Below, in pieces: positions 1-64,000 of a stretch of 64,000 nt of DNA. Position numbers and translations under genes: made by a program. The stretch is from assembly GCA_027023425.1 (NCBI GenBank), contig JALVVL010000010.1, forward strand, positions 48,931 to 112,930. Reading direction: 5' to 3'. How positions within the stretch are numbered: position 1 is the stretch's first letter; each line of letters begins with the position of its first letter. Below the pieces are notes generated by a model. That model ran no database searches and was not told the origin of the DNA. It saw nothing but the letters and a program-made list of their open reading frames with translations. The stretch comes from Anaerolineales bacterium (GTDB lineage: Bacteria; Chloroflexota; Anaerolineae; Anaerolineales; DRMV01).

Positions 1-170
1 CACAGATTTTTTCTGTGTTCTCTGTAAATTTCTGTGTCCTCTGTGGTTTTCTTTTTCAATCGGTGTAAATCTGTGTCAATCGGTGGATAAAAACTACAGA
101 TTACACAGATTAGCGCAGATTTTCTCTGTGTCTCCTGTGTTTTTTCTTGGCAAGGCCGAATAGTAACACA
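1..170. repeat. Dispersed intergenic repeat cluster (CACAGATT / AATCGGTGTAAATCTGTG modules)
   Basis: Contains caatcggtgtaaatctgtgtcaatcggtggat and acagattacacagattagcgcagattt, shared with clusters near 3.4, 21.9, 38.2, 53.9 and 63.8 kb. Confidence 0.85.
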
Positions 171-182
171 GAGGGTCAGAAA

Positions 183-204
183 AGGCGGGCTTTGAAGCCC
201 GCCT
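183..204 (-). terminator. Rho-independent terminator hairpin downstream of the LysM gene
   Basis: AGGCGGGCTT-TG-AAGCCCGCCT inverted repeat followed on the minus strand by TTTTC. Confidence 0.75.
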
Positions 205-210
205 CGGTGA

Positions 211-1353
211 TTACGGCGTTGGGGTGGGTGGGGCAACCGCTCCGCTCCAACTGAACACCCGCTTTTCACTCGGAGCACCGGCTTCCTTCCAAATAGGCTT
301 GCCGTCCTCATCGGTGCCGACGCGCCTCACCGTGACAACCCACCATTGGAAAATGTGCGGCTTCGTCCCTTGAGGGCGGAAGGAAGAAGGCACAACGAAC
401 TTGGTATCGGTCACGTAATCCACAATCTTGCGGCCGCGGTCGGCTGTTAGGTCTTCAACCACCACTTTGTAAGCCTCGTTGTCGCGCAGTTCGCCAACCG
501 AAGCCCACTGGAGCGCCACCGTGTTATCGGCAAGGGTAAAAACCGCCCCGTTGACGGGTATCAGCAAACTGGGCGCAGGGTAAGGCGGCGGCGGGGTCGG
601 GGTTGGGGTTTGTCCGGGCGGCGCATTACGCATACATAGCGGGATGACCAAAGTCTCGCCGGCCAGCACCGTGTTGCCCACCAAGCCGTTGTAGGTGCGG
701 ATGGCATCAATGGGCACATTGTAGGCCGCGGCAATGCCGCTAAGCGTATCGTTGGCCTTGACGGTGTAAGTCGTCTTCTGGCAGGCTTGCCGCGTTGCCT
801 CGGCGGGGCTTAGGGTGGCCTTCGGCGTCGGCGTTGCCGTCGGCGTAGGCTGAGGAATCAGCAACCTCTGCCCAACCCTAAGTGTGCAGGACGACGAAAG
901 GTTATTCTGCAAAATTATGCTTTGGATTGAAGTGTGGAAAGCCAACGCAATTTTGCCGCAGTTATCGCCCTGCTTCACAATGTAGGTAAAAGGCGTCGGC
1001 GTAGGGCGGGGAGTATCCGTAGGCGTAGGAGGAAGCGGCGTGACGGTTGGCGTTGGTGTCAGGGTGGCAGTTGCCGTTGGTATTTGGGTCGGGGCGGCTA
1101 TGCGATTGGTCTTCTGAAGGGCAAGGTAAACCATACCCGCCCCAAGGGCAACAAAGAAGGCCAAAAGCCCCAACGCGAGCGGCAAACTCAATGTTATTGC
1201 CGGTATACGGCTTTTGTGCATCGCAGGCGGCGTGCTCACCTGCCCATCGGGCGTCAGAACCGCGCCGCAAACATGGCATCTCGTTGCATTGACGTCCAAA
1301 CGTGCACCGCATACCGGGCAAGTTTTGGTGGCAATTTCTTTTTTCTCATCCAT
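211..1353 (-). CDS. Zinc-ribbon, membrane-anchored protein with two LysM domains and Pro/Thr-rich linkers
   Basis: N-terminal CPVCGARLD..CHVCG, one TM helix, two LysM-like repeats (YIVKQGDNCGKIA.., YTVKANDTLSGIA..). Confidence 0.85.
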   Translation of the reverse strand: MDEKKEIATKTCPVCGARLDVNATRCHVCGAVLTPDGQVSTPPAMHKSRIPAITLSLPLALGLLAFFVALGAGMVYLALQKTNRIAAPTQIPTATATLTPTPTVTPLPPTPTDTPRPTPTPFTYIVKQGDNCGKIALAFHTSIQSIILQNNLSSSCTLRVGQRLLIPQPTPTATPTPKATLSPAEATRQACQKTTYTVKANDTLSGIAAAYNVPIDAIRTYNGLVGNTVLAGETLVIPLCMRNAPPGQTPTPTPPPPYPAPSLLIPVNGAVFTLADNTVALQWASVGELRDNEAYKVVVEDLTADRGRKIVDYVTDTKFVVPSSFRPQGTKPHIFQWWVVTVRRVGTDEDGKPIWKEAGAPSEKRVFSWSGAVAPPTPTP

Positions 1354-1480
1354 AAGTCACCTTTTTCGGCTGCGAAAAGCCGCGGGCATTATACCATCCT
1401 TTCAGAATGTGGTATCCTTTCCGGCGCGGCGAGGAGCGCCTACGCGCCGCATACCACCCTCAAACCCATCGGAGACGCCT

Positions 1481-2356
1481 ATGCCGCGTTGGAAAATCTG
1501 GATTTTAGCAATCAGGCCAAAAACACTCTTCGCCTCCATCGGGCCTGTTTTAGCCGGTTGGGGATTGGCGACCTATACAGGCCATTTCAAACTTTTGCCC
1601 GCGCTGGCCGCGTTGCTCGGCGGGGTTTTGCTACAAATCGGGGCTAACTTAGCCAACGACGTTGCCGATTTCCATCGCGGAGCAGATTCGGGCGAAAGGT
1701 TAGGCCCCCTCAGAGTAACCCAAGCCGGCCTACTCACCCCAAGCGAAGTAACCCGCGGGATGTGGGTAGCGTTCGGCCTCGGAGCGCTGGCAGGCGCTTA
1801 CCTAATTGCGGTGGCGGGATGGCCGGTGTTGCTCATCGGCGTTACGGCGATACTCGCCGCCATCGGCTACACCGGCGGGCCTCTTCCATACGGCTATTAT
1901 GGCTTGGGGGACTTGTTTGTGTTCATTTACTTCGGCATTGCCGCGGTCGGCGGTACCTACTACGTGCAATCAAAGGCATGGGATAGCATAATTTGGTGGG
2001 CGGCAGTGCCCTTGGGGCTACTTTCGGTAGCCCTGCTGGTGGTGAACAACTTGCGCGATCGGGAAAACGACCGCCGCGCGGGCAAAATCACACTGGCCGT
2101 CCTTCTCGGGGAAGCCGGAACACGCGCCGAATACATCCTCACGGCTTTTGCACCATACTTGATAGTGACTTTGGCCGTAGCCATAAAAACTTTCCCCGTG
2201 TGGGCGCTGCTGGTGTGGCTTTCGCTGCCGGTTGCAATAAAAGCGGCGCGCATTGTGCTCACGCAAAGCGGGCGCGCCCTAAATGCCGCCTTAGCCCTAA
2301 CGGGGCAATTGATTTTCGTTTTCGGAGCACTTCTGGCTATTGGGCTTTGCCTGTAA
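1481..2356 (+). CDS. menA: 1,4-dihydroxy-2-naphthoate polyprenyltransferase (UbiA/MenA family)
   Basis: UbiA-like motifs NLANDVADFHRGAD and NNLRDRENDRRAGKITLAVLLG; start placed at MPRWKIWILAIRPKTL inside the longer ORF. Confidence 0.85.
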   Translation: MPRWKIWILAIRPKTLFASIGPVLAGWGLATYTGHFKLLPALAALLGGVLLQIGANLANDVADFHRGADSGERLGPLRVTQAGLLTPSEVTRGMWVAFGLGALAGAYLIAVAGWPVLLIGVTAILAAIGYTGGPLPYGYYGLGDLFVFIYFGIAAVGGTYYVQSKAWDSIIWWAAVPLGLLSVALLVVNNLRDRENDRRAGKITLAVLLGEAGTRAEYILTAFAPYLIVTLAVAIKTFPVWALLVWLSLPVAIKAARIVLTQSGRALNAALALTGQLIFVFGALLAIGLCL

Positions 2357-3080
2357 GCAGTTTCTTTCCCCAATGTATGGCAACCGTACCCAGCATCAGC
2401 CGCCGAAAGCCAACTTGCCGCAAGCCAACGCCGCGCAACACTTCTGCCAATTCATCAGCAGATAGAAAAGCCTCGGTAGAAGCCTGCAAATAGCGGTAGG
2501 CGTGCTCATTGTTGGCAAACAATTTGCCGAGGAAGGGCACCACGCCCCGCATGTGGATGCGTACAAACGGCCAAAGCAAGTTGCGCGCCGGGCGGGTAGT
2601 GTCTAAAGTGACAAACATGCCGCCCGGACGCAAAACCCGCATCTGCTCGCGAAGGGCTTGCTCAATATCGGCCACATTGCGAAGCAAAAAGCCAGAAACC
2701 ACGGCATCAAAAGCGCTTTCCGGAAAGGGAAGCGCCAAAGCGTCGTTGTTTACCCAATGAACAGCACGGGGGAAATTCCAAGAGCGCTTACCAACATCCA
2801 GCATCTCCCAAGTCAAATCAGAAGCCACCACCTCGGCAGAAGGGTGCGCCTCCAGCACAGCAGCGCTAAGTGCACCGGTGCCAGCGCCAAGGTCAAGCAC
2901 ACGCCCCTGAGGGGGGAGTTGAAGGCGGCGCGCTACCATCCTCCGCCAGCGCGAATCCTGCCCAAGAGAAATCAAAGCGTTGAGCAAATCATAGCGGGCC
3001 GCAATTTGCGCAAACACCGAGCGCACGAAAGTGGCTTTTTCGTCCTTGGAAGGCAGAGGAGCATTTGGATCGGCAACCAC
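2337..3080 (-). CDS. ubiE: Demethylmenaquinone methyltransferase (UbiE/MenG)
   Basis: F..IA.RYDLLNALISLGQDSRWRR..., VLDLGAGTGALS, SAM methyltransferase fold. Confidence 0.88.
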   Translation of the reverse strand: MVADPNAPLPSKDEKATFVRSVFAQIAARYDLLNALISLGQDSRWRRMVARRLQLPPQGRVLDLGAGTGALSAAVLEAHPSAEVVASDLTWEMLDVGKRSWNFPRAVHWVNNDALALPFPESAFDAVVSGFLLRNVADIEQALREQMRVLRPGGMFVTLDTTRPARNLLWPFVRIHMRGVVPFLGKLFANNEHAYRYLQASTEAFLSADELAEVLRGVGLRQVGFRRLMLGTVAIHWGKKLLTGKAQ

Positions 3081-3141
3081 AGCAACACCTCAAACTCAGC
3101 CATACAAACAAAAACCCCAGCCCTGAAATCAGGGCGGGGCT

Positions 3142-3217
3142 TGGCTCCTCGGGCAGGACTCGAACCTGCAACCTAGCGGTTAACAGCCGCCCGCTCTGCC
3201 GATTGAGCTACCGAGGA
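3142..3217 (-). tRNA. tRNA-Asn (GTT), 3' CCA encoded
   Basis: Minus strand TCCTCGGTAGCTCAATCGGCAGAGCGGGCGGCTGTTAACCGCTAGGTTGCAGGTTCGAGTCCTGCCCGAGGAGCCA; acceptor TCCTCGG/CCGAGGA, anticodon GTT. Confidence 0.96.
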
Positions 3218-3269
3218 ACGCGAGGGGAATTATATGCAAAAGCCATGCTCGTGTCAAGCAAAACGGGAG

Positions 3270-3640
3270 AATGCCAAGATTAACGCAAAGACGCAGAGAA
3301 ACGCAGAGAGGTTAACGCCAAGGTCGCCAAGGAAGCAAAGGACGCCAAGGATAAAAAACCACAGATTACACAGATTAGCGCAGATTTTTCTCCTACGAAA
3401 TCTGCGGTTTCAACAATCAAATCGGTGTAAATCTGTGCCAATCTGTGGATGAAAACCACAGATTACACAGATTAGCACAGATTTTTTCTGCGGAATCTGC
3501 GAAATCTGTGGTTTCAATCATCCAATCGGTGTAAATCCGTGTCAATCCTACGACCTAACGCCTCAACGACTCAACACCCCAATCCCTCAGTACCTCAATC
3601 CCTCTCTTTTTCTGTGCCTTCTGTGGTTTTCCAGCAATCT
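3270..3640. repeat. Dispersed intergenic repeat cluster
   Basis: Modules acgcaaagacgcagagaaacgcagag, accacagattacacagattagc (3358 and 3455), caatcggtgtaaatctgtg, cctcaacgactcaacaccccaatccctcagtacctcaatccctc. Confidence 0.85.
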
Positions 3641-3647
3641 ATGGATG

Positions 3648-4403
3648 TCAATCTTCAGAGGGTAAAGCCTCCCCATCCTCCGAAAGCAATTTCCGCAAAA
3701 AAGCGCGATCTTCCTCTGTAAGTTGCGCCTTAGCCAGCAAATCGGGGCGGCGATGCAAAGTGCGCAACAAAGATTGCTCACGACGCCAGCGGGCAATTTT
3801 ACCGTGGTCACCCGAAAGGAGCACCGGCGGCACCTCCCATCCACGAAAGACGGCCGGGCGGGTGTAGTGGGGGTGCTCCAGCAGGCCGGTAGCGTGGGAA
3901 TCCTTATCAGGGGCATCGGGGTCGCCCAAAACATTGGGGAGCAGGCGTGTAACAGCATCCAGCACCACCAAAGCGGCCAATTCACCGCCGGTGAGCACGT
4001 AATCGCCGATGGAAATTTCATCGGTGACCAAGTGCTGGCGGACGCGCTCGTCAATTCCCTCATAACGGCCGCAAAGCAATGCCACACGGGGCAATTCGGC
4101 CAACTCCCGCGCCACCTTTTGGCTGAACGGCCTCCCCTGCGGGGTGAGCAAAATCACCGGCGCTTGCGGCGGGCGGCCGAGCACGCTTTCCACCGCGGCG
4201 AAGATGGGCTCGGCCTTCATCACCATCCCGCCGCCGCCGCCATAAGGCTCGTCGTCCACGGTGCGATGCTTGTCGGTCGCCCAATCGCGGATGTTGTGCA
4301 AATGAACTTCAAGCGCCCCCGATTTCCGCGCTCGCCCGATAATGCTCACATCAATGTAAGGATGAAACACCTCGGGGAAAAGGGTAAAAATATCAAAACG
4401 CAT
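3648..4403 (-). CDS. trmD: tRNA (guanine-N1)-methyltransferase
   Basis: [68 protein letters not shown]. Confidence 0.96.
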
Positions 4404-4406
4404 TGC

Positions 4407-5396
4407 TCACTCAAACTTTATCGTCCGTCCCAAGTTTTGCGCTTTGGCGTTTCGGACTGCTGCCAAAGAAGCCATCGCATCTTGCACAGCAACGCCCACC
4501 GATTTGAAAAAGGTGATCTGGTCGGCAGCAGTGCGCCCTTCCTTGCGCCCCAGCAAAATTTCGCCCAGTTCGGCGTGGATGTGCTCGGGGGTGATAATGC
4601 CCGCCTCAATTGGCTGAATCAAATCTCCGGCCTCAGCAAGCGCCGCTTCACGAGAATCCACCACCACCAACGCCCGCGCCACCGTCTCGGGCGGCACCTC
4701 GGCCATTTGGGGTGTGTAAGCGCCGATACCGTTGATGTGCACACCGGGCTTCAAATCGGCATCGTCAAACACCGGCTTGGACGAAATGGTGGCAGTGCAA
4801 ATCACGTCGGCCTCACGCACCGCCTCGCGCGGGGTTTCGGCCACGCGCACATCTTGGGGAATTGGGCCAAAACCGGCCATCTCGGCGGCAAAAGCCTCGG
4901 CGCGCTCGCGGCTGATGTCATACACCCATACGCGTTCAATCGGGCGCACCGTGCAAACTGCTTCGGCCTGCGTGCGCCCCTGAGTGCCTGCGCCAAAAAC
5001 GGCCAAAACGCGGCTATCGCGGCGGGCAAGCACATCGGTCGCCGCGCCAGAAGCCGCCCCCGTGCGCAGCGCTGTCAACATACCGCCTTCCAAGAGCGCA
5101 ATCGGCCGGCCGGTATCCGGCTCAAGCACCAGCACAGCGGCGTAAATGGTCGGCATGCCGCGCTCGGGGTTGTGCGGAAAAACCGAAACCACCTTCACCG
5201 CCAGCGCCTCCTCCTCGCCGCCAACAAATGCGGGCATAAACAGGCTCACACCATCGTGCGGCGCAACCGGAAGCGAAAGCCGCAAAGGCACTTCGGCGCG
5301 CCCCGCCGAAAGCGCACGGTAAGCCTCTTTCACGGCGTCAATCGCCTCACGCATTGGCAAAGCCTGCCGCACTTCCTCCTTGCTGAGCACCAACAC
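4407..5396 (-). CDS. Ornithine cyclodeaminase / mu-crystallin family protein
   Basis: MREAIDAVKEAYRALSAGRAEVPLR, AVFGAGTQGRTQAEAV, VICTATISSKPVF; GTG start at VLVLSKEEV avoids overlap with the upstream gene. Confidence 0.85.
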   Translation of the reverse strand: MLVLSKEEVRQALPMREAIDAVKEAYRALSAGRAEVPLRLSLPVAPHDGVSLFMPAFVGGEEEALAVKVVSVFPHNPERGMPTIYAAVLVLEPDTGRPIALLEGGMLTALRTGAASGAATDVLARRDSRVLAVFGAGTQGRTQAEAVCTVRPIERVWVYDISRERAEAFAAEMAGFGPIPQDVRVAETPREAVREADVICTATISSKPVFDDADLKPGVHINGIGAYTPQMAEVPPETVARALVVVDSREAALAEAGDLIQPIEAGIITPEHIHAELGEILLGRKEGRTAADQITFFKSVGVAVQDAMASLAAVRNAKAQNLGRTIKFE

Positions 5397-5409
5397 CGCG
5401 CACCTCCTT

Positions 5410-6240
5410 TTACCAATGCCTGCCAAACCCTTCCACACGCTTAAGTTCAGCAAGGGTGCCACCAAGCGCAGTTTCGGGGTCGGCTTGTCCTACTGCTTTG
5501 ATAGCGTCACACACAGCCTCAAAAGCCCGCAGATCCCACCAATTGGAATGCAAAAGGGCAATATCGCCGCGGCGGATAGCAGAAGCAGAAGCCGCGATCG
5601 CACGCCATATCTGCGAAAAGCGAGGCTCTTTCAAAGCCGCTTGCGGGTTGTCATAAGCATGGGACTTTGTCAAAATTTCACCCTCGTCCCAGGTCCATTC
5701 CACCACCGTGTAGCCGAGGTCGGAAAGGACACGATGGACGCGCGGCGTATTCTTGCCCGCGCCAAACGGAATGCGAAAATAGGGGTAACGGGCTTTGACA
5801 GTGCGCAAAAAATCTTTGCCCATTGCCTTGACAATTTCCCGTTCCCAGCCAAGCACCTCCTCGGCAATTTGTTTGGCGCTCAAATGGGTGAAATACGGGT
5901 GCGAATAGGAATGGTTGCAGATGATGCAACCCATATCCACCAGTTCTTCAAGGATGTTACGGCCCTCGTAATTAGCAAGGATGCTCACCATGCGCCCCAT
6001 CGGGAAAAAGGCAATCGGGCAGTTTTTGCGCTTGATGAGGTCTACCATTGGGACAAAAGTTTGGGAATAGCCGTCATCAACCGTAAGAAGGGCGCCGAAA
6101 CGCGGGTCAAGGGAAGTGATTTTGAACATTTCCCGCGGTTGGGCAATCACGGCCGAGGAAAGGCGTGGTTTAGTTCCAAGAACCAAAGCGGCGCCCCCGA
6201 CCCCCAACAGCCGCAAAAAATCCCGCCGAGAAATCGCCAT
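5410..6240 (-). CDS. Polysaccharide deacetylase (NodB-like) family protein with Tat-like signal
   Basis: SRRDFLRLLGVGGAALVLG signal; ALLTVDDGYSQTF, CNHSYSHPYFTHLS. Confidence 0.75.
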   Translation of the reverse strand: MAISRRDFLRLLGVGGAALVLGTKPRLSSAVIAQPREMFKITSLDPRFGALLTVDDGYSQTFVPMVDLIKRKNCPIAFFPMGRMVSILANYEGRNILEELVDMGCIICNHSYSHPYFTHLSAKQIAEEVLGWEREIVKAMGKDFLRTVKARYPYFRIPFGAGKNTPRVHRVLSDLGYTVVEWTWDEGEILTKSHAYDNPQAALKEPRFSQIWRAIAASASAIRRGDIALLHSNWWDLRAFEAVCDAIKAVGQADPETALGGTLAELKRVEGFGRHW

Positions 6241-6306
6241 AAGGCCTCCGAAACTTCGTTGCAAGTGGTGAGGCTATTATATCCTGAATGGCTGGCGGGG
6301 AAGGCC

Positions 6307-6349
6307 ACAACACAAAAAGCGCGGGAGCGTCCCGCGCTTTTTGTGTTGT
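6307..6349. terminator. Terminator-like perfect inverted repeat between livF and the deacetylase gene
   Basis: ACAACACAAAAAGCGCGGGA-GCG-TCCCGCGCTTTTTGTGTTGT, 20-bp perfect stem. Confidence 0.85.
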
Positions 6350-6362
6350 CGGGTACGGCTTG

Positions 6363-7076
6363 CTACTCCATGCCGAGGTAAGTTTTCTGCACCATTTCGT
6401 TGTTGCGGAGGTTTTCGGCGCTATCGGCAAGCACAATTTCGCCCGTGCGGAGCACGTAACCACGATGGGCAATTGAAAGCGCCATCAGGGCGTTTTGCTC
6501 CACCAGCAGGATAGTTGTGCCCTGTTTGTTGATATCCACAATGGTATCAAAGATTAGTTCAACCAACACGGGCGCCAAGCCCATTGAAGGCTCATCCAAA
6601 AGCAGGAGGCGAGGGCGCGCCATCAACGCCCGCCCAATGGCGAGCATCTGCTGTTCACCGCCCGAAAGCGTGCCCGCAACCTGATTGCGGCGCTCCTTCA
6701 AGCGCGGGAAAAGTTCATACACGCGCTCCAGGTCCTCTTTGATGCCTTCTTTATCGTTGCGGATATAAGCGCCAAGGTCAAGGTTTTCAGCAACGGTCAA
6801 ACGGGCAAAAATCCCGCGCCCCTCAGGCACCATTGAAACGCCTTTGTAAACGATTTCGTGCGGCTTGAATTTGGTCAAATCCTCGCCTTCCAGCGTAACC
6901 GTGCCCTGACGGGGCTTGATCAAACCGGTGATGGTGCGCAAAGTGGTGGTCTTACCGGCGCCGTTTGCGCCGATAAGCGTCACAATCTCGCCCTCATCCA
7001 CATAAAGCGAAATACCTTTGAGGGCTTCAATGTTGCCGTAGAAGGAATGCACATCCTTGAGTTCAAGCATAGCCAT
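6363..7076 (-). CDS. livF: Branched-chain amino acid ABC transporter ATP-binding protein LivF
   Basis: Walker A GANGAGKTT, signature LSGGEQQMLAIGRALM; operon context. Confidence 0.93.
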   Translation of the reverse strand: MAMLELKDVHSFYGNIEALKGISLYVDEGEIVTLIGANGAGKTTTLRTITGLIKPRQGTVTLEGEDLTKFKPHEIVYKGVSMVPEGRGIFARLTVAENLDLGAYIRNDKEGIKEDLERVYELFPRLKERRNQVAGTLSGGEQQMLAIGRALMARPRLLLLDEPSMGLAPVLVELIFDTIVDINKQGTTILLVEQNALMALSIAHRGYVLRTGEIVLADSAENLRNNEMVQKTYLGME

Positions 7077-7088
7077 AAGCGGTCTCCT

Positions 7089-7892
7089 CTAAGCCGTTGC
7101 AGTGGCCTTTCCGATACCCGAAGCGGCACCGCGCCCCAAGTATGCCTCAATCACCCGCGGGTTGCGCTGAATTTCTTCGGGCTTGCCCTCGGCGATCTTC
7201 TTACCGAAATCCATCACGGCAATTTTTTCGCTAATGGTCATCACGACTTTCATATCGTGCTCAATCAGCAAAATGCTCAAGCCCAGTTCATCACGCAAAT
7301 GGCGGATGAAGCGGATCATTTCGGAAGTTTCCTGCGGGTTCATGCCGGCGGTTGGCTCATCAAGCAACAGGAGTTTAGGCTCGCTGGCAAGAGCGCGGGC
7401 AATTTCCAAACGGCGCTGAGCACCGTAGGGGAGATTGCGGGCTAACTGATCGCCAAGCCCCTGCAAGCCCACAAAGTTGAGCAAGCGCCGCGCCGCCTCC
7501 AAGGCTTCCTGCTCCTCGCGCTTATAGCGGCGGGTGTGCAAAATTGCGTCCCACCACTGATGGCGCATGAGGGGGTGCCGCCCAACCATGATGTTTTCAA
7601 GCGCGGTCATGTTAGAAAAGAGGCGGATGTTCTGATAAGTGCGGGCGATACCCATGCGGGTAACACGGTCGGGGGTCAAGCCCTGAATTTCGCGCCCGTC
7701 AAATATGATTTTGCCCTCTTCGGGGGTGTAAAAGCCGGTAATGCAGTTGAAAAAGGTAGTTTTGCCCGCGCCATTTGGGCCGATAACGCTGGCAATGCTG
7801 CCGCGCTCAATGGTGAAATCAAGGTTGTTCACCGCCACCAAGCCGCCAAACCGCTTTGTTACACCCTTAGCAATCAAAATCGGTTCCATCAC
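7089..7892 (-). CDS. livG: Branched-chain amino acid ABC transporter ATP-binding protein LivG
   Basis: GPNGAGKTTFFNCITGFY, ARTYQNIRLFSNMTALENIMVG. Confidence 0.93.
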   Translation of the reverse strand: MMEPILIAKGVTKRFGGLVAVNNLDFTIERGSIASVIGPNGAGKTTFFNCITGFYTPEEGKIIFDGREIQGLTPDRVTRMGIARTYQNIRLFSNMTALENIMVGRHPLMRHQWWDAILHTRRYKREEQEALEAARRLLNFVGLQGLGDQLARNLPYGAQRRLEIARALASEPKLLLLDEPTAGMNPQETSEMIRFIRHLRDELGLSILLIEHDMKVVMTISEKIAVMDFGKKIAEGKPEEIQRNPRVIEAYLGRGAASGIGKATATA

Positions 7893-7900
7893 AGCGCCTC

Positions 7901-9553
7901 CTAATCCCCTACTTCTTCGCGAAGTTCACGTTTGCGAATCGGCTCAGGCCAAAAGCCCTCGGGCTTGAGCAACATCATCGCAATCAGCGAAAGGCCGTAA
8001 ATCAACATCCGGTATTCGGCGAATTCGCGCAACAGTTCTGGCAAGCCAACCAAGGCAAGCGAACCGACGAACACACCGGGCATACTGCCAACACCGCCCA
8101 CAATGATGAGCGAAAGCACGTTGATGGAAATCAGCAAGTTGAAACTGTGCGGGAAAATTGAGCCTACATACGAGGCGAAAATTGCACCTGCCAAGCCCGA
8201 GAACGAAGCGCCAAAGGCAAAAGCCGTCAATTTGGTCACCACGAGGTCAATGCCCATTGCTTCGGCCACGTCTTCGTCCTCGCGCATAGCCATCCACGCG
8301 CGGCCAAGGCGCGACTCGCGCAAGCGATAGGCCACAAATGCCGCTATGCCTATCCCCACAAGTATCAGGTAGTAAAAGTGGATGGGCGTTTGTATTTTGA
8401 ACCCAAATAGCGGCGGCTTGGGGATGAGCAAAATGCCCTGGGCACCGCCGATTAGCGGCTTCAACCAGTTTGAAAGGGCTAAGATGCGGATGATTTCGCC
8501 AAAGCCCAAGGTCACAATGGCGAGGTAGTCGCCGCGCATACGCAACACCGGCACGCCGAGCAAAATGCCCGCCACCATCGCCACCAGAATTGAGAAGGGC
8601 ACAGCCTCCCAAAACGTCCAATGGGCAATGCCCAAGGGGCCTGTAGAGGTGAGCAAGCCCATAGTGTACGCGCCAAGAGCAAAGAAGGCCACATAACCGA
8701 GGTCAAGCAAGCCAGCATAGCCCACCACAATGTTCAAGCCCAAACCCATGATGGTGTAAAGTCCCACCATATTGAGCACATGGCTGAGGTAAGAACCAAG
8801 CAAAAGGGGCAAGCCAGCCACAACCACCAGCGCCAAGGCACCGACAACCATGCGCCGTAACTGTGATTTGGTTACGCCAGCAGGCTCGGTTGCAACAGCC
8901 TCGGCAGATTCCTTGGGCTTGCGGTGTGCACTCCAATAATCATAGGCTATACTCAGGCCAAATACCAGCACAGCGCCCAAAATGTTGAGCCCTTCCACAC
9001 CCAAAAACGGCTGGAACATCCAACCGATAGTCATTCCAGTGAACAGGTCTGAGAGCAACCCCACCGTAATCGTTATCAAAAACGCCTTGACTACGCTGTC
9101 GCGCCAAAAAGTAGGCAGGGAGACAACCAACGCTATCAAGATCCCCCACAAAGCACCTACCGCAACAAGCATGGCCGAGCCAAGCCACGGCCCTTTGCCA
9201 AAGGTGAGGAGCGAATACATTTCCGGCCCGGCGTGGACAAACACAAAATGGTAATCCACCCACTGGGCGGTCATGGGCAGAAGAGCAACCAAAAAAGCAC
9301 CCAAACCGCCCACAAGGGCACCGGCGGCTATAAGTTTGCCTTTGGACTCGCTCTCACGATGATGGTTCAAGAACACATACGCAACCACACCCCAAGAGAG
9401 CAAAAGGGTGATGTGCCCCAAAGAAAGTTGTTCAATCACAGCGCGCTTGTTGAACGCCTGCACCAACCCAACAAGGGTGGAATACAACCCGATAGCACCA
9501 GCAAGGAGGCCGTTTTTGACGGCGCTTTTCCAAAAAGTGTTTTGGGAATCCAT
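7901..9553 (-). CDS. livM: Branched-chain amino acid ABC transporter permease LivM with long N-terminal membrane extension
   Basis: LivM core GLGLNIVVGYAGLLDLGYVAFFALGAY and GRAWMAMREDEDVAEAMGI preceded by about 230 aa of extra hydrophobic sequence. Confidence 0.9.
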   Translation of the reverse strand: MDSQNTFWKSAVKNGLLAGAIGLYSTLVGLVQAFNKRAVIEQLSLGHITLLLSWGVVAYVFLNHHRESESKGKLIAAGALVGGLGAFLVALLPMTAQWVDYHFVFVHAGPEMYSLLTFGKGPWLGSAMLVAVGALWGILIALVVSLPTFWRDSVVKAFLITITVGLLSDLFTGMTIGWMFQPFLGVEGLNILGAVLVFGLSIAYDYWSAHRKPKESAEAVATEPAGVTKSQLRRMVVGALALVVVAGLPLLLGSYLSHVLNMVGLYTIMGLGLNIVVGYAGLLDLGYVAFFALGAYTMGLLTSTGPLGIAHWTFWEAVPFSILVAMVAGILLGVPVLRMRGDYLAIVTLGFGEIIRILALSNWLKPLIGGAQGILLIPKPPLFGFKIQTPIHFYYLILVGIGIAAFVAYRLRESRLGRAWMAMREDEDVAEAMGIDLVVTKLTAFAFGASFSGLAGAIFASYVGSIFPHSFNLLISINVLSLIIVGGVGSMPGVFVGSLALVGLPELLREFAEYRMLIYGLSLIAMMLLKPEGFWPEPIRKRELREEVGD

Positions 9554-9568
9554 TTTTGCCGCCTCCTG

Positions 9569-10645
9569 CTACACTTTCTCTTCCGAAAGGCGCTCGCCCA
9601 TCAAGCCCGTGGGGCGGAAAATGAGCACAAGCACCAACAGGGTGAAAGCGATAACGTCCTTCAATTGATAGGAAGCCGGTATGCCCAAGCCTTCCAAAAT
9701 CAAACCCGGGCCAAGGGCTTCAAAAATCCCGAGAATAAAGCCACCCAGCATAGCGCCGGGGACATTGCCGATGCCGCCCACCACCGCGGCAGTAAAGGCT
9801 TTGATGCCCGGAATGAAGCCCATAAAGAAGTGCACCTGCTTGAAAATCAAAGCATAAAGCACGCCCGCAATGCCCGCCAGCGCCGCGCCCAGAATGAAGG
9901 TGTTGACAATCACGCGGTCCACATCAACGCCCATCAGCGAGGCAACATCTTTATCTTCGGCTACGGCGCGCATTGCCTTGCCTGCTTTGGTGTACTGCAC
10001 ATAGGCGTACAAACCAGCCATCAACAAGATTGAAAGGATGATGACCAGCAAGTGAACTTTGAGAATTCGCAGCCCAAACACCGAAGTTTTGCCCACGAAG
10101 ATTTTCATATCGGGGTAGGCTTCCACACCAGAGCCGTAGAGGCCGCGGAAGGTGTACTCAATTGTGAAGGAAGCGCCGATAGCGGTAATGAGCGGCACAA
10201 GCCGGGGCGCTTTACGAAGTGGGCGATAGGCAACACGCTCGGTGATGAGCGCTACCACAACCGAAGTTACCATTGCCAACAGCATTATCAACAAAAGCGA
10301 AATGATAGGGTGAGAGTTATAAATGCCATACTGGTTCAGTTTCGCGGCAAGGAAGTAACCGGTAAATGCACCGGCCATAAAAATATCGCCGTGGGCAAAG
10401 TTGATCATAAAGAGAATGCCGTAAACCAGCGTGTAACCCAAGGCTATCAACGCATACACACCACCTTGGGAAATGCCAAAAACAACAAAATCCATCCACT
10501 GCTCTTTGGTGTAGTAAGCGTTGTGGATGGAACCAATCACCCCGATAACGGCGATGACTAAAATGGCGAGGCCGAAAAGCCACACCATAATATCTACCCA
10601 ACTAAGTCGCTCAAGGAAATACTTGATTTTCTCGGACATGCACAC
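9569..10645 (-). CDS. livH: Branched-chain amino acid ABC transporter permease LivH
   Basis: GISQGGVYALIALGYTLVYGILFMINFAHGDIFM. Confidence 0.93.
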   Translation of the reverse strand: MCMSEKIKYFLERLSWVDIMVWLFGLAILVIAVIGVIGSIHNAYYTKEQWMDFVVFGISQGGVYALIALGYTLVYGILFMINFAHGDIFMAGAFTGYFLAAKLNQYGIYNSHPIISLLLIMLLAMVTSVVVALITERVAYRPLRKAPRLVPLITAIGASFTIEYTFRGLYGSGVEAYPDMKIFVGKTSVFGLRILKVHLLVIILSILLMAGLYAYVQYTKAGKAMRAVAEDKDVASLMGVDVDRVIVNTFILGAALAGIAGVLYALIFKQVHFFMGFIPGIKAFTAAVVGGIGNVPGAMLGGFILGIFEALGPGLILEGLGIPASYQLKDVIAFTLLVLVLIFRPTGLMGERLSEEKV

Positions 10646-10713
10646 AGCCTCCTTGGTCTAAGGCGGCATTCACCCGTAGAGCGCCCAAAACACACGAATA
10701 AATAACAGCAGAG

Positions 10714-10750
10714 GAAGGGCACCGGCGGCGGACACCCACCGGCGCCCTTC
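10714..10750 (-). terminator. Hairpin downstream of livJ
   Basis: GAAGGGCACCGGCGG ... CCACCGGCGCCCTTC inverted repeat. Confidence 0.6.
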
Positions 10751-10773
10751 TCAAAGCCTACGAAGCCACTCGG

Positions 10774-11988
10774 TTACTTCTTCGGCCACACCGGCACGTA
10801 CTTGCCGTTGATGATCTTGTTGATGTTGATCTTCGGGTCGGCGCAGTCACCGTACTGGTTGCAGGTGAGCGTGCCGGTCAAGCCCTTGAAGTTCTTGGTG
10901 CTGAAGAGAGCCTGGCAGAGAGCCTTGCGCGGGATGTGAATAGTGCCGTCCTTGTCCACCACGGCTACCTTCTTGATGGCGTCAAGCAACATCATGGTAG
11001 CGTCGTAGGCATGCAGGTGGAAGGCGCTGGGCGGCTCCTGCCCGTACTTGGCCTCGTACTTCTTGTTGAACTCTTCGTTGTTCACAGCCGCGGGGCCAGA
11101 GAGGTACATACCCTCAGCCGCCTTGCCGGCCGCCTTGATGAAGTCGGGCGAGATCATGCCGTCAGAGCCCATCAACACGGTCTTCTCCAAACCGGGCACC
11201 TCTTTGGCCTGCTGGGTGATCAAAGCGCCCTCTTGGATGAAGATCGGGTAATAGAGCACATCGGGGTGAGTGGCCGCGATCTTGGTCAGCACCGGGCGCA
11301 TGTCGGTATCGCCAACGTTGATGGCCTCTTGAGCCACGCATTTGCCGCCCAATTGGGTGAAGACATCGCAAGCCACCTGCTGCAACTGCTCGGCGTAGGG
11401 GCTACCATCGTGAATGGTCGCCATAGTCCTCGCACCGAGCACCTTGTAGGCAAATTCGGCCACGGCCTTACCCTGCACTTTGTCGTTGTGGGCAGTGCGC
11501 AGGTAGCACTCGGCGTGGGTCTTCGGCGCAGTCAGCGAGGGCGCAGTGTTGGAGGGCGAAATCATGGGGATGTGAGCATCCGAAAGGATCTTGGATGCAG
11601 GCTCACCGGCGCTGGAGCAGTTGGTACCGATCACGCCCACAATGGACTTGTCGGCCGCCAACTTCTGCGCGGCGGTCTGGCCGCCCTCGGCGGAGCACTG
11701 GGAGTCTTCCTTCACCACCTGAATGGAGTGCTTGCCTTTCGCAAGCCAATCCTTGTTCGCGGCGGTGAAGTCATCCACGGCGATTTCAACGCCGCCCAGT
11801 GAGTCCACGCCCAGCGATTCATTCGGGCCGCTCAGCACCAGTGCGGCGCCGATCTTGATGGGCTGCCCGGGGGCAACGTTCACACAGCCGTACGGGTCTT
11901 CGCACTTGTACGAAGACTTACCGCATGCCGCCAGCACAACTGCTACCAGCAACACCACGGCAATTAAGATGAACCAGCGTTTCTTCAT
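10774..11988 (-). CDS. livJ: Branched-chain amino acid ABC transporter substrate-binding lipoprotein
   Basis: Lipobox LLVAVVLAACG; type I periplasmic binding fold (IKIGAALVLSGPNES..GGVEIAVDDF). Confidence 0.92.
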   Translation of the reverse strand: MKKRWFILIAVVLLVAVVLAACGKSSYKCEDPYGCVNVAPGQPIKIGAALVLSGPNESLGVDSLGGVEIAVDDFTAANKDWLAKGKHSIQVVKEDSQCSAEGGQTAAQKLAADKSIVGVIGTNCSSAGEPASKILSDAHIPMISPSNTAPSLTAPKTHAECYLRTAHNDKVQGKAVAEFAYKVLGARTMATIHDGSPYAEQLQQVACDVFTQLGGKCVAQEAINVGDTDMRPVLTKIAATHPDVLYYPIFIQEGALITQQAKEVPGLEKTVLMGSDGMISPDFIKAAGKAAEGMYLSGPAAVNNEEFNKKYEAKYGQEPPSAFHLHAYDATMMLLDAIKKVAVVDKDGTIHIPRKALCQALFSTKNFKGLTGTLTCNQYGDCADPKININKIINGKYVPVWPKK

Positions 11989-12210
11989 GCTTCCTCCTCC
12001 TTTATAAGGAACACGAATTGGGATAGGATGGACAAAGAAGGGGCAAAAAAGCCCCTCCTGTGCTCATTTTACAGACAACAAGGGGCAAGGTCAAGCGCTC
12101 CCCGCAATCACCCTTATTTTTTTACGATGATTTTATGTTCCCGATGCTCAACAAGAGCAAAAGCCCCATTATGGTAGAATTAAGCCAGTGTGGAACTGTG
12201 GAGGTAACGA

Positions 12211-14127
12211 GTGACTCAATCTCAAAACAACTCTTACGACGCTTCCAGCATTCAAGTTTTAGAAGGTTTAGAAGCAGTACGCCGCCGTCCGGGGATGTAT
12301 GTGGGCGGCACAGATTCAAAAGCCCTCCACCACCTCATCTACGAGGTGGTGGACAACTCTATTGACGAAGCACTGGCCGGAGCGTGCGACCGCATTGAAG
12401 TCATCATCCATCCCGACCAGAGCGTGACGGTGGAGGATAACGGCCGCGGCATCCCTGTGGATATTCACCCGCAGACGGGTAAACCCGCGCTTGAAGTGGT
12501 GATGACCACCCTGCACGCGGGCGGCAAGTTCGGCGGCGGAGGCTACAAAGTCTCCGGCGGCTTGCATGGCGTCGGCGTTTCAGCCGTGAACGCCCTTTCG
12601 GAATGGTGCGAGGTGGTGGTCAAACGCGATGGCTTCATCTACCGCCAGCGCTATAAGCAAGGCCGCCCCGTAACTCCGGTGGAAAAAATCGGCAAAGCCC
12701 CAAAAGGCCAAACCGGAACCCGCACCACTTTCAAGTTTGACCCTACCATTTTCAAGGACAATCTCTCTTTCAAATACGAAACGCTGGTGCAGCGCTTCCG
12801 CGAGATGGCTTTTGTTACCCGCGGCGTGACCATCCACTTTGTGGATGAACGCACCGACCGCGAAATGACCTTTTACTTTGAAGGCGGCATCAAGTCCTTT
12901 GTGCGCTACCTCAACCGCAACCGCCAGCCGCTCCATCCGGTCGTCCACGCCGAAAAGACAATTGAAAATATCACAATTGAATTTGCCCTGCAATACACCG
13001 ATGCCTTCACCGAATCGGTTTACGCATTTGCCAACACCATCAACACAGTTGACGGCGGCACACACCTAACCGGAATGCGTAGCGCAATCACCCGCACGCT
13101 CAACGATTACGCCCGTAAAGCCGGTTTGCTGAAAGATTCCGACCCGAACTTCAGCGGTGATGATACCCGCGAAGGGCTCACCGCCATCGTGAGCGTCAAG
13201 CACCCCGACCCACAGTTTGAAAGCCAAACCAAAGTCAAACTGATGAACCCCGAGGTGCAAACTTACACCGCTCAGGTGGTGAGCGAAGCCTTTGGCAGGT
13301 TTTTGGAAGAAAACCCCTCGGCCGCGAAGGCCATAATCAAAAAATGCCTCACTTCGGCGAGGGCACGCATGGCGGCGCGCAAAGCGCGCGACCTCGTCAT
13401 CCGCAAATCCGCCCTTGAAAGCCTGACGCTCCCGGGCAAACTGGCCGACTGCTCCTCGCGCGATGCCACCAAAACCGAACTTTACATCGTGGAGGGCGAA
13501 TCGGCAGGCGGCTCAGCCAAGCAAGGGCGCGACCGCCACTTCCAAGCCGTCTTGCCCCTGCGCGGCAAAATCCTCAACACCGAGCGCGCTCGGCTGGATA
13601 AAATCCTTTCCAACAAAGAAATCAAAGCGCTCATTTCGGCGTTAGGCACCGGCATCGGCGAAGATTTCAACATCCAAAACCTGCGCTACGGGCGCGTCAT
13701 CATCATGACCGACGCCGACGTGGACGGCAGCCACATCCGCACCCTACTGCTCACCTTCTTCTTCCGCTACATGCTACCGCTGATTGAAGAAGGCCACCTC
13801 TACATCGCCCAGCCGCCGCTCTACCGCATAGCGGTCAAAAACAAGGTCTACTACGCCTACACCGAGGCCGACCGCGAGCGCATCCTCAAAGAAATCGGTG
13901 ACGGCGCGAAAGTCAACATCCAGCGCTACAAAGGCCTTGGTGAAATGAACCCACAGCAATTGTGGGAAACCACAATGGACCCACAAAACCGCACCCTTTT
14001 GCAGGTCACGATTGAAGATGCGGCAGAAGCCGACCGCGTGTTCAGCATGCTAATGGGAAGCGAAGTGCCGCCGCGGCGGCGTTTCATCCAAACGCACGCG
14101 CGCGAAGTCCGCAATTTGGATATCTAA
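12211..14127 (+). CDS. gyrB: DNA gyrase subunit B
   Basis: [64 protein letters not shown] start. Confidence 0.97.
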
Positions 14128-14135
14128 AGGCCAAA

Positions 14136-16427
14136 ATGCCCCTAAACCCCGGCGACATCCTGAACGGACGCTACAAAATCATTTCCATCCTCGGTCAGGG
14201 AGGGATGGGGTTTGTTTACCACGCCTTGGATACAAGCCTCAACATTGAAGTCGCCATTAAAGAAAACATTTTCACAACCCAAGAATACGCCGAGCAGTTT
14301 AAACGAGAGGCGCGGCTGCTTGCCGCCTTGCGACACCCAAACCTGCCGCGCGTAACCGACTACTTCGTCATAGAACAACAAGGCCAATACCTGGTGATGG
14401 ACTACATTCAGGGGGAAGACCTAAAAAAGCGCATTGAAAGAGAAGGCAAAATAGGAATTGCCGAAGCGGTAACAATAGGATTGGCGCTATGCGAGGCGCT
14501 GGAATACCTGCATTCCCAAGACCCACCGGTGATACACCGCGATATCAAACCCGGCAATGTGCGCATCACACCCGAAGGGCACGTCTACTTGGTAGATTTT
14601 GGGCTTGCCAAAATAGGCGGGCGCGACCAACGCACAATAACCGGCGCGCAAGCAGTAACTCCCGGCTTTTCACCACCCGAGCAATACGGCTCAGGACACA
14701 CCTCGGCCGTTTCGGATATTTACAGCCTTGGCGCAACCCTCTACACAGCCTTGAGCGGCGAAATTCCACCAGACGCCTTTGAGCGCGCATTAGACCAAGA
14801 AGAACTGAAGCCTCTTGACGAAATAAACCCCGAAGTGCCCTCGGCGCTTGCTCGTATCATAGAAACAGCCATGGCGTTACAGCCCGGCGAGCGTTTTCAA
14901 ACCGCTGCCGAGATGAAAGAAGCCCTTCTGAGCCTGAACTTGGTGCCCAACCAGCAGGAACACCTTTCGGAGCACGAATGGAGCATTGCCCCGCCACCAC
15001 AGCCGGAACACTGGCGCACGGAAACCAAACCAGAAACAGAACTCCCGCAGGGAAACAAGCCACTCCCATCACCGCCGTGGAGAAACGCGAGAGAAGCCAC
15101 CATTCCCGAAAATGACGGCAACCCACCCAAACCGCCAACGCCGCCGTCCAAACCTCCTCATGCCGCAAATGGCAAAGGCGGCAGAGCGCTTCTCCTTGTG
15201 ATGCTCATCGCCATCGTTTTAGCAGGATGGCGGCTTTTAGCACCCGCCGCTTTTATAAACACAACTCAACAAGCGATCTCGGCAGCAGAGGCGAAAATAA
15301 AACCCCTTATTCCGCCGCTCATCCCATCACGAACACCGGCTACGGAGGTCAGCGCGTCCATCCCAACCATCGTTTCAGCCGCCGAAAACACTGCCTTAGC
15401 CCCATCTCCAGTCCCACCTTCAGCGACCCCAAGCGCCACCATCAAACCGTCCCCCACCTATTTACCCAGCCCAACCCCCTCACCGACTAAGCGGCCGACC
15501 CCAACCGCAACGGTTGCAAACACGCCAACGTCCTCAGCCGTTGCAAGCAAACCGACCACCGTCCCCAAACCTACTCCAACGCCACTCGGCGGGAGCGGCC
15601 TCATTGCCTTTGCCGCCTACACCACAAACGAAGGCGTGCAAATTTTCCAAATCAACCCTCAAACGAAAGAGTATCGGCAGATCACCCACCGCAACGGCGG
15701 TGCTTGCCAGCCGCGTTGGTCACCGGATGGCAAATCACTGCTCTTCACCGCGCCTTGCTCCAAAAATGCGCTCTCTTACCCCAATGCGCAAATCTATTTG
15801 TTGCACTTGGGTAGCCTCAAACCAAAAGAAATCACACCCCCCGGCCTTGGAGATTACGACCCTGCATGGTCGCCAGATGGCCGCTACATAGCCTTCACCA
15901 GCCTGAGAGATGGCTATCCGCGCATTTACTATTTTGACACCCTAACCGACGAAACACATCCGCTCACCCCGGCAAAACAACACGCCTTCCAGCCTGCATG
16001 GTCGCCCGACGGCAAAACTGTGGCCTTCATCAGCAACAGCCAAGGCAGCTACCGCATCTGGATGGTAGGCTTTGCCTCACCACCTACCAAGCCTAAGCCA
16101 TTTTCACACAGTGGCATCAAAGCCAATTTCCACCCGAGTTGGACACCTGACGGCAAATGGCTTGTTTACGGTCAAACCAACCCAGCCCTTCCACTGCCAT
16201 ATTTGGTAAAAACGCCGCTAAACAACCCACTGCTGGAAACACGATTGCTCAAATCGGGATTAGCAATGCGCGAGCCCGCCGTCTCGCCCGATGGAAGATG
16301 GATAGCATTTGAGGGTTGGGAAACTGCCCCGGAGCACAAAATTTACATCATGCGCTTGGACGGCAGTTCAATAACAGCGCTCCTCAAACACGGGGGAAAG
16401 GTTTTTGATGCAGATTGGAAGCCATAG
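14136..16427 (+). CDS. Serine/threonine protein kinase with C-terminal TolB/PD40-type beta-propeller
   Basis: GQGGMGFVYHALD, HRDIKPGNVRI, DFGLAK; TM helix, PT-rich linker, repeated WSPDGK motifs. Confidence 0.92.
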   Translation: MPLNPGDILNGRYKIISILGQGGMGFVYHALDTSLNIEVAIKENIFTTQEYAEQFKREARLLAALRHPNLPRVTDYFVIEQQGQYLVMDYIQGEDLKKRIEREGKIGIAEAVTIGLALCEALEYLHSQDPPVIHRDIKPGNVRITPEGHVYLVDFGLAKIGGRDQRTITGAQAVTPGFSPPEQYGSGHTSAVSDIYSLGATLYTALSGEIPPDAFERALDQEELKPLDEINPEVPSALARIIETAMALQPGERFQTAAEMKEALLSLNLVPNQQEHLSEHEWSIAPPPQPEHWRTETKPETELPQGNKPLPSPPWRNAREATIPENDGNPPKPPTPPSKPPHAANGKGGRALLLVMLIAIVLAGWRLLAPAAFINTTQQAISAAEAKIKPLIPPLIPSRTPATEVSASIPTIVSAAENTALAPSPVPPSATPSATIKPSPTYLPSPTPSPTKRPTPTATVANTPTSSAVASKPTTVPKPTPTPLGGSGLIAFAAYTTNEGVQIFQINPQTKEYRQITHRNGGACQPRWSPDGKSLLFTAPCSKNALSYPNAQIYLLHLGSLKPKEITPPGLGDYDPAWSPDGRYIAFTSLRDGYPRIYYFDTLTDETHPLTPAKQHAFQPAWSPDGKTVAFISNSQGSYRIWMVGFASPPTKPKPFSHSGIKANFHPSWTPDGKWLVYGQTNPALPLPYLVKTPLNNPLLETRLLKSGLAMREPAVSPDGRWIAFEGWETAPEHKIYIMRLDGSSITALLKHGGKVFDADWKP

Positions 16428-16450
16428 CCGCCCCCCACGCTTTGGAGTAG

Positions 16451-16566
16451 GGCGACTTCGCGAAAGCGGTAGGTGCAGTTTCAACTGCCGCCGGAAAACC
16501 ACAGAAGGCACAGAAGCACTACAGAAAGCGGCAGGTGTAGGGGCGGCTTTGAAAAGCCGCCCCTAC
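16451..16566. repeat. REP-like intergenic repeats
   Basis: ggcgacttcgcgaaagcggtaggtgcagtttcaactgccg is shared with 51188-51225 and 51858-51895; hairpin GTAGGGGCGGCTTT-GA-AAAGCCGCCCCTAC at 16537-16566. Confidence 0.75.
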
Positions 16567-16844
16567 GCTTTGGGAAACGGCGACTCGTCGCCGCACACAA
16601 GAGCGCCGCGGCGCTGTGGCAGGGAAAGAGATGTCATTGCAAGCCCCGTAGGGGCGAAGCAATTCCCTTTTCGGCCCCGGGACAGGCGCACGCCGTGCGC
16701 CCCTACACGAGGCTTCGGCAGGATCACTTTTGTAAGGGCAAACGGCTGTTTACCCAGCGCCCCAAGCCGCCGCAGGGCAACTTGGCAGAAGAGTTTTCAA
16801 ATAGGTCTTACTCTTGAATTACCAAAATCCTGTTTGATAACGCA

Positions 16845-19655
16845 TTACTCCCCAAAAATAACAATCCACAAAACTCCAAAACCAACACCTATCACCCCAC
16901 CCAAAAGGGCAACCAAAGGGGCGGTTCCATAGCCAAAACGCGCCAGCAAGTCAGATGTGTGCGGACTAAGGGCAAGGAAAAGATACGCCCCCATGCCGCC
17001 GATAAAGGCCAAAAGCCCCACTCTGATGCCCCAGCGCACTGCGCCGCGCCACCTCATCCAACGGCAAGCCAACCACCCAATCCCAAGCGAAACCAGCAGC
17101 GCGCCAAGGTAATCTACAAAATCAAGCCGATTGTGCGAAACCGGCGCAACAGCGGCCTGCGCAGGCGTGCTGACCACCGTGGGAGACGGCGAAGGCGAAG
17201 CCGTGGGCAAAACGACAGTGGCGGTGCTTTCTGCCGCACCCGGCACCTCAACTTGGAGGGGCTTGGACTTTGTGGCCGGGTCGCTCTGCGCTTTGATTTC
17301 CCACAACCCCGGTGTGGAAATTTGGAACGACGCGCGCGCAACCCCGTCCACCGTAGTGACTTCTACACTCTGTTGCACCTGCTCACCGCCCGGCGTGGTG
17401 ATCAAAAAACGCACCACCGTGCCGTCAGGCACAGGATTGCCGTTGTGGTCAACGATTACGGAGGTGCGCACCGGCAAGGTTTGGCCTACGGTAGCCCTAA
17501 ACGGTTTATCGGCAGGGATTGGGGTAGCCTTAGCCGAATCCTTGGGAGCAGGAAAATCCCATTCCAATTGAATAACTTGCTTAGGATCAGGCGAAGTGGC
17601 AGTAATCAAATCGTACCCCACCCCCGGCACAGAAACTGGCAAAGCGCCGCGCGGCGCAAGTTCACGGAATAGAAGCCTAACCGCTGCCTCAACAAATGGT
17701 GTGGTTTTGCTGTAAAGGCCGTAATAGGCCGAGAGTTTGGAAATGTCGGTGGCGTCCAAATAGTAAGGTGCATGAAAAGCAAAAACTACAACATGCTTAG
17801 AGCGCAAAAGCGCCGACTGCTGATCCAACAAACGGCGAAAGGCAAGCGACTCGGGGCGCGCGGGGTTCATATCCAGCAAGCCAACCACAATCCAATTTGC
17901 AAGGCGTATTTTGGCCTCAACCTCGGGGTATTTATCGGGGGCCTCAAGCCATTTTTGCAACTCGGCAAAGGTGAGGGTGAACATATTGCCGGCGCGCATC
18001 TGCCCACTGGTTTTAGGGCCGTAAAGGCGCAGGACAGCATTGCGTAAAGATTCAGGCGAAAGGGAATGCCGTTGAGGGCAATCGGCGCATTCGCGGTACA
18101 GTAGGTCGTCAGTGAGGAAGAGAATACGGTCGCGCGGCTGAGGCGGTGTCGGCAGCACAGCGTCCAAATCGGTCGGCGAAGGGGAAATGAGCGTCGCGGC
18201 CTGCTGGGCTACTTGAAACACCACATCGCGCTTTTTGCTGAGCGAGCTCAAATCCTCCTTGCGCGGCGTAACAGAAGAATAAGTAAAACTGGGGTAAAGT
18301 TTCAGTTTGAGGGTAAGCACCCGAAGGGCGGCAGCGTCAACGCGCTGAGCAAAAGCCGGGTCGGTGTGGTATTTCTGCAAGAAAAAGTCAAGCGTGCGCA
18401 ACACAGTTTGGTACTGAGAATCGTCACCCGGGGAGCGAAAACCAATGCCAAGGTAAAGCACATCATTACCAGCAAGGAGAGCGTCGCGCGCCACCAAGGG
18501 GGCATTAAAAGTTTTCTCGGTGGGGTCGTAAAAGCGGTGGATGGCGCGGCTGCCGAGGTCATCGCTAACGGCCAAACCGCCGTTCTTGCGCCACTCCGCA
18601 AAAGGCTGGAGCGCCATCAAAGCCGCGAACGCCTGCGGGTCAAGGCTTACGGGGCGGGTGGTGGCGCGGATGTTCCCCTGAAATCCCTGATAGCGGATGT
18701 GAGAAACCAGCAAACCGTCAGCCACCATTTCAGGAGAAGCATTGGAAGAAGTCACAGCAAAAAACGGAGCGAGTTCTATTTGCTTTAGTTGCTCAAGTGA
18801 TTTTCGGACAGTGGCAACCTCGTCCTCGGGGGAACGGTCGGAGCCACTGTAGCCGGGAAAGTGCTTGGCAACAACAGCCAAATGCCCGTGGCTACCCTGA
18901 TGCACCCCACGGATGTAAGCCTTCCCCATCTTTCCGACCCAATACGGGTCGCCACCAAAGGCATTGACGCCCAAATCGCCCGGTTTCCCCGGATGAGGGG
19001 TGGCAAGCACATCCAAACTTGGGCCCAAAAGCATATTGAAACCTATAGCCGCCATTTCTTCGCCCAAAACCGCGCCAACTTTCCGCGCCAGTTCGGGCTT
19101 CCACGTAGCCCCGATCGCCATCGGGCTGGGCAAGGGCGCAACACCATCCAAAACTTGGTCGTTTGGGTAGCCATCCCCATCCTGCACAGTTGCGACAAAC
19201 AACGGCACAAAGGTGCCAACGTAAAACTTGCCGGTAACGGGGTCTTGGTGCAAAGTCCGCCCCCCTTCCCAGGCGGCGTTCTGCAAAGCGGCAATCTCGC
19301 CCTGCAATGCTTGCAAAACGTCATCACCCGCTGGTATATTGCCGTTTGAACGGAGGAGGATCACGCCACCAATGCGTCGCTCTGCTATCAGTTTGTAGAT
19401 GGGGGCATCTGGGCCCACTGAATCTCCCGGATAGGCAACGAGAAAGAGTTGTCCAATGCGCTCGGCAGGCGAGAGGCGTTCCAAAAGTTCCCGCGCGCGC
19501 GCCTCGGCCGATGTGCGCGCGGGGAAAGCCCGCACCTGCCACAACGGTGCGAGCACAAACAGCAACAAAATCAACAGCCCTACGCCCACGCGTTTGGCTA
19601 CAAAACGCAATTCTTCCTCCAAACGCAACCCTTCCAGACGGAATATATGCCTCAC
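16845..19655 (-). CDS. Glycoside hydrolase family 3-like protein with C-terminal membrane helices
   Basis: ERIGQLFLVAYPGD, FNMLLGPSLDVL, VVAKHFPGYSGSDRSPEDEV, GLAVSDDLGSRAI; later Ig-like region and TM segments. Confidence 0.85.
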   Translation of the reverse strand: MRHIFRLEGLRLEEELRFVAKRVGVGLLILLLFVLAPLWQVRAFPARTSAEARARELLERLSPAERIGQLFLVAYPGDSVGPDAPIYKLIAERRIGGVILLRSNGNIPAGDDVLQALQGEIAALQNAAWEGGRTLHQDPVTGKFYVGTFVPLFVATVQDGDGYPNDQVLDGVAPLPSPMAIGATWKPELARKVGAVLGEEMAAIGFNMLLGPSLDVLATPHPGKPGDLGVNAFGGDPYWVGKMGKAYIRGVHQGSHGHLAVVAKHFPGYSGSDRSPEDEVATVRKSLEQLKQIELAPFFAVTSSNASPEMVADGLLVSHIRYQGFQGNIRATTRPVSLDPQAFAALMALQPFAEWRKNGGLAVSDDLGSRAIHRFYDPTEKTFNAPLVARDALLAGNDVLYLGIGFRSPGDDSQYQTVLRTLDFFLQKYHTDPAFAQRVDAAALRVLTLKLKLYPSFTYSSVTPRKEDLSSLSKKRDVVFQVAQQAATLISPSPTDLDAVLPTPPQPRDRILFLTDDLLYRECADCPQRHSLSPESLRNAVLRLYGPKTSGQMRAGNMFTLTFAELQKWLEAPDKYPEVEAKIRLANWIVVGLLDMNPARPESLAFRRLLDQQSALLRSKHVVVFAFHAPYYLDATDISKLSAYYGLYSKTTPFVEAAVRLLFRELAPRGALPVSVPGVGYDLITATSPDPKQVIQLEWDFPAPKDSAKATPIPADKPFRATVGQTLPVRTSVIVDHNGNPVPDGTVVRFLITTPGGEQVQQSVEVTTVDGVARASFQISTPGLWEIKAQSDPATKSKPLQVEVPGAAESTATVVLPTASPSPSPTVVSTPAQAAVAPVSHNRLDFVDYLGALLVSLGIGWLACRWMRWRGAVRWGIRVGLLAFIGGMGAYLFLALSPHTSDLLARFGYGTAPLVALLGGVIGVGFGVLWIVIFGE

Positions 19656-20404
19656 CGAGGGGTCGCTTTTACTTCTGAGCGCACTTTTTGGGCTAAAATC
19701 GGGTCATCGGTAAAAATGCCATCAACACCTATGCGAAAGAGGCGGCGCATCTCCTCCGGCTCGTTCACGGTGTAGACGAAAACCCGTTTGCCCGCGCGAT
19801 GCCACTTTTCCACCCGCCGCGACGTTACGAACGAAAAGTGCGGGTGTATGGCGCGGTGCGGTATTAAACCGCGCAAGGGGTAAATCAGGCGCGGGTGCGA
19901 TTTTAGCAAAAGCCCGGTCGGAATTTCGGGCATTGCCGCCGCAAAGCGGTAAATCGCAACCGGGTTAAAGGAGGAAACCCACACCCGTTCGGCCACCCCC
20001 AATTTTCGCACCAACGCGGCCACCCTTTGCGGCAAATTATCAAAAGGGGTGGCGTAATTGGTCAATTCAATGTTGACCATCAGGTACGGTGTAACTGCTT
20101 CAAGCACCTCGGCGAGCAGAGGGATGTGCGTATCGGGAGCAGACCGCCCGCTATAGAACTTGCTCAGTTCCTCCCAAGTATGCTCACGCACAAGGCCGTG
20201 GCCGTTGGTGGTGCGGTCAATGGAATTATCGTGCATGACCACCACGCGGCCGTCGGCGGTGAGTTTGGCATCCAACTCCACTGCGTCAGCATGCTGGCGG
20301 ACGGCAAGGTTGAAAGCCGCGAGGGTGTTTTCAGGCTCATAAGCCGAAGCGCCGCGGTGGGCTATCACTGCTGGCTTAGGCAATTCTTTCCACGAAAGCG
20401 CCAT
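19652..20404 (-). CDS. Glycerophosphodiester phosphodiesterase
   Basis: VIAHRGASAYEPENTLAAFNLAVRQHADAVELDAKLTADGRVVVMHD; VYTVNEPEEMRRLFRIGVDGIFTDDP. Confidence 0.93.
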   Translation of the reverse strand: MALSWKELPKPAVIAHRGASAYEPENTLAAFNLAVRQHADAVELDAKLTADGRVVVMHDNSIDRTTNGHGLVREHTWEELSKFYSGRSAPDTHIPLLAEVLEAVTPYLMVNIELTNYATPFDNLPQRVAALVRKLGVAERVWVSSFNPVAIYRFAAAMPEIPTGLLLKSHPRLIYPLRGLIPHRAIHPHFSFVTSRRVEKWHRAGKRVFVYTVNEPEEMRRLFRIGVDGIFTDDPILAQKVRSEVKATPR

Positions 20405-20405
20405 G

Positions 20406-21734
20406 CTACAAATCCACAAAATAAGCGGCGGCGGCCTCGTCAATGAGGGCGCGCGTCATGGCCGGCTCAACCCCGCGATAACTGGCTATGTCCAAAATCT
20501 GATCGCAAATATCGCGCGGGTGAGAGGCACGCAATTTGCGCCCGCGCTTGATGTACCATTCTTGGAGCAAGTAGGCCAAGCCTTGATCGGAGTAGCGCAC
20601 TCCCTTGTGCTGAGCCACGCGGCGGAAGATTTCGCGGTATTCTGCATAGGTCGGGTCGCCAATGTAAATTTTGTGGCGCAGACGGCGCAAAAAGGCTTCA
20701 TCTACCAATTCCTTCGGGGGCAAGTTGGTAGAAAAGACCACCAACACGTCAAAAGGCACTTCTATTTTGCGGCCGGTGTGCAGGGTGAGGTAATCAATGC
20801 GGTTTTCCAGCGGTACAATCCAGCGGTTGAGCAAGTCGCGCGGCTGCACTTGTTGGCGCCCAAAATCGTCCACAAGCAAAATTCCGCCGTTGGCTTTGAC
20901 CTGCACAGGCGCTTGATAAAACTTGTGCACGTCGTCAAAGATGAGATCAAGGCTTGCCAAAGTGAGTTCACCACCGACCATGATGAAGGGGCGGCGAATG
21001 CGAACCCAGCGCGGGTCGCGATATTTGCCGGAGCGCAAAGAACCGGTGCCGCGCGAGGTTGAATGCGGCTCAGGGGCAAGTTGGTGGTTTACAGAATCGT
21101 AAAGCGTAACAACCTGCCCATCCACATAAATGGCGTATGGGATATAAATCGCTTCCGAGAGCACCAAATTACCGATAGCGCGAGCAATGGTTGTTTTGCC
21201 GTTGCCCGGTGGCCCGTAGATAAAAATAGAAGCACCGGAGTTGACCGCAGGCCCAATCTGGTGAAAAGTTTTCTCGGAAAGCACAAGGTTGGAAAGCGCG
21301 CGCCTCATTATCGGCGGGGTAACTCTTAGGCGGGCGCGGCTCTGGCGGCGCATCGCTTTATTGTACTCTTCCAGGGGGACCGGCGCGGGGCCGGCATATT
21401 GGCTGCGCGCCAACGCCTCGCGCGCCCTCGCCAGCCCCAGTTGTGTGAGGGCATACTCGTACCCGCCGGAGCCAAGGCCGCCGCGCGAAGTCTTCACTTC
21501 CACAAGTTTTTCGCGCTTCAGCGCCTCAAGCAGTTGCTCGGTCAGACCGGTATAAGGCAATGCCACCGTCTCAGCAATATCGTAACCGGTCATGTAACCC
21601 CGGAAATAAAGAATTTTCAGCACCAAATCCTGCAGCCAAAGCGCCGAAAGGCCAGTTTCTTCAAGGCGTGTTATCGGCCGCGGCATAAAGCCAGAGCGCT
21701 TGCTAACGCGAACCGCGTCGGAGTTTGCTGTCAT
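20406..21734 (-). CDS. AAA ATPase with N-terminal winged-helix-like region
   Basis: Walker A YGPPGNGKTTIA, Walker B GGILLVDDFG, arginine-rich sensor region. Confidence 0.8.
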   Translation of the reverse strand: MTANSDAVRVSKRSGFMPRPITRLEETGLSALWLQDLVLKILYFRGYMTGYDIAETVALPYTGLTEQLLEALKREKLVEVKTSRGGLGSGGYEYALTQLGLARAREALARSQYAGPAPVPLEEYNKAMRRQSRARLRVTPPIMRRALSNLVLSEKTFHQIGPAVNSGASIFIYGPPGNGKTTIARAIGNLVLSEAIYIPYAIYVDGQVVTLYDSVNHQLAPEPHSTSRGTGSLRSGKYRDPRWVRIRRPFIMVGGELTLASLDLIFDDVHKFYQAPVQVKANGGILLVDDFGRQQVQPRDLLNRWIVPLENRIDYLTLHTGRKIEVPFDVLVVFSTNLPPKELVDEAFLRRLRHKIYIGDPTYAEYREIFRRVAQHKGVRYSDQGLAYLLQEWYIKRGRKLRASHPRDICDQILDIASYRGVEPAMTRALIDEAAAAYFVDL

Positions 21735-21778
21735 TTACCCGGTACCTCCTCTTCGGACAAGTAAGGAATAAATTCGTT

Positions 21779-22012
21779 AGGTCGTTAGGTCGTTAGGTCG
21801 TGGGTCGTTAGGTCGTGGGTCGTTGGGTGGAGTAGAAAGCCACAGAGGACACAGAAACGCCACAGAAAACACAGAAAAAAATCTGTGCTAATCTGTGTAA
21901 TCTGTGGTTTTTCTCTTTGCGCTCTCTGCGTCTCTGCGTTACTCTTGGCGTTCTTGGCGTCCCTTGGCGCCCTTGGCGTTAACCTCTTGGCGTTACCATC
22001 CACATTATAGCA
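21779..22012. repeat. Dispersed intergenic repeat cluster (reverse orientation)
   Basis: gtcgttaggtcgttaggtcgtgggtcgt; aaatctgtgctaatctgtgtaatctgtggttt; ggcgttcttggcgtcccttggcgcccttggcgtt. Confidence 0.85.
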
Positions 22013-22033
22013 CCCAACCCGCATAGAGAAAAA

Positions 22034-22066
22034 AGCAGGCTGAGGGGTAAGTCTCCTCAGCCTGCT
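22034..22066 (-). terminator. Rho-independent terminator of the arsR-cytochrome-yedE operon
   Basis: AGCAGGCTGAGG ... CCTCAGCCTGCT followed on the minus strand by TTTTTTC. Confidence 0.85.
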
Positions 22067-22086
22067 ACCGGGCGCAACGCTAAAGG

Positions 22087-23358
22087 CTATCCACAGCCGC
22101 CGCCAGCAACGCCCTTAGGCTTTTGCAGTTTAATCTTGGGCTTGAACTTGAGTTTTTCAAGCATTTCCTCAGCCCATTCATCATTGATAGAAAGGTCAGA
22201 AGCGCGATAGCGGTCTCCAAGAGCACCCTTGAAGTAATAATTCAAACGCTCCACCTCCGAAACCGAAGACGGCGCCGGCGCGCACAAGCCTTTCTCAATA
22301 TCCTCATCCCCAAACGTCATTATCAGGCTGTTGAAACCGCCGCTGAGGATGTAAACGTTTGGCACGCCTTCGGCTTCTAAAATCTTCCAGCCTTCGGTGG
22401 ACTTGCCCTCATCATCGCTGACCAACACAAACACCGTCAGCGGCACCTCCTTCACCTCTTTCTTGAGAATGGGAGCATAAGCCTCCAATTCGTTTAGGGG
22501 AATGTGATGCTCCCATTTCAAGTGGAAGAGGTTGTAAGAATAGTCATCGCGCACGTCAATCACAACCGTATTGGTCTTGTGGTCCTGGAGCGAAGAAAAG
22601 AGTTCGGCAGGAGAAATTTGCACTTGGTACTGCTCAAGAAGCGGCGCTTTCTTGGGGGCAACCCGCGTCCACTTCTGCTGCCAAGTAGGCCAAATTGCCC
22701 ACACAATCAAAGCACCAGCGACCAGCACAATCGCGACCCTGCCAACCCAGCCGCGCTTCAGGAAGGGATCGCTATCCTCACGGGCATACTTGCGCACCAG
22801 CACATCGTTCAGCCAGAAGAGGAGCACGGCCAAGATTACGAAGATGGTAACAGTAAGGCCGGTGCTGATATGAAACACATCCATCACCGTGAGACGCCCG
22901 TAGAAACTGTCGTTGTAGAAGTAGTGGAACAGCGGCTCAGTTTCGCTGAAGAGAAAAGTGCCAAACAAGCCGCCCAGCACAAAGAACCATGCGTCCTTCT
23001 TCAGCGAAACCGAAGAGACAATTGAGGTGCCGGGGCAGTAACCGCCGATGATTATGCCCAAGCCCATCAACAGGCCGCCGACTATGCCGGGCCAAAGGTA
23101 AGTCGGGTCAACCCAAATCACATCGTAATCCAAAATGCCCAGCGCAACCGACCCAAAGATGAGCACCATTGCCACCATAATGGCGGTGAACATTGCCTTG
23201 ATTACGCGGCCGTTGCGGAAGTAGAACTGCCCCGTAAGCACATACGAATTGCTAAAGCCGGAGATTTCCAACCCAAAGCCAAAGGCAAAACCTATCAACA
23301 CCTCTATTAGGAAAACTCCGGTCTTGCCGAGAGCGTTGATTGAAGCCAGTGGGAACAT
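22087..23358 (-). CDS. YeeE/YedE (sulfur transport, TsuA-like) membrane protein fused to a rhodanese-like domain
   Basis: FGLEISGFSNS, GGYCPGTSIVS; soluble C-terminal part with VVIDVRDDYSYNLFHLKWEHHIPLNEL; C-terminus GVAGGGCG. Confidence 0.85.
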   Translation of the reverse strand: MFPLASINALGKTGVFLIEVLIGFAFGFGLEISGFSNSYVLTGQFYFRNGRVIKAMFTAIMVAMVLIFGSVALGILDYDVIWVDPTYLWPGIVGGLLMGLGIIIGGYCPGTSIVSSVSLKKDAWFFVLGGLFGTFLFSETEPLFHYFYNDSFYGRLTVMDVFHISTGLTVTIFVILAVLLFWLNDVLVRKYAREDSDPFLKRGWVGRVAIVLVAGALIVWAIWPTWQQKWTRVAPKKAPLLEQYQVQISPAELFSSLQDHKTNTVVIDVRDDYSYNLFHLKWEHHIPLNELEAYAPILKKEVKEVPLTVFVLVSDDEGKSTEGWKILEAEGVPNVYILSGGFNSLIMTFGDEDIEKGLCAPAPSSVSEVERLNYYFKGALGDRYRASDLSINDEWAEEMLEKLKFKPKIKLQKPKGVAGGGCG

Positions 23359-23368
23359 GGCATCCTCC

Positions 23369-23920
23369 TCAGTTCCAAATCTTCCGCACGAAGTAGGCCA
23401 CGATAAAGGCAATGGTAAACATTACCAAGCCAATAGACCAACTTCCGGCCGAGAGCGACGCACCGCCGGACATAACTTGCCCCGAAGTACAACCGCGAGC
23501 CATCCGAGCGCCGTAGAGGAAAATCGCGCCGCCGATGAAGGCAAGCAGCCAGCGGGTTTTCTCGCTCACGCGGGGGCCTTTGGTGGTCTCAACCTTGAAG
23601 CGGCCGAAGAGAATTGAGGCTGTTAGCGCGCCGATTATCAACCCCGTCACCTCAAAGGTGATCCAATTGTTGAAGGGATTGCGCGAGCCTCCGGCCACTT
23701 TTATCAACTGCGGCACTCGGTCAACATGGGATGGAGCAACCAAGTTGACCAAAAAGCCGTTTATCCGAGCGAAAATCGCCGAGGCACCCAAGCCGTTCGC
23801 CGTCAACATCAGCGAGAGGAAAAGGGTAACGCCGAGTATCGCCCCGCCGATGTAGGGGTTGGCATATGGCTTGCGCGGACGCTCGGTCAGTTTCTGAAAC
23901 CAAGACTTCTTTTCAGACAT
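23369..23920 (-). CDS. YeeE/YedE family membrane protein (sulfur transport)
   Basis: YGARMARGCTSGQVMSGGASLSAGSW motif; adjacent to the second YedE. Confidence 0.85.
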   Translation of the reverse strand: MSEKKSWFQKLTERPRKPYANPYIGGAILGVTLFLSLMLTANGLGASAIFARINGFLVNLVAPSHVDRVPQLIKVAGGSRNPFNNWITFEVTGLIIGALTASILFGRFKVETTKGPRVSEKTRWLLAFIGGAIFLYGARMARGCTSGQVMSGGASLSAGSWSIGLVMFTIAFIVAYFVRKIWN

Positions 23921-23941
23921 TGTCCACTCTCCTTGGGACGG

Positions 23942-26389
23942 TTACGCCTGCTCGGCGTCGGTGTCGTCCGCCACTTCCACGTCTTCCCAACCGGTTATCA
24001 TGGCAACGATGTAGTCAAAGATGCCGTGCCCGGTGGTGGTCAGGTAGACATGGCCTACCACAAACGCCGCTATCAGCCAAGCGTCAAGCGTGTGAGTAGC
24101 CGCCACGTAGGTCATCGTTTCACTGCCAAGCAGTTGAGTTACAGTTTGCGGCCATATCCTTGCTGCCCACAGCCAGAGACCAGTTATCATCTGCACAGGT
24201 AGCAGGAAGAAGATGAGCCCAAAGTAAGCCATCCGCTGCAACGGGTTCAGTTTGTTCCAGTAACTCTTGGTAAACGGATGAGGCTCACCTTTGAAAATGC
24301 CGCTAAGGTAGAACTTTGCCTGCTTGATAGCCCGCTGTATGTAGCCTTTGGGGTTGGGGATGAACTGCCCAATGTACCCAATGGCTATGAAGTAGTACAT
24401 TGCCAGCAGGAAGTTGATGACCAAAATCCAGCCAAAAACGGTGTGCAAGAACACCAAGTAGCGGAACTTGGCGCCAGCAATGCCAAACCACTCAGGCTCG
24501 TGGATCGCTAACCCGATGAGCAAGAGCAAAATGATGCTCGCCATCTGCGTCCAGTGCCAGAAGCGCTCGGCGCCGGTGTAGAGGTATTCGCGGCGGGTCT
24601 TGCCGTGATGCGGGTGATGTTTCTTCGCCGCCACATACCGTAGCGCACCGTGGAAGGACACGCCGAGGAGCGTACCGATAAAGGCGAGCACGCCGATGAG
24701 GTCAATCCACCAAATGTGGTGATAACCAGCCACATACACTTTGTCCAAATTGTTGGAGGGCTGGTACAGGACTTTTCCGTCCTTGACTTCAACCTTTCCA
24801 CTGCCGTTCAGGTCGTTATCGTTGAAGGAAACCTGAGCGCCCGCGGGCACAAACGCCGCCAATTCCAGCGACTTGCCAATCCGCGAATCCTCGCCGTGGC
24901 AGGCTTGGCAGTTGTTGAGCGCGAAGTCACTCTGCACCACGCCGTGGTGGATGGGGTAAGCCTTCACCACGCCCACGATGTGAGCGCCGCTAAAGCCGAG
25001 GTCAGCAAGCCGCTTGGCGATTACCTGCTCTTTAGCCTGCGAATCAATCACCAACTCGTCGGCGGTCAATTTGCCGTCCTTGTTGGCGTCAAATGCCTTC
25101 ACCACATCGGCGGCATAGGTCTTGCCGTCGGGCATCCATGCCTTCTTGACAGCATCGGCGCTGATGGGTGCGTCCTTGCCATCCTTCTTGTAAACCCATT
25201 GGAAGGTAGTGATGAGGTTGTAGGGAGCAAGTTTACCGTCGCTGTTGCGCTTGAGCACGGCCGGTTCGTAGCCCTTCACCACATGCGAGACGGTGAACGG
25301 CTCGGCAGTGTCCGCGCCCTCAGGCGCTTGCGCCGTGGCTTCTACGCCGCGGTACACCACCTTTTCCTCGCCGTTGGGCAAGACCACGGTCTTGTCAACC
25401 GTTTCCGCCGCCGGGCCGTAAAGATGAGGCACGTGGCAGGTCTCGCATGCGACCTTGGACATGTGCAGTTTCAGGTACGGCAGCCAATCTTTGTGGCTGG
25501 CGACGGGGTCATGGCAACTTTCGCAATTCTCTTTGGTGAGGATGTGGCTCGGCTCTTTGAGGAACTCGCCCGGGGAAGGATGGCGAGGCTCAAAGGTGAG
25601 GTAGGAAGGCAATTCAGAGGCGCGGCGGGCGCGCGGGCTGTTTGCGCTTGTGTGGCAGTCCACGCATTGCAAACCGCGCTCGGCGTGCACATCCCACGCA
25701 TAGGTTAGTTTTTCCTTGCCAACTATGTCCATCCCCGAAAACGAAATTTTTTGCGGGGAAACCACAACGCCGGTTGTGAAGGTCTGCCATTCGCTCTCGC
25801 CAACTTTGTTGATGATGAGCGGGCTCTTCATATCCGTGTGGACCACGCCATGACACTGAGCGCAGTTTGCGTTTGTGGGGCGGTGGATGTCAACATAGTC
25901 GGACTTCAAGCGGCCATCAGGCCAGAAAGCATCGGCGTTCCACTTCCAGCCCTTGTCGGTCTTTTCCACCACGCCCCTGCCGAGCAAGAGGGCGGTATCG
26001 GCCCATTTGCTACCCTGAGCGTAAGCCTGCTGGTAGGCCTTCCAGTTTGCGCCGTCGCTGTGGCACACATAGCAGGCTTTGGTCAGCCCCGCAAAGCCGG
26101 GGACATTCTCGGCTTTTTGGTGGGTGGCGTGGGTGGTGATGAACTCGGTATCGTGACATTGGCCGCATGTTTTAGCCAGAGACAGCGGCTCACCGCTTTC
26201 GCTGACCGGCACGCCGTTAGCGTCCAGCAAAATGTAGTCGGGGTGCATGGGTGAAGGGGTAGCCTGACCGCCGGCGCTGCCGGGCTTTTCGCCCTCCGCA
26301 ACCGCCTGATGCACGCCCAGGGCTAACCCAGCCGCCATGACCGCGACAAGCGCAGTAAGCAACAACAAGGGTATCCATTTTCGTCGCAT
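23942..26389 (-). CDS. Seven-heme c-type cytochrome fused to a C-terminal cytochrome-b-like membrane domain
   Basis: Signal/anchor; CXXCH motifs CGQCH, CYVCH, CAQCH, CVDCH, CESCH, CETCH, CQACH; TM region ERFWHWTQMASIILLLLIGLAIH and other His-containing helices. Confidence 0.88.
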   Translation of the reverse strand: MRRKWIPLLLLTALVAVMAAGLALGVHQAVAEGEKPGSAGGQATPSPMHPDYILLDANGVPVSESGEPLSLAKTCGQCHDTEFITTHATHQKAENVPGFAGLTKACYVCHSDGANWKAYQQAYAQGSKWADTALLLGRGVVEKTDKGWKWNADAFWPDGRLKSDYVDIHRPTNANCAQCHGVVHTDMKSPLIINKVGESEWQTFTTGVVVSPQKISFSGMDIVGKEKLTYAWDVHAERGLQCVDCHTSANSPRARRASELPSYLTFEPRHPSPGEFLKEPSHILTKENCESCHDPVASHKDWLPYLKLHMSKVACETCHVPHLYGPAAETVDKTVVLPNGEEKVVYRGVEATAQAPEGADTAEPFTVSHVVKGYEPAVLKRNSDGKLAPYNLITTFQWVYKKDGKDAPISADAVKKAWMPDGKTYAADVVKAFDANKDGKLTADELVIDSQAKEQVIAKRLADLGFSGAHIVGVVKAYPIHHGVVQSDFALNNCQACHGEDSRIGKSLELAAFVPAGAQVSFNDNDLNGSGKVEVKDGKVLYQPSNNLDKVYVAGYHHIWWIDLIGVLAFIGTLLGVSFHGALRYVAAKKHHPHHGKTRREYLYTGAERFWHWTQMASIILLLLIGLAIHEPEWFGIAGAKFRYLVFLHTVFGWILVINFLLAMYYFIAIGYIGQFIPNPKGYIQRAIKQAKFYLSGIFKGEPHPFTKSYWNKLNPLQRMAYFGLIFFLLPVQMITGLWLWAARIWPQTVTQLLGSETMTYVAATHTLDAWLIAAFVVGHVYLTTTGHGIFDYIVAMITGWEDVEVADDTDAEQA

Positions 26390-26401
26390 GGCTACACTCC
26401 G

Positions 26402-27865
26402 TTAGTGGTTGTCGTCAAAGCGGCCGCCCCACTTCATCGGGTCACCCGGGTAACCCAGAGCCTGCCAATCAAGGCGACCGTTCGGGCTGTGGCAGTCAGC
26501 ACATTGAAGCGCCTGTTCCTTGGGGCGCACCATGTGGGTCTGCGGCCAATACATCACCGTTTGGGTGAAGGCAAAATGCCCGCTGTACTTCAGGCCAGTG
26601 TAAGGTGCGGCAATGCGGAAAGCCAAATCCCAATCAAACTTGCTCCAGAAGCCATTGGGCACCGAAGCCGTGGAAGGAGCCAGCAAGTAGCCATAAACCG
26701 TGTCGTAAGGCTGCAAGGTATGGTTGACCTTGAACGGGAAAATCTTGGCAGTCGGGTCGTTTATGCTACCGGCAGGCTTGTTGATGTAGGTAACGCCGTT
26801 GTGGTTAATCGGGTCGCCTTCCACATAGCGCTCCGATTCATTGCCGTTGAACCACAGGTAGGTAGGAATCATGTTCTTGACATAGACGAAACTACCCTTG
26901 ATCTTCAAGTAGTGGAAGTGGTTCTGCGGGCGGTCTTGACCAGCCGTTGACCAGTCCCAATAAATTTTGGTGGGGACTTCCTCCGCCGTTTCGGGCACGT
27001 GGCAAGTTTGGCAAGCGACCGACTTCACGTGAGCGTTCAAGCGGGCGTCCTTGTGCGGGGCGTTGCTGTGGCAGTCGGTGCATTGCACCTGCTCAGAAGG
27101 AGCAACCTGCGGGTTGAGGTTGATGAGTTTGCCTTTGATTTGGTGGTGCGAAGTGCGGTGGCAGTCGGTGCACTGCATGTTGTAGCGCCCCATGTGGACG
27201 TCCAAATCGGGCGAGGGGTGATATAGGGCGCTGCTGATGTCGCCGTGCTTGACGTTGTCGCCACCGCCGCCAAAGGCATGGCATTTCAAGCAGTTATCGC
27301 GCGTCGGATTGCGCACACTTTTAGCCGCCGCTACCAAATTCACGCCCTTGGCAGGCTTGCCATAGGGACCACGACCGTAAAGGTTGGGGTCGGCATGGCA
27401 GACCAAGCAGTCAACTTCTTCCGGCTTCTTCAAGTCTTCGGCAACCTGCTGGTTGCTCATGCCCTCTTCCCAGAAATAGCCGGTGTGGCATTTCATGCAC
27501 ACACGCTGGTTGGTGCGTGTGCCGATGCAGAAATTGTTGAAAGAATGCAACTTACCAAAATGTACCGGCTTATCGTGGCCCGGGACCTTATAGCCTTTCA
27601 CGCTGTCCCAGCGCCAGTGGGTCGTGTGCATGAAATCCGAAGCCGCGTTGGGATGACACGAAAGGCAGGTTTTGGTCACGTCCTCGCCGCTCTTGAACGG
27701 GCCCTTGATAATTGCCGAGTGATCCACATGCGGCGGATGCTTGGGCAGGTTCGCCCAAGGGTTGTCCGCGGGCTGTTGGGGCTTAGGCCATAAAATGACC
27801 ACTGGCACTATTAGCACCAGCAAAATACCCAACAAGCCCAACCACCAAAGAGATTTTTGCTTCAT
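26402..27865 (-). CDS. Octaheme c-type cytochrome, octaheme tetrathionate reductase (OTR)-like
   Basis: Eight CXXCH (CLSCH, CMKCH, CLVCH, CLKCH, CTDCH x2, CQTCH, CADCH); OTR-like SFNNFCIGTRTNQRVCMKCHTGYFWEEG and DFMHTTHWRW. Confidence 0.8.
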   Translation of the reverse strand: MKQKSLWWLGLLGILLVLIVPVVILWPKPQQPADNPWANLPKHPPHVDHSAIIKGPFKSGEDVTKTCLSCHPNAASDFMHTTHWRWDSVKGYKVPGHDKPVHFGKLHSFNNFCIGTRTNQRVCMKCHTGYFWEEGMSNQQVAEDLKKPEEVDCLVCHADPNLYGRGPYGKPAKGVNLVAAAKSVRNPTRDNCLKCHAFGGGGDNVKHGDISSALYHPSPDLDVHMGRYNMQCTDCHRTSHHQIKGKLINLNPQVAPSEQVQCTDCHSNAPHKDARLNAHVKSVACQTCHVPETAEEVPTKIYWDWSTAGQDRPQNHFHYLKIKGSFVYVKNMIPTYLWFNGNESERYVEGDPINHNGVTYINKPAGSINDPTAKIFPFKVNHTLQPYDTVYGYLLAPSTASVPNGFWSKFDWDLAFRIAAPYTGLKYSGHFAFTQTVMYWPQTHMVRPKEQALQCADCHSPNGRLDWQALGYPGDPMKWGGRFDDNH

Positions 27866-27880
27866 AGCCGTCTCCTTGAA

Positions 27881-28246
27881 TTAGGATTGGGACTTTGCGG
27901 CCACGGTGTCGCGCGCCTCCAAAACGCTGGCATGATGCGAAAGGCGCTCCCGTAGCACTGCCCTCATCAGATCCAGAGCGCTTATCAGCCTCTGGTCGGC
28001 TACTTCGTAGAAAACTTTCACGCCTTCACGCTTGGCGCTTACTATTCCCTGCTCGCGAAGCAGTTTTAAATGCCGCGAGGCGGTAGGCTGGCTCATGCCC
28101 AGCCGTTCCGCCAATTGGCTAACATGCGCTGGCCCCTCCGCCAGCGTGCACAGTATGGCCACCCGCTGAGGATGCGCCAACGCCGAACACAAATCGGCTT
28201 GCAAAGGCGCTATTTCCTCTCTCAATTCGTCTAAATTTCTACCCAT
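27881..28246 (-). CDS. ArsR-family transcriptional regulator
   Basis: ALAHPQRVAILCTLAEGPAHVSQLAERLGMSQPTASRHLKLLREQGIVSAKREG; start at MGRNLDEL preferred (AGGA upstream), alternative start 28270. Confidence 0.9.
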   Translation of the reverse strand: MGRNLDELREEIAPLQADLCSALAHPQRVAILCTLAEGPAHVSQLAERLGMSQPTASRHLKLLREQGIVSAKREGVKVFYEVADQRLISALDLMRAVLRERLSHHASVLEARDTVAAKSQS

Positions 28247-28304
28247 GGGCGCATCTTTCCTTTTATGCACCTATACACATACTTCATTTTCATCTGCAAT
28301 TAAG

Positions 28305-28346
28305 AGTATAACATCCCATGAAAAAAATGTGAGTGACAAACGTCAC
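28305..28346 (-). promoter_or_regulatory. Predicted arsR operon promoter: TATACT -10 with Crp/FNR-type palindrome GTGACAAACGTCAC
   Basis: Palindrome 28333-28346; TATACT (minus) 28305-28310; palindrome centre 34.5 bp from the downstream end of the -10, class II geometry. Confidence 0.6.
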
Positions 28347-28497
28347 CCATTAGGGCGCAAGCATGTGAATTGTTGAAAATTAAGCAAAGGGCAAACATTC
28401 CAAAGCACTTCCCCCATGGAAATCGGCAAAGGCACACGAAGCCGGCAGCAACCTACTTCGCCAAGGCAAGGCCGCCTAAAAGTGAAGGCTAATACGA

Positions 28498-28620
28498 CTA
28501 AGAGTTGCGCAGTTCCCCTCTTTACGTCACCGCGAGGCGGTCGTAGATTGCCAAACCGATCTCCCCCACCGTGCTGGCGCTCGGCTCAGCGGGGGGACGG
28601 GTGAGATCTTGCCACAATAG
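28498..28620 (-). repeat. Degenerate copy of MITE-like element, reverse orientation
   Basis: ctaagagttgcgcagttcccctctttacgtcaccgcgaggcggtcgtaga resembles the reverse complement of the right end of copies at 47850 and 61561. Confidence 0.55.
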
Positions 28621-28668
28621 CGATAGATCACACCTTTTGCAATAACCGAGATCTTGTTTGAAAATGCA

Positions 28669-29142
28669 TTAGGAACCACGCACCGGCTTGTAAAAATTGC
28701 GAACGCGGCACAGCGAAAGCAGTTCACCGCTTTCTTTGAGGCGAATTTCAACTTCGTGGACGATGAAATTGCGGCCGCGCTGCACCACGCGCCCTATTGC
28801 CTGCACCGTTCCCTCAGCGGCAGGGCGCAAGTGCGAGCCGCTCACCTCCACCCCAACAGGGATGCGCTCTCGCAAGTCAACTTTCCATGTGGCATGGCCG
28901 CTTGCCGCCGTCTCGGCCAAAAGCAAACTAACCCCGCCATGCAAAAGTCCAAGCGGCTGGCGGCTCGCATCTGTAATCGGCATTTCCAGCACCACAAAGT
29001 CATCCCCCACCTCGGTAAACCGAATATCAAGCACGCCCTGAACGGTGAAAGGACGCGCCGCGTTCATCGCCTCCAGCCATTCCTTCGGCGAGGCGGGCAG
29101 TGTGCCGTTTGCTTGGATGTATTCCATGACTTCAGGACGCAT
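28669..29142 (-). CDS. PaaI-type hotdog-fold thioesterase
   Basis: GLLHGGVSLLLAETAASGHA and EVSGSHLRPAAEGTVQAIGRVVQRGRNFIVHEVEI. Confidence 0.85.
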   Translation of the reverse strand: MRPEVMEYIQANGTLPASPKEWLEAMNAARPFTVQGVLDIRFTEVGDDFVVLEMPITDASRQPLGLLHGGVSLLLAETAASGHATWKVDLRERIPVGVEVSGSHLRPAAEGTVQAIGRVVQRGRNFIVHEVEIRLKESGELLSLCRVRNFYKPVRGS

Positions 29143-29160
29143 GTGAACCTCCGGTAGCCG

Positions 29161-30693
29161 TCAAAGGAGAAGAGCCCCCACAGTGAGCAGGCTAACAAGG
29201 GCTATCAAAATCACAACGTAAGCGCCGAGCGCCGCCATCACATCGCCCTCTTTGCCCGCCATGCCGGTTGTGCTTGCTCCAACCACCACTTTGGTTGGGG
29301 CAATAACCGACGCAAGCGCCCCACCTGCGCTTTGCGCCGCCAAAATCACCGGCACGGCATAGCCCAGCAGTTGGGCAGTGCGCATTTGCAACGCCGCGAA
29401 CACCACGTTGGAATTGGTATTGCTGCCCGTCATAAAAGCCCCCAAAGCGCCAACCCACGGCGCCATCAGCGGATACGCCCTTCCAACCGCAGAAGCCAAC
29501 CCGCGCGCCAGCGTTTCGGTCATTCCGGCATGTTGCATCACCATTGCCATTGCAACCATTGACGCAATGCCAACGCTGGAGCCCATCACGCGCTGCACCG
29601 TGCCGCCGACTATGCGCTTTAGCGCGCCCACTTTGTACCAGCCGGCGCGCCGGTAGAAAAGGTAAGCCACCGCAGCAGAATAGAACAACACCGCGCCGGC
29701 GTGTCTAAACAGGGGAATTTTGCGCCCCATCCCTGCGGGGGTGACGAAGCCGCGCGCCGTCCTCAGTTCAGGGAAGGGCACCTGAATCACCAGCAAACTT
29801 TCCAGAAACGCACGCACGGGGTGCACTAACTGCACCGTCAGAGTAATGACCACCAGCGCAAGGTAGCCCGAAAGCGCAATCAAAAGCACTTTTGCGCCAT
29901 CGGCAGAAGCCCTTTCCCCAGCATGGTTTTGCCGCCAACGGGGAGCAATGAACACGCCCACGGCCAAACCCGTGATGCCCCCACCCAGCGCGGCGATGTT
30001 CCACATGCGGTTGGTGGCGACCAAAAATTGGGCGACGCTCATAGCAACGCCCATCACCAACACCGCAGGCCAAAGCCGCCAGACGCCATCCCAGCCGGCC
30101 GCGGCGTGGGCAACCATTCCGCCGACCAGCAAACCTGCAATGCCGAGAAAAGCCGCCGTGGGCGGGGCAAGCAGCACGCCTGAAACCCCAGTAGCCGCCA
30201 TCAACGCTTGGAAAGAGGTAGCCAGCGAGCCAAAACTGACTGCCCATGAGTGCCCAACCGAGGGAATTACAACCGCTTCAAGCGGCGAAAAGCCCAGCCC
30301 AACCAAAAGCGGTGCGGTAACGGCAACTGGAACCCCAAACCCGCCCACGCCTTGCAAGAAGGACGCAAACGCCCAGCCGAGCAAAAGCGCCTGCATGCCG
30401 CGGTTATCGGTCAGCCGGGGCAGGGCGCGCCCGATGACAGCGATTGCACCCGCTTCATCGGCAACACGGTAGAGCAGAAAAGCCGCCCAAACGATGAGCA
30501 ACACGTCAAGGGTGAGAAAGAGCGCCTTCGCATGGGCGTAGGCGAGCACGCGCGGCCCAGCCCCAAAATAAGCCCAAGCGATGATGAGCGCGGTGAGGTA
30601 GCCTGCGCCGCCAGCGCGCGACGCTCCCCATCGCTTGCCGATCATCAACGCCAAAATCACCAAAATCGGCAGTGATGCAAGCAGGAACGCCAT
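29161..30693 (-). CDS. L-lactate permease (LctP family)
   Basis: GWAFASFLQGVGGFGVPVAVTAPLLVGLGFSPLEAVVIPSVGHSWAVSFGSLA; GAFMTGSNTNSNVVFAALQ. Confidence 0.92.
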   Translation of the reverse strand: MAFLLASLPILVILALMIGKRWGASRAGGAGYLTALIIAWAYFGAGPRVLAYAHAKALFLTLDVLLIVWAAFLLYRVADEAGAIAVIGRALPRLTDNRGMQALLLGWAFASFLQGVGGFGVPVAVTAPLLVGLGFSPLEAVVIPSVGHSWAVSFGSLATSFQALMAATGVSGVLLAPPTAAFLGIAGLLVGGMVAHAAAGWDGVWRLWPAVLVMGVAMSVAQFLVATNRMWNIAALGGGITGLAVGVFIAPRWRQNHAGERASADGAKVLLIALSGYLALVVITLTVQLVHPVRAFLESLLVIQVPFPELRTARGFVTPAGMGRKIPLFRHAGAVLFYSAAVAYLFYRRAGWYKVGALKRIVGGTVQRVMGSSVGIASMVAMAMVMQHAGMTETLARGLASAVGRAYPLMAPWVGALGAFMTGSNTNSNVVFAALQMRTAQLLGYAVPVILAAQSAGGALASVIAPTKVVVGASTTGMAGKEGDVMAALGAYVVILIALVSLLTVGALLL

Positions 30694-30700
30694 AAATGCC

Positions 30701-31327
30701 TCAGCCCGTGCCAAACTGCCGATCGCCTGCGTCGCCGAGGCCGGGCAGGATGTAGCCGTTTTCGTTCAACCCCTCATCAATCGCCGCAAGGTGTATCGGC
30801 ACATCAGGATGGTGCTTCTGCATCAGAGCAATGCCTTCGGGCGCGCCGATAATGCCCATAAACTTGATGCGCTTTACGCCCCAGCGCTTGAGGATGTCAA
30901 CCGTCGCAACGGCTGAGCCGCCAGTGGCAAGCATGGGGTCAAGCACCAAGCACAGCGTCACGGTTGGGGCGACGGGCAGTTTGTTGTAGTATTCAACCGG
31001 ACGGAGGGTACGCTCGTCGCGGTACAGCCCAATGTGCCACACCTGAGCGCCCGGGAGCAAATTCCAAACACCCTCAACCATGCCCAAGCCGGCGCGCAAA
31101 ATCGGCACTAAGCCGATTATGTCGCTCACCTCCGAACCGGTCATCGGCGCGAGCGGCGTCTCTATGGGCTTTGGGCGGGTTGGCAGGTCGGCGGTGGCCT
31201 CGTAGGTGAGCAAAGTCGCAATCTCGCGGATGAGTTCACGGAAAGTTTTAGGATCAGTGCGCTTATCGCGCAACAGGGTAAGTTTATGTGCTACCAACGG
31301 ATGAGGAGACGGAAAGACGTTTTTCAT
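30701..31327 (-). CDS. upp: Uracil phosphoribosyltransferase
   Basis: [54 protein letters not shown]. Confidence 0.95.
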
Positions 31328-31646
31328 TTTTGTTCTCCAAAAAGGGCGTATAAACTGGCGGCCTTCCCATTATAGCCGAAAAAGGCAAGTGCCTACCTGT
31401 CCTGTAAGGGAAGGGACACACTTCGCCGCGACGTGAGCAGAAGTCCACTTTCCATAAACCGCGCCTTTGCCCAGAGATTAGAAAACGTTAACAATTCGTA
31501 TTAATTCGGCAAAGGGGTTGATTTTTGACCTTAAAAGTTGTATTCTGGAAATGCCGTTGCGGTAAAATAGCATCTTTGATTGCAACGGCGCTAACAAGGC
31601 TGTGACGGTTTCAACTGTCCGGCCTTTATAAATTCAAGCCGGGAGA

Positions 31647-32870
31647 GTGAAGAAAATGATGGACGAAGAAATTTTGTTGCATGATTTTGATGAAGAATAC
31701 TCTCCTACCGCCCAACTAATTGACTTGGGCCGGCAAAAAGGCTACGTAACGCTGGACGACATCCTCCATTACTTTCCCGAAGCAGAAAAAAATGTTGACC
31801 AGTTAGAGGAAGCATTTGCCGCCCTATTGAGTGCAGGGATTCCGTACCTTGAAGACGACATTGTAGAATCGCCCAGCGATGAAGAACTGGAAAGTGAAGC
31901 AGAGGCCGAGGAAGAAGAGGAAGAACGCAGCCAGCAAGACGAAGAAGATTACCTCGCCAACATAGACACCGACGACATGATAGGCCTCTACTTGAAAGAG
32001 GTGGGGCGGATACCGCTTTTGACCGCGGAGGAAGAGGTTGATTTGGCAAAACGGATTGAGGCCGGGCGGGCAGCGCGCGCCGAACTCGCTCAGGGCGTTT
32101 CAGACCCCAAACGCCGCGAGGAACTGCGCCGCTTGATTGAAGACGGGTGGAAGGCGCGCGAACATCTGATAACCGCCAACTCGCGTTTGGTCATCAGTGT
32201 GGCGAAAAAGTACATGGGGCGCGGCGTGCCCTTCCTTGACCTCATCCAAGAAGGCAACATCGGGCTAATACGCGCCATCAAAAAATTTGACTACCGCCGC
32301 GGCCACAAATTCAGCACCTACGCCACGTGGTGGATACGGCAAGCGGTGACACGCGCCATAGCCGATCAAGGGCGCACCATCCGCGTCCCAGTCCACATGG
32401 GCGACCAAATCAACAAACTCCTGCGCGTCCAACACCACCTCACCCAAAAACTGGGGCGCACCCCTGAAATTGAGGAACTCGCCGAAGAACTGGGCGTGCC
32501 GCCCAAAAAAGTGGAATACATGATAAAGGTAGCGCGGCGGCCACTTTCGCTTGAAATGCCCACCGATGACGAAGAAGATTCGGTGCTGGGCGATTTTATT
32601 GAAGACAAAGATACCCCCGCCCCCGACGAGGCGGCAACGCAAAACCTGCTGCGCGAGCATTTGGAAAGCATTTTGAACACATTGCCGCCGCGCGAAGTCC
32701 GCATTTTGCAGTTGCGCTACGGCCTATTGGATGGGCAGGCGTATACGCTGGAGGAAGTGGGACGCAAAATGGGCGTGACGCGCGAGCGCGTGCGCCAAAT
32801 TGAAGCCCAAGCCCTCAGCCGCCTACGCCACCCCGACATACGCCGCCAACTAAGAGAATACTTGGGCTAA
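31647..32870 (+). CDS. rpoD: Primary-type RNA polymerase sigma factor (RpoD/SigA)
   Basis: [77 protein letters not shown] at 31656 equally likely. Confidence 0.95.
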
Positions 32871-32921
32871 AAAACCTGCTCCTCGTGAAGACAGACATTG
32901 CCAAAAACCTCTCTCAAACAA

Positions 32922-32960
32922 AACTGCTCAGTGTTGGCCTACGGCCAATGCTGAGCAGTT
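32922..32960 (+). terminator. Rho-independent terminator downstream of rpoD
   Basis: AACTGCTCAGTGTTGGCC-TAC-GGCCAATGCTGAGCAGTT (two G-U pairs) followed by acgtttt. Confidence 0.85.
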
Positions 32961-32993
32961 ACGTTTTCCTACCGACCTATCGGGAGAAAGCAC

Positions 32994-33779
32994 ATGGCGC
33001 CGGAAAAAGATTTCCTCAAATTGCACCTTGAATCCATGGGCCCACACCGAGCAATACTGCGCTCGGTGGAAGCAAAATTGATGAGCAAAGTGCCGTTCAA
33101 GCATCCGGTCTTAGACCTCGGAGTGGGTGACGGCCACTTTGCCTCAATTGCATACGATGAACCAATAGACGTGGGAATTGACGTGCTTGAACGCGACCTG
33201 CGTGAAGCCGCAGGCAGAAAAGGCGTTTACCGGAATTTGGTATTAGCCAGCGCAACCGATATGCCATTTGCCGACGCCTCTTTCAACACCGTGGTCAGCA
33301 ACTGCGTAATTGAACACATTCCCGACCTAAACGCCACCCTGCACGAAATTCACCGCGTGCTCGCGCCGGGCGGGACGTTTGCCACCACCGTACCCAGCCA
33401 ACATTTCGCCGAATACTTACTTGGAAGCACGATCTTCCGCAAAATCGGCCTCAAATTCCTCGCAAACGCATACGGCAACTTCTTCAATAAAATCTCAAAA
33501 CACTACCACACCTACTCGCCCGAAGTGTGGAAGGAAAAATTAGAAAGCCTCGGCTTCAAAGTGATTGAACAGAAGTACTACTTCTCCCAAAAAGCACACC
33601 ACACTTTTGACCTGTGTCACTACATAGCCCTGCCGATGTGGATCACAAAGCGGCTATTCGGCAAATGGGTAATCCATCCGGCAATTACCAAACCGCTTGA
33701 GCCGATATTGCGCAAGCACTACGAAGAGCCATGGCCGGACGAAGGTGCCTATCATTTCTTGATAGCGGTGAAGGAATGA
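32994..33779 (+). CDS. Class I SAM-dependent methyltransferase
   Basis: VLDLGVGDGHFASIAYDEPIDVGIDV; VVSNCVIEHIPDLNATLHEIHRVLAPGGTF. Confidence 0.88.
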   Translation: MAPEKDFLKLHLESMGPHRAILRSVEAKLMSKVPFKHPVLDLGVGDGHFASIAYDEPIDVGIDVLERDLREAAGRKGVYRNLVLASATDMPFADASFNTVVSNCVIEHIPDLNATLHEIHRVLAPGGTFATTVPSQHFAEYLLGSTIFRKIGLKFLANAYGNFFNKISKHYHTYSPEVWKEKLESLGFKVIEQKYYFSQKAHHTFDLCHYIALPMWITKRLFGKWVIHPAITKPLEPILRKHYEEPWPDEGAYHFLIAVKE

Positions 33780-33910
33780 CCCCCCCACCGAGCACACAGC
33801 ACAGCCCGCGAGTCGTGCGTGTTTGACGCCGCCTTAGGTTACAAGTATAATCACTTCAATCTACAACACTGCCATAAAAAGCAAGCGCATCCCCACATCA
33901 GGAAAGCCAA

Positions 33911-34726
33911 ATGGCACTCAAAGGAAACTTGCGCGACTTTTCTGTTACGCAGCTGCTAAACCTGATACACTTGGCGCACAAAACCGGCGCCTTGAAGGTA
34001 AAAGGTGAAACCACCGCGAACGCTTACTTCCGCGAAGGCAAACTTGCTTATGCACATATGGATAACGAACCCGATGATTTAGCCACAATTCTCTATCGGG
34101 ATAAAAAAATAACCCGCGCTCAATACCGCACCCTCAAAAGTCGCGCCGGCCACCTCAACGACAAAGCACTGGGCTTGCTCCTCATCAATGCTGGCTATTT
34201 GACCCAAGAAGACATACTCGCCAGCGTGCAATCCCATTACCTGAGCACAATGCAGCGCCTATTTGCATGGGCTGAAGGTCTATTTGTGTTTGACGCTCAC
34301 GCCGCACCGCCAAACGGCAAAATCCTCACCAAAATAGGGCTGGGCAATCTGATAATAGAAGGCGCGCGCCGCCTGCGTGAATGGGAAAAACTGCAAGACG
34401 AAATTCCGAATCTGGATATGGCGCTCAAATTCACCGAGCGCCCCGGCACAGACCTGCGAAAGTTGAACCTGAGCGTAGAAGAATGGCGAGTAGTATCTTA
34501 CATAAACCCGCGCAACACCATCCGCCAAATAGCGCGCGCCACAAAAATGACCGATTTGGAAATTAGGCGCATAGTGTACAGCCTCCTCCAAGCCGGGCTG
34601 GTTGAATTGGTAAGGCCAGAAGGCCAAACCGTTCCCAAACCAATTCACACTGCCTTAGAAGGCAAAAGTAAAGAAGAACAAAAGTCCCTCGTCAACCGGC
34701 TCATTGCACGAATACGCGGGTTATAG
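33911..34726 (+). CDS. DUF4388 domain-containing protein
   Basis: MALKGNLRDFSVTQLLNLIHLAHKTGALKV...YFREGKLAYAHM; C-terminal winged-helix-like region. Confidence 0.8.
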   Translation: MALKGNLRDFSVTQLLNLIHLAHKTGALKVKGETTANAYFREGKLAYAHMDNEPDDLATILYRDKKITRAQYRTLKSRAGHLNDKALGLLLINAGYLTQEDILASVQSHYLSTMQRLFAWAEGLFVFDAHAAPPNGKILTKIGLGNLIIEGARRLREWEKLQDEIPNLDMALKFTERPGTDLRKLNLSVEEWRVVSYINPRNTIRQIARATKMTDLEIRRIVYSLLQAGLVELVRPEGQTVPKPIHTALEGKSKEEQKSLVNRLIARIRGL

Positions 34727-34759
34727 CCGCCCTGAACCCCCTATGCCGAGGAATAAAAC

Positions 34760-35302
34760 ATGCAAACAGTAAAAATCGTGGTAACAGGCCCCTTCAATTC
34801 TGGCAAATCGGCATTCATCCAAAGCGTTAGCGAAATAGATGTAGTATCCACCGAGCGCAAAATCACCTCTGAGGCCGAAAAAATAAAAAACACCACCACA
34901 GTAGCAATGGATTTTGGCCGCATTACAGTTGACGAAGACCTTGTGCTCTACCTGTTCGGCACCCCCGGCCAACGCCGCTTTGACTTCATGTGGGAAATCC
35001 TTTCGGAAGGCATGTTGGGGTTCATAGTAATGGTAGATAGCACCCGCCCCGAAACCTTCCGCGAAGCCCGCAGCATACTTGAAACTTTCCGCGCCTATGC
35101 TCCAACACCCTATGTGGTAGCCGCCAACAAGCAAGATTTGGAAGACGCATGGGACGTGGAAGATATGCGAATCGCCTTACGCCTCCCCGACAATGTAAAA
35201 ATCCTACCCTGCGTAGCAACCGACAAAGAATCGGTCAAAAAAGTCTTGCTGGAACTCCTGTTCAGCATCTTAGAAGAAGTAGAGAAAAACTCATCCCAAT
35301 AA
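34760..35302 (+). CDS. Small Ras-like/MglA-type GTPase
   Basis: P-loop GPFNSGKSAF, G3 LFGTPGQRRFDFMW, G4 ANKQD. Confidence 0.88.
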   Translation: MQTVKIVVTGPFNSGKSAFIQSVSEIDVVSTERKITSEAEKIKNTTTVAMDFGRITVDEDLVLYLFGTPGQRRFDFMWEILSEGMLGFIVMVDSTRPETFREARSILETFRAYAPTPYVVAANKQDLEDAWDVEDMRIALRLPDNVKILPCVATDKESVKKVLLELLFSILEEVEKNSSQ

Positions 35303-35318
35303 AACACAGGGCAGAACC

Positions 35319-36146
35319 GTGTCCTCAATTACAACCGACCAAGGCGTAGTGCACTACGAAGTTTTCGGCCGCGGCAAGCCGGTTATCTTGCTGCATGGCT
35401 GGTTAGGCTCATGGGGAGTTTGGCAAGAAACCATGACCTACCTCGGCCAGTTTTACCGCACCTACGCCATAGACTTTTGGGGGTTTGGAGAATCGGGCAA
35501 AAAGCGAGAATCCTACGCCGTAAACGACTTTGTGAGCCTTGTAGATCAATTCATGGAACGGCTCGGCATCCCAAGCGCACCACTTGTAGGCCACAGCATG
35601 GGCGGAACGGTCGCGCTAAGTGTAGCGATCAAATACCCCCACAGAGTGCATCAAGTAGTGGTGATCGGCTCGCCAATAACCGGCTCCTCACTTGCACTCG
35701 CACTAAAACTGGCTGGATACAAACCGATAGCATTCATGGTATACAAAAACATGGGCTTGCTCAAACTGGGGCTGAAGATTACAGCCCCGTTGATAAGCGA
35801 AGACCCACGCTGGTCGCAAATGATAAATCGCGATCTTTCCCAAACCACACTGGATTCATTCCTACAAAGCATCTCTACTTTGCGCAACACCGACCTGCGC
35901 CCAATGCTAAAGAAAATTCAAGTACCCACAATGGGCATGTACGGCGATAAAGATGTGATAGTAGACCCCAACCAGTGGATAACCCTAAAGCAAAACTTGC
36001 CGCACGCAATTATCAAAAGGTACAGCAACGCCGGCCACTTTGTAATGCTGGACGAACCTGAAAAGTTCCGCGCCGACCTAAAACAATTTCTGTACGCCGA
36101 CAAGGAAAAACTGCTCTCAATACCTCACATCTTTTACGATGAATGA
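35319..36146 (+). CDS. Alpha/beta hydrolase
   Basis: LLHGWLGSWGVW, nucleophile elbow GHSMGG, YSNAGHFVMLDEP. Confidence 0.88.
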   Translation: MSSITTDQGVVHYEVFGRGKPVILLHGWLGSWGVWQETMTYLGQFYRTYAIDFWGFGESGKKRESYAVNDFVSLVDQFMERLGIPSAPLVGHSMGGTVALSVAIKYPHRVHQVVVIGSPITGSSLALALKLAGYKPIAFMVYKNMGLLKLGLKITAPLISEDPRWSQMINRDLSQTTLDSFLQSISTLRNTDLRPMLKKIQVPTMGMYGDKDVIVDPNQWITLKQNLPHAIIKRYSNAGHFVMLDEPEKFRADLKQFLYADKEKLLSIPHIFYDE

Positions 36147-36651
36147 GCCACTGCCCCAACAAAACATTCCGGCTGAAGAATTGCAACACGCCTGGCAACA
36201 AAGCCTTGCCGAAATACTCGGCGAAGCAAAAGAGGACGAAAGTTTTACCCACGCAGGCTTACTCAGCACCATAACCCGCATCAGACGAAAATACGGAGCA
36301 CAAGCGGCAGACGGCTTGCTCTTGCGGCTTGGCAGGTCTCTTGCACGGAATTTGTTACCGTGGGTATGTGCAAACACCCACGCTACAGAGCGGCTTGCAC
36401 CCAGAAGCCAAAAAATACTAAAAACTGCTCGGAGAATGGCCGAAGCCCTATCGTTCCTGCAAAATGCCGCTCCGCAAGTGACACTCAAAACCCGCTCACT
36501 TGAGGTAAAACTTCCAGCCTCCGCTTCGGAAATGGCGGCATTTTGGGCGGGGCTTTTTCAAGAAACAACATATTGGGCCAGTGGCGGCCAACTGCGGCCC
36601 ACCTTCACAGGCGCGGAGAACGGCGCGGCGGTGATACGTATTCATCTGTAG
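36139..36651 (+). CDS. Hypothetical protein, translationally coupled to the upstream hydrolase
   Basis: 170-aa ORF overlapping the hydrolase 3' end by 8 bp, same strand; no family recognised. Confidence 0.6.
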   Translation: MNEPLPQQNIPAEELQHAWQQSLAEILGEAKEDESFTHAGLLSTITRIRRKYGAQAADGLLLRLGRSLARNLLPWVCANTHATERLAPRSQKILKTARRMAEALSFLQNAAPQVTLKTRSLEVKLPASASEMAAFWAGLFQETTYWASGGQLRPTFTGAENGAAVIRIHL

Positions 36652-36823
36652 GGCCGATGCAGCCGCACAATGCAGTTCCTCCGCAAGCATACAATTGCCG
36701 CTGAAGCAAATGCCCAATACGCCCCACCGCACATAAGCAAATGCAAACTGGTGAACGCTCCGCCCCAGAGAAACCGGCAGACAGCCGTTTTCACCTTCCT
36801 ATCCCGGCAGCCCAAAGTGCCAA

Positions 36824-38107
36824 ATGCTAAAAATTATTCTCCACGACGATAGACACATAATCCCCTTCAACGAACCGGCGCGCGATCTACGCATTCAAAA
36901 CAAGCCGCTTTGGCTCGCCCAGCGCGACGTCCTTACCCCCTACGTAGATCGCGAAATTGAAATCCGTTACGGTCAACAACTACCGCCAGTAAAGGAAGAA
37001 ACAATAGTCTATCGTGACAACCTTTTCTTTGATGAATTTTACATAAAGGAATTTTTAGAAAGGGCACAACGCCGGCAACAACCCGTACAAGCGGCCTTTT
37101 TTGCCGACGATCCGGCGTTTCGCGAGCACGCCTTGCCACTTTCTACTTCCTACACCCCTTACGGCGACCTTTATTTGGCGGATTTGTGGTACTACCCCGA
37201 AGGTACGGCCACCGATGAAGAACCTGTGCCGTTGCCAATAGACTTGCAGGCGCGCGAAATCGGCTACTATCACGTGCCAACCTACATGGCCTCCGAGGAA
37301 GGCGACTTAGTCTTTCAAGTGCCGCTGCGCGCCATGCTTGCGATAGATTCTTGGGTGCACATTTTCATAGCCGATGTTGTTTTTGGGCTTTTTGCGCGCG
37401 GAGCGCGCTTTGAAGAGCGCCTAAAAGCCGACCCTTTCTTCAAACTCAAAATACTCGCCAAAGCAATGTACGAGGGCAAACAAGTGTTGGAATCTTCCGA
37501 ACTTGTGCAAGTGGGGCACAACGTGGTAATTGACCCGACAGCGGTAATACACGGCCCTACCATAATAGGCGACAACGTAACCATCGGCGCAGGCGCGGTA
37601 ATTGACAACTGCATCATTGGCAACAATGTAAACATTTCCCAAGGATGCCAACTCATGCTCTCGGTGGTAGGGGACGGTGCGTTTCTACCATTCCGCGCCG
37701 CGCTGTTTATGACCACGTTCATGGATAACAGCATGGTAGCGCAAAACGCCTGCCTCCAAATGTGCGTGATAGGGCGCAACACTTTCATCGGCGCAGGCAC
37801 AACATTCACCGACTTCAACCTACTCTCGGCGCCGATAAAGGCTCGCGACGGCTACGGCAACCTAAAAGACTCAAACCGACCTGTGCTGGGCGGCTGTGTG
37901 GGGCACAACTGTCGTTTGGGCTCGGGGTTGATCATTTTCCCCGCGCGCACAATTGAATCGGATGTTGTGCTGGTGGCCTCCCGCAAGGAAAAAGTGATCA
38001 CCAAAGACGTAACCTACGAGCAGAGCGACCATCACCACTTGCGTGGCGGTGAACGCCATCCGCGGCTATACCCTCGCCCGGGCGAAAAATCTGAGCAGAA
38101 GTGGTAA
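36824..38107 (+). CDS. Left-handed beta-helix (hexapeptide repeat) protein
   Basis: VVIDPTAVIHGPTIIGDNVTIGAGAVIDNCIIGNNVNISQGCQL; GLIIFPARTIESDVVLVAS. Confidence 0.85.
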   Translation: MLKIILHDDRHIIPFNEPARDLRIQNKPLWLAQRDVLTPYVDREIEIRYGQQLPPVKEETIVYRDNLFFDEFYIKEFLERAQRRQQPVQAAFFADDPAFREHALPLSTSYTPYGDLYLADLWYYPEGTATDEEPVPLPIDLQAREIGYYHVPTYMASEEGDLVFQVPLRAMLAIDSWVHIFIADVVFGLFARGARFEERLKADPFFKLKILAKAMYEGKQVLESSELVQVGHNVVIDPTAVIHGPTIIGDNVTIGAGAVIDNCIIGNNVNISQGCQLMLSVVGDGAFLPFRAALFMTTFMDNSMVAQNACLQMCVIGRNTFIGAGTTFTDFNLLSAPIKARDGYGNLKDSNRPVLGGCVGHNCRLGSGLIIFPARTIESDVVLVASRKEKVITKDVTYEQSDHHHLRGGERHPRLYPRPGEKSEQKW

Positions 38108-38420
38108 CGCAGAGGTTAACGCCAAGGACGCCAAGGGTAACGCAGAAACACAGAGGAAGCAGAGACGCCAAGGTCGCCAAGGATAAAAACCACAGATTAC
38201 ACAGATTAGCACAGATTTTTTCTGTGTTTTCTGTGGTGTTTCTGTGTCCTCTGTGGTTTTCTACTCCACCCACGACCCAACGACTCAACGCCCCAATCCC
38301 TCAGTACCTAAATCCCTAAACCCCTCTTTCTGTGTTCTCTGTAAATTTCTGTGTTCTCTGTGGTTTTCCTCCTCAATCGGTGCAAATCTGTGTCAATCTG
38401 TGGACAAGCCACCCGCATCC
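38108..38420. repeat. Dispersed intergenic repeat cluster
   Basis: gttaacgccaaggacgccaag, accacagattacacagattagcacagatttttt, acgactcaacgccccaatccctcagtacc, tcaatcggtgcaaatctgtgtcaatctgtgg. Confidence 0.88.
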
Positions 38421-38428
38421 CACGGCCT

Positions 38429-39517
38429 ATGGATACGTTCGCCTTCATTATCCACCCCATCCACCCAAAGCGCGACGTAAGTCGTAAGTTCCCCCTGCTC
38501 GGCAAAATACTGACCGAGCGGCAAATAGACTTCTTTTCCACCTTCTTCCCGCCGGTCTACATTTCGGAAATCACGGGCATCACTTCTGAAAGCACAGGCA
38601 AAGAGATAAAAGGCTGGTTTGTGGCCTGCCCACTCACCCCGAGGCGCATGTTAGAACTTCCGGAAAAGACGGTTTACCGCAAGATCATCCAAACCGGACG
38701 CATGGCCGAAAAACTGGGCGCGAAAATCCTCGGGCTGGGCGCTTTCACCTCGGTGGTGGGCGATGGAGGGATAACCATTGCCAAAGCGCTGGATATTCCG
38801 GTCACCACAGGCGACTCGTACACAGTTGCAATAGCATTGGACGCGTTGCGCGAAGCCGCCCGTATCATGGAAATTGACTACCCAAACGCCAAAGCGGCAG
38901 TACTCGGTGCCACCGGCGCAATAGGGCGCGTTTCGGCCGAACTTTTGGCGCACGAGGTAGGTGAGGTATACTTAATCGGAAAGCGGCGCGCCGCGCTGGA
39001 AGAAATAAAATCCAAAATTCAAAACAGCGGCGCGCGGGCAATTCTGCACGTTAGCACCAACCCTTCCGACATAAAAAACGCCCAATTGGTGCTAACGGTA
39101 ACGAGTTCTTTGGACACAGTTGTTGAGCCGGAGCACCTACAGCCCGGCAGCGTGGTATGCGATGTGGCGCGGCCGCGTGACGTCTCAGCCCAAGTTGCGG
39201 CCGCGCGCCCCGATGTGCTGGTGATTGACGGCGGCATGGTGGAAGTTCCCGGCCGCGTGGATTTTCATTTTGACTTCGGGTTCCCGCCCGGCAAAGCATA
39301 CGCCTGCATGGCTGAAACTATGGTGCTCGCCTTGGAAGGACGCTTTGAAGATTACACCGTGGGCAAACACATTACAACCAACCAAGTCAAAGAAATTGCC
39401 CAATTAGCGGCCAAACACGGCTTCAAACTGGGCGGCTTCCGCTCTTTTGAAAAACCAATCACCGAAGAAGAAATCACCCGGATAAAGACGCAAGCCCAAA
39501 AGCGGCGTCACAGATGA
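38429..39517 (+). CDS. Homologue of long-chain acyl-[acyl-carrier-protein] reductase (AAR-like NAD(P)-binding protein)
   Basis: ITSESTGKEIKGWFVACPLTPRRML, VLGATGAIGRVSAELL, KAYACMAETMVLALEGRFEDYTVGKHITTNQVKEIAQLAAKHGFK resembles the AAR C-terminus with ACxAE. Confidence 0.72.
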   Translation: MDTFAFIIHPIHPKRDVSRKFPLLGKILTERQIDFFSTFFPPVYISEITGITSESTGKEIKGWFVACPLTPRRMLELPEKTVYRKIIQTGRMAEKLGAKILGLGAFTSVVGDGGITIAKALDIPVTTGDSYTVAIALDALREAARIMEIDYPNAKAAVLGATGAIGRVSAELLAHEVGEVYLIGKRRAALEEIKSKIQNSGARAILHVSTNPSDIKNAQLVLTVTSSLDTVVEPEHLQPGSVVCDVARPRDVSAQVAAARPDVLVIDGGMVEVPGRVDFHFDFGFPPGKAYACMAETMVLALEGRFEDYTVGKHITTNQVKEIAQLAAKHGFKLGGFRSFEKPITEEEITRIKTQAQKRRHR

Positions 39518-39533
39518 AAGGGAGGTCGGTCTC

Positions 39534-40436
39534 ATGAGCAAAGCGCGCATATTAGTGGTTGAAGACGATGCAGACATCGCCAACATGCTGAAAATTTACT
39601 TCAGCAGCCAAGGCTACGATGTAGACATCGCCGCGCGCGGCGAAGAAGCCTTGGAAAAAACTCGGCAAAACATGCCCCACCTCATAGTGCTGGACATAAT
39701 GCTACCCGATATTGACGGCTACGAAGTTTGCCGGCGCCTGCGCACCAGCACCCGCACCAGCCACATTCCCATCATTTTCCTCACCCAAAAAGACGAGCGG
39801 AGCGACCGCTTGCAAGGGTTGGAACTCGGCGCAGACGACTACATAACCAAACCGTTTGACATTGAAGAACTGCGCCTGCGGGTGCAAAACGCTATTAGCC
39901 GCTCAGAACGCGAAAGCCTAACCGACCCGCGCTCCGGCCTGCCCGCGGGGCGGCTCATAGAAGACCACCTGAGGCAAATAATCAGCCAGCGCGGTTGGGC
40001 ACTGATGGACATTCGCATCAACTACTACGATGCCTTCCGCGAGGTGTACGGCTTTGTGGCCGCAGGCGACGTCCTCCGCTTCACAGCCATGCTCCTGAAC
40101 GAAGTGGTGGACGAAGTAGGCACGCCCGACGACTTCATCGGCCACCCGGGCGAAGAAAATTTTGTGGTGATAACCACCGAAGAGGCCGCGCCGGCTATAC
40201 GCGAGCGGCTAAAAGAACGTTTTGCCGAGGAAGTGAAAAGCCATTACACCTTCCTTGACCGAGAACAGGGCTATATCACCCTTGAAGAAAACGGCAAAGA
40301 GAAAAAAGTGCCGCTGATGAGCCTTTCAATAGGAATTGTCTCGCCTTCGCAATATGAATTTGCCGACATACGCGAAATCACCGAACTCGCGGCCGAAGCG
40401 CGCCGCAAAGATCTACCCCCTCAACTGGAACAATAA
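39534..40436 (+). CDS. Response regulator with degenerate GGDEF-like output domain
   Basis: Receiver ILVVEDDADIAN..LIVLDIMLPDIDGYEV..ADDYITKPFD; output domain SLTDPRSGLPAGRLIEDHL..FIGHPGEENFVVI. Confidence 0.85.
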   Translation: MSKARILVVEDDADIANMLKIYFSSQGYDVDIAARGEEALEKTRQNMPHLIVLDIMLPDIDGYEVCRRLRTSTRTSHIPIIFLTQKDERSDRLQGLELGADDYITKPFDIEELRLRVQNAISRSERESLTDPRSGLPAGRLIEDHLRQIISQRGWALMDIRINYYDAFREVYGFVAAGDVLRFTAMLLNEVVDEVGTPDDFIGHPGEENFVVITTEEAAPAIRERLKERFAEEVKSHYTFLDREQGYITLEENGKEKKVPLMSLSIGIVSPSQYEFADIREITELAAEARRKDLPPQLEQ

Positions 40437-40451
40437 CCACAACACCAAAAC

Positions 40452-43400
40452 ATGGATAGCACAAACCTGCTCGTCTTGGGCACTACATTAGCCTCTACCG
40501 GCGCTGGGCTGTGGTTAGTAGCATGGGCTCTTGCTCATGTTACAAAACCCGAGGATGCGGTCAACGTAAAAACCGCTCCTCTTACGCCCATTCCTGCGAC
40601 AGAAGAACCAAAGTCGGATAGCGCCGTTTTGATAGTGACTGAAGGGGGGAAGGTAGCATACATTGATAATCAGGCGCGCGAGATGCTCAACCTTAGCACG
40701 GCCGACTTCCCTTCATTGGACTACATACTTGAACACACCCATCCAGAGGAAGAACTGCTAAAACTGTGCAACAGCCCCGGCCAAGCCACGCTAACCATCG
40801 GCTCCACACCGGTAGAAGCAACATCTTATCCCGTGCCATATAACGGCACAAAAGCAATGTTAATAGCCCTGCGGCCATTTGGCTCTCTAAAAGAAGAAAA
40901 ATCTTCTCTGGGCACAACAATCCAAACGCTAAATTTGTTTGCCGATCTGGCGCAATCGGTCAGCAAAGAATTAGACGTAGAAAAAGTGATGCACGCTTTG
41001 GCGCGTGCAGTCAACAGGGTAATACAAACCGACGCCGTACGCATTTCACTTCTTGACGAACAGGGAATACTCCACCCATACGTTTTCCACGGCGCTCCGG
41101 GGAAAGTGTACGAAGCAAGGACAATCCCGCCGCACCCGCCCACAAGCGGGTTGGCCAAGCACGTGCTCACTACCAAAAAGCCCCTGCTGATTCCCGACGT
41201 ACAAAACCTACCCGAAAAATTTAAGGCCAACCCGCCGCATCAACCGCGCGGCACTTACCTCGGCGTGCCAATACTTATAGACGACAAAGTAATAGGCCTT
41301 ATAGAAGTCGGCAAGGCCGAACCAAACGCATTTTTTGGCATTCAACTTGAGTTTCTCACCCTATTGGCAAACATGGCTGGGGCATCGGTGCGCAACGCAC
41401 ACCTATTCACCGAAACCCAAAAACGCCTGCGCGAACTCCAAAGCCTCACCGACCTCGCCGCCGCCATAAGCGGCTCAAAAGAACTACGCACACTGGTACA
41501 AAAAATTCTGGAAAGCATCCGCCCGCTCACAAAAGCAGAAATTCTCGGCCTAATCTTATACGACGAAGCCCACCGTGACCTTGTAGCACAAAAGCCATTC
41601 CTCGGCCTGCCGGAAAGCATAATATCCAACTACCGCGGCCATGTGGCCTCAGGCTCAAAAGCCGAAGCAATTATCCAAAACAGAGAGCCAATTGTTGTTG
41701 AAGCCAACGCCCCGGAAGACGAGCGGATAAAAGCCTTGGGCTTCTCAAACTTTTACCTCGCCGCAAGCATAGATGCCACAGTGCTGTACCCCCTCCATTC
41801 AGGGCGGCAGTTTCTGGGCTATTTACAAATAGCCAACACGCCCGAGCGCCCGCCATTCACCGAAGAAGAGCGGAAAGTGGTGGCCTTGGCGGCCTCGCAA
41901 ATAGCGCCGTTATTAGAAAATGCCGTGCTCTTCCAACAAGCACGGGAGCGCGCCCGCAGAGCAGAAGCGCTGCGGCGCGTAGCAAGCCTTGCCGCCTCAT
42001 CGGCAAGCATAGATGAACTCCTTAAGTTCTCAATTTTAGAATTAGCCCACTTGCTAAATGTAAAAAAGGCGGCTGTTCGGTTATTGGATGAAGACAGTAA
42101 CCGCCTCGTACCTCACCTGCCTTCTCTCGTTGGAATTCCAAAAGAGTTAGCAAAAAAACTCGGCGAGTCTTCCGCTCAACATACGGATTTTGCCAGCACT
42201 GCCACCCATAGCGGCAAGGCGCTTATTTCCAAAAACGCCCAAACCGACGAAAACTTGCCACAAGTTTACCGTGAACTATTGCAAAATTTCCACGAAGTAA
42301 AATCTGTGCTGATAGTACCCCTAAAAACCGAGCAAGGCGGCCTCGGGGAACTTATTTTCCTGAGCGAACAAGAAGGACGGTTTGACGAAAACGATCTCAA
42401 ACTTGTAAGCGCCACAGCCGCACAAATCGCACTTTCACTTGAACGCCAACGTTTGCTTTCCGAAAGCGATATTAGCCTCCGCCGCCGTGTGGAAGAATTG
42501 AGCACGCTCGCGCATTTAAGCCGCGAACTTGGCCTGCTTTCTTCTCTAAACGAAGTGCTGCGCTACTCCCACAAACAGATGCTTGCCCTAACAAACTCAA
42601 CGTGCGGAGCAATTTTCTTGCTTCGCAAACAGCAAGGCAACTACAAAATCAAGCATCTTGTGGCCGATGAAGGCTGCCAGCGCGCCCTTTCGGCGCTGGA
42701 TAAAGAAACGTTGGAACGCGGGGAACCCCTTTCCGTGGAAGATTACAGCACCGATGTGCTCCAACCGCCCCACGAAGGAGTGCGTTCTTCGCTATCGCTT
42801 CCCCTAAAATACCAAGACAAGATTCTCGGTGTAGCGCACCTCCATTCCAACAAAGCAAGGCACTTTACAACCAAAAGCATTCACCTTGCCCGACTCATAG
42901 CCCAACACGTGGCCGTAGCCATCGGCAACGCGCAGCGCCAACAAGACCTGCTTGAAGAAAACGCCGCACTGCAAAGCAAAGCACACGCCCTCACTTTGCT
43001 GCGCAATTTCCTACGCTCCGAGCAGCCACTAAGCGACACCAAAGGCGCAATAAGCAAACTCATAAGTGCCCTTCACCAGATCACCCCCTTTGACGCCATC
43101 TGGGTGGGCGAATACACCCCAAGCAAAGGCACAATCAGCGCCATAACCTCGGTTGGCTTCCAACCCGGCGAGCCGCTCCCTTGGGATTCCCTAAGCCTGT
43201 TGCTGGAAGATGAATTCAACCGCGCGGGAGTTTATTTCATCCCGGCCGAAAAGCGACCACCGACGCCTTCTAACCTGAACCTTCCACAACCCAAAAACCC
43301 AATCCTCGGCCAAGATGAAGAAAACTCATGGCGGCAGGATGACCTATTGCTCGTGCCGCTTAGGGCTTCAAACGGACAGGTTATTGGCCTGATTTACTTC

Positions 43401-46400
43401 AACTCACCGCGCAACGGCTTGCGGCCATCCGCCACCGAGTTGGAAATCATCCGCCTGTTTGCCGAACAAATAGCGTGGCTGATGGAGGCACACCAAACCG
43501 CGCAAGCCCTGATAAAACGACAAGAGGCACTTGAAAAGCAAATAAAGCAAACCGACGAAGCACTCCGTACCGCACAAAAAGATACACCGCGCTGGATGCG
43601 CAAAGACCTACAGCAAACGATTGACCGCTACCGGCTTGGTCAACGAGCAAATCGTCTGCACAAAGGGCTCAACATCGCGGCGCTGGTAAACCAACAGCCC
43701 AGCCGCTCAGCAGTTTTAGACGCTCTTGGCACCCAATTGATAGAACAATTTGGGTTCAACTATTTGCTAATTGCCGCTCCGGCCGCCGGCACCAAAGAAG
43801 GCCTGCACCTTGAACAAGCCTTTGGCGATTTGCCCACCGACCTAAAGATAGAAATTCTGCTTGGGCAGCGCAATCCCCTTTCCGAAGTTGCACGCAAGGG
43901 CGAAGTAATCATAGAACCCGATATCCAGCGCAACAACAAATGGGCAAATTCACCGCTACTGGAGAGGCTTGAAATCAAGGGATTTGTTGCTTTCCCAATT
44001 CACACCGAACAAGCCGGGGAAGAGACAACAAACCAAAAGGTTATCAGCCATGTAGTAATGGCGGGCTCGTGCACACCTTTGCTTGAATTTTCAGAGGATG
44101 AAAGCGCGATCTTCCAACTGATAAGCCGCCAAGTAGGTATAACGCTTGACAACCTAACCATGCTGGCACGCACCGAACGGCGACTGCGCGAAGCCGCCTT
44201 GCTTTTGGAATTTAGCAGTCAACTCGGCGTTTTAGACCCAGAACGCATCCTCAACACGTTGCTCCACAGCACCCTTGGCGTCCTGCAAAACGTGCACGCC
44301 GGCTTTGTAGCGCTATGGCAACCGGAAGAAGAAATCCTAAAGCCGGTTGTGGCAACAGGCTATGCGCGTTCCGATGAAATAAAAAACATCGTCCTGCCCA
44401 AAGAAAGCCTGCCCGCAAAAGTAATGTTTGAAGGGCGCAGCAGGATAATAGACGAACTGGACTTTGCCTCCGCCTACCCATTTGACGCCGACAACCTGCT
44501 GCGTTACCGGACGGCCACGGCCGAGCGCCTGCCGGTCTCCAGCATGATGGTGCCCATACGCTCCGGCGAAAACTCGCTCGGCGTGATTGTGCTGGACAAT
44601 TTCAACACGGCTTCGGCTTTCACCGCCGAGGACGAAAAACTGGTACTTTCGCTAACCCAGCAGACGGCTTTGGCATTAGAAAACGCCCGGTTGCTCAACA
44701 CAGCCGAGCGCCGCGCCTCTCAGTTGCAAGCGCTTGCAAAAGTATCTACCAACATAACTGCCCACATCCTTTCATACGAAGAAGTGGCAAAATCGCTGCT
44801 TGACCAATTAGCCCAAGTACTGCCTTACGATCGCGGCACGCTGTGGCTGCTTGAAGGCAACCGGCTGACGGTGCATGATGCGCGTGGCTTTGAAAACGCT
44901 CAGGAAATCATCGGCATCTCCACAAATGTGGAAGACAGCGCCCTGTTTCAAGAAATGCTCAGAGACAAACGGCCTTTGGTTGTGGACGACATAACCAAAG
45001 ACCCGCGCTTCCCCCAAGCGCAACCGATACCCTACCGCTCATGGCTCGGCATCCCGCTGGTGCTCAAAGAAAAAGTGCTGGGCGTAATAGCGCTGGAAAA
45101 AGACAAAGCGCGGTTCTTCACAGCAGACTGGGTAGAAACGGCAGAAACGTTTGCCGCACAAGCCGCCGCCGCGCTTGAAAACGCCCGGCTCCACGAAGAA
45201 ACCCTCCGCCGCACCAACGAATTAGACGAACGGACGCGCAGGCTTGCTCTTGTTTACCAAGTAACTTCCAACCTCGCAACCTCTTTAGACCCCCAATACA
45301 TTGCCCGCTACACCGCTGAGCGCCTGCACGAAGCACTCGGCAAAGGCAAAGTAATAACCCTGCTGTGGCACGAAAGCAAACCTACCGTCGTCGCCGAATT
45401 CCCCGAAAGCGCTAAAACCGAAAACGCATCGGAAATCCCCGCGGAAGCACCGCTTTGGGAACACCTGCGGGAATCCGGCGGCATCTACAGAGCCAAAAAC
45501 GCACTTGACGATGAGGAATTGGCACCGTTGCACCCACTAATTGCCGCCCACAAGGCAAAAAGCGCCACCTTGGTGCCCATGATCGCAGGGCAAAGCCTGA
45601 TGGGAGTGATGGTGTTGCTGACTGGCGAAGAGGAAGAAGTAGACGCCGATGAGTTGGAACTTGTGAAGACATTGGCAAACCAAGCCGCAGTTGCCCTCCA
45701 AAACGCTCGGCTATACGAAGAGACGCGCCGATTCTCCGAAGAATTGGAGCGCCGCGTGGAAGAGCGCACAGCCGAACTTCAGCGCGAGCATCACCGCTCC
45801 CAAACCCTCCTTAAAATCATCGGCGAACTGGCCGCCAGTCTGGACTTAGACCAAGTACTAAACCGCACGCTGGCACTGCTGAACGAAAGCCTTTCGGCTG
45901 ACCACAGTAGCATTTTGCTCGCCCGCCCGGGAGAAAAAACGCTCTTCCTGCGCGCCGCCTACGGCAAATCCGGCCGGTTGCCGCTCGGCGGAAGGCCTAC
46001 CAACATCTCCGCAACCGATTCCCTCGCGGGCTGGGTCATCACGCACCGCCAGCCCATCCTGATAGGCGATTTACAAGCCGACCCACGCTGGCGAAAAGGG
46101 CTTGAAGGTGAAGAACTACAACACCGTAGCGCCATCTGCGTCCCGCTGATTTTTGGCGAAGAGGTGCTCGGCGCGCTGATGATTTTCCACGAAGAGCCCG
46201 ACCACTTCACCGAATACCATTTGGATTTGGCAATGGCAACGGCCAAACAAATGGCAATCACCATCAACCAATCGGAAATTTTCCGCTTGGTAAACGAGCA
46301 AGCGGAGCACTTGGGGCGAATGGCGCGCGCACAAGAAATTGAAGCCCGGCGGGCAAAAGCAATCCTTGAAGCAATTGCCGACGGCGTAGTGGTAACCGAC

Positions 46401-47459
46401 AAACGCAACAAAATAACCCTTTTCAACCCCTCTGCAAGCCGCATTTTAGGAATCCCGGCCGAAAAAGCCATCGGTCAGCCGCTTGCACACTTTGTAGGCT
46501 TTTTCGGCGCGGCAGGCCGGCAGTGGATGGAAACCATCCATATGTGGTCTGAAAACCCCGAAATGAGCGCCGAGGGCATAACTTACGAAGAGCAAATAGA
46601 GATGGAAGACGGGCGTGTAATTTCAGTACACCTTGCGCCGGTTTTCTCACACAACGAATTCTTGGGCACGGTTTCCGTTTTCCGCGACATCACCCACCAA
46701 GTTGAGGTTGACCGCCTGAAATCTGAATTCGTCGCCACTGTGTCACACGAACTGCGCACCCCGATGACGGCCATCAAAGGCTATGTGGACATTTTGCTAA
46801 TGGGCGCAGCCGGGCCGCTCACCGAACAACAAAGGCAATTCCTAAACACCGTCAAATCCAACACCGAGCGCCTCAACCTGTTAGTGAGCGACTTGCTTGA
46901 CATTTCGCGCATTGAAGCAGGGCATATCTCGCTTATCAAAGAAGAAATTGACCTTGGCAAACTCATCCAAGAAGTAGTTGCCGAAGTAAAGCGAATCGCC
47001 AAAGATGAAAACCGCCCCATGAATTTTGAAGTAGAAATTGCTCCTGACCTCCCTCACATCTACGCCGACCGTGAGCGCATCCGGCAAGTTGTTGAAAACT
47101 TGGTGGAAAACGCCTACCGCTACACCTCCGAAGGCGGCAAAATAACAGTGCGGGCATACCCGCTCAATGAGGCCGAAATCCAAGTGGACGTGATTGACAC
47201 CGGCATAGGGATTCCACCCGAGGAACAAGAGCGTGTCTTTGAACGTTTTTACCGAGGCGAAAACCCACTGGTAATGGCATCGGCAGGCACTGGCCTTGGC
47301 CTCTCAATTGTGAAAACATTGGTTGAAATGCACAACGGTGAGATTTGGCTCAGCAGCGAAGGAATCCCCGGCAAAGGAAGCACGTTCTCCTTCAAACTGC
47401 CGGTCAAAGGCGAAAACAATGACGAAACACAACACTATGCGCCACCATCCGAGGAGTAG
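40452..47459 (+). CDS. Giant multi-GAF/PAS hybrid sensor histidine kinase (2335 aa)
   Basis: About ten GAF-like modules by eye, one PAS (ILEAIADGVVVTDKRNKITLFNPSASRILGI), HisKA FVATVSHELRTPMTAIKGY, HATPase DTGIGIPPEEQERVFERFYRGE and GTGLGLSIVKTLV. Confidence 0.92.
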   Translation: MDSTNLLVLGTTLASTGAGLWLVAWALAHVTKPEDAVNVKTAPLTPIPATEEPKSDSAVLIVTEGGKVAYIDNQAREMLNLSTADFPSLDYILEHTHPEEELLKLCNSPGQATLTIGSTPVEATSYPVPYNGTKAMLIALRPFGSLKEEKSSLGTTIQTLNLFADLAQSVSKELDVEKVMHALARAVNRVIQTDAVRISLLDEQGILHPYVFHGAPGKVYEARTIPPHPPTSGLAKHVLTTKKPLLIPDVQNLPEKFKANPPHQPRGTYLGVPILIDDKVIGLIEVGKAEPNAFFGIQLEFLTLLANMAGASVRNAHLFTETQKRLRELQSLTDLAAAISGSKELRTLVQKILESIRPLTKAEILGLILYDEAHRDLVAQKPFLGLPESIISNYRGHVASGSKAEAIIQNREPIVVEANAPEDERIKALGFSNFYLAASIDATVLYPLHSGRQFLGYLQIANTPERPPFTEEERKVVALAASQIAPLLENAVLFQQARERARRAEALRRVASLAASSASIDELLKFSILELAHLLNVKKAAVRLLDEDSNRLVPHLPSLVGIPKELAKKLGESSAQHTDFASTATHSGKALISKNAQTDENLPQVYRELLQNFHEVKSVLIVPLKTEQGGLGELIFLSEQEGRFDENDLKLVSATAAQIALSLERQRLLSESDISLRRRVEELSTLAHLSRELGLLSSLNEVLRYSHKQMLALTNSTCGAIFLLRKQQGNYKIKHLVADEGCQRALSALDKETLERGEPLSVEDYSTDVLQPPHEGVRSSLSLPLKYQDKILGVAHLHSNKARHFTTKSIHLARLIAQHVAVAIGNAQRQQDLLEENAALQSKAHALTLLRNFLRSEQPLSDTKGAISKLISALHQITPFDAIWVGEYTPSKGTISAITSVGFQPGEPLPWDSLSLLLEDEFNRAGVYFIPAEKRPPTPSNLNLPQPKNPILGQDEENSWRQDDLLLVPLRASNGQVIGLIYFNSPRNGLRPSATELEIIRLFAEQIAWLMEAHQTAQALIKRQEALEKQIKQTDEALRTAQKDTPRWMRKDLQQTIDRYRLGQRANRLHKGLNIAALVNQQPSRSAVLDALGTQLIEQFGFNYLLIAAPAAGTKEGLHLEQAFGDLPTDLKIEILLGQRNPLSEVARKGEVIIEPDIQRNNKWANSPLLERLEIKGFVAFPIHTEQAGEETTNQKVISHVVMAGSCTPLLEFSEDESAIFQLISRQVGITLDNLTMLARTERRLREAALLLEFSSQLGVLDPERILNTLLHSTLGVLQNVHAGFVALWQPEEEILKPVVATGYARSDEIKNIVLPKESLPAKVMFEGRSRIIDELDFASAYPFDADNLLRYRTATAERLPVSSMMVPIRSGENSLGVIVLDNFNTASAFTAEDEKLVLSLTQQTALALENARLLNTAERRASQLQALAKVSTNITAHILSYEEVAKSLLDQLAQVLPYDRGTLWLLEGNRLTVHDARGFENAQEIIGISTNVEDSALFQEMLRDKRPLVVDDITKDPRFPQAQPIPYRSWLGIPLVLKEKVLGVIALEKDKARFFTADWVETAETFAAQAAAALENARLHEETLRRTNELDERTRRLALVYQVTSNLATSLDPQYIARYTAERLHEALGKGKVITLLWHESKPTVVAEFPESAKTENASEIPAEAPLWEHLRESGGIYRAKNALDDEELAPLHPLIAAHKAKSATLVPMIAGQSLMGVMVLLTGEEEEVDADELELVKTLANQAAVALQNARLYEETRRFSEELERRVEERTAELQREHHRSQTLLKIIGELAASLDLDQVLNRTLALLNESLSADHSSILLARPGEKTLFLRAAYGKSGRLPLGGRPTNISATDSLAGWVITHRQPILIGDLQADPRWRKGLEGEELQHRSAICVPLIFGEEVLGALMIFHEEPDHFTEYHLDLAMATAKQMAITINQSEIFRLVNEQAEHLGRMARAQEIEARRAKAILEAIADGVVVTDKRNKITLFNPSASRILGIPAEKAIGQPLAHFVGFFGAAGRQWMETIHMWSENPEMSAEGITYEEQIEMEDGRVISVHLAPVFSHNEFLGTVSVFRDITHQVEVDRLKSEFVATVSHELRTPMTAIKGYVDILLMGAAGPLTEQQRQFLNTVKSNTERLNLLVSDLLDISRIEAGHISLIKEEIDLGKLIQEVVAEVKRIAKDENRPMNFEVEIAPDLPHIYADRERIRQVVENLVENAYRYTSEGGKITVRAYPLNEAEIQVDVIDTGIGIPPEEQERVFERFYRGENPLVMASAGTGLGLSIVKTLVEMHNGEIWLSSEGIPGKGSTFSFKLPVKGENNDETQHYAPPSEE

Positions 47460-47462
47460 CAA

Positions 47463-47831
47463 ATGGCTAAAATCGTAATTGCCGAAGACGAACCCGATAT
47501 CCGCGACCTCATCACTTTCACACTGCAATTCGCGGGCCATCAAGTAATCGCCACCGCCAACGGCGTAGAAGCAGTGCAAGCAGTGGAAAAAGAGCGTCCG
47601 GATCTGGTGCTAATGGATGTGAGGATGCCCAAAATGAGCGGATATGAAGCCTGCCGCGCGTTGAAAGACAATCCGGAAACGGCCAGCGTGCCGGTAGTGT
47701 TCCTTTCTGCCAAGGGGCAAGAAAGCGAAGTGCAAGAAGGGTTGGCCGCGGGCGCAATTGCCTACATCCTCAAACCCTTTTCGCCGGACGAATTGATAAG
47801 CCGCGTTCAGGAAATTTTGCAATCGGCATAA
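47463..47831 (+). CDS. Single-domain response regulator
   Basis: KIVIAEDEPDIRDLI..LVLMDVRMPKMSGYEACRAL..AIAYILKPFSPDEL; starts 4 bp after the kinase. Confidence 0.92.
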   Translation: MAKIVIAEDEPDIRDLITFTLQFAGHQVIATANGVEAVQAVEKERPDLVLMDVRMPKMSGYEACRALKDNPETASVPVVFLSAKGQESEVQEGLAAGAIAYILKPFSPDELISRVQEILQSA

Positions 47832-47849
47832 AACCAACGACAACACCTT

Positions 47850-48003
47850 AGGGCTTACGCAGTTACTCATAGAAACGCTCGTTTTCATGTCATGGCGAGC
47901 CGCCGTAGGCGGCGAAGCCATCCCCCAGATGATGGAGGAGACCGCTTCAGCGGTCTACGACCGCCTCGCGGCGACATGAAGGAGGAGAACTGCGTAACTC
48001 CTA
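47850..48003 (+). mobile_element. MITE-like ~154-bp intergenic element (copy A)
   Basis: Near-identical to 61561-61714; terminal inverted repeats TAGGGCTTACGCAGTT / AACTGCGTAACTCCTA; flanking direct repeat cacct. Confidence 0.7.
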
Positions 48004-48027
48004 CACCTAATACTTCGCAGGCGCGCG

Positions 48028-48816
48028 ATGAGTGCCATAATAATCCAAGACAGAATAGTACATTACGAAGTCCTCGGCCGCGGGAGGCCAGTGGTATTCC
48101 TGCACGGCTGGGTTGGCTCGTGGAGGTATTGGATTCCGGCCATGCAACACGCCTCCATGCGCTACCGTGCGTATGCCCTTGACTTTTGGGGCTTTGGCGA
48201 CAGCGATAAGGACACAAATTTCTTCGGGCTGGATTCGCAAACACACCTGCTGGCCGCCTTTCTTGAAGAACTCGGTATTGCCAAAGTGGTGCTAATAGGC
48301 CACGGTCTTGGGGCTATCGTTAGCCTAATTTTCGGCCTGCGCTACCCCCCCGCAGTAGACCGGATGATGCTTATCGGCCTGCCAAGCGATGAAAAAGCGA
48401 TAAACCCACGCCTTTTCAGCGATTCCCCTTCTAAACTGGCCGAATGGTTGCTCAAACCCAGCATAAATACAAAAGCCGCGCGATTAGAAGCCCCCAAAGC
48501 CCACCCGGAGGCAATTGCAAAAAGTGCAAAAGATTTCACCGAGCAACGCTTGTTTTCCCACATGCGGGCTATGACAATTCCAACTCTGCTGGTGCACGGG
48601 CGCAACGACCCGCTGATAAGCGCGCCGACAAGCGCTATCATGGAAACATGGCCTGAGAACGTGCACCAAATCACCTTTGAATCCTCAGGCCACTTTCCAA
48701 TGCTGGATGAGCCGAGCAAGTTCAACCGCTTGCTGACCGACTTTCTGCTTTTGCCATCCGGAGCAAGCCCTAAGCAATTGCAACTCAAGGAAGAATGGAA
48801 ACGCCGCGTGCGCTGA
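48028..48816 (+). CDS. Alpha/beta hydrolase-fold protein, nucleophile Ser replaced (GHGLG)
   Basis: IVHYEVLGRGRPVVFLHGWVGSWRYW..ALDFWGFGDSD is paralogous to 35319-36146, but the elbow reads LIGHGLGAI. Confidence 0.85.
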   Translation: MSAIIIQDRIVHYEVLGRGRPVVFLHGWVGSWRYWIPAMQHASMRYRAYALDFWGFGDSDKDTNFFGLDSQTHLLAAFLEELGIAKVVLIGHGLGAIVSLIFGLRYPPAVDRMMLIGLPSDEKAINPRLFSDSPSKLAEWLLKPSINTKAARLEAPKAHPEAIAKSAKDFTEQRLFSHMRAMTIPTLLVHGRNDPLISAPTSAIMETWPENVHQITFESSGHFPMLDEPSKFNRLLTDFLLLPSGASPKQLQLKEEWKRRVR

Positions 48817-48826
48817 AGCGCCGCCA

Positions 48827-49849
48827 ATGCCCACAACGGCAAAAACAAAAGCGACTTTGGAGCAGTCGGTGAAAAAGCCGAGGGAATTCATCAAGTTAGC
48901 CCTATGTTGCGCCATAGGGCTGTTTTTATTGAGCGCATGTGTGCTTGGGAACGGCGAACATGCCGCCCCACACACGCCTACCGCGCCAGCCACACCCAGA
49001 TTTTCCGCGCCAGCGCCTGCCTCACACACAATAGCCTTCCACAACGCCTCTTCTGCGACAAGCACACCACACCCCCCAACCGTCACCCCAACTCCGACCT
49101 CACCACCTCCCCCCGCCTGCCTGCAAAAGCCCGGCACAATCCAAGCAGGCTGGCTGCCCGACAAAGCCCTCCCAACCCCCATGGCAGTGCTGGTTTACCT
49201 GCCGCCATGCTACCATGAGCACAAAAACCAAACCTACCCCGTGCTTTACCTTTTGCACGGGCAAGGCTACTCACAGCAACAATGGGTGAGGCTCGGCGCA
49301 ACCAGAACCGCCGATAGGTTAATAGCCGCGGGCGAAGCACCGCCGTTCATAATCGTTATGCCGCGCGAACTCGTCTGGAAAGATCCACCCAAAACCGGCT
49401 TTGACGAAGCATTTTTGCGAACTCTAATGCCGTGGGTGGATAACACTTTCCGCACGCGTCGCGAAAGGCGCTACCGGGCAATTGGCGGCCTTTCGCGCGG
49501 CGCCGCGTGGGCAATCCATTTCGGCTTGCAACGCTGGGACCTGTTCGGCAGTATCGGCGCTCACAGTCCCCCCGTCTTTTGGTCGGATGTAAACAGCGTA
49601 AAACGCTGGCTGTTTTCCATTCCCTATGGAAAATGGCCGCGCATCTACATGGACATTGGCAACAAAGACACCCCTGAAATAATGGACTCAGCAGTTTGGT
49701 TTGAAAAAGAGGTGCTCACCCCCAACGGCATACCGCATGAATGGCATCTGAACCAAGGCATGCACAACGAAAAATACTGGTCGGGGCATGTTGAAGAATA
49801 CCTGCGGTGGTACACCGCGCCTTGGAAGGAAAACGAGGCCAGCCGATGA
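48827..49849 (+). CDS. Putative esterase (enterochelin esterase/esterase D-like fold), predicted lipoprotein
   Basis: LALCCAIGLFLLSAC lipobox; VLYLLHGQGYSQQQW; AIGGLSRGAAWAIHFGLQRWDLFGSIGAHSP. Confidence 0.8.
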   Translation: MPTTAKTKATLEQSVKKPREFIKLALCCAIGLFLLSACVLGNGEHAAPHTPTAPATPRFSAPAPASHTIAFHNASSATSTPHPPTVTPTPTSPPPPACLQKPGTIQAGWLPDKALPTPMAVLVYLPPCYHEHKNQTYPVLYLLHGQGYSQQQWVRLGATRTADRLIAAGEAPPFIIVMPRELVWKDPPKTGFDEAFLRTLMPWVDNTFRTRRERRYRAIGGLSRGAAWAIHFGLQRWDLFGSIGAHSPPVFWSDVNSVKRWLFSIPYGKWPRIYMDIGNKDTPEIMDSAVWFEKEVLTPNGIPHEWHLNQGMHNEKYWSGHVEEYLRWYTAPWKENEASR

Positions 49850-51009
49850 AAGCCCCAACTGAATTGAGAGCGCTAAAAGCGGAAATAAAAGCATACGCCC
49901 GCAGTTTGGGGTTTGATTTGGTGGGAATCGCGCCCTGCGAAGCACCGGAAGAGGGCTACGCGCGCTACCTCTCATGGCTGGAAGCAGGCCACCATGCCGA
50001 AATGGGATACATGGCGCGGCCGGAGAATGTGCAACGGCGCGGCAATCCGCGCTTGATTTTGCCCGAATGCCAATCCATCATCACTTTGGCAGTGCGCTAC
50101 TACAAGCAAACCGACAAAAAAGCGCAAGATGAAAAGCCTCGCGGCAAGGTGGCCTCCTACGCTTGGGGCGATGATTACCACGATGTGCTCGTGCGCTGGA
50201 TGCGCGAACTTGTAAAGTTCATTGAAGGCAAAGTCGGGCGCTCAATTCCCAACCGCTATTACACCGACACCGGGCCAATCCTTGAAAGGGACATTGCCGT
50301 GCGCGGCGGCTTGGGCTGGCTGGGCAAAAACGGCTTGCTAATCAACCCCCAACTCGGCAGTTACCTGTTTTTGGCAGAAATCCTGCTTGGCCTGCCGCTG
50401 GAGCCGGATGAGCCGTTCAGCGCTGACTTATGCGGCTCATGCACCCGTTGCATTGACGCTTGCCCCACCCATGCAATCCTGCCGAACCGCACCGTTGACG
50501 CAAACTTGTGCATTTCATACCTCACAATTGAGCATCGCGGCGCAGTTCCCTCAGAATTGCGAGAACCAATTGGCAACTGGGTGTTCGGCTGCGACATCTG
50601 CCAAACCGTCTGCCCGTGGAACCGCCGCCCGCCGGAAGAAGGAAACCCCGCCTTCGCGCCGCGTGCGGGCGTGCCGCGCCCCATCCTCAGCGAGGAACTG
50701 CGCCTCACACCGCAGGAATTCAACCGCAAATTCAAGGGGAGCGCTGTAAAGCGCACCAAGCGCCGCGGCTACCTGCGGAACGCGGCGGTCGCATTAGGCA
50801 ATTCTGGCAACACAAGCAAGGAAAGCATTGAGGCCCTCATCACCGCCCTGCACGACCACGAGCCGTTGGTGCGCGCCCACGCCGCTTGGGCTTTGGGACG
50901 CTTGGGAAAAGCAGAAGCGCGGCGCGCCCTGCAAGCGGCGCTCGCCTCCGAAGAAAATGCCGAAGTGCGGCAGGAAATCCGCCGCGCACTGCTGCAGTCT
51001 TCAAAATAA
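49846..51009 (+). CDS. queG: Epoxyqueuosine reductase QueG
   Basis: GFDLVGIAPCEAPEE, YTDTGPILERDIAVRGGLGWLGKNGLLI, CGSCTRCIDACPTHAI, CDICQTVCPWNR, C-terminal HEAT-like repeats. Confidence 0.95.
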   Translation: MKAPTELRALKAEIKAYARSLGFDLVGIAPCEAPEEGYARYLSWLEAGHHAEMGYMARPENVQRRGNPRLILPECQSIITLAVRYYKQTDKKAQDEKPRGKVASYAWGDDYHDVLVRWMRELVKFIEGKVGRSIPNRYYTDTGPILERDIAVRGGLGWLGKNGLLINPQLGSYLFLAEILLGLPLEPDEPFSADLCGSCTRCIDACPTHAILPNRTVDANLCISYLTIEHRGAVPSELREPIGNWVFGCDICQTVCPWNRRPPEEGNPAFAPRAGVPRPILSEELRLTPQEFNRKFKGSAVKRTKRRGYLRNAAVALGNSGNTSKESIEALITALHDHEPLVRAHAAWALGRLGKAEARRALQAALASEENAEVRQEIRRALLQSSK

Positions 51010-51083
51010 GCCTGACGCGAGTTTGGGCTGGGGAAAGAAAAACCCAAAAAAGCACAGAAGTGCCGCAGAAAACACATGCTCTG

Positions 51084-51283
51084 GCGACTGAAGTCGCGGG
51101 ATACGCTTTGCGAAGCAATTCGCCCAGCGACTGAAGTCGCAGGCTACCCTTTGCAAAGTCCGCCTGCGCGGACTAAAGTCGCCGCAGGGCGCCTTCGCAA
51201 GCGGTAGGTGCAGTTTCAACTGCCGGGATTCGCCCAGCGACTAAAGTCGCAGGCTACGCTTTGCAAAGTCCGCCTGCGCGGAC
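51084..51283. repeat. REP-like palindrome array flanking the transposase
   Basis: GCGACTGAAGTCGC (51084, 51127), GCGACTAAAGTCGC (51237), GTCCGCCTGCGCGGAC (51158, 51268), GCAGTTTCAACTGC. Confidence 0.85.
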
Positions 51284-51284
51284 T

Positions 51285-51692
51285 TCACTTAACCTCCCAT
51301 TCAGAGATAATGCTCTGCTCCGCATGGTGCCGTTTCTGGTTCCGGATATATGCTTTCACCGTGGGCACATCCGATTTACAGATCGTGAAGGCACCGTAAG
51401 CACCCTGCCATTTGAAGAACTCGTTGGGTTTGATTTCGTGCGTCACCAAGTGCGAGGAAGCCCCTTTGACTTCTTTCACCAAACGGGCAACGGACACAGT
51501 AGGGTGCAGGCGTAGCAGCACGTGGATATGGTCCTCGGTGCCGTTGATGGCCAGCGGCTCGCATTTCAATTGGCGGCACTTGGCAGCAATGGCAGCGTAG
51601 AGCCGACTTTCCATATCCTCCGTGATCAAAGGCAGGCGATCCCAAGTTGCCCAAACCAGATGAAGGTAAAGTTGTGTGTATGGAGCACGCAT
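51285..51692 (-). mobile_element. IS200/IS605-type Y1 (TnpA_REP-like) transposase gene
   Basis: MRAPYTQLYLHLVWATWDRLPLI, HUH-type GTEDHIHVLLRL, candidate catalytic Tyr in VKAYIRNQKRHH. Confidence 0.9.
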
Positions 51693-51795
51693 AACTTCCG
51701 TTCCTCCCTCTTTTTTCCATTTTACTCCATCTCAGATTCAACGGCTTGCACCCTGCCACTGGAAATTGCAGGCTACGTCCACAAAGATTCGCCCT

Positions 51796-51900
51796 GCGAC
51801 TGAAGTCGCAGGCTGCGCTTTGCGAAGTCCGCCTGAGCGGGCCGAAGTCGCCGCAGGGCGACTTCGCAAGCGGTAGGTGCAGTTTCAACTGCCGCCGTTT
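51796..51900. repeat. REP-like repeats on the upstream side of the transposase
   Basis: GCGACTGAAGTCGC at 51796-51809; cgcagggcgacttcgcaagcggtaggtgcagtttcaactgccgcc. Confidence 0.85.
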
Positions 51901-51919
51901 GCTCGCGCGAGCCTCCCCC

Positions 51920-53206
51920 TCATCCACCGTTCTGCAACTCTCTGAGTTTGTTCCAAGCCAAAACGAAGTGGGGGTTCAGCCTCACGGCTTCTTCTAAATC
52001 AGCAATTGCTTTTTTGCGCTGCCCCAACTTGGCCTCAGCAAGCGCCCGCCAGTAATAACTTTCCTCCAAAACGGGCTCATTCATGGCGTCAAGCGTGGTC
52101 GTGGCAAGGTTTATCACATCTTGATAGCGCCCCGAGTAGTAATAAGCAAAGTACGGGCCGGTTTGGTACCACAGCATCCGCCAAGGGCGCTCATCTTTGG
52201 GCAATTGGGCATAAACAGCAAACGCTTGGTCGTAAGCGTGAGCGGCATCCACATACTCATGAAGCCACACGTGGCTTGTGCCCACGTTGTACCAAGCAAA
52301 AAACAACGGCCTGCCGGTGAGCGTTTTAGTCTCAGCGGTAGCAATTTCCAAAGCATGGCGCGCCGCCCACTGAGAATCAGCCCAAGGGCCAAGCACGGCC
52401 ATCAAGCGAGCGGTGAGCGCCTTGTCGTAGGGTAAAAGGAAAATGTAATTGAAAGCGCGCCAATCCCGCCGCATGGCGTCATAAGAAACAGGATAGTTCG
52501 GGCCACGATACGAATCCTGAGCGTAAAAAGTCTTCTTAGCGTCATCATAGCCTATCAAAAGTTCATAATGCCCCATCCAGCCCTCAAATCCGGCCCCGTA
52601 AAAGCCTTTCTCAACCATTACCGGGAAACCGTTTGCTATCAGGGCTTTGAGCAAATGCAAATCGCCGCCGTAGCGCCAAATAAAGCCGTAGGGGGTCTTC
52701 TGGGCGACGAAATTTGCCATTTCATAGGGTGAAACGTTTTTGTCGCGCTGGTTGGGTTTGAGAAAGGCGGCGGTCACGTCCTGATTGCCACTCCAGCCCC
52801 AATAATGCAGTGCCATGCTGAGTGTGGCAGGGCCGCAGTTGTTCCACTTTTGGTATTCATGCCAGCGCAAATTCAAGTGCGCCTGTTTGGGCAAAGGCGT
52901 CGGAGATGGCGTTGGTGAAGGAGTAATGGTCGGCGTAGGGGTAGGCCCCGGCGTGGGAGACAAAGTTGGGGTTGGGGTGGAGGTTGAAGTTGGGGAAAGT
53001 GAGGGCGTGGCCGCGGCAGTGGCATTTCCAACTGGCAAAAACACCTGCTCTTGCGGCGGATGAATTGCATATTTGATGCGAGCGCGGAGCAAAGTGGCGT
53101 AAATTTGCAGACGCGTTCTCACAGGCGGTAGCATAAACGCCACGCCGAGCAAAAGCACAAAAGCGAGCATCGCACCCGCGAGGAAACTCATCGTCTTATT
53201 TTTCAT
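51920..53206 (-). CDS. C39-like peptidase domain protein with PT-rich linker and TPR region
   Basis: TM anchor; QKWNNCGPATLSMALHYWGW; GHYELLIGYDDAKKTFYAQDSYRG; C-terminal TPR ALAEAKLGQRKKAIADLEEAVRLNP. Confidence 0.85.
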   Translation of the reverse strand: MKNKTMSFLAGAMLAFVLLLGVAFMLPPVRTRLQIYATLLRARIKYAIHPPQEQVFLPVGNATAAATPSLSPTSTSTPTPTLSPTPGPTPTPTITPSPTPSPTPLPKQAHLNLRWHEYQKWNNCGPATLSMALHYWGWSGNQDVTAAFLKPNQRDKNVSPYEMANFVAQKTPYGFIWRYGGDLHLLKALIANGFPVMVEKGFYGAGFEGWMGHYELLIGYDDAKKTFYAQDSYRGPNYPVSYDAMRRDWRAFNYIFLLPYDKALTARLMAVLGPWADSQWAARHALEIATAETKTLTGRPLFFAWYNVGTSHVWLHEYVDAAHAYDQAFAVYAQLPKDERPWRMLWYQTGPYFAYYYSGRYQDVINLATTTLDAMNEPVLEESYYWRALAEAKLGQRKKAIADLEEAVRLNPHFVLAWNKLRELQNGG

Positions 53207-53324
53207 GCCGCTTATTGTACTACGGTTGCCCAGCCTCGGCGAATTGCCAACGGACGCACGCCCATTTATCGCGGTATAATCACACCACATGCCAATTTGG
53301 CACAACAACGCGAAAGGCAAAGCC

Positions 53325-53747
53325 ATGACCACAATGATAAAACCGACCAAAATTTCAATTGACAAAGAAAAGCGCGAAATGACCGTCGTTTGGGCAGACG
53401 GTCATGTCAGCGTTTATTCGTTCACACTTTTGCGCAATGCTTGCCCCTGCGCCGAATGCTCAGGCGGGCACGAAAACATGCGCCACGACCCCGACCCCAT
53501 CGTTTTCACCTTGCCCGATGAAGACACACCGCGCACCCGCCTCAAGGACGCCGTCCTCGTGGGCAACTATGGCATCAACCTGATCTGGGAAGACGGGCAC
53601 CACTACGGCATTTACAATTGGGACTATCTGCGCAAACTCTGCCCCTGCGAGGAGTGCATGAGCAAGCGCCCGCCTATTGACCCTAACCGCAAACCACCAA
53701 AGCCGCGCAAAAAAGCCCTTTCGGGCGGGTTTTATTTGGATTTGTAG
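53325..53747 (+). CDS. DUF971 (GBBH-like N-terminal) domain protein
   Basis: ISIDKEKREMTVVWADGHVSVYSFTLLRNACPCAECSG; VGNYGINLIWEDGHHYGIYNWDYLRKLCPCEEC. Confidence 0.85.
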   Translation: MTTMIKPTKISIDKEKREMTVVWADGHVSVYSFTLLRNACPCAECSGGHENMRHDPDPIVFTLPDEDTPRTRLKDAVLVGNYGINLIWEDGHHYGIYNWDYLRKLCPCEECMSKRPPIDPNRKPPKPRKKALSGGFYLDL

Positions 53748-53749
53748 CA

Positions 53750-54125
53750 GCGCCAAGGGTAACGCAGAGACGCAAAGAGAAAACCACAGATTACACAGAT
53801 TTTTCTGCAGAATCTGCGAAATCTGCGGCTTCATACAACCAATCGGTGTAAATCTGTGTCAATCGGTGGATGAAACAAACCACAGATTACACAGATTAGC
53901 ACAGATTTTTCTCTGTGTGCTCTGGAAATTTCTATGTCCTCTGTGGTTATTTCTTCAATCGGTGTAAATCTGTGTCAATCGGTGGATGATACCAACGACT
54001 CAACGACTCAACGCCCCAATCCCTTAGTACCTCAATTCCTCAATCCCTCTCTTTCTGTGTTCTCTGTAAATTTCTGTGTTTTCTGTGGTTTTTCCTCAAT
54101 CAGTGCAAATCTGTGGTTTCAAACT
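53750..54125. repeat. Dispersed intergenic repeat cluster
   Basis: Same modules as at 3270-3640 and 38108-38420, including caatcggtgtaaatctgtgtcaatcggtggatgaaa twice. Confidence 0.88.
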
Positions 54126-54138
54126 TGAAAAATCAACC

Positions 54139-54699
54139 GTGAGCAAAGCCACCATCGGCATAATTGCCGACACGCACATTCCCGACCGAGCGCGCCGCCT
54201 CCCGCCAGCCGTCCTGGAAGTGTTCAAGCAGGCAAACGTAGCCGCCATTCTGCACGCAGGCGACATTGTGCACCCAAGGGTGTTGAACAGGCTGGCGCAA
54301 ATTGCCCCAACCTACGCCGTGCGCGGCAACCGAGATTTCTACTTCCTCCGCCGCTTGCCATTACACCGGCAACTCACATTCGCAAACACAAAAATTGCAC
54401 TCTGGCACGGCCACGGTAGCCTTCAAGAATACATCGGTGAAAAGATCCGCTACTTTACTTCCGGCAAGGTGGGCTTTGCAGATTTCGCCGAGCGTGCCAT
54501 CGCAACCTTTCCCGAAGCGCAGGTCATCATTTTCGGCCACACCCATTACCCCATATGCGAAAAAGTCGGCGCCCACTTAATTTGCAACCCGGGCTCGCCC
54601 ACGGTGCCGGCTTTCAAATGGCTCGCCGCCAGCATCGCCCTGCTCCATCTGGGGGAAGGAGAGCCGCGCGGCGAACTGATTTACCTACCCTACCACTAA
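54139..54699 (+). CDS. YfcE/MJ0936-type metallophosphoesterase
   Basis: IGIIADTHIPDRARRLPPAV, ILHAGDIVHPRVL, AVRGNRD, GHTHYPICEKVGAHLICNPGSPT; GTG start. Confidence 0.9.
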   Translation: MSKATIGIIADTHIPDRARRLPPAVLEVFKQANVAAILHAGDIVHPRVLNRLAQIAPTYAVRGNRDFYFLRRLPLHRQLTFANTKIALWHGHGSLQEYIGEKIRYFTSGKVGFADFAERAIATFPEAQVIIFGHTHYPICEKVGAHLICNPGSPTVPAFKWLAASIALLHLGEGEPRGELIYLPYH

Positions 54700-54724
54700 C
54701 CCCTAAACCCCACGGAGGAATTTG

Positions 54725-55660
54725 ATGAACAAAAAACGCTTACTTTTAGCAATTGCCCTGATAGCACTGCTGGCTCTACTGAGCGCCTGCGCCCCCAAGC
54801 AATTCAAAATCCAACTCCACCTAAAACCCGGCACCACATACCACATCACCTCAAAAATCCACCAGCATTTTGTGCAAGAATTTATGGGGCAGAAGCAAGA
54901 TATAACCCAAGAAATGGAAATAGGCTACACTTGGAAAGTGGTTGATGTGGACGCTAATGGCAATGCAACGGTAGAAATGACCTACGACCATATCGCCATT
55001 TCCCAAAAGCAGGGCAAAGCGACCAACCTACAATACGACTCCGCCAAGGACAAAAAGCCCCCGAAAGAATTTGCCGGCTTGAACCTGCTGGTGGGCAAAA
55101 AATTCAGCGTGGTCTTTACTCCAAACGGAGCGGTAAAGAAAGTGATAGGGCTGGATGAAATGTTCAAGCAAATGGAAAAGGAATCCGGCCTGCAGGGCGA
55201 AGAGTTGAAGCGATACCACCAATCGCTCACTCAAACGCTCGGCGAAAAGACCTTGGAAGACCAGTTTGCTTCCACCTTTGGCCCATACGGCGACACCCCA
55301 CGACAGGTGGGGAGCAAGTGGTCAAGCGATATAACCCTCAACTCCTTCTTCCCAATAACCGTGCACACCGACTACACCGTAAAATCGCTCAAAGGCCACC
55401 AAGTGGTCATAGAGTTTCAAGGCACGCTGGCAAGCGACCCCGAACAGTTATACAAACTTCCCATGTTCAACGCCAAATACGACATAAAAGGCACCCAAAA
55501 AGGCACAATGAGCCTGAATTTGAAAGACGGCATCCCAACTGACGCCAACGTGAACCAGCACATGGAAGGCACAATTCACCTTTTAGACCCCACAGGCAGC
55601 GAATCCATCCCCCTACCGGTAACGGTGGATACAGTGATGGAGATGAAGGCGGAGAAATGA
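54725..55660 (+). CDS. DUF6263-like lipoprotein
   Basis: Lipobox LLALLSAC; beta-rich YHITSKIHQHFVQEFMGQKQDITQEMEIGYTWKVVDVDANGNATVEMTYDHI. Confidence 0.75.
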   Translation: MNKKRLLLAIALIALLALLSACAPKQFKIQLHLKPGTTYHITSKIHQHFVQEFMGQKQDITQEMEIGYTWKVVDVDANGNATVEMTYDHIAISQKQGKATNLQYDSAKDKKPPKEFAGLNLLVGKKFSVVFTPNGAVKKVIGLDEMFKQMEKESGLQGEELKRYHQSLTQTLGEKTLEDQFASTFGPYGDTPRQVGSKWSSDITLNSFFPITVHTDYTVKSLKGHQVVIEFQGTLASDPEQLYKLPMFNAKYDIKGTQKGTMSLNLKDGIPTDANVNQHMEGTIHLLDPTGSESIPLPVTVDTVMEMKAEK

Positions 55661-55712
55661 GGGACTGAGGGATTAAGGGATTAAGGGATTGAGGGATTGA
55701 GGGAAAAAGAGG

Positions 55713-55739
55713 AAAGCCCCGACGCGTGGTCGGGGCTTT
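55713..55739. terminator. Bidirectional terminator between DUF6263 gene and sdhB
   Basis: AAAGCCCCGAC-gcgtg-GTCGGGGCTTT. Confidence 0.8.
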
Positions 55740-55773
55740 TAGTTTGGAGGGGGAAGCACAACCGAGTGGTGTT

Positions 55774-56493
55774 TCAGTCCAGCCGGCCGGTGATGATGGC
55801 GCGCTTGACTTCGGCGATGGCTTTGGTGATTTTGATTTCGCGCGGGCAGGCTTCGGTGCAGTTGAACGCCGTGCGGCAGCGGAAAACGCCGCTATCGCCG
55901 GCGAGTATCTTGAGGCGCTCGGCGGCGGCGCGGTCACGGCTGTCAAAGATAAAGCGGTGGGCGTTGACAATCGCCGAGGGGCCAACATAGGAGTTATCAG
56001 CCCAGAAGGTGGGGCAGGCAGTAGTGCACGCGCCGCAAAGGATGCACTTGGTGGTGTCGTCAAAGCGCGCGCGCTCCTCGGGCGATTGCAGCCGCTCGCG
56101 GCCATCCTCCGGCAGCGGTTCATCGTTGATGAAGTAGGGCATGACCTTCTTGTAGTTATCAAAGAAGGTGGTCATGTCCACAATGAGGTCTTTGACCCGC
56201 GGCAAGCCCAAAATCGGCTCAACGGTGATTTCCTTGCTGGTGTCAAGAGTCTTGAGCAAAGTCTTGCACGCCAGCCGGTTGCGTCCGTTGATGCGCATGG
56301 CGCATGAACCGCAAATGCCGTGGGCGCAGGAGCGGCGGAAGGTCAGCGTACCGTCTTGGTAGGCTTTGATTTTCTCCAAAACGTCCAAAATCCGGTCGGT
56401 AGGCTCAGCCTCCACCGTGTAGCGCTCGTAGTGGGGCTGAGCGTCCTTCTCGGGGTTGTAGCGTAGGATTTTTAGGGTGACTTTTTCCAACAT
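55774..56493 (-). CDS. sdhB: Succinate dehydrogenase/fumarate reductase iron-sulfur subunit
   Basis: SCAHGICGSCAMRINGRNRLAC; CILCGACTTACP; CTEACP. Confidence 0.95.
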   Translation of the reverse strand: MLEKVTLKILRYNPEKDAQPHYERYTVEAEPTDRILDVLEKIKAYQDGTLTFRRSCAHGICGSCAMRINGRNRLACKTLLKTLDTSKEITVEPILGLPRVKDLIVDMTTFFDNYKKVMPYFINDEPLPEDGRERLQSPEERARFDDTTKCILCGACTTACPTFWADNSYVGPSAIVNAHRFIFDSRDRAAAERLKILAGDSGVFRCRTAFNCTEACPREIKITKAIAEVKRAIITGRLD

Positions 56494-56505
56494 CGCGCCG
56501 CCTCC

Positions 56506-58305
56506 TTAGTACACGCGTTCCTTGGGCTGGTACTTGGTGATTACGACGGGCTTGTAGCGCAGTTCAATCTCGCCGTTTTCACGCCGCCAGGCCAAGGTGT
56601 GCTTCAGCCAGTTCTGGTCGTCGCGCTTGGGATAATCGTCGCGGGAATGGGCGCCACGACTTTCTTTGCGGGCCAAGGCCGAAGCCGTGGTGATTTCCGC
56701 CACGTCAAGCAGGTTGCTGAGTTCCCAAGCGGTGAGCAAATCAGTGTTGAAGACTTTGCCGTGGTCGTCAATGTGGATGTGCTTGAAGCGCTCTTTGAGT
56801 TCGCGGATTTTGTTCAGCGCCTCTTGCATACCCTCTTCGGTGCGGAACACGCCGACCTTGTCCATCATCTCGTGCTTCATTTCATTGGCAATATCGGCGA
56901 CGCGCTCGTTGCCTTTGCTGTTGAGGATGGCGTCCAGTTGAGAGCGGGCATAATCGGCGGCGTCATCGGGCAGAGGCTCAAACTGCGCGCCCGCCGCGTA
57001 TTCCGCCGCGTGAATGCCCGCCTCTTTACCGAACACCACCAAGTCCAGCAGCGAGTTAGTGCCCAAGCGGTTGGCGCCGTGCACCGAAACGCACGCATTT
57101 TCGCCCGCCGCATACAGGCCGGGAACCACGGTGTTCTTTTCGTCGGAAAGCACCTCAGTTTTCATATTGGTCGGAATGCCGCCCATGGCATAGTGCGCCG
57201 TCGGCTGGACGGGCATCGGCTCTTTCACCGGGTCAACGCCGAGGTAAGTCTTGCAGAAGTCAATGATGTCGGGCAGTTTGCGGAGGATATCCTCGGCAGT
57301 AACCTGATAGGGCGTGCCGTCGGGGTTAGTGCGCCCATCAATCTTGGCATATTTGTTGACCGTCTCGGGGCGCACATCCAAGTAGAGGTAGCGCTGGCCG
57401 TTGATGCCGCGGCCCTCTTTCATTTCAATGTACATGGCGCGGCTGACCACATCGCGCGAAGCGAGGTCTTTCACGTGCGGCGCGTAGCGCTCCATAAAGC
57501 GCTCGCCCTTATCGTTGATAAGCACGCCGCCCTCGCCGCGCACGCCCTCGGTGATCAAAATGCCCAGTTTGTAAATGCCGGTCGGGTGGAACTGGAAGAA
57601 TTCCATGTCCTCAACCGGCAAACCTTTGCGCAAAATCATCGCCGGAGCGTCGCCGGTGTAGGCGTAGGCATTGGAGGTGATTTCCCAGACCCTGCCCCAG
57701 CCACCGGTGGCGAGGATAACGGCTTTGGCATGGAAAACGTGGATGTCGCCGGTGGCAATTTCAATTGCAACCACACCGGCGGCTTTGCCGTTGACCATAA
57801 TGATATCCAGCACCTGAAATTCGTCAAAGAAAGTGACGTTGTTTTTGATACACTGCTGGTAGAGGGTCTGGAGGATCATGTGGCCGGTGCGGTCGGCGGC
57901 GTGGCAGGCGCGGCGCACCGGTTTGCCGGTTATGTTATTGGTATGCCCGCCAAACGGGCGCTGCAGGATGCGCCCTTCGGGGGTGCGGTCAAAAGGCAAC
58001 CCCATGTGCTCCAGTTCGTAAACCAGTTCGGGGGCTTTGAAGCACATAAATTCAATTGCATCTTGGTCGCCCAAGTAATCGCTACCCTTGACAGTATCGT
58101 AGGTGTGCCATTCGGGGCGGTCTTCTTCAATGTTGCCCAACGCGGCGCTGATGCCGCCCTGAGCCGCGCCGGTGTGTGAACGGCTGGGGTACAGTTTGCT
58201 GATGACGGCGGTAGAGGCCTTTTTGGAAGCATAAAGAGCCGCCATCAAGCCTGCACCACCAGCACCGACAATTACCACTTCGTACTGATGGGTTTTGATG
58301 CTCAT
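56506..58305 (-). CDS. sdhA: Succinate dehydrogenase/fumarate reductase flavoprotein subunit
   Basis: [69 protein letters not shown]. Confidence 0.96.
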
Positions 58306-58340
58306 AATTCCAACTCCTTCTAAGGGATGCCGGCCTCAAC

Positions 58341-58721
58341 TCACGCCGCGGGGGGTGTAAAGCCGAAAATCGCGACGGTGCCGATAACGACTACCACTGC
58401 CCAGATTATGAGCAGAATCCAGTTCAAAGCACGCCGTGCGCCCGCGCCGTGAATGTAATCTGCAAGCACCTGCCGCGTGCCGTTCATGCCGTGCGAGAAG
58501 GCAAAGAACAGCAACAAGAAGTCGTAAACGCGCCAGAAGCCGCCATGCCAGCGTCCGGCAACGTAGTTGATATCAATTTTGTAAACGCCGACCAAAATAT
58601 CTTGAATGAGCACGTGTATCCAGGCCAGGATGAAAATGAGCACGCCCGAGTAGCGCATCCACTTCCAAGCAAACGCCTCCCAGCCTTGAGGCACTTCAAC
58701 TTTTCTGGTTTGGGTGGTCAT
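58341..58721 (-). CDS. sdhD: Succinate dehydrogenase membrane anchor subunit
   Basis: Three TM helices, GMNGTRQVLADYI, location in the sdh operon. Confidence 0.8.
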   Translation of the reverse strand: MTTQTRKVEVPQGWEAFAWKWMRYSGVLIFILAWIHVLIQDILVGVYKIDINYVAGRWHGGFWRVYDFLLLFFAFSHGMNGTRQVLADYIHGAGARRALNWILLIIWAVVVVIGTVAIFGFTPPAA

Positions 58722-58753
58722 AACGAAACCTCCTCATGCAGGCACTGTGCAGG

Positions 58754-59155
58754 TCAACTGCCCAAATGCTCAATGATGTGGCTACCCATCACCACCGCGG
58801 CCGGGAGCCAGAGTACCAAGGTGATAATCCAGGTCCAAATCACCGACTTGCGGTTGATTTCTATCGTCCACAGGTTGGGGTTTATCATGTCAAAGTAGAT
58901 AATCCGCAAGCCGTTCAGACCGTGATAAATCACACATAGTACCAAGATAATTTCCCCAATGCCGAACACCGGGGAGCGGTAAAGCGACACGGCTTCAGCA
59001 TACAAACTCGGTTTGAAGTAAACTGCCGCCGTGTCCAACACGTGGATGATGAGGAAGAGGATTACACCCAGCCCCGCGAGGCGGTGCAGGATGAAAGCCC
59101 AGTTGCCCAAGCCTTCATACTTGGCGTAACCCTCCATAGCGGTTTTGAAGGACAT
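58754..59155 (-). CDS. sdhC: Succinate dehydrogenase cytochrome b subunit
   Basis: WAFILHRLAGLGVILFLIIHVLDTA; VIYHGLNGLRIIYFD. Confidence 0.85.
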   Translation of the reverse strand: MSFKTAMEGYAKYEGLGNWAFILHRLAGLGVILFLIIHVLDTAAVYFKPSLYAEAVSLYRSPVFGIGEIILVLCVIYHGLNGLRIIYFDMINPNLWTIEINRKSVIWTWIITLVLWLPAAVVMGSHIIEHLGS

Positions 59156-59196
59156 ACGAGACCTCCTCACAAATGGTATGTGCAGTCAAAAAATAT

Positions 59197-59226
59197 CAGG
59201 CACGGCTCGCGCGCGAGCCGTGCCTG
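59197..59226 (-). terminator. icd terminator
   Basis: 30-bp perfect palindrome CAGGCACGGCTCGCGCGCGAGCCGTGCCTG followed on the minus strand by ATATTTTTTG. Confidence 0.88.
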
Positions 59227-59233
59227 AGGCGTT

Positions 59234-60640
59234 TCAGTCGTCCATGTGCTGGACAATCGCTTCGCCGAACTCGGAGCATTTCAGCAGAGTAGCCCCTTCC
59301 ATCAAGCGGTGGAAGTCGTAGGTCACGGTCTTGGCTTTCACCGCGCCGGTGATACCCTTCCAAATCAAATCGGCGGCTTCATCCCAGCCCATGTAGCGGA
59401 ACATCATCTCGCCCGAGAGGATGACCGAACTGGGGTTGACTTTGTCCAAATCGGCGTATTTGGGCGCTGTGCCGTGGGTGGCTTCAAAGATGGCATGGCC
59501 GGTGTCGTAGTTGATGTTTGCGCCCGGGGCAATGCCCATGCCGCCGACCTGCGCCGCCAGCGCGTCGGAGAGGTAGTCGCCGTTCAGGTTCATCGTCGCC
59601 AACACATCAAACTCGCGGGCGCGGGTGATCGTCTGCTGGAAGACGATGTCGGCGATCGTGTCTTTGATGAGCAGTTTGGACTTCCACTTGCCGTCGCCGT
59701 GGGTCGGCCAGAGTTTGAGGGCGTCGCGCACCTCTTGGATAACCGCCTCTTTGCGGTCGGGCGGGAGCATGGCAAAGCCGGGCTCAATCATGCGCGCGTT
59801 CTCTTCATCCGTCAAGTTGGGGTTCTTCTCTTTGTTGCTCAAAATCCACGATTCGCGCTCGGTCACAATCTCATTGCGGAATTCGCGCTTTGCCAGAGCG
59901 TAACCCCAGTTGCGGAAAGCGCCCTCGGTGAATTTCATAATGTTGCCTTTGTGGACGAGGCTCACGCGCTTGCGGTTGTTCGCGAGCGCCCATTTGATTG
60001 CCGCGCGCACCAAGCGCTCGGTGCCTTCTTTGGAAACCGGCTTGATGCCGATGCCCGAAGTGTTGGGGAAGCGCATTTTGGCGTACTCTTCAGGGAAGTT
60101 TTCCTTGAAGAGTTCCATAAACTTCTTCCACTCAGGCGAACCCATTTGGAACTCAATACCGGCGTAAATGTCTTCCGTGTTCTCGCGGAAGACCACCATA
60201 TCCACATACTCAGGGTGCTTCACCGGCGAAGGCACGCCGTCCACGTATTTGACGGGGCGCTGGCAGACGTACAAATCCAAAGCCTTGCGCAGAGCAACGT
60301 TGAGCGAGCGGATGCCGCCGCCGATGGGGGTGGTCAACGGGCCTTTGATACCCACAAGGAACTCACGGAACGCCTGCACAGTTTCTTCAGGAAGCCACTC
60401 GCCAAACTTGTTGTAAGCCTTTTCGCCGGCATAAACTTCCATCCAATAAATCTTGCGCTTGCCCTTGTAGGCTTTTTCAACCGCGGCGTTGAACACCCGC
60501 GACGCGGCGCGCCAAATATCGCGCCCGGTGCCATCGCCCTCAATAAAGGGGATGATGGGGTTGTCGGGAACGATAAGCCGCTCACCATCCTTGGTTATTT
60601 TGGCACCGCCTTCCGGCACTTGGATAATCGTATAGCCCAT
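59234..60640 (-). CDS. icd: Isocitrate dehydrogenase (NADP type)
   Basis: [68 protein letters not shown]. Confidence 0.96.
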
Positions 60641-60710
60641 TTTTCTGCCTCTCCTTGCGTTGGTTTAGGTTTTCAAACAAGCGAAAGTCGCTTTTTCTAA
60701 CATTGTTCTC

Positions 60711-60753
60711 ATTATATCACCCTCAACTACATTGTCAGGGTGACAATCGTCAC
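60711..60753 (-). promoter_or_regulatory. Predicted icd promoter: TATAAT -10 with Crp/FNR-type palindrome GTGACAATCGTCAC
   Basis: Palindrome 60740-60753; TATAAT (minus) 60711-60716; palindrome centre 35.5 bp from the downstream end of the -10. Confidence 0.6.
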
Positions 60754-60832
60754 TGAGAAATTTTGGGAAGGAGAGCGATATGGAGCGCGCCCCCTTCCCA
60801 AAAGCCGAAGGGCAAAGCGTTGTGGATGGGCT

Positions 60833-61246
60833 TCACCGCCTCCATAAAGTAAGCCCCAACCCCAAAGCCACCCAGCCAAGCGTAACCGCTATGCCGAATG
60901 CCATTTCAGATTTGGACGTCAGCCCTGCAACATAGAGCCAGACGCCGTAGGCAATGGCGAACGCGGCGGCGAGGAACAAAATGGTCAATCGCGGCCGCCC
61001 ACGCCACTTGCGAGGCTTTTCCTCTTCCCCGCTTTGCAAGCGCCGCACGCGCCGCACAAACATAAAAACGGCTACCACAAGCGGCGAGGCAAGGGAAATT
61101 GCCCCAACCACTTCAACCGTGCGGTCGCTAAATCCCAAACCTTCCACAATGCCAATTGGCGGGGTGCCGATGATGGCTTCCAGCGCCATGCAGCGAATGC
61201 ACTCCTCAATTGCAATTCGCCTCACGGCTTTGGGATCTGCCCTCAT
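60833..61246 (-). CDS. Hypothetical membrane protein
   Basis: Hydrophobic segments; N-terminal RRIAIEECIRCMALEAIIG. Confidence 0.6.
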   Translation of the reverse strand: MRADPKAVRRIAIEECIRCMALEAIIGTPPIGIVEGLGFSDRTVEVVGAISLASPLVVAVFMFVRRVRRLQSGEEEKPRKWRGRPRLTILFLAAAFAIAYGVWLYVAGLTSKSEMAFGIAVTLGWVALGLGLTLWRR

Positions 61247-61555
61247 TTACCCTTCTTCTCGCTTCACAAACATCGCCCGCAGGAAAAAGAACACTGCTAC
61301 CAAGGCCAAGAGCATGCTCAGCAAGTTCAAAACCATAGCATAGCGCGGCCAAAAGTACATTGCGCTGCTGAGCAAAAAAGAAATACCCAGCCACAGCGAA
61401 CCAATGAGCGAGAAAAAGCGGCGTCGGCGTTCCCATTCAACCGGCACTTTGGAAAGGCGCGCGAAGCCGAAAATCGCCAACCCCACCACAGCCACTCCAA
61501 CCCCCAACAAGAACCATGTTTTGAATACGATTAGCGACATGAGAAACCTCCCCAC
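61247..61555 (-). CDS. Small hypothetical membrane protein
   Basis: Three TM segments; stop codon abuts the start codon of the downstream gene. Confidence 0.6.
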   Translation of the reverse strand: MGRFLMSLIVFKTWFLLGVGVAVVGLAIFGFARLSKVPVEWERRRRFFSLIGSLWLGISFLLSSAMYFWPRYAMVLNLLSMLLALVAVFFFLRAMFVKREEG

Positions 61556-61560
61556 ATACG

Positions 61561-61714
61561 TAGGACTTACAAGTTGCCCGTAGAAGCGCTCGTTTTCATG
61601 TCATGGCGAGCCGCCGTAGGCGGCGAAGCCATCCCCCAGATGATGGGGAAGACCGCTTCGGCGGTCTACGACCGCCTCGCGGCGACATGAAGTAGGAGAA
61701 CTGCGTAACTCCTA
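61561..61714 (+). mobile_element. MITE-like ~154-bp intergenic element (copy B)
   Basis: Near-identical to 47850-48003; ends TAGGACTTAC ... GTAACTCCTA. Confidence 0.7.
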
Positions 61715-61767
61715 ACGAATAATGGCCCAACCGTCATTGCTGAGCGAAAGCGGCAAAACCATGCCGC

Positions 61768-62634
61768 TCACTCCCACTCTGCCGCCAATCCCAAAAGTCC
61801 GGGGCCAAAATGCACCGCCAGCGCAGGGCCAAAATCGGTAACGATTACCTCGCCTGTGTAGCCCAGCGCCTCCGCCGCCTCGGTAGCCCACGCTTTGGCT
61901 TTTTCGTAAATGCCGCCATGAACAACGGCGAGGTTCACAATGGGCGCGCCCTGCGCGGCGTCTTTCACCTGCCGGATGACCTCCTGCAAAGCGGCGCGGT
62001 AGGTGCGCGCCGTGTTCACCACCTTCGGCACACCGTCAAGCAAGCCCACAACCGGCTTGACCTTGAGCGCCGACTGCGACGCCTTCTCCGTGCCCTGCGT
62101 GCGTCCCGAAGCGGCAAGGTGCTCCAATTCAGTGACTGTGAAAAAGAGCGCCGAGCGGCTTTTTACATCCTCAATCGCTGCGAGCGCCTCCTCAGCCGTG
62201 CCGCCGCGCTTCAAAACCTCAGCTGCTGCCATCAGCATAAAGCCCATTTGCATAGAAGTAGTGGCGCTGTCAACGACATGCACGCGAATGCGATCCTTCA
62301 CCTCCTCCGCCGCTATCTGCGCCGACTGACACGTGCCCGAAGCCTTGGCGGTAACATGCACCGAAATCACCTCATCGTAGCCCTCATCCGCCAGCGCCTC
62401 GTATGCGGCCACAAAATCCGCCGGCGAAGGCTGCGAAGTGGTGGGCATGTTGCCCGTCTCTTGCTTGTATTCAACAAGGCGGCGGTAAAACTCCTCGGGC
62501 GAAATTTCCTCATAGTCCTTCAACGATTCGTTGCCAAAAATGACATACACCGGCAATTGGCGAATGCCCAACTCTGCCGCCAGTTCGCGCGGCATATTGG
62601 CAGTAGTGTCGGTCAACAAAGCAATACGGGACAT
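61768..62634 (-). CDS. DegV family fatty-acid-binding protein
   Basis: IALLTDTTANMPRELAAELGIRQLPVYVIFGNE; TSQPSPADFVAAYEAL; VVDSATTSMQMGFML. Confidence 0.93.
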   Translation of the reverse strand: MSRIALLTDTTANMPRELAAELGIRQLPVYVIFGNESLKDYEEISPEEFYRRLVEYKQETGNMPTTSQPSPADFVAAYEALADEGYDEVISVHVTAKASGTCQSAQIAAEEVKDRIRVHVVDSATTSMQMGFMLMAAAEVLKRGGTAEEALAAIEDVKSRSALFFTVTELEHLAASGRTQGTEKASQSALKVKPVVGLLDGVPKVVNTARTYRAALQEVIRQVKDAAQGAPIVNLAVVHGGIYEKAKAWATEAAEALGYTGEVIVTDFGPALAVHFGPGLLGLAAEWE

Positions 62635-62700
62635 GGTTGCCTCCTTCTGTAAAAATTATGAACCACAAATTGCGCAGAAAACCCGCGGCATTTCACCACA

Positions 62701-62775
62701 GCACCTGACACCGGAACACCTGACACTGGAGCACTTGACACTGGAGCACTTGACACTGGAGCACTTGACACTGCA
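62701..62775. repeat. Five tandem 15-bp units (gcacttgacactgga)
   Basis: gcacctgacaccgga/acacctgacactgga/gcacttgacactgga x2/gcacttgacactgca. Confidence 0.92.
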
Positions 62776-62789
62776 ACACCGCCCCCGCC

Positions 62790-63674
62790 TCACGGCTTTG
62801 TGACAATTATATGCCCAATCCAACCGCGGCGGACAATTTCCACCCGCGCCTCAGGCGGGAAAAACGCCGCAATAGCCTCCGGCGTGAGGAAGTGACTTCG
62901 CATGAGCATGGATTTTTCCCACATTGCGAGCACCTTCACCCACGGGTGGGTAAAATCGGGCTCTTCAATCACCAAACGCCCGCCCGAAGCCAGCACGCGC
63001 CACATTTCCAGCGCGGTGCGCCGCTGTTCAAAGACATGGTGAAGCGCATCAACCATCACCACGCGCTCAAAAGTCGCTTCGGGGAAAGGGAGTTCCTCGC
63101 TGCGCGAAGCCACCGCCTGCACGCCATCTTTCTTGTGCGCCATGCGGAGCATCGCCACCGAAATATCGGCAACCACAACCTGACGCGCCGAGGTGAGGAA
63201 CTGGGCCACGCGCCCCGTGCCGCCGCCCACATCCAAAACCTTATCTTTGGGCGTAAGGCGGAGGTCCTCTAAAAGCGGTGTGGGGTCTTGCGGGTGGATG
63301 AAACGCTCATACCACGGGGCGATCAAATCAAAGTGGAAATCGGCGCCATAGTGGCGGACGCGCCACCGCCAGAGCAAAGCGCCGCCCAACGCCGCCGACA
63401 AATCCAACGCAATGGTAGCCCACCACAGCCCGAAACTGCCGAGCGCGGCAAAGCGAAGCCCCAATTGCGCCGCCGCAATCGCCAAAACGCCCACAAAGGC
63501 GCTTCCGTAGCCGAGCGCGCCGCTCAGCAAATAGCCGCTTCCAAAGAAAAACGCGGCCTGTAGCAAAAAAGCAACGCCTACCAGCGACGGGTAGGCGTGC
63601 GCCAGCAATGCCGGCAAAGGCAACAACGTGATGAATGCCCAAACAGCGGTCAAGGCTTTATTCGGCTCCTGCAA
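62790..63674 (-). CDS. Class I SAM-dependent methyltransferase with N-terminal membrane domain
   Basis: Hydrophobic N-terminal ~110 aa; VLDVGGGTGRVAQFL, MVDALHHVFEQRRTALEMWRVLASGGRLVIEEP. Confidence 0.85.
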   Translation of the reverse strand: MQEPNKALTAVWAFITLLPLPALLAHAYPSLVGVAFLLQAAFFFGSGYLLSGALGYGSAFVGVLAIAAAQLGLRFAALGSFGLWWATIALDLSAALGGALLWRWRVRHYGADFHFDLIAPWYERFIHPQDPTPLLEDLRLTPKDKVLDVGGGTGRVAQFLTSARQVVVADISVAMLRMAHKKDGVQAVASRSEELPFPEATFERVVMVDALHHVFEQRRTALEMWRVLASGGRLVIEEPDFTHPWVKVLAMWEKSMLMRSHFLTPEAIAAFFPPEARVEIVRRGWIGHIIVTKP

Positions 63675-63699
63675 TGAGCGCCTCCAAGTGAGAAATTAA

Positions 63700-64000
63700 T
63701 CCACCGATTGGGTGATTGAAACCGCAGATTCCGCAGATCCCGCAGAAAAAAATCTGTACTAATCTGTGTAATCTGTGGTTTCCTATCCACCGATTGACAC
63801 AGATTTACACCGATTGGGGAAGAAAACCACAGAGGACACAGAAATTTACAGAGAACACAGAGAAAAATCTGTGCTAATCTGTGTAATCTGTGGTTTCCTA
63901 TCCACCGATTGACACAGATTTACACCGATTGGGGAAGAAAACCACAGAGGACACAGAAATTTACAGAGAACACAGAGAAAAATCTGTGCTAATCTGTGTA
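63700..64000. repeat. Tandem 115-bp repeat made of the dispersed-repeat modules; continues past the window edge
   Basis: tcctatccaccgattgacacagatttacaccgattgggg recurs at 63781 and 63896. Confidence 0.88.

Follow-up and report, generated by a model that had tools for sequence, protein, structure and literature searches.

A five-gene operon of an Anaerolineales bacterium probably specifies a quinol-driven membrane enzyme that reduces sulfane-sulfur compounds and is connected through a redox arm to a sulfur channel. The analyzed DNA (the window) is a stretch of 64,000 nt, positions 48,931 to 112,930 of the forward strand of contig JALVVL010000010.1 (GCA_027023425.1). The operon occupies positions 22087-28246 of its minus strand and contains the genes of an ArsR-type regulator, an OTR-family octaheme cytochrome, a heptaheme–cytochrome b protein designated HepB, and two YedE proteins, YedEa and YedEb (Table 1). 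The original prediction of five closely spaced minus-strand genes ending in a single strong terminator holds: all five are present, the gaps between them are 10–21 nt, and the terminator lies at the end of the operon.

Table 1. Features of the operon and its flanks, in window coordinates.
Feature	Coordinates	Strand	Remarks
Rho-independent terminator: GCAGGCTGAGG hairpin and T-run	22029..22065 (about)	-	Downstream of the last gene (YedEb); fold z-score -4.1
YedEb: corresponds to the N-terminal half of YeeE/PmpB-type transporters (Cys108 in GGYCPGT, equivalent to TsuA Cys91), extra helix, rhodanese-like domain, GGGCG C-terminus	22087..23358	-	
TGT codon for Cys422, the penultimate residue, in the GGCG arm	22093..22095	-	Replaced by UGA (selenocysteine) at five related loci
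YedEa: corresponds to the C-terminal half of YeeE/PmpA-type transporters; Cys144 of RGCTSG (equivalent to TsuA Cys293) is invariant	23369..23920	-	PF04143; TsuA structures 6leo/6lep/8j4c
HepB: OTR-like heptaheme domain without catalytic heme 2, followed by a fused cytochrome b resembling PhsC/b561	23942..26389	-	
OTR-family octaheme cytochrome c with an N-terminal membrane anchor	26402..27865	-	TIGR04315, 1sp3 match, eight CXXCH
ArsR/SmtB-type regulator	27881..28246	-	PF01022, NF033788; ATG 28246 most likely start, GTG 28270 possible
Palindrome GTGACGTTTGTCAC, candidate operator	28333..28346	.	~25 nt upstream of a -10-like TATACT (28305-28310)

The OTR family had been suggested for the octaheme protein, and an HMM search bears this out: the score against TIGR04315 is 503.6 bits at a curated cut-off of 375, and the Shewanella OTR (SO4144, PDB 1sp3) is matched at E=5e-121. 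All eight CXXCH motifs were counted, and Cys64, Asp150, and the heme-2 ligand Lys153 of 1sp3 correspond to C113, D203, and K206 of the window protein. The equivalents of Cys64 and Lys153 are kept in 67/67 OTRs of related cassettes, whereas the Asp150 position is occupied by Asn in 60 of the 67, so catalysis may differ from that of the Shewanella enzyme; this substitution was counted against the proposed reductase. The N-terminal hydrophobic anchor of the window protein is a further difference from Shewanella OTR. On the OTR tree, read by position, two clean clades can be seen, the cassette and the classical one, the former being separated with support of 100/99. Cassette OTRs are fixed to HepB and the YedE pair, whereas the partner of other Chloroflexota OTRs is a stand-alone cytochrome b561. 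An OTR has been named in Anaerolineae bins (PMC7887784).

HepB had been read as a seven-CXXCH protein fused to a cytochrome b, and both parts were found, the cytochrome b at the C terminus. Profile comparison of HepB with OTR gave a probability of 98.9% (E=1.7e-17), and the heme absent from HepB is OTR heme 2. This heme-2-less OTR nature did not appear in the original prediction. A Foldseek search with the HepB model matched the cytochrome b part and nothing for the remainder; the homology with OTR therefore rests on the profile comparison, and the outcome was among the points counted against the proposed reductase. A seven-heme OTR relative without heme 2 is already known in Methanosarcina, the electron conduit MmcA (PMC11024163); however, HepB differs in its fused cytochrome b, and its score for the MmcA model TIGR04314 is only 52.6 bits at a cut-off of 250. 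The b domain resembles the cytochrome b of thiosulfate reductase and HyaC/FdnI. It is a quinol-type cytochrome b, and HepB is a plausible quinol-side partner of OTR, as had been predicted.

The two YedE genes had been interpreted as two transporters. Both exceed the PF04143 gathering score, but the proteins are complementary, one matching the C-terminal and the other the N-terminal half of a single YeeE/TsuA-type transporter, and thus probably form one transporter rather than two. Such halves as separate proteins, each with a conserved pore Cys, are known in the YeeE–YedE family (PmpAB, TsuA, SoxT). Equivalents of both TsuA Cys91 and Cys293, which are reported to be indispensable in TsuA (PMC11582611), were found in the pair, as in the PmpAB type; the pore Cys of YedEa is kept in 72/72 sequences in the alignment of relatives. 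The scores are far below the TsuA equivalog cut-offs (42.4 vs. 400 and 21.1 vs. 645). The start of YedEb was moved from TTG 23412 to ATG 23358, giving a protein of 423 aa. This protein differs from the known family members in its extra helix, rhodanese-like domain, and GGCG arm, all predicted on the outer side.

The rhodanese-like domain without a catalytic Cys and the GGC(U)G arm, together the key part of the system, were absent from the original prediction. The rhodanese fold (PF00581) lacks the catalytic Cys in 68/68 sequences and does not correspond to an active rhodanese. The C terminus is a near-invariant GGCG-COOH (65 of the 67 YedEb proteins longer than 380 aa; GGGCG in the window protein), and no other protein among 1490 ORFs has such a tail, which is disordered in the structure model. 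A Foldseek search with the YedEb model matched the rhodanese domain and did not find TsuA; the topology therefore rests on charge distribution, which, by the positive-inside pattern, places the rhodanese domain, the tail, and the hemes on the same side, predicted to be outside the membrane. SoxY, a protein of the oxidative Sox system, has a similar GGCGG arm (PMC6067878). As in SoxYZ, a Cys with glycines on either side lies at the C terminus of YedEb, in a tail predicted to form a flexible arm outside the cytoplasm. Unlike in SoxYZ, no SoxY domain was detected (rhodanese is the sole above-cut-off match in the C-terminal region in a search at E<=10), the arm extends from a transporter's rhodanese-like domain, and selenocysteine (Sec) can take the place of its Cys.

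In five loci (L112, L114, L127, L129, and L130), a UGA codon stands in frame at the place of the tail Cys (GGGUG); three of these loci have UGA at the pore Cys as well. SECIS-like hairpins lie downstream of UGA in the Sec-type loci. SelB was above the cut-off in the L112, L114, and L127 (G284) genomes, in pieces in that of L130 (G168), and below the cut-off in that of L129 (G244). The features of selenoproteins, namely UGA at the Cys column, hairpin, tRNA-Sec, and SelB, were thus found for the Sec members, with tRNA-Sec coming from the L112 and L114 genomes only. Given Sec at both the tail and the pore position, together with this machinery, both cysteines are probably reactive. The YedEb proteins of L112 and L114 at first appeared to lack the GGCG end; this was rejected, both ORFs being interrupted by UGA.

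We propose that HepB, OTR, and the YedE pair would act as one complex. The cytochrome b of HepB would oxidize quinol, and electrons would pass through its seven hemes to the membrane-anchored OTR, where the reaction would take place at the Lys-ligated heme 2, beside the conserved Cys64 equivalent. YedEa and YedEb would make up a single YeeE/PmpAB-type pore, with the catalytically Cys-less rhodanese-like domain and the flexible tail of YedEb outside the membrane. The penultimate Cys or Sec would serve as a swinging arm, taking up sulfane sulfur from the pore or delivering it there and offering it to OTR for reduction; alternatively, the arm itself would be re-reduced by OTR. Persulfide, polysulfide, thiosulfate, or polythionate may be the substrate, and ArsR would switch the operon on a thiol or sulfur signal. 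A bolder version, which we hold only tentatively, is a new respiratory sulfur machine in which the transporter's own external Cys/Sec arm moves sulfane sulfur back and forth between the multiheme site and the pore, couples transport to quinol oxidation, and gives OTR its missing physiological role.

The cassette is carried by many Chloroflexota. Conserved synteny, which had been singled out as worth surveying, was found: counting only relatives with sufficient flanking sequence, the order OTR–HepB–YedEa–YedEb is fixed in all (OTR 68/68, YedEa 76/76, YedEb 66/66), and the arrangement is thus beyond chance. An apparent absence of OTR from L058, L100, and from 23 loci was an artifact of over-extended HepB ORFs and heme-driven HepB matches, and the recount gave the 68/68. 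No description of the cassette was found in the papers searched, part of which were judged by title and abstract, with subscription papers and preprints outside the search. A sister module, ArsR–cytochrome–YedEa–YedEb–PhsA-like reductase, was found in 14/19 loci; here a Chloroflexota PhsA-like enzyme adjoins a similar ArsR and YedE pair, which supports sulfur chemistry. Like the Psr/Phs polysulfide–thiosulfate reductases, the cassette is proposed to be a quinol-linked sulfur reductase, but with a heme enzyme in place of a molybdenum enzyme.

The same complex might run oxidatively, with OTR oxidizing sulfane sulfur or thiosulfate carried by the GGCG arm in a SoxY-like manner and electrons passing via HepB to the quinone pool. 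The likeness of the arm to that of SoxY suits this direction, as do DsrA, present in the cassette-bearing Thiobacillus, Burkholderiales, and L114 genomes, and a flavocytochrome c sulfide-dehydrogenase-like (FccB-like) gene recognized by eye beside the Thiobacillus cassette. However, OTR and the PhsC-like cytochrome b are components of the reductase type, a PhsA-like enzyme is used in the sister module, and neither DsrA nor TusA was detected in the window's genome; we regard oxidation as unlikely, though less so than the other alternatives. DsrA in the Thiobacillus and Burkholderiales genomes, the FccB-like neighbor, and the failure to detect TusA and DsrA in the window's genome were also counted against the proposed reductase.

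Joint ArsR and Crp/FNR-type control had been predicted; the ArsR part fits the sulfur context, while no Crp/FNR gene was recognized by eye among the neighbors. ArsR has one invariant Cys in an alignment of 56 relatives, whereas the sulfur-sensing BigR/SqrR type needs two, and its score for that type is 67.4 at a cut-off of 155. The palindrome was found with at most one mismatch in 18/43 upstream regions of ArsR-bearing cassettes (1.5% in shuffles) and in 0/11 ArsR-less loci, and so may be the ArsR operator; the conserved form GTGACnnnnGTCAC might be a site of the Crp/FNR type or one for ArsR. ATGCAT operators of the ArsR type showed no clear enrichment in the upstream regions. An ArsR-type regulator with one invariant Cys in a small, conserved operon would also suit detoxification or redox homeostasis, in which extracytoplasmic polysulfide, persulfide, or protein disulfides are reduced to protect the envelope and not for main respiration. 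The tail with its penultimate Cys/Sec is likewise reminiscent of mammalian thioredoxin reductase, which has a C-terminal GCUG arm. A big quinol-linked multiheme chain would be costly for that purpose alone, which makes such a role rather improbable.

Handling of Se, Te, or As oxyanions, or selenium supply, is very unlikely, despite Sec in some members and a weak similarity of YedEb to YedE selenium-transporter models. The window's genome retains the cassette with no tRNA-Sec detected (the best RF01852 match is tRNA-Ser) and no SelB above the cut-off; selenium supply for selenoproteins is thus not its common role. Shewanella OTR also reduces nitrite and hydroxylamine in vitro (PMC4484225, PMC11024163), which was counted against the sulfane-sulfur reductase (PMC4484225) and would suit an ammonifying enzyme with incidental YedE genes. 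This is the least probable reading: wherever the flank suffices, the YedE pair occurs together with the rhodanese domain and the GGC(U)G arm, and no nitrogen gene was recognized beside the cassette in the neighbors looked at.

Through the cassette, one entire OTR clade is linked to what is probably a quinol oxidase, to a sulfur transporter, and to a redox arm, so that its physiological substrate can be put to the test. The predicted arrangement is new: a sulfur channel would offer its cargo on an arm, the Cys of which is exchanged for selenocysteine in some lineages. The cassette also suggests a widespread, unrecognized pathway of sulfur respiration or sulfur handling in Chloroflexota of the Anaerolineae type, which are uncultured and common in sediments, aquifers, and sludge.

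The original prediction of five close-packed minus-strand genes ending in a strong terminator was borne out, with spacings of 10–21 nt between the genes. The true start of YedEb is probably the ATG at 23358, because the conserved part of its relatives begins there. The low-complexity ORF directly after the operon, DAKNAKSNAETQRAQREKPQITQISTDFF, has the appearance of a dispersed intergenic repeat translated as if it were coding. Elsewhere in the window, a giant sensor histidine kinase of 2335 aa has about eight GAF domains together with PAS, HisKA, and HATPase_c.

Features of the operon and other window features discussed in the text
Feature	Position	Strand	Remark
ArsR-type regulator	27881–28246	-	first in transcription order
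Octaheme cytochrome (OTR)	26402–27865	-	second in transcription order
HepB, heptaheme–cytochrome b protein	23942–26389	-	third in transcription order
YedEa	23369–23920	-	fourth in transcription order
YedEb	22087–23358	-	fifth in transcription order
Terminator, strong	about 22029–22065		after YedEb
Low-complexity ORF	21785–22024	-	
Palindrome	28333–28346		upstream of cassette
Sensor histidine kinase	40452–47459	+	

An HMM search confirmed the predicted family of the octaheme protein: by sequence it is an octaheme tetrathionate reductase (OTR), scoring 503.6 bits against TIGR04315 (cutoff 375) and aligning along almost all of its length with the Shewanella OTR structure 1sp3 (E = 5e-121). Equivalents of 1sp3 Cys64 and Lys153 are kept in 67/67 cassette OTRs, a set that includes one classical OTR (one outside the cassette) and omits one cassette row; at the equivalent of Asp150, the window OTR has Asp and 60 of the 67 have Asn. 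In 1sp3 numbering, Cys64 and Asp150 are presumably catalytic residues, and Lys153 is the heme-2 ligand. The Lys ligand of heme 2 has been described as a catalytic residue of OTR (PMC11024163).

HepB is itself related to OTR in profile comparison (98.9% probability, E = 1.7e-17), its hemes 1–6 aligning with OTR hemes 1 and 3–7; outside this alignment, motif order suggests that its heme 7 is the counterpart of OTR heme 8. HepB thereby resembles an OTR without the catalytic heme, a design also reported for MmcA, an electron conduit (PMC11024163). A b561/PhsC-like cytochrome b makes up the C-terminal part of HepB. Classical OTRs of the same bacteria are paired with a separate cytochrome b of this kind. 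One such pair, with a stand-alone cytochrome b561 (L034:6525–8850), lies directly upstream of a full cassette and is collinear with it. At another locus (L032:10248–12563, on a contig shared with L085), a divergently oriented 15-CXXCH protein adjoins the cassette; its N-terminal part is a classical OTR, followed by an extra multiheme tail.

Searching 85,462 species genomes with HepB yielded at least 495 relatives. Among the best 80, selected by HepB similarity, synteny is conserved: OTR lies upstream in 68/68 loci with enough sequence, YedEa (76/76) and YedEb (66/66) lie downstream, and ArsR is present in 50/64. In a separate YedEb search, 18 loci were read in detail, and YedEa, HepB, and OTR keep the same order in all 17 clear of a contig edge. 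Nearly all carriers are Chloroflexota MAGs; five loci are labelled Pseudomonadota or KSB1 (L058, L097, L100, L113, L117). In the order to which the Thiobacillus MAG (L100) belongs, only 1 of 120 genomes has the cassette, so these copies may stem from lateral transfer or from binning error. In that MAG, the gene after the cassette (L100:12804–14105) reads by eye like a flavocytochrome c sulfide dehydrogenase flavoprotein. In the OTR tree, where two rows carry wrong cassette/classical labels, cassette OTRs form one clade separate from classical OTRs (support 100/99), and a Lysobacterales copy is nested within Chloroflexota.

The palindrome GTGACnnnnGTCAC could be an ArsR site or a Crp/FNR-type site. 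With at most one mismatch, it occurs in 18/43 upstream regions, against 1.5% after mononucleotide shuffling (p about 6e-22 by a binomial test that ignores kinship among loci). It is found in 0/11 entries from loci without an adjacent ArsR, L085 being counted twice (Fisher p = 0.01, with different anchor windows in the two sets). The cassette ArsR has a single invariant Cys; the window ArsR did not pass the BigR model.

Both YedE genes belong to the YedE family (PF04143), as originally predicted, but not as two transporters: YedEa aligns with the C-terminal half, and YedEb with the N-terminal half, of both PF04143 and the TsuA structures, and together they probably form a single split transporter. 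PmpA and PmpB have been described in the same way (PMC11582611), as two halves that each contribute one of the pair of Cys required in TsuA. Apart from UGA cases, the pore Cys is invariant in YedEa (Cys144, 72/72) and YedEb (Cys108, 68/68). The membrane part of YedEb is followed by a rhodanese-like domain whose catalytic-loop Cys is missing in 68/68 sequences. GGCG-COOH ends 65 of the 67 YedEb longer than 380 aa, the other two (L043, L068) being cut by contig ends; no other ORF ends this way among the 1490 of at least 150 aa that these loci contain. The predicted model shows a disordered tail (pLDDT about 31, versus about 95 for the rhodanese domain); alternating positive charges predict domain and tail outside the membrane, on the side of the hemes. 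The tail resembles the GGCGG arm of SoxY (PMC6067878); however, Pfam finds no SoxY domain in YedEb, and this is therefore likeness rather than membership.

In two loci (L112, L114), both conserved YedEb Cys codons are in-frame TGA. The wider survey added TGA at the tail in L127 and L129 and at both positions in L130; L128 is the L112 contig again, with the same length and sequence. In the class sample of 249 genomes, 4/40 near-full-length YedEb contain UGA. Hairpins with 6–7 bp stems follow every UGA at roughly 12–18 nt, the internal one bearing a GGUC loop. Genomes of L112 and L114 have tRNA-Sec (anticodon TCA), and SelB is above cutoff in 3/5 genomes of UGA-bearing loci; neither was found in the window's own genome. 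Among the selenoproteins named in review PMC13188914 are a YeeE/YedE protein and a TIGR04315 octaheme protein; its passages considered here do not mention the GGC(U)G arm. The Cys-to-Sec swap is the best sequence evidence for reactivity of the arm and pore Cys, which are probably both chemically reactive.

The sequences themselves show the gene content and order, the conserved residues, the UGA codons, and the Sec machinery. We infer a complex in which electrons would pass from quinol through HepB to OTR, while the YedEb arm would ferry sulfane sulfur, the putative substrate, between pore and OTR; the direction of transport is likewise part of this proposal. The main rival is a complex working in the oxidative direction.

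DsrA and TusA gave no match in the window's genome (about 94% complete). A sister module, found in 14/19 loci examined (L155, L157, L159–L161, L163–L167, L170, L172–L174), comprises ArsR (detected in 11/14), a multiheme cytochrome that is NapC-like by a weak Pfam match, small YedEa and YedEb, and a PhsA/PsrA-like molybdoenzyme. The latter scores 586 bits against PhsA (cutoff 694) and matches the polysulfide/thiosulfate reductase 2vpw (E = 1.7e-134). In 10/14 sister modules, a UGA (Sec) coincides with the YedEb pore Cys or lies close to it, and contig G284:C98, from the genome holding L127, carries cassette and sister module 2.3 kb apart. Although an association, this favours sulfur over nitrogen chemistry.
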